Positions 1 through 8,193 of a stretch of DNA of 8,193 nucleotides are shown here, one piece after another. Origin of the DNA: Gammaproteobacteria bacterium (lineage in GTDB: Bacteria > Pseudomonadota > Gammaproteobacteria > Acidithiobacillales > Acidithiobacillaceae). The stretch is from positions 1-8,193 of the forward strand of contig JAMCRJ010000030.1 in assembly GCA_023381645.1 (NCBI GenBank). Direction: 5' to 3'. The notes beneath the pieces were generated by a model. It was not told the origin of the DNA. It did not search any database and saw only the letters and a program-made list of their open reading frames with translations. Numbering within the stretch: position 1 is the first letter of the stretch; each line of letters begins with the position of its first letter. The position numbers and the translations under genes are program-made.

Positions 1-12
1 TAAATAGGCATC

Positions 13-1632
13 CTACGGCATTGCCACGCTCCCATCACTGCGGGGATCAGCGGCACCGGCAAATCCACCCTCCAGGTCACGCGCGACCATGCCCGCATGA
101 CCCATGAAATCACTGTAACCCGGAACCCATGACACTTGATGCCCCCAGCGCTGCAAATCCTCAAAAACAGTCCGGGAATAGCGCTGCTCCAGACGCAAAC
201 CGGCCGAGATCTCTCCCCAGGTCCTCCCATACAGCCAGCGCGGACTGGCTACTGACTCGGCGAGGGAAAGCCCATAGTGCTTGACGCGCATGAGCAGTGC
301 CGCCTGGGTTTGGGGCTGGCCATCTCCCCCCATACTGCCGTAGGCGAGTTGCACCCGCCCCTGCTCGGCATAGAGCGCTGGATTAAGGGTATGAAAGGGG
401 CGTTTCCCCGGCACCAACACATTGACGTGTCCCGGCTCCAGAGAAAAGGCGCAGCCGCGATTATTCCACAACACCCCAGTATTGCCCGCCACCACGCCAG
501 TGCCGAACTCGTGGTAGAGACTCTGAATCACACTCACCATCCGCCCTTGCCCATCCACCACCCCGAACCAGACCGTATCGCCTTTGGCGGGTCCAATGGG
601 TGGCAGTGGCATCGCGATAAGGGGATGTATCTCTCTGGCGCAGTCATCCAGGAAATCCGGATTCAGCAATGACGCAATGTCCACATCGCAAAAGTCGGGA
701 TCAGCGATGAGCTGGTCCCGGTACTTGAAGGCCAGTTTGGTGATTTCTACCGTGTTATGAATCAGTTCCGAGCCCAGATGGTCCCCGCCGTTGAGTCCAA
801 CGCGATTGAGCAGGGCGAGGATCATGAGCGAGGCTACCCCCTGGGTGGGCGGCGGCATATTGATGGCTTCGCCGACGCCGAAGGCGGTGCGCACCGGCTC
901 CACCCAGCGGGGCTCGAAGGCCTGCAAATCGGCTTCTGTCAGCAGACTGCCAGCGGCTTTGAGACCCTTCGCCATTTGCCAGGCGAGCGGACCGTGATAA
1001 AAAGCCTCTGCACCATTCTCCGCCAGAGTCCCGAGCGTTTGTGCCAGCGCCCGTTGACTCCACAGTCGCCCGGTTGGCATTATCTCTCCCCCCGGCATGT
1101 AATGCGCTGCGAAACCCGGCTGCTGACGGAGTGCGTCACCAAATCTCGTGAGGGTATGGCTCTGGTTAGGGCTGAGCGGAAAACCGGTGGCGGCGTGGCA
1201 ATAAGCGCTCTCCAGCAAATCGGACCAGGACTTACGGCCCCGCCAGCGATCCCTGGAGAACCCAAATGCTGCTCCCCAGCCGCCCACCGCACCAGGCACT
1301 GTCAAAGCGGATAAGCCGCCACGGAACGGAATCTCGCGTAGCCCACGATCATGAAACAGTGCTGCCGAATAGCGTCGTCCTGATGGACCAGCAGCGGCCA
1401 GTCCGCGCACCGTGTGCGCATCGCCGTCCGAGATCAGCCAGAACCCGTCGCCCCCCAGCCCGTTCATGTGGGGATAGACCACAGAGAGGGTCGATGCCAC
1501 CGCGATACCCGCCTCTATGGCATTACCACCGCTGCGCAAAATAGCGGCCCCGGCCTCGGCCGCCAGGGCGTGCGGAGCACTCACGGCACCCCTCTCCGAA
1601 CTCGCCGACAAGGAGATCTGACCGGGTTTCAC
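13..1632 (-). CDS. Cytoplasmic gamma-glutamyltransferase-family Ntn-hydrolase, HpxW (oxamate amidohydrolase)-like
   Basis: A self-processing N-terminal-nucleophile amidohydrolase of 539 residues. The probable cleavage and nucleophile residue is T353 in KGDTVWFGVVDGQG, giving an alpha chain of about 352 and a beta chain of about 187 residues. Other family marks are GGNAIEAGIAVA (36-47), VVYPHMNGLGGDGFW (51-65), LNPAL, and YGSMGGDGQPQTQ near the substrate site. No signal peptide is visible, unlike periplasmic glutathione-degrading enzymes. The nearest characterised relative by context is Klebsiella HpxW, which hydrolyses oxamate to oxalate and ammonia and is encoded with hpxXYZ. Here it probably takes the last amide from the opened ring. 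GTG 1632 is preferred: it overlaps the preceding stop (GTGA) and has GAGGT seven bases away. ATG 1668 and GTG 1713 are alternatives inside the upstream gene. The gene ends in TAG at 13-15. Confidence 0.85.
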   Translation of the reverse strand: MKPGQISLSASSERGAVSAPHALAAEAGAAILRSGGNAIEAGIAVASTLSVVYPHMNGLGGDGFWLISDGDAHTVRGLAAAGPSGRRYSAALFHDRGLREIPFRGGLSALTVPGAVGGWGAAFGFSRDRWRGRKSWSDLLESAYCHAATGFPLSPNQSHTLTRFGDALRQQPGFAAHYMPGGEIMPTGRLWSQRALAQTLGTLAENGAEAFYHGPLAWQMAKGLKAAGSLLTEADLQAFEPRWVEPVRTAFGVGEAINMPPPTQGVASLMILALLNRVGLNGGDHLGSELIHNTVEITKLAFKYRDQLIADPDFCDVDIASLLNPDFLDDCAREIHPLIAMPLPPIGPAKGDTVWFGVVDGQGRMVSVIQSLYHEFGTGVVAGNTGVLWNNRGCAFSLEPGHVNVLVPGKRPFHTLNPALYAEQGRVQLAYGSMGGDGQPQTQAALLMRVKHYGLSLAESVASPRWLYGRTWGEISAGLRLEQRYSRTVFEDLQRWGHQVSWVPGYSDFMGHAGMVARDLEGGFAGAADPRSDGSVAMP

Positions 1633-2237
1633 AGAATGGACCTCAGTTTGCGACGCGCTGAACACCATTCCTGGCGGGTATTCAGCCGGGAATAACGCAA
1701 ATAGTGATTCCACGGCAAGCGAATATGCTCTACCGCCGACAAATAACCCAGTTGTCGATCTAGCCTTGCATCAGCTGCACCCAAAGGTACTGCGCAGAGT
1801 GATGGTAGCCAACTCTGCGATACCATCAGCGGATGCCCGCCGCTACCCCAGCGATCTATCGGACTTACCGCCGCAACATTCCGAGCGTGTGCAAGGCGCC
1901 GCAGCCGCCTGAGCCATAGCACGGGCGGCAAAGTCGTATCTACCTGCACCACCAACGCAGGGCCAGATAGATTATGCAACCCTACCTGAAGCGTCGAGAA
2001 AGGCCCACGCCTTGCCCGAAAGTTATGCCGTTTCATGGCACGACGATGCAGGCAAGCCAAAATCCGCCGTGGCCGATACCCTGTCACCAGATACACTGGC
2101 GCGAACCCCGCCTGCCGCAGGATATCCACCTGCCGGTCAATCCAGTTCCGGCCATCACCGGGCACACGCCTGCACGCTTTGTGCTGTCGCCCCGAGCGCC
2201 GGGACCGGCCACCCGCCAGAATGATGGCTGCATCCAT
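1629..2237 (-). CDS. MobA/MocA-like nucleotidyltransferase, probable molybdenum cofactor nucleotide transferase
   Basis: A 202-residue GT-A-fold nucleotidyltransferase. Family marks are the N-terminal nucleotide loop IILAGGRSRRSGRQHK (5-20), DRQVDILRQAGFAPVYLVTG (34-53), the metal-binding Asp in LVVQVDTTLP (D100), the GSGGHPLMVS stretch (131-140), and a closing LNTRQEW. MocA-type relatives attach CMP to molybdopterin for xanthine-dehydrogenase-family enzymes, and genes of this type commonly sit with them, so it probably finishes the cofactor for the hydroxylase encoded upstream. It is odd in being extremely arginine-rich (33 Arg against about 10 Asp+Glu), and the usual Met after the SRR of the loop is Ser. 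ATG 2237 follows the hpxZ-like stop by 8 bases without a recognisable ribosome site. Its TGA overlaps the next start as GTGA. MobA (GMP) activity or another nucleotidyltransferase role is possible. Confidence 0.78.
   Translation of the reverse strand: MDAAIILAGGRSRRSGRQHKACRRVPGDGRNWIDRQVDILRQAGFAPVYLVTGYRPRRILACLHRRAMKRHNFRARRGPFSTLQVGLHNLSGPALVVQVDTTLPPVLWLRRLRRLAHARNVAAVSPIDRWGSGGHPLMVSQSWLPSLCAVPLGAADARLDRQLGYLSAVEHIRLPWNHYLRYSRLNTRQEWCSARRKLRSIL
1640..1644 (-). promoter_or_regulatory. Ribosome binding site that decides the GTG start of the HpxW-like gene
   Basis: Minus-strand GAGGT is seven bases before GTG 1632, which itself overlaps the upstream TGA as GTGA. The two alternative starts further upstream (ATG 1668, GTG 1713) have no ribosome site at a suitable distance. 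Confidence 0.6.
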
Positions 2238-2245
2238 GCTACAGC

Positions 2246-2632
2246 CTAAGTTGCCGTCGGCATCAGGCTCACATGCGCCGCGACGATACGCCAACCCTCT
2301 GGCGTGCGTATCCAGGTCTGACTTTGTCGGCCATGCACCTGTTCGCGCCGGAACTCCGTGTTGGCAGTCGCAAAACTCTGTCCATAGGTGGTGATCGTCG
2401 TATTGACCAACTCCCGATTCAGCGCAGGGGCTGGACGGGATGCCCGAAACTCGGCAATGGCCGCATAGCCGTAGAGATTTTCTGCCACTCCGTAGCGCAG
2501 CGTGTGTACACTATTCCAAAATAATTCGTCCAATACATGAACATCGTTTTCCACCAATGCTTTTTCATAACGAAAAAAAGCTGCCTGCATTTCTTGTAAG
2601 ACTTCGGGCGCATTGATTTCGGTGTGAACCAT
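2246..2632 (-). CDS. hpxZ: AtzH/HpxZ family protein (DUF3225, SnoaL/NTF2-like fold), probable decarboxylating amidohydrolase
   Basis: A small (128-residue) cone-shaped NTF2-like protein matching DUF3225 from end to end: [83 protein letters not shown]. AtzH of Pseudomonas sp. ADP converts 1,3-dicarboxyurea to allophanate, a decarboxylating step directly after AtzE; Klebsiella HpxZ sits beside HpxY. As I recall, the AtzH catalytic residues are Tyr22 and Arg46, and both positions are Tyr and Arg here. The natural role would be to decarboxylate the N-carboxy product of the preceding amidase. The ATG at 2632 is supported by AAGAGGA overlapping the amidase TAA, 13 bases downstream of the amidase gene; the frame stays open to 2734 only as a shadow of the amidase. 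Family is firm, substrate inferred. Confidence 0.9.
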
Positions 2633-2640
2633 GGGATTTT

Positions 2641-2647
2641 TCCTCTT
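2641..2647 (-). promoter_or_regulatory. Ribosome binding site of the hpxZ/atzH-like gene, overlapping the amidase stop
   Basis: Minus-strand AAGAGGA overlaps the TAA of the amidase gene (TAAGAGGA) and lies eight bases ahead of the ATG at 2632. It rules out the longer open frame that begins at 2734 within the amidase gene. Confidence 0.75.
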
Positions 2648-4043
2648 AGCGAGCGGGGATTGGACTGGTAAATCCGTGCAACTCAAGCTCTCTTGCGACT
2701 TTAAATATTCGCGCCTCCTGCCAGGGTGCAGCAATAATCTGGACCCCGATAGGCATCGCCCCTGCGCTGGCTACGGGCACCACCACCACCGGGAGGCCAA
2801 TGAAGGAGAGGGGTTGGGTGTACAAACCCAAATGCGGTCGCACCATCATTTGCTCCCCGTCCAGTTCCATATATCGCTGCCCGATGGCGGGCGCCGACAT
2901 GGGCGTGGCCGGTGCCAGCAACAGGTCATAGCGCGCGAAAACCTTGAGTACTTCCGCCCGATACCAGCGCCGGAAACGCTGCGCCTGGATATTCCAGGAC
3001 GCGGGCAATAGCGTACCGGCCAGCATGCGATCCCGCACGTCCGGGTCATAGTCGGCGGCGTGATGACGCAAACGATCCAGATGCAGATTGCTGCTTTCGG
3101 CATTGGTGATGAGATAGGCGGCGGCACGCGCCTGCGCCGTGCCGGGAATTTCGACGAGATCCGTCACATTCAGCGCCGCCGCGACCCGCGCCAGTGCCTG
3201 CTCCGCTGCTGACGTCGCCTGTTGCATGAAATAGCCGGCGGCAATGGCGATTTTCAGGCCGGCGACACCGTCTGCCAGACTTCCACTGACCGGCTCAGTC
3301 GCCCTATCCGCACAAACGGGGTCCGCAGCATCCGCCCCTTGCATGGCATCATAGGCGAGAGCGAGATCCGCCACGCTACGTGCCAGCGGGCCGACATGAT
3401 CGAGGCTGGGACAGAAAGGAAAGGCTCCAGCCCGGGACAAGCGGCCATACGTCGGCTTCAGTCCAAAAATACCGCAGAGGGAAGACGGCACCCGAATAGA
3501 ACCATTGGTGTCAGAACCCAGGGCGATGGGCACCATGCCTGCCGCTACGGCGGCACCACTGCCGCCACTGGACCCGCCTGTCATCCGCAAACGGTCATGG
3601 GGATTGCGGGAAGGCCCATAGTGAATGTTTTCACCCGTAAAATCGTAGGCATACTCGCCCATATTGAGAGCGCCCACCAGGACGGCGCCCGCTGCCGTGA
3701 GCCGCCTTACGGCGGTGGCGTCCGCCACGGCGGGGACATCTTTTCGATTGATCTTGGACCCGGCGAGGGTAATCTCGCCCTGCAAATCGAAAAGATTTTT
3801 GACCGCAAAGGGCACCCCCGCCAGAGGCCCGGGGTCTTCGCCCCGCGCCACCTTCTGGTCCACTGCCTCCGCTTCCCGTAGGGCACGCGCTTCCGTGACG
3901 CAGGTGAAGGCATTGATCTCGCCGTTCCTGGCGTGGATATGCCGGAGCGTATCCTGCACCACCTCCGCTGCGCGCCACTCGCCGCTACGGACCCGCTGCG
4001 CAATTTCCTGCGCCTGCGGAAATGCGTCGTTCTCTGGCTTCAT
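2646..4043 (-). CDS. atzE: AtzE/HpxY-type amidase (amidase signature family)
   Basis: Cytoplasmic amidohydrolase of 465 residues. The Ser-cisSer-Lys triad of the amidase signature family is complete: K82 in [10 protein letters not shown]158 in [15 protein letters not shown], and nucleophile S182 in [16 protein letters not shown]. Stretches such as [31 protein letters not shown] and [15 protein letters not shown] are typical of the AtzE subfamily rather than GatA. AtzE, with AtzG, removes the terminal amide nitrogen of 1-carboxybiuret; HpxY is its counterpart in Klebsiella purine breakdown. Here it probably deaminates the N-acylurea made by ring opening (inference). ATG 4043 is chosen for the ATGA overlap with the hpxX-like gene and the usual N terminus; the frame continues up to 4151, inside hpxX. 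There is no clear ribosome site, so translation is probably coupled. The TAA lies inside the ribosome site of the next gene. Confidence 0.92.
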
Positions 4044-4240
4044 GGGCGGAATACCGGGGCCAAATCTTCCGTCATATCCAGCGGGTGCGCTTCCAGCATC
4101 TTGGCCATCCGCGTACTCAGCATGAAATAATACTTCACGTCCGCACGCCATTCTTCGCGTACAGTGAGCCCAAAAGAATCGAAGAGATAGTTCATATACG
4201 TATCCACGGGCGTTTCAGCATCTGTTCCGGGCGGATTCAT
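4040..4240 (-). CDS. hpxX: DUF4089 small subunit, HpxX/AtzG-like partner of the AtzE-type amidase
   Basis: A 66-residue, GatC-like helical protein. In the cyanurate pathway of Pseudomonas sp. ADP the equivalent AtzG forms a complex with AtzE and is needed for a soluble, active amidase; in Klebsiella the matching gene is hpxX. Seen here: a variable N terminus (about 1-12), a helical body with VDTYMNYLFDSFGLTVREEW and MLSTRMAKMLEAHPLD, and the conserved tail LAPVFRP. The ATG at 4240 is preceded by AAGGAAAA at a good distance. Its TGA overlaps the ATG of the amidase gene by four bases (ATGA), consistent with coupled synthesis of two subunits of one complex. The position directly in front of an AtzE-type amidase is the strongest argument for the assignment; the protein is too short for sequence alone to be decisive. 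Confidence 0.85.
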   Translation of the reverse strand: MNPPGTDAETPVDTYMNYLFDSFGLTVREEWRADVKYYFMLSTRMAKMLEAHPLDMTEDLAPVFRP

Positions 4241-4245
4241 TCTGC

Positions 4246-4253
4246 TTTTCCTT
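4246..4253 (-). promoter_or_regulatory. Ribosome binding site of the hpxX/atzG-like gene
   Basis: Minus-strand AAGGAAAA lies in the 16-base gap after the xdhC stop, at the normal distance from the ATG at 4240. It supports translation of this 66-codon gene as a real product. Ribosomes loading here would also serve the amidase gene, which has no ribosome site of its own and overlaps by ATGA. Confidence 0.72.
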
Positions 4254-4256
4254 ATA

Positions 4257-5198
4257 TTAACAATCAGTTTTTTTGCGCCGTAATTGCAGCAATTCTGCCA
4301 ACACGCTGATCGCGATTTCGGGGGGCTTTTTACCTAGTCCTGGCAAACCCATGGGCATGTGCAAATAGTCCGGAATATCATGTCCGGCGCGGGACAGAGC
4401 GTGACTGAAACGCGCCGCTTTGGACCGGCTGGCAATTACTCCGAGATAAGCCAATGGTTCCCCGATAAAATGCTCCAGCAACGCGTAATCCATGGCGTGG
4501 CTGTAGGTCATGATGAGCACCATGGCATCGGTTGCCGGGGCCTGCAGATCGGCCCAGGTCCAAGTGTCCACAAGGGTAACTTCCGGCGGAAAGGCGGCAG
4601 GATCGGCCCATTCGGGGCGCTGATCGAATACGGACGACGCGAAATCCAATTTGTGGGCCATGCTGGCGATCGCCCGCCCTACATGCCCCGCTCCAAAAAT
4701 CCATAGCGGCTGATGATGGGGGGCGGGCAGCGCGAAGTGCCGCTCCTCGACATCCATACCCGGAGCGTTGGCGCGCAGAAGCACAGTCAAGGCATCAAAG
4801 GAACCGATTTCCCGTCCCAGACGGGTCATCCCGGCCACGAGCTGCAACCGGCCTGCTGAATCCCTTTGATAGAGACGAGAGGCGCCAGACTGGTACAGCT
4901 CGGAAAAAAATAGGGGCACATCCAACACACAGATTTCCACCTGCCCACCGCAGCACTGATCATCCGCCGTACCCAGGGTAAAACTCAGTAATGCCGGAGG
5001 TGCTTCAGAACGGGGAGAGCGCAACACCTGACAAACCTGATATTCCATACGGCCACCGCCTACCGTGCCCAACAGGGAGCCGTCTTCCAAGAGACACATG
5101 CTGGCCCCGACCGCCGTGGGCGCAGACCCCCGCACCCTGGTCACGACGGCTTCCCGGACCGGAAGCAAGGGCCGCTGACGACTGGCGATGGCATTCAT
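4257..5198 (-). CDS. xdhC: XdhC-type molybdenum cofactor insertion/sulfuration chaperone
   Basis: Characterised XdhC proteins bind molybdenum cofactor, protect it, help its sulfuration and hand it to the xanthine dehydrogenase large subunit; the protein does not form part of the mature enzyme. The 313 residues show the N-terminal XdhC/CoxI domain (REAVVTRVRGSAPTAVGASM at about 15-34, LLGTVGGGRMEYQV at 42-55, QCCGGQVEI at 81-89). A C-terminal Rossmann-like domain follows: LWIFGAGHVGRAIASMAHKL at 165-184, YSHAMDYALL at 232-241, YLGVIASRSKAARF at 251-264, GKKPPEIAISVLAELL at 289-304. The ATG at 5198 overlaps the ring-opening enzyme's stop (ATGA) and places the domain at the usual distance from the N terminus; the frame is open to 5357, but that part shadows the upstream gene. 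Its presence implies the hydroxylase carries a sulfido-type xanthine-oxidase cofactor. It ends 16 bases before the next gene. Confidence 0.93.
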   Translation of the reverse strand: MNAIASRQRPLLPVREAVVTRVRGSAPTAVGASMCLLEDGSLLGTVGGGRMEYQVCQVLRSPRSEAPPALLSFTLGTADDQCCGGQVEICVLDVPLFFSELYQSGASRLYQRDSAGRLQLVAGMTRLGREIGSFDALTVLLRANAPGMDVEERHFALPAPHHQPLWIFGAGHVGRAIASMAHKLDFASSVFDQRPEWADPAAFPPEVTLVDTWTWADLQAPATDAMVLIMTYSHAMDYALLEHFIGEPLAYLGVIASRSKAARFSHALSRAGHDIPDYLHMPMGLPGLGKKPPEIAISVLAELLQLRRKKTDC

Positions 5199-6286
5199 GA
5201 TGCGTACCCGATCACGGCCACCGGCCCGCCCCCCTGGGGACCCTGATGCTCCGCGCGCGTCGAGACATAAACGCCGGTTTCCCCGGTGATTCCAGCCAAC
5301 AAGGCTGAGACTACACAGCGGGAATAGCGCATATCGGAGATATCCGCGTCCGTCCACATGGTATGACGACGATGACGGATATGGCCCCGCGGGTCGGCAT
5401 CGGATTTGGCGAAGACCGCCAGCACCTTCTCCGTATCGACATCTGCCAACTGCCCGTTGACGGGCTGCAGTCCCAGCTGATTCAGCACGGCATGAATCGC
5501 CGGCACATCGATGATGTCCTGCATCACCCCATGGGCGATGACCAGATCACCTTCCCACCAGCACGAATTGGCGAAGAGCACCATTTCGGAGCGCTGCAAT
5601 AAGGGTTTGGCGGAAACGCTGGCCCGACTGGAGTACAAGGACCAATCCTGGTTGATGACGTCATCCGACAGTTCGGATTCGGTAACCTCACCCAGAGCGA
5701 GGGCCACCCCCAAGGCAGAAGCGCCGCGCGACCAGGCCATGTCACAGCGCAGGTGCTCGTCACGGACATTTCCGGTCGTTGTAGAGTCCGGCGCTGGAAT
5801 CGCCCCTTTGATCTGCACCAGATGCACATCCGCAGGCTCGACCTGCAAGGTATGCATGAGCCGGGTCACCGCGCGGGCGGTCTCCCGCACCATCGCCATC
5901 CGCCCCACTTCCTGCGCGCTGAAAGGGCGGGTATGGGCGGATGCAAGCGCCAGACGTTTTATCGGATAGGCTTGCTCCGCCGCCCGGCCTGATACCGCAA
6001 ACACCAGAATATGCGGCGCCGCAACCCCTTCACTACCTCCCGAAAAGGACAACACCACGCGTTCTTCCACCAACTCTGGACGGCAATCCAGATGCGTTGC
6101 CAGCACTTGGCTCACAGCCATCATCGCCAAAGTCCGGGTAAAGTCGTTCATGCCGCCGTTACCCTCGGTTTTGCCAATAATCGCGACGATGCTCTGGGGA
6201 TTTATCACCCCCTCGGCAATCGCCCGGACCAGTCCGGAAACGTCGGCAGGGTCTGTCGTAAAAAACCGGTAGACGGAGGTACGCAT
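5195..6286 (-). CDS. Ring-opening amidohydrolase, cyanuric acid amidohydrolase/barbiturase family
   Basis: Hydrolyses a cyclic amide in a cyanurate- or barbiturate-like ring. The 363 residues match the three-repeat 'Toblerone' fold family along the whole length. Each repeat supplies a Lys/Ser pair: K39 in GKTEGNGGMNDFTR with S82 in FSGGSEGVAAPH; K160 in VQIKGAIP with a Ser in the SSRASVSAK stretch (219-227); K294 in VFAKSDADP with S342 in VSTRAEHQGP. The glycine-rich end GPQGGGPVAVI, with E346, is the family's structural metal site. Other signatures are WSRGASALGVALALGE and LVIAHGVM. Start ATG 6286 has an AGAGGG ribosome site at 6295-6300. Known members either open cyanuric acid to 1-carboxybiuret (AtzD/TrzD) or barbituric acid to ureidomalonate. 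Motifs alone do not separate these; the adjoining molybdenum hydroxylase favours barbiturate or a related oxidised ring. The stop overlaps the XdhC start by ATGA. Confidence 0.92.
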   Translation of the reverse strand: MRTSVYRFFTTDPADVSGLVRAIAEGVINPQSIVAIIGKTEGNGGMNDFTRTLAMMAVSQVLATHLDCRPELVEERVVLSFSGGSEGVAAPHILVFAVSGRAAEQAYPIKRLALASAHTRPFSAQEVGRMAMVRETARAVTRLMHTLQVEPADVHLVQIKGAIPAPDSTTTGNVRDEHLRCDMAWSRGASALGVALALGEVTESELSDDVINQDWSLYSSRASVSAKPLLQRSEMVLFANSCWWEGDLVIAHGVMQDIIDVPAIHAVLNQLGLQPVNGQLADVDTEKVLAVFAKSDADPRGHIRHRRHTMWTDADISDMRYSRCVVSALLAGITGETGVYVSTRAEHQGPQGGGPVAVIGYAS

Positions 6287-6304
6287 GGTCTTCGCCCTCT
6301 GCGA

Positions 6305-6889
6305 TTAAAAGGGAACCCGGAGCACCCGCCCGGTGCGACGTTGGATGTCGATCTTGTACACGTCCCCATCGTCCATCTCATCTGCTGCCTGAGCGTTCGC
6401 CAAAGCAGTGACCACCTCGTCAGAATTCATGGTCATCACCGTCACCGGATCGCCAATGGACATGGGAAAATCGTGCCAGGTACCCGCATGAATCATCACC
6501 CCCTGCCCCGCTGGAATGCGAAAAGCGCGGACGTCCTCCAGACGGGGGACATTTTCCCCGCTGCCCTGATTGGGTTTACCCAGCACCATGGCGAAGGGAA
6601 TGCTGCCCAGCCCGACAAAAATCTGCGTCATATTGAGGTGCCGTTCCAGCCAGGTAATCTCGGGGTTACGGTGCGATATCCGGGCCGTGCGGACCACCGC
6701 GCGACCGGTATATTCAAAATCGAGATTTTGCCCCTCTTCCACAGTCCCCTTATAAAAGGGAATCGAAAGTCCCGGCCGGTGTACCGCCTCGCCAATCATC
6801 ACGCCGTATTCCGCGAGGTTCTCCGGGGTAGCATCCAGCAATGGGACATCTACATAAACCGCCTCTGTCTGCTTTGCATAGGTATCCAT
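6305..6889 (-). CDS. Ureidoglycolate lyase-like protein (AllA/ureidoglycolate hydrolase family)
   Basis: A 194-residue protein that resembles the ureidoglycolate lyase family, whose characterised members split ureidoglycolate to glyoxylate and urea. The family-like stretches are ITWLERHLNMTQIFVGLGS (about 78-96), PFAMVLGKP (98-106), VRAFRIPAGQGVMIHAGTWH (120-139) and DFPM (140-143). E82, H84, H134 and H139 are candidate active-site or metal-facing residues. It is longer than E. coli AllA (about 160 residues), with extra sequence around 40-75 and an acidic tail (ADEMDDGD). It starts at an ATG three bases after the FAD-subunit stop, with a near-perfect AGGAGGA ribosome site. Its place between the hydroxylase and the ring-opening enzyme suggests action on a ureido-containing or ring intermediate; this is inference. 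It may not use ureidoglycolate itself, because no allantoinase or allantoate amidohydrolase is nearby. Confidence 0.8.
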   Translation of the reverse strand: MDTYAKQTEAVYVDVPLLDATPENLAEYGVMIGEAVHRPGLSIPFYKGTVEEGQNLDFEYTGRAVVRTARISHRNPEITWLERHLNMTQIFVGLGSIPFAMVLGKPNQGSGENVPRLEDVRAFRIPAGQGVMIHAGTWHDFPMSIGDPVTVMTMNSDEVVTALANAQAADEMDDGDVYKIDIQRRTGRVLRVPF

Positions 6890-6892
6890 ATT

Positions 6893-7759
6893 CTAATCCT
6901 CCTTTTTCGATTCACCACATCCATGTATGGCGTCCAGCACCAGCCGGGAAGCTATCTCCAAACGATATGCCGCCGTTGAGCGGATATCCTGAATGGGTGC
7001 AATATCCTGCCCTACCCTCTGACGCACCTGCGCGTCGGTGATATCACGCAACGCACGTCCCAGCAGATATTGGCTCACGGTTGGCAAGGTGCAGGGAGTC
7101 GCCGCTACACTCGCCACGCCGAAACGCGCACTCTGAATAATTCCCCCCCTATCTTCTTCGATGAGCGCCGCGATACTCACCTTGGCAATAGCCTGCGCTG
7201 CCCGTGTTCCGACTTTCCGAAAATAGCCATGGCTGCGTTTGGGGGGGTAAGGAATCCAGAACGCGCTGAGCAACTCTCCAGCTCGCAAGGCCGTCTTACG
7301 ATACCCCTGATGGAAATCTCCATAAGGCAACCAACGCGAACCATGATGATGGGCGATCTCTAGAAGTGCGCCATAAGCCAGCAGCACCGGCGCGTTGTCC
7401 GCCGCAGGTGATGCATTGCAAACGTTGCCACCCAGCGTGGCGCGGTTTTGAATGGGCGGCGCCCCGGTCACCGCCGCCGAGGCTGCCAGCATCGGCCAGT
7501 GGGCGACCACTTCCGCATGCCGGCGAATCACTTCCAGGGAAGTAGCCGCGCCAATCCGGATACCCTCTTCCGTAATCTGCAGCCCCTGCAACTCCTGCAG
7601 TCCGCTGATGTCCAGCCAGGACTCCGGGCGCCGTTCCGGGGCGAGATGACTCTCCACCATAAGATCGGTCCCACCCGAAATCACCCAATATGGGCGGGGG
7701 GCTGCCGCCAATATCTCCAGGGCTTCCGGCAAATGTCGCGGCCTTATCCACTCAGACAT
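6893..7759 (-). CDS. FAD-binding subunit of the molybdenum hydroxylase (CoxM/XdhB type)
   Basis: Middle subunit that passes electrons from the [2Fe-2S] protein to its FAD and on to the final acceptor. It has 288 residues, normal for a stand-alone FAD subunit. The first FAD pyrophosphate loop is ISGGTDLM at about residues 27-34, and the second is ATLGGNVCNASPAAD at about 107-121. The C-terminal CO-dehydrogenase-flavoprotein domain follows, with FRKVGTRAAQAIAKV near 180-194 and DIRSTAAYR near 258-266. The ATG at 7759 is chosen because it overlaps the previous stop (TGATG) and has a GGAGGGGG ribosome site at 7766-7773; the open frame extends to a codon at 7930, but that part merely shadows the [2Fe-2S] gene. 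It is not the 4-hydroxybenzoyl-CoA reductase type, since no iron-sulfur insert is apparent. Assignment to the family is firm, but the substrate is unknown. Confidence 0.94.
   Translation of the reverse strand: MSEWIRPRHLPEALEILAAAPRPYWVISGGTDLMVESHLAPERRPESWLDISGLQELQGLQITEEGIRIGAATSLEVIRRHAEVVAHWPMLAASAAVTGAPPIQNRATLGGNVCNASPAADNAPVLLAYGALLEIAHHHGSRWLPYGDFHQGYRKTALRAGELLSAFWIPYPPKRSHGYFRKVGTRAAQAIAKVSIAALIEEDRGGIIQSARFGVASVAATPCTLPTVSQYLLGRALRDITDAQVRQRVGQDIAPIQDIRSTAAYRLEIASRLVLDAIHGCGESKKED
6897..6903 (-). promoter_or_regulatory. Strong ribosome binding site of the ureidoglycolate lyase-like gene
   Basis: Read on the minus strand the bases are AGGAGGA, seven bases before the ATG at 6889 and just ahead of the TAG stop of the FAD subunit gene. 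It is the best Shine-Dalgarno match in the window and fixes the start of this gene. It suggests higher or independent translation of this reading frame compared with the coupled ones. Confidence 0.8.
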
Positions 7760-8193
7760 CAGCAGCCCCCTCCGGCGGCCTGGACGATGGCTGCATAAAT
7801 GCGCCCATACCCGGTACAGCGACAGAGATTGCCGCTCAGGCCCCAGCGAATCTCCTCCAGGGTCGGGGTCGCATGCTCCGCCAACAGGGCGGTCGCCGCG
7901 AGCATCATACCCGGCGTACAAATCCCGCATTGGGTGGCGCCGCAGTGAACAAAGGCCCGTGCCAGGGCACTATCTTCGGGAAGGCCCTCCACCGTGGTAA
8001 TCTCTGCCTGCTCCATCTGCCCGAGAGGAACCAGACAGCTATTCACCAGCTTGCCATTCACCAGTACCGCGCAGGCACCACACTCTCCTTCGCCGCAGCC
8101 TTCTTTGGCCCCCTTGAGGTCGCATTCATTACGCAATACATCCAGTAAACGGGCGTTCGGCGCTGAGCTGCTCTGAAATACCTTACCGTTGAT
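7759..8193 (-). CDS. [2Fe-2S]-binding subunit of a molybdenum hydroxylase (xanthine dehydrogenase family), 5' end cut by window edge
   Basis: Electron-transfer subunit that would carry electrons from the molybdenum site to FAD in a three-subunit cytoplasmic hydroxylase. The visible 144 residues begin in frame at the window edge (INGKVFQ) and show both family clusters: the plant-ferredoxin-type motif CGEGECGAC with a following Cys in LVNSC, and the helical C-terminal cluster built from TQCGICTPGM plus NLCRCTGY. The family is usually about 150-170 residues, so probably only a few to about 20 N-terminal residues are missing. A TTG codon at 8136 lies in the middle of the ferredoxin fold and is not the start. 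The TGA stop shares one base with the ATG of the FAD subunit gene. The family is certain; the substrate (xanthine, a pyrimidine or another azaheterocycle) is set by the large subunit, which is not seen here. Confidence 0.95.
   Translation of the reverse strand: MNGKVFQSSSAPNARLLDVLRNECDLKGAKEGCGEGECGACAVLVNGKLVNSCLVPLGQMEQAEITTVEGLPEDSALARAFVHCGATQCGICTPGMMLAATALLAEHATPTLEEIRWGLSGNLCRCTGYGRIYAAIVQAAGGGC

Follow-up and report, generated by a model that had tools for sequence, protein, structure and literature searches.

The window analysed here, a single stretch of 8,193 nucleotides, appears on strong comparative grounds to be the downstream part of a purine operon of Acidithiobacillus, an acidophilic sulfur bacterium. 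Two of its enzymes, a cupin and a ring-opening amidohydrolase, are positioned where urate breakdown would be expected, and no recognised uricase accompanies them, which suggests an undescribed way of dismantling urate for nitrogen. We consider it somewhat more probable than its opposite that this route is independent of uricase, with the cupin making a barbiturate-type ring from urate and the amidohydrolase, a member of Group IV of the Toblerone family, opening that ring to an acylurea. Our literature search, for which subscription journals were mostly outside reach, did not turn up any paper about this operon, nor one that we recognised as dealing with the substrate of Group IV.

All ten genes lie on the minus strand, with spacings from overlaps up to gaps of 18 bases, which bears out the initial annotation of ten consecutive co-directional genes. 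The upstream end is formed by the [2Fe-2S] small subunit of a molybdenum hydroxylase (7759..8193; PF01799 and PF00111 over cut-off), whose 5' end lies beyond the window and which is full-length in a related genome, G020, and by the FAD-binding middle subunit (6893..7759; PF00941 and PF03450 over cut-off). These are followed by a ureidoglycolate-lyase-like cupin (6305..6889; PF04115, 1.8e-12), the ring-opening amidohydrolase of Toblerone fold (5195..6286; PF09663, 2.7e-128) and an XdhC-family maturation protein of the hydroxylase (4257..5198; PF13478 and PF02625 over cut-off). The remainder comprises an AtzG/HpxX-like small subunit of 66 aa (4040..4240; PF13318, 37.5 bits against a cut-off of 24), an AtzE/HpxY-like amidase (2646..4043; NF006631, 710.8 bits against 461), whose nearest solved chain is 6c62 (9.1e-148), an HpxZ/AtzH-like protein (2246..2632; NF033625, 196.1 bits against 135), which matches AtzH 6bjt, a MobA/MocA-like nucleotidyltransferase (1629..2237; PF12804, 76.1 bits against 27) and an HpxW-like N-terminal-nucleophile amidohydrolase of gamma-glutamyltransferase fold (13..1632 or 13..1713; PF01019, 3.6e-125). 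For this last gene a GTG start at 1632 overlaps the stop of the MobA-like gene by 4 bases, and the GTG at 1713, the longest reading, by 85. All ten window genes pass a Pfam cut-off. NCBIfam cut-offs are passed by HpxZ, AtzE, the ring-opener (as cyanuric acid amidohydrolase) and the HpxW-like gene (as gamma-glutamyltransferase), while the matches of the XdhC, FAD, Fe-S, MobA-like and ureidoglycolate-lyase-like proteins stay under their equivalog cut-offs, the best for the FAD subunit being XdhB NF043083; the NCBIfam profile search gave no match for AtzG. Promoter and terminator scans remained at the level of shuffled sequence (4 against 3.5 and 5 against 7.2, all within one standard deviation).

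The ring-opener shares 96% identity with a protein recorded under Acidithiobacillus sp. 'AMD consortium', and positions 841-8193 of the window (7,353 bases) are 99.4% identical to the DNA of G020. The gene order is conserved among relatives, so the ten-gene arrangement is more than chance, and the initial proposal holds in so far as a hydroxylase and its maturation proteins share one compact operon with a ring-opener and a tail for dismantling an acylurea. At least six further named genes precede it in the same orientation in G020. The initial annotation had suggested looking upstream for a large subunit, a transporter and a regulator; the first two are found there in relatives. A LysR gene flanks the operon downstream in 10 of the 14 family genomes, and it does so on an A. 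caldus plasmid as well. The operon of G033 keeps the cupin/ring-opener pair and the tail but has none of the five molybdenum-related genes. The MobA-like gene, which is absent there jointly with the hydroxylase genes, probably serves the molybdenum cofactor. At locus L015 the hydroxylase, the pair and the HpxW-like gene are present, and AtzG, AtzE and HpxZ are absent within 19 kb. Both G033 and L015 count against the uricase-independent reading.

Upstream, the relatives have genes for a permease of the purine/cytosine type, for two deaminases (one guanine-deaminase-like, one of adenosine type), for a purine-nucleoside (NUP) protein and for the molybdenum large subunit. The permease, both deaminases and NUP occur together in 13 of the 14 ring-opener-bearing Acidithiobacillaceae genomes, a count that includes one permease truncated by a contig end (G014). 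The large subunit is encoded beyond the window, and in the closest operons it keeps the residues aligned with E232, R310, F344 and F459, which have purine-binding roles in the pocket of R. capsulatus xanthine dehydrogenase; this holds for 6 of 12 aligned large subunits (L001, L003-L006 and L015). The other six do not keep the set, namely L009 and L010, both beside a Group IV pair, and four unrelated hydroxylases (L028, L056, L068 and L082). Together the permease, the deaminases, NUP and the xanthine-dehydrogenase residues argue for a purine operon. Against this reading, the guanine deaminase scores under its equivalog cut-off. No purine genes adjoin the operon in G003 or on the A. caldus plasmid. 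G003 also carries a second ring-opener copy, of the GG type and without a cupin gene.

The ring-opener has the three Ser-Lys pairs K39/S82, K160/S225 and K294/S342, and its predicted fold (mean pLDDT 87.0) reaches a TM-score of 0.90 to TrzD in Foldseek. At the positions of the Group IV signature (Arg195, Met/Thr321, Arg325, Thr345 and Arg346 in AtzD numbering) it has Arg, Met, Arg, Thr and Arg. The last two correspond to Thr343-Arg344 of the site Ser342-Thr343-Arg344 (5255..5263, minus strand), and stand where cyanuric acid hydrolases have Gly-Gly and barbiturase Val-Ser/Ala. In a quick tree, for which rows longer than 480 residues were trimmed to the domain, a branch with an SH-aLRT of 100 separates the 32 Group IV rows from all others. 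The signature extends to several additional phyla, where the cupin is again the constant partner. The accessible part of Peat et al. 2013 (PMC3758960) knows Group IV from Acidithiobacillus and Sulfobacillus and gives neither substrate nor gene context; our protein shares the genus and the five specificity residues described there. Thr at AtzD position 345, which is Val in barbiturase, is compatible with a polar substituent at C5. The Group IV class reportedly proved untestable in a 2017 follow-up since its proteins did not express.

It might be argued, following the automatic annotation, that the operon has a cyanuric acid hydrolase as its ring-opener, which would feed an atzDGEH-like tail. 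Cyanuric acid hydrolases are indeed its nearest solved relatives, the atzG-atzE-atzH order matches that of strain ADP, the NF052395 cut-off is passed (389.2 against 360 bits), and Arg 194 and 324 of cyanuric acid hydrolase (strain ADP numbering, PMC9118981) are present as R187 and R323. However, NF052395 does not separate Group IV, and the diagnostic motif S-G-G-X-E-X-Q-G-P-X-G-G-G-P (PMC9118981) reads S-T-R-A-E-H-Q-G-P-Q-G-G-G-P in the window; it is found in 59 of 82 locus proteins and in 0 of 15 from Group IV. The operon is moreover preceded by purine genes, no allophanate hydrolase is annotated near the A. caldus copy, and no such second amidase was matched in the family operons. The atzDGEHF cluster of Pseudomonas sp. 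ADP resembles our operon in having a Toblerone ring-opener upstream of AtzG-AtzE-AtzH, but here the signature is that of Group IV, no atzF was identified, and a molybdenum hydroxylase and purine genes are present. A cyanuric acid operon is thus highly improbable. Since the automatic cyanuric acid amidohydrolase model passes Group IV proteins, and some are so named in databases, such names should be read with caution.

The oxidative pyrimidine route named in the initial annotation fares little better. In that scheme the hydroxylase would oxidise uracil or thymine to barbiturate, a barbiturase would open the ring, and AtzG/E, HpxZ and the HpxW-like protein would take ureidomalonate to malonate. 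The analogy is real, as both systems would oxidise a ring and then open it with a Toblerone enzyme to an acylurea; ureidomalonate is an acylurea that would suit the tail, barbiturase belongs to the ring-opener family, and pyrimidines are also carried by the permease family. But the barbiturase (Group VI) signature, Asn195, His321, Lys325, Val345 and Ser/Ala346 in AtzD numbering, is found at none of its five positions, the large subunit carries residues of xanthine dehydrogenase, the genes upstream code for purine deaminases along with a nucleoside protein, and the cupin would be left without a role. These observations, with the departure from the cyanuric acid hydrolase signature, make the uracil to barbiturate to ureidomalonate route very unlikely.

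The cupin seems to be tied to Group IV. Its gene adjoins the ring-opener in all 15 fetched Group IV loci and in none of 67 other loci, four of which have less than 700 bases upstream; the Fisher p of 1e-16 is computed as though these related genomes were independent and calls for reserve. The operon ring-opener likewise has the cupin alongside in 14 of 14 family genomes. The best PDB matches of the predicted cupin fold (mean pLDDT 83.4) are five AllA-family chains (E 4.5e-10 to 2.0e-8) at 19-22% identity, and the AllA-type residues E82, H84, Q89 and W138-H139 are invariant in 16 aligned cupin rows. These residues resemble a metal site and are putative ligands. The fold and the E/H/Q...WH residues are those of AllA/DAL3 ureidoglycolate lyase, a Ni-dependent cupin (PMC3793230), whereas the identity is low, the neighbours differ and all ureidoglycolate lyase equivalog cut-offs are missed by far (at best 37.9 against 260 bits). 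At seven Group IV loci of the 15 (L007, L008, L011-L014 and L055, two of them shorter than 6 kb) the pair is unaccompanied by other genes of the operon, and in L008 it sits beside housekeeping-type genes. The pair may therefore have a substrate other than urate.

The tail formed by AtzG, AtzE, HpxZ and the HpxW-like protein fits a stepwise dismantling of an acylurea. All nine AtzH pocket residues are kept in HpxZ, including Tyr22 and Arg46, seven at the same number and Gln106 and Gln108 by an alignment with a 3-residue gap, which argues by analogy for an acylurea as the substrate of the tail. The HpxW-like protein is just over the cut-off of the ordinary gamma-glutamyltransferase model TIGR00066 (358.9 against 357.85 bits), which counts against the reading preferred here. 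It matches both chains of 5hft, which we take to be K. pneumoniae HpxW (224 and 212 bits; the best single chain is 2nlz with 241 bits), and the residue at which 5hft chain B begins corresponds in the alignment to Thr380 of its 566-aa reading. In the Klebsiella hpx route oxalurate is converted to oxamate and then to oxalate. The hpxWXYZ tail of Klebsiella and other Enterobacteriaceae also combines an AtzG/E/HpxZ-like trio with a gamma-glutamyltransferase-fold gene, but in our operon the trio is joined by xanthine dehydrogenase, the cupin and the Group IV ring-opener, and no allantoate enzyme is among the identified genes. According to the accessible part of one report (PMC6219798), the commonest arrangement is ggt-atzG-atzE-atzH, found in Enterobacteriaceae near allantoate amidohydrolase.

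This likeness could also mean that an unrecognised step oxidises urate to a five-membered ring, such as parabanate, and that the Group IV enzyme opens this ring to oxalurate for the HpxXYZ-like and HpxW-like proteins to finish as in Klebsiella. The hpxWXYZ-like tail, with its HpxZ equivalog and the match to both 5hft chains, speaks for it. We nevertheless regard it as distinctly unlikely, given that enzymes of the ring-opener family are known to act on six-membered rings and that no known urate oxidase was recognised in the family genomes searched.

The classical uricase-allantoin route was rejected, as searches of 29 Acidithiobacillaceae genomes, in which the controls were positive, found neither uricase nor HIU hydrolase in any of them. 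OHCU decarboxylase and PF06181 were found in none of the four family genomes among 14 searched and in one of the 14 overall (G013). For HpxO, weak matches were obtained throughout, 0 of 14 genomes exceeded the cut-off, and the controls likewise stayed under it. An unrecognised urate oxidase may be encoded elsewhere in the genome. G013 counts against a replacement of uricase, as it carries the pair (locus L055) and in addition a urate-oxidase domain, HIU hydrolase and OHCU decarboxylase, all on a single contig.

In the uricase-independent reading that we prefer, purines would be converted to xanthine and then to urate, where the cupin and the ring-opener would jointly take the place of uricase, 5-hydroxyisourate hydrolase and the enzymes of allantoin breakdown. 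The urate ring yields an acylurea only once it is converted to a diacylurea ring, so that a ring conversion is needed before the tail. The cupin would achieve this by cleaving a carbon-ureido bond of urate, the type of bond that AllA cleaves, and leave a C5-substituted barbiturate ring, which the Ser-Lys ring-opener would hydrolyse to an acylurea, R-CO-NH-CO-NH2. From this AtzG/E would remove NH3, HpxZ CO2 and the HpxW-like protein a further NH3. We also considered a direct attack of the ring-opener on C6 of urate or xanthine, but the product would be an alkenyl urea whereas the tail needs an acylurea; a cupin acting as a metal-dependent urate oxygenase was considered as well.

More tentatively, we propose as a possibility, with the balance against it, that the pathway is hydrolytic and free of O2 and peroxide, the cupin converting urate to pseudourate and Group IV enzymes being 5-substituted barbiturate hydrolases. 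The AllA-like cupin would hydrate urate and break its C4-N9 bond to give 5-ureidobarbiturate (pseudourate), which we infer to be the ring substrate. Urate and water would thereby lead through 5-ureidobarbiturate and the ring-opened acylurea to ureidomalonate with no need for oxygen or peroxide and no obligatory urea, and the computed atom balances of this route close. Alternatively, urea might be released, with urate and two H2O giving dialurate and urea, or a urate diol giving alloxan and urea, and the ring-opener acting on dialurate or alloxan. This would be nearest to the chemistry of AllA, which releases urea, and the atom balance for dialurate closes. However, urease alpha and an over-cut-off urea carboxylase are both absent in 9 of 14 ring-opener genomes, some of them incomplete drafts. 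Half of the ring nitrogen would then be lost, which favours a route independent of urea, and the oxidant required for the alloxan version was not found. We therefore think this variant unlikely; its probability is part of that given to the uricase-independent reading as a whole.

The substrates of the cupin and the ring-opener are absent from the papers we found, and the step from urate to acylurea rests on these two enzymes. The claim of the initial annotation that the operon encodes one complete route is therefore not supportable. For Group IV, the operon yields a few candidate substrates and a constant partner enzyme. If the proposed route is true, urate would be degradable by bacteria without uricase and without hydrogen peroxide, and the Group IV class of the Toblerone family would gain its substrate.

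The initial annotation read the ten genes of the window as one compact, co-directional operon, and this observation proved correct: all ten lie on the minus strand and are tightly packed. No intergenic gap exceeds 18 bases, several neighbours overlap by 1-4 bases, and each gene passes a Pfam cut-off. From 5' to 3' they encode the Fe-S subunit (cut) and FAD subunit of a molybdenum hydroxylase, a ureidoglycolate-lyase-like cupin, a ring-opening amidohydrolase, XdhC, AtzG, AtzE, HpxZ, a MobA-like protein and an HpxW-like protein. The longest reading of the HpxW-like gene spans 13-1713, but a start at GTG 1632, which gives a 4-base overlap with the MobA-like stop, is most likely the correct one. 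The relative genome G020 is 99.4% identical to window positions 841-8193, and the ring-opener shares 96% identity with a protein named Acidithiobacillus sp. 'AMD consortium'. The DNA upstream of the window end had been proposed as the place to look for the large hydroxylase subunit and a transporter, and G020 has both. Its Fe-S gene is preceded, in order, by genes for a TonB protein, a PF02133 permease, a guanine-deaminase-like protein, an adenosine-type deaminase, a PF06516 (NUP) purine-nucleoside protein and the molybdenum large subunit. These families were named on another locus, L004, where the adenosine deaminase scores 479.9 bits, over the cut-off of 419, and the guanine-deaminase-like protein 312.9 bits, under the cut-off of 351.

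The operon's ring-opener is present in 14 of the 29 Acidithiobacillaceae genomes, counted as one locus per genome, and the cupin gene adjoins it in all 14. The permease, both deaminases and NUP are found in 13 (exception G003), as are the hydroxylase subunits (exception G033) and AtzE, HpxZ and the HpxW-like gene (the contig of G014 ends before them). XdhC and the MobA-like gene occur in 12, G014 and G033 being the exceptions, and a LysR gene in 10. G003 has a second ring-opener outside the operon (L101, G003:C46), which is 39% identical, carries the Gly-Gly signature and has no adjoining cupin gene. An A. caldus plasmid copy keeps the operon's order from the large subunit onward, with an ISL3-type transposase separating the FAD subunit from the cupin (L001 12244-13458). 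In G016 (L109) the matches to the HpxW-like gene and to the permease are split into several pieces, as though these genes were disrupted or the assembly faulty.

In G033 (L108, about 2737-17445 in the ring-opener's orientation) the operon is missing the genes for all three hydroxylase subunits, for XdhC and for the MobA-like protein, with the gaps at three separate places. It is otherwise complete and tightly packed: in the longest readings the NUP stop lies 3 bases from the cupin start (about 75 for a cupin as long as that of the window), the ring-opener overlaps AtzG, and HpxZ is 75 bases from the last gene. Gene loss is the simpler account, since in L015, a locus outside the family, the hydroxylase genes precede the cupin, and XdhC and the MobA-like gene follow the ring-opener. 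The arrangement in G033 suggests that XdhC and the MobA-like protein serve the hydroxylase, and that the cupin, the ring-opener and the AtzG/AtzE/HpxZ/HpxW-like tail are a separable unit.

The ring-opener (5195-6286) has exactly the residue set that the available text of Peat et al. 2013 (PMC3758960) gives for Group IV of its fold, namely Arg195, Met/Thr321, Arg325, Thr345 and Arg346; the group was known in 2013 from Acidithiobacillus and Sulfobacillus, and that text assigns it no substrate. Neither the published barbiturase set nor the cyanuric-acid-hydrolase motif in the available text of PMC9118981 is matched by the window's enzyme, while the two arginines of the latter family are present. 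Judged on these residues, it is an enzyme with neither of the two characterised signatures. It passes the NCBIfam equivalog model for cyanuric acid amidohydrolase although it lacks the diagnostic Gly-Gly, which makes automatic names within Group IV doubtful. Among the 120 relatives listed of 7,376 found, all have Thr-Arg at 343-344 and none has the PMC9118981 motif as that text gives it. In a quick tree, a branch with full support separates Group IV from all other sequences. The Foldseek match 5hy0 bears the title 'orotic acid hydrolase', a hint that further substrates are possible for the Toblerone fold.

In the genome scan we compared 82 loci, the best 80 of at least 570 confirmed ring-opener relatives plus two plasmid loci, and 15 of these are Group IV. 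A cupin gene lies directly upstream on the same strand in all 15, which include related genomes counted separately and are hence not fifteen independent events. It was found upstream in none of the 67 other loci, four of which have fewer than 700 upstream bases, too short for a whole cupin gene. The pair occurs in Acidithiobacillaceae, other Proteobacteria, Bacillota, Myxococcota, Acidobacteriota and Melainabacteria, as judged by record titles and tree labels. The fold predicted for the cupin resembles AllA most closely, and the AllA-type E/H/Q and WH residues are kept; AllA is described in the available text of PMC3793230 as a nickel-dependent, urea-releasing lyase.

In 7 of the 15 Group IV loci the pair occurs without the rest of the operon, and G013 has it in one genome with an ordinary urate-oxidation set. 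The gene downstream of the ring-opener in the pair-only loci L011, L012, L013 and L014 belongs to one blastp cluster, an alpha/beta-hydrolase and a thiamine-pyrophosphate enzyme in one frame in L011, with its start alone seen in L013. In two Bacillota loci (L009 10984-13143, L010 10914-13265) the place of AtzG/E/HpxZ after the pair is taken by a fumarylacetoacetate-hydrolase-family protein (family named on L009) and another amidase, together with an amidohydrolase that in L009 passes the 5'-deoxyadenosine deaminase model; a divergent molybdenum hydroxylase lies upstream. Because of these pair-only loci, the urate-oxidation set of G013 and the other downstream genes, the pair may have a broader or different substrate. 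The hosts of L011-L014 are Melainabacteria, Acidobacteriota and a deltaproteobacterium. L008 (9423-11092) has the pair without other operon genes, and also a class II tRNA-synthetase gene and a PrmC-like methyltransferase. In the literature searched we found no publication on this gene combination.

The deaminases, the nucleoside protein and the xanthine-dehydrogenase-type residues of the large subunit make this very probably a purine operon. In Rhodobacter capsulatus xanthine dehydrogenase the purine-binding residues are E232, R310, F344 and F459. Of 12 large subunits aligned, the 6 closest keep the equivalents of all four; the divergent Bacillota enzymes of L009 and L010 and four unrelated hydroxylases do not. 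The compact operon of the initial annotation stands; the interpretation is partly supported, and is redirected from pyrimidines to purines. The route from uracil through barbiturate to ureidomalonate is not supported, as the upstream genes and the large-subunit residues point to purines.

The tail offers a view of what the ring-opener delivers. The available text of PMC6219798 gives decarboxylation of the AtzE/AtzG product as the probable role of AtzH, an enzyme dependent on Tyr22 and to a lesser degree on Arg46; all nine of the AtzH pocket residues are present in the window's HpxZ, with Gln106 and Gln108 shifted by three residues. Against the two chains of 5hft the last gene scores 224 and 212 bits; its best single-chain match is 2nlz, and it just passes the ordinary gamma-glutamyltransferase model. 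By analogy, the tail would convert R-CO-NH-CO-NH2 through R-CO-NH-COOH and R-CO-NH2 to R-COOH. The ring-opener should therefore release an acylurea and act on a diacylurea ring, for example a barbiturate; xanthine and urate themselves should not be its substrates.

None of the 29 Acidithiobacillaceae genomes yielded a uricase or a 5-hydroxyisourate hydrolase. The 14 Group IV genomes that were searched for OHCU decarboxylase and PF06181 include four of this family, and both are absent from these four. An HpxO search, in which no control passed the cut-off, gave weak matches alone in the four (best E 9e-10). We tentatively propose 5-ureidobarbiturate (pseudourate), itself a rather unlikely intermediate. 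The C4-N9 bond of urate would be hydrolysed to it with no redox change, ring-opening would give an acylurea, and the tail would take this to ureidomalonate. The atom balances close for this route, which relies, for each enzyme family, on a type of bond that it is known to cleave, and accounts for Thr in place of the barbiturase Val. Dialurate plus urea is a possible alternative, as are alloxan and a parabanate/oxalurate route. The 5-ureidobarbiturate route needs no urease; urease and urea carboxylase are both absent over the cut-off in 9 of the 14 ring-opener genomes, some of which are incomplete drafts. The cupin and the ring-opener are the operon's remaining candidates for the step from urate to an acylurea, and we lean somewhat towards a uricase-free role of this pair in urate breakdown.
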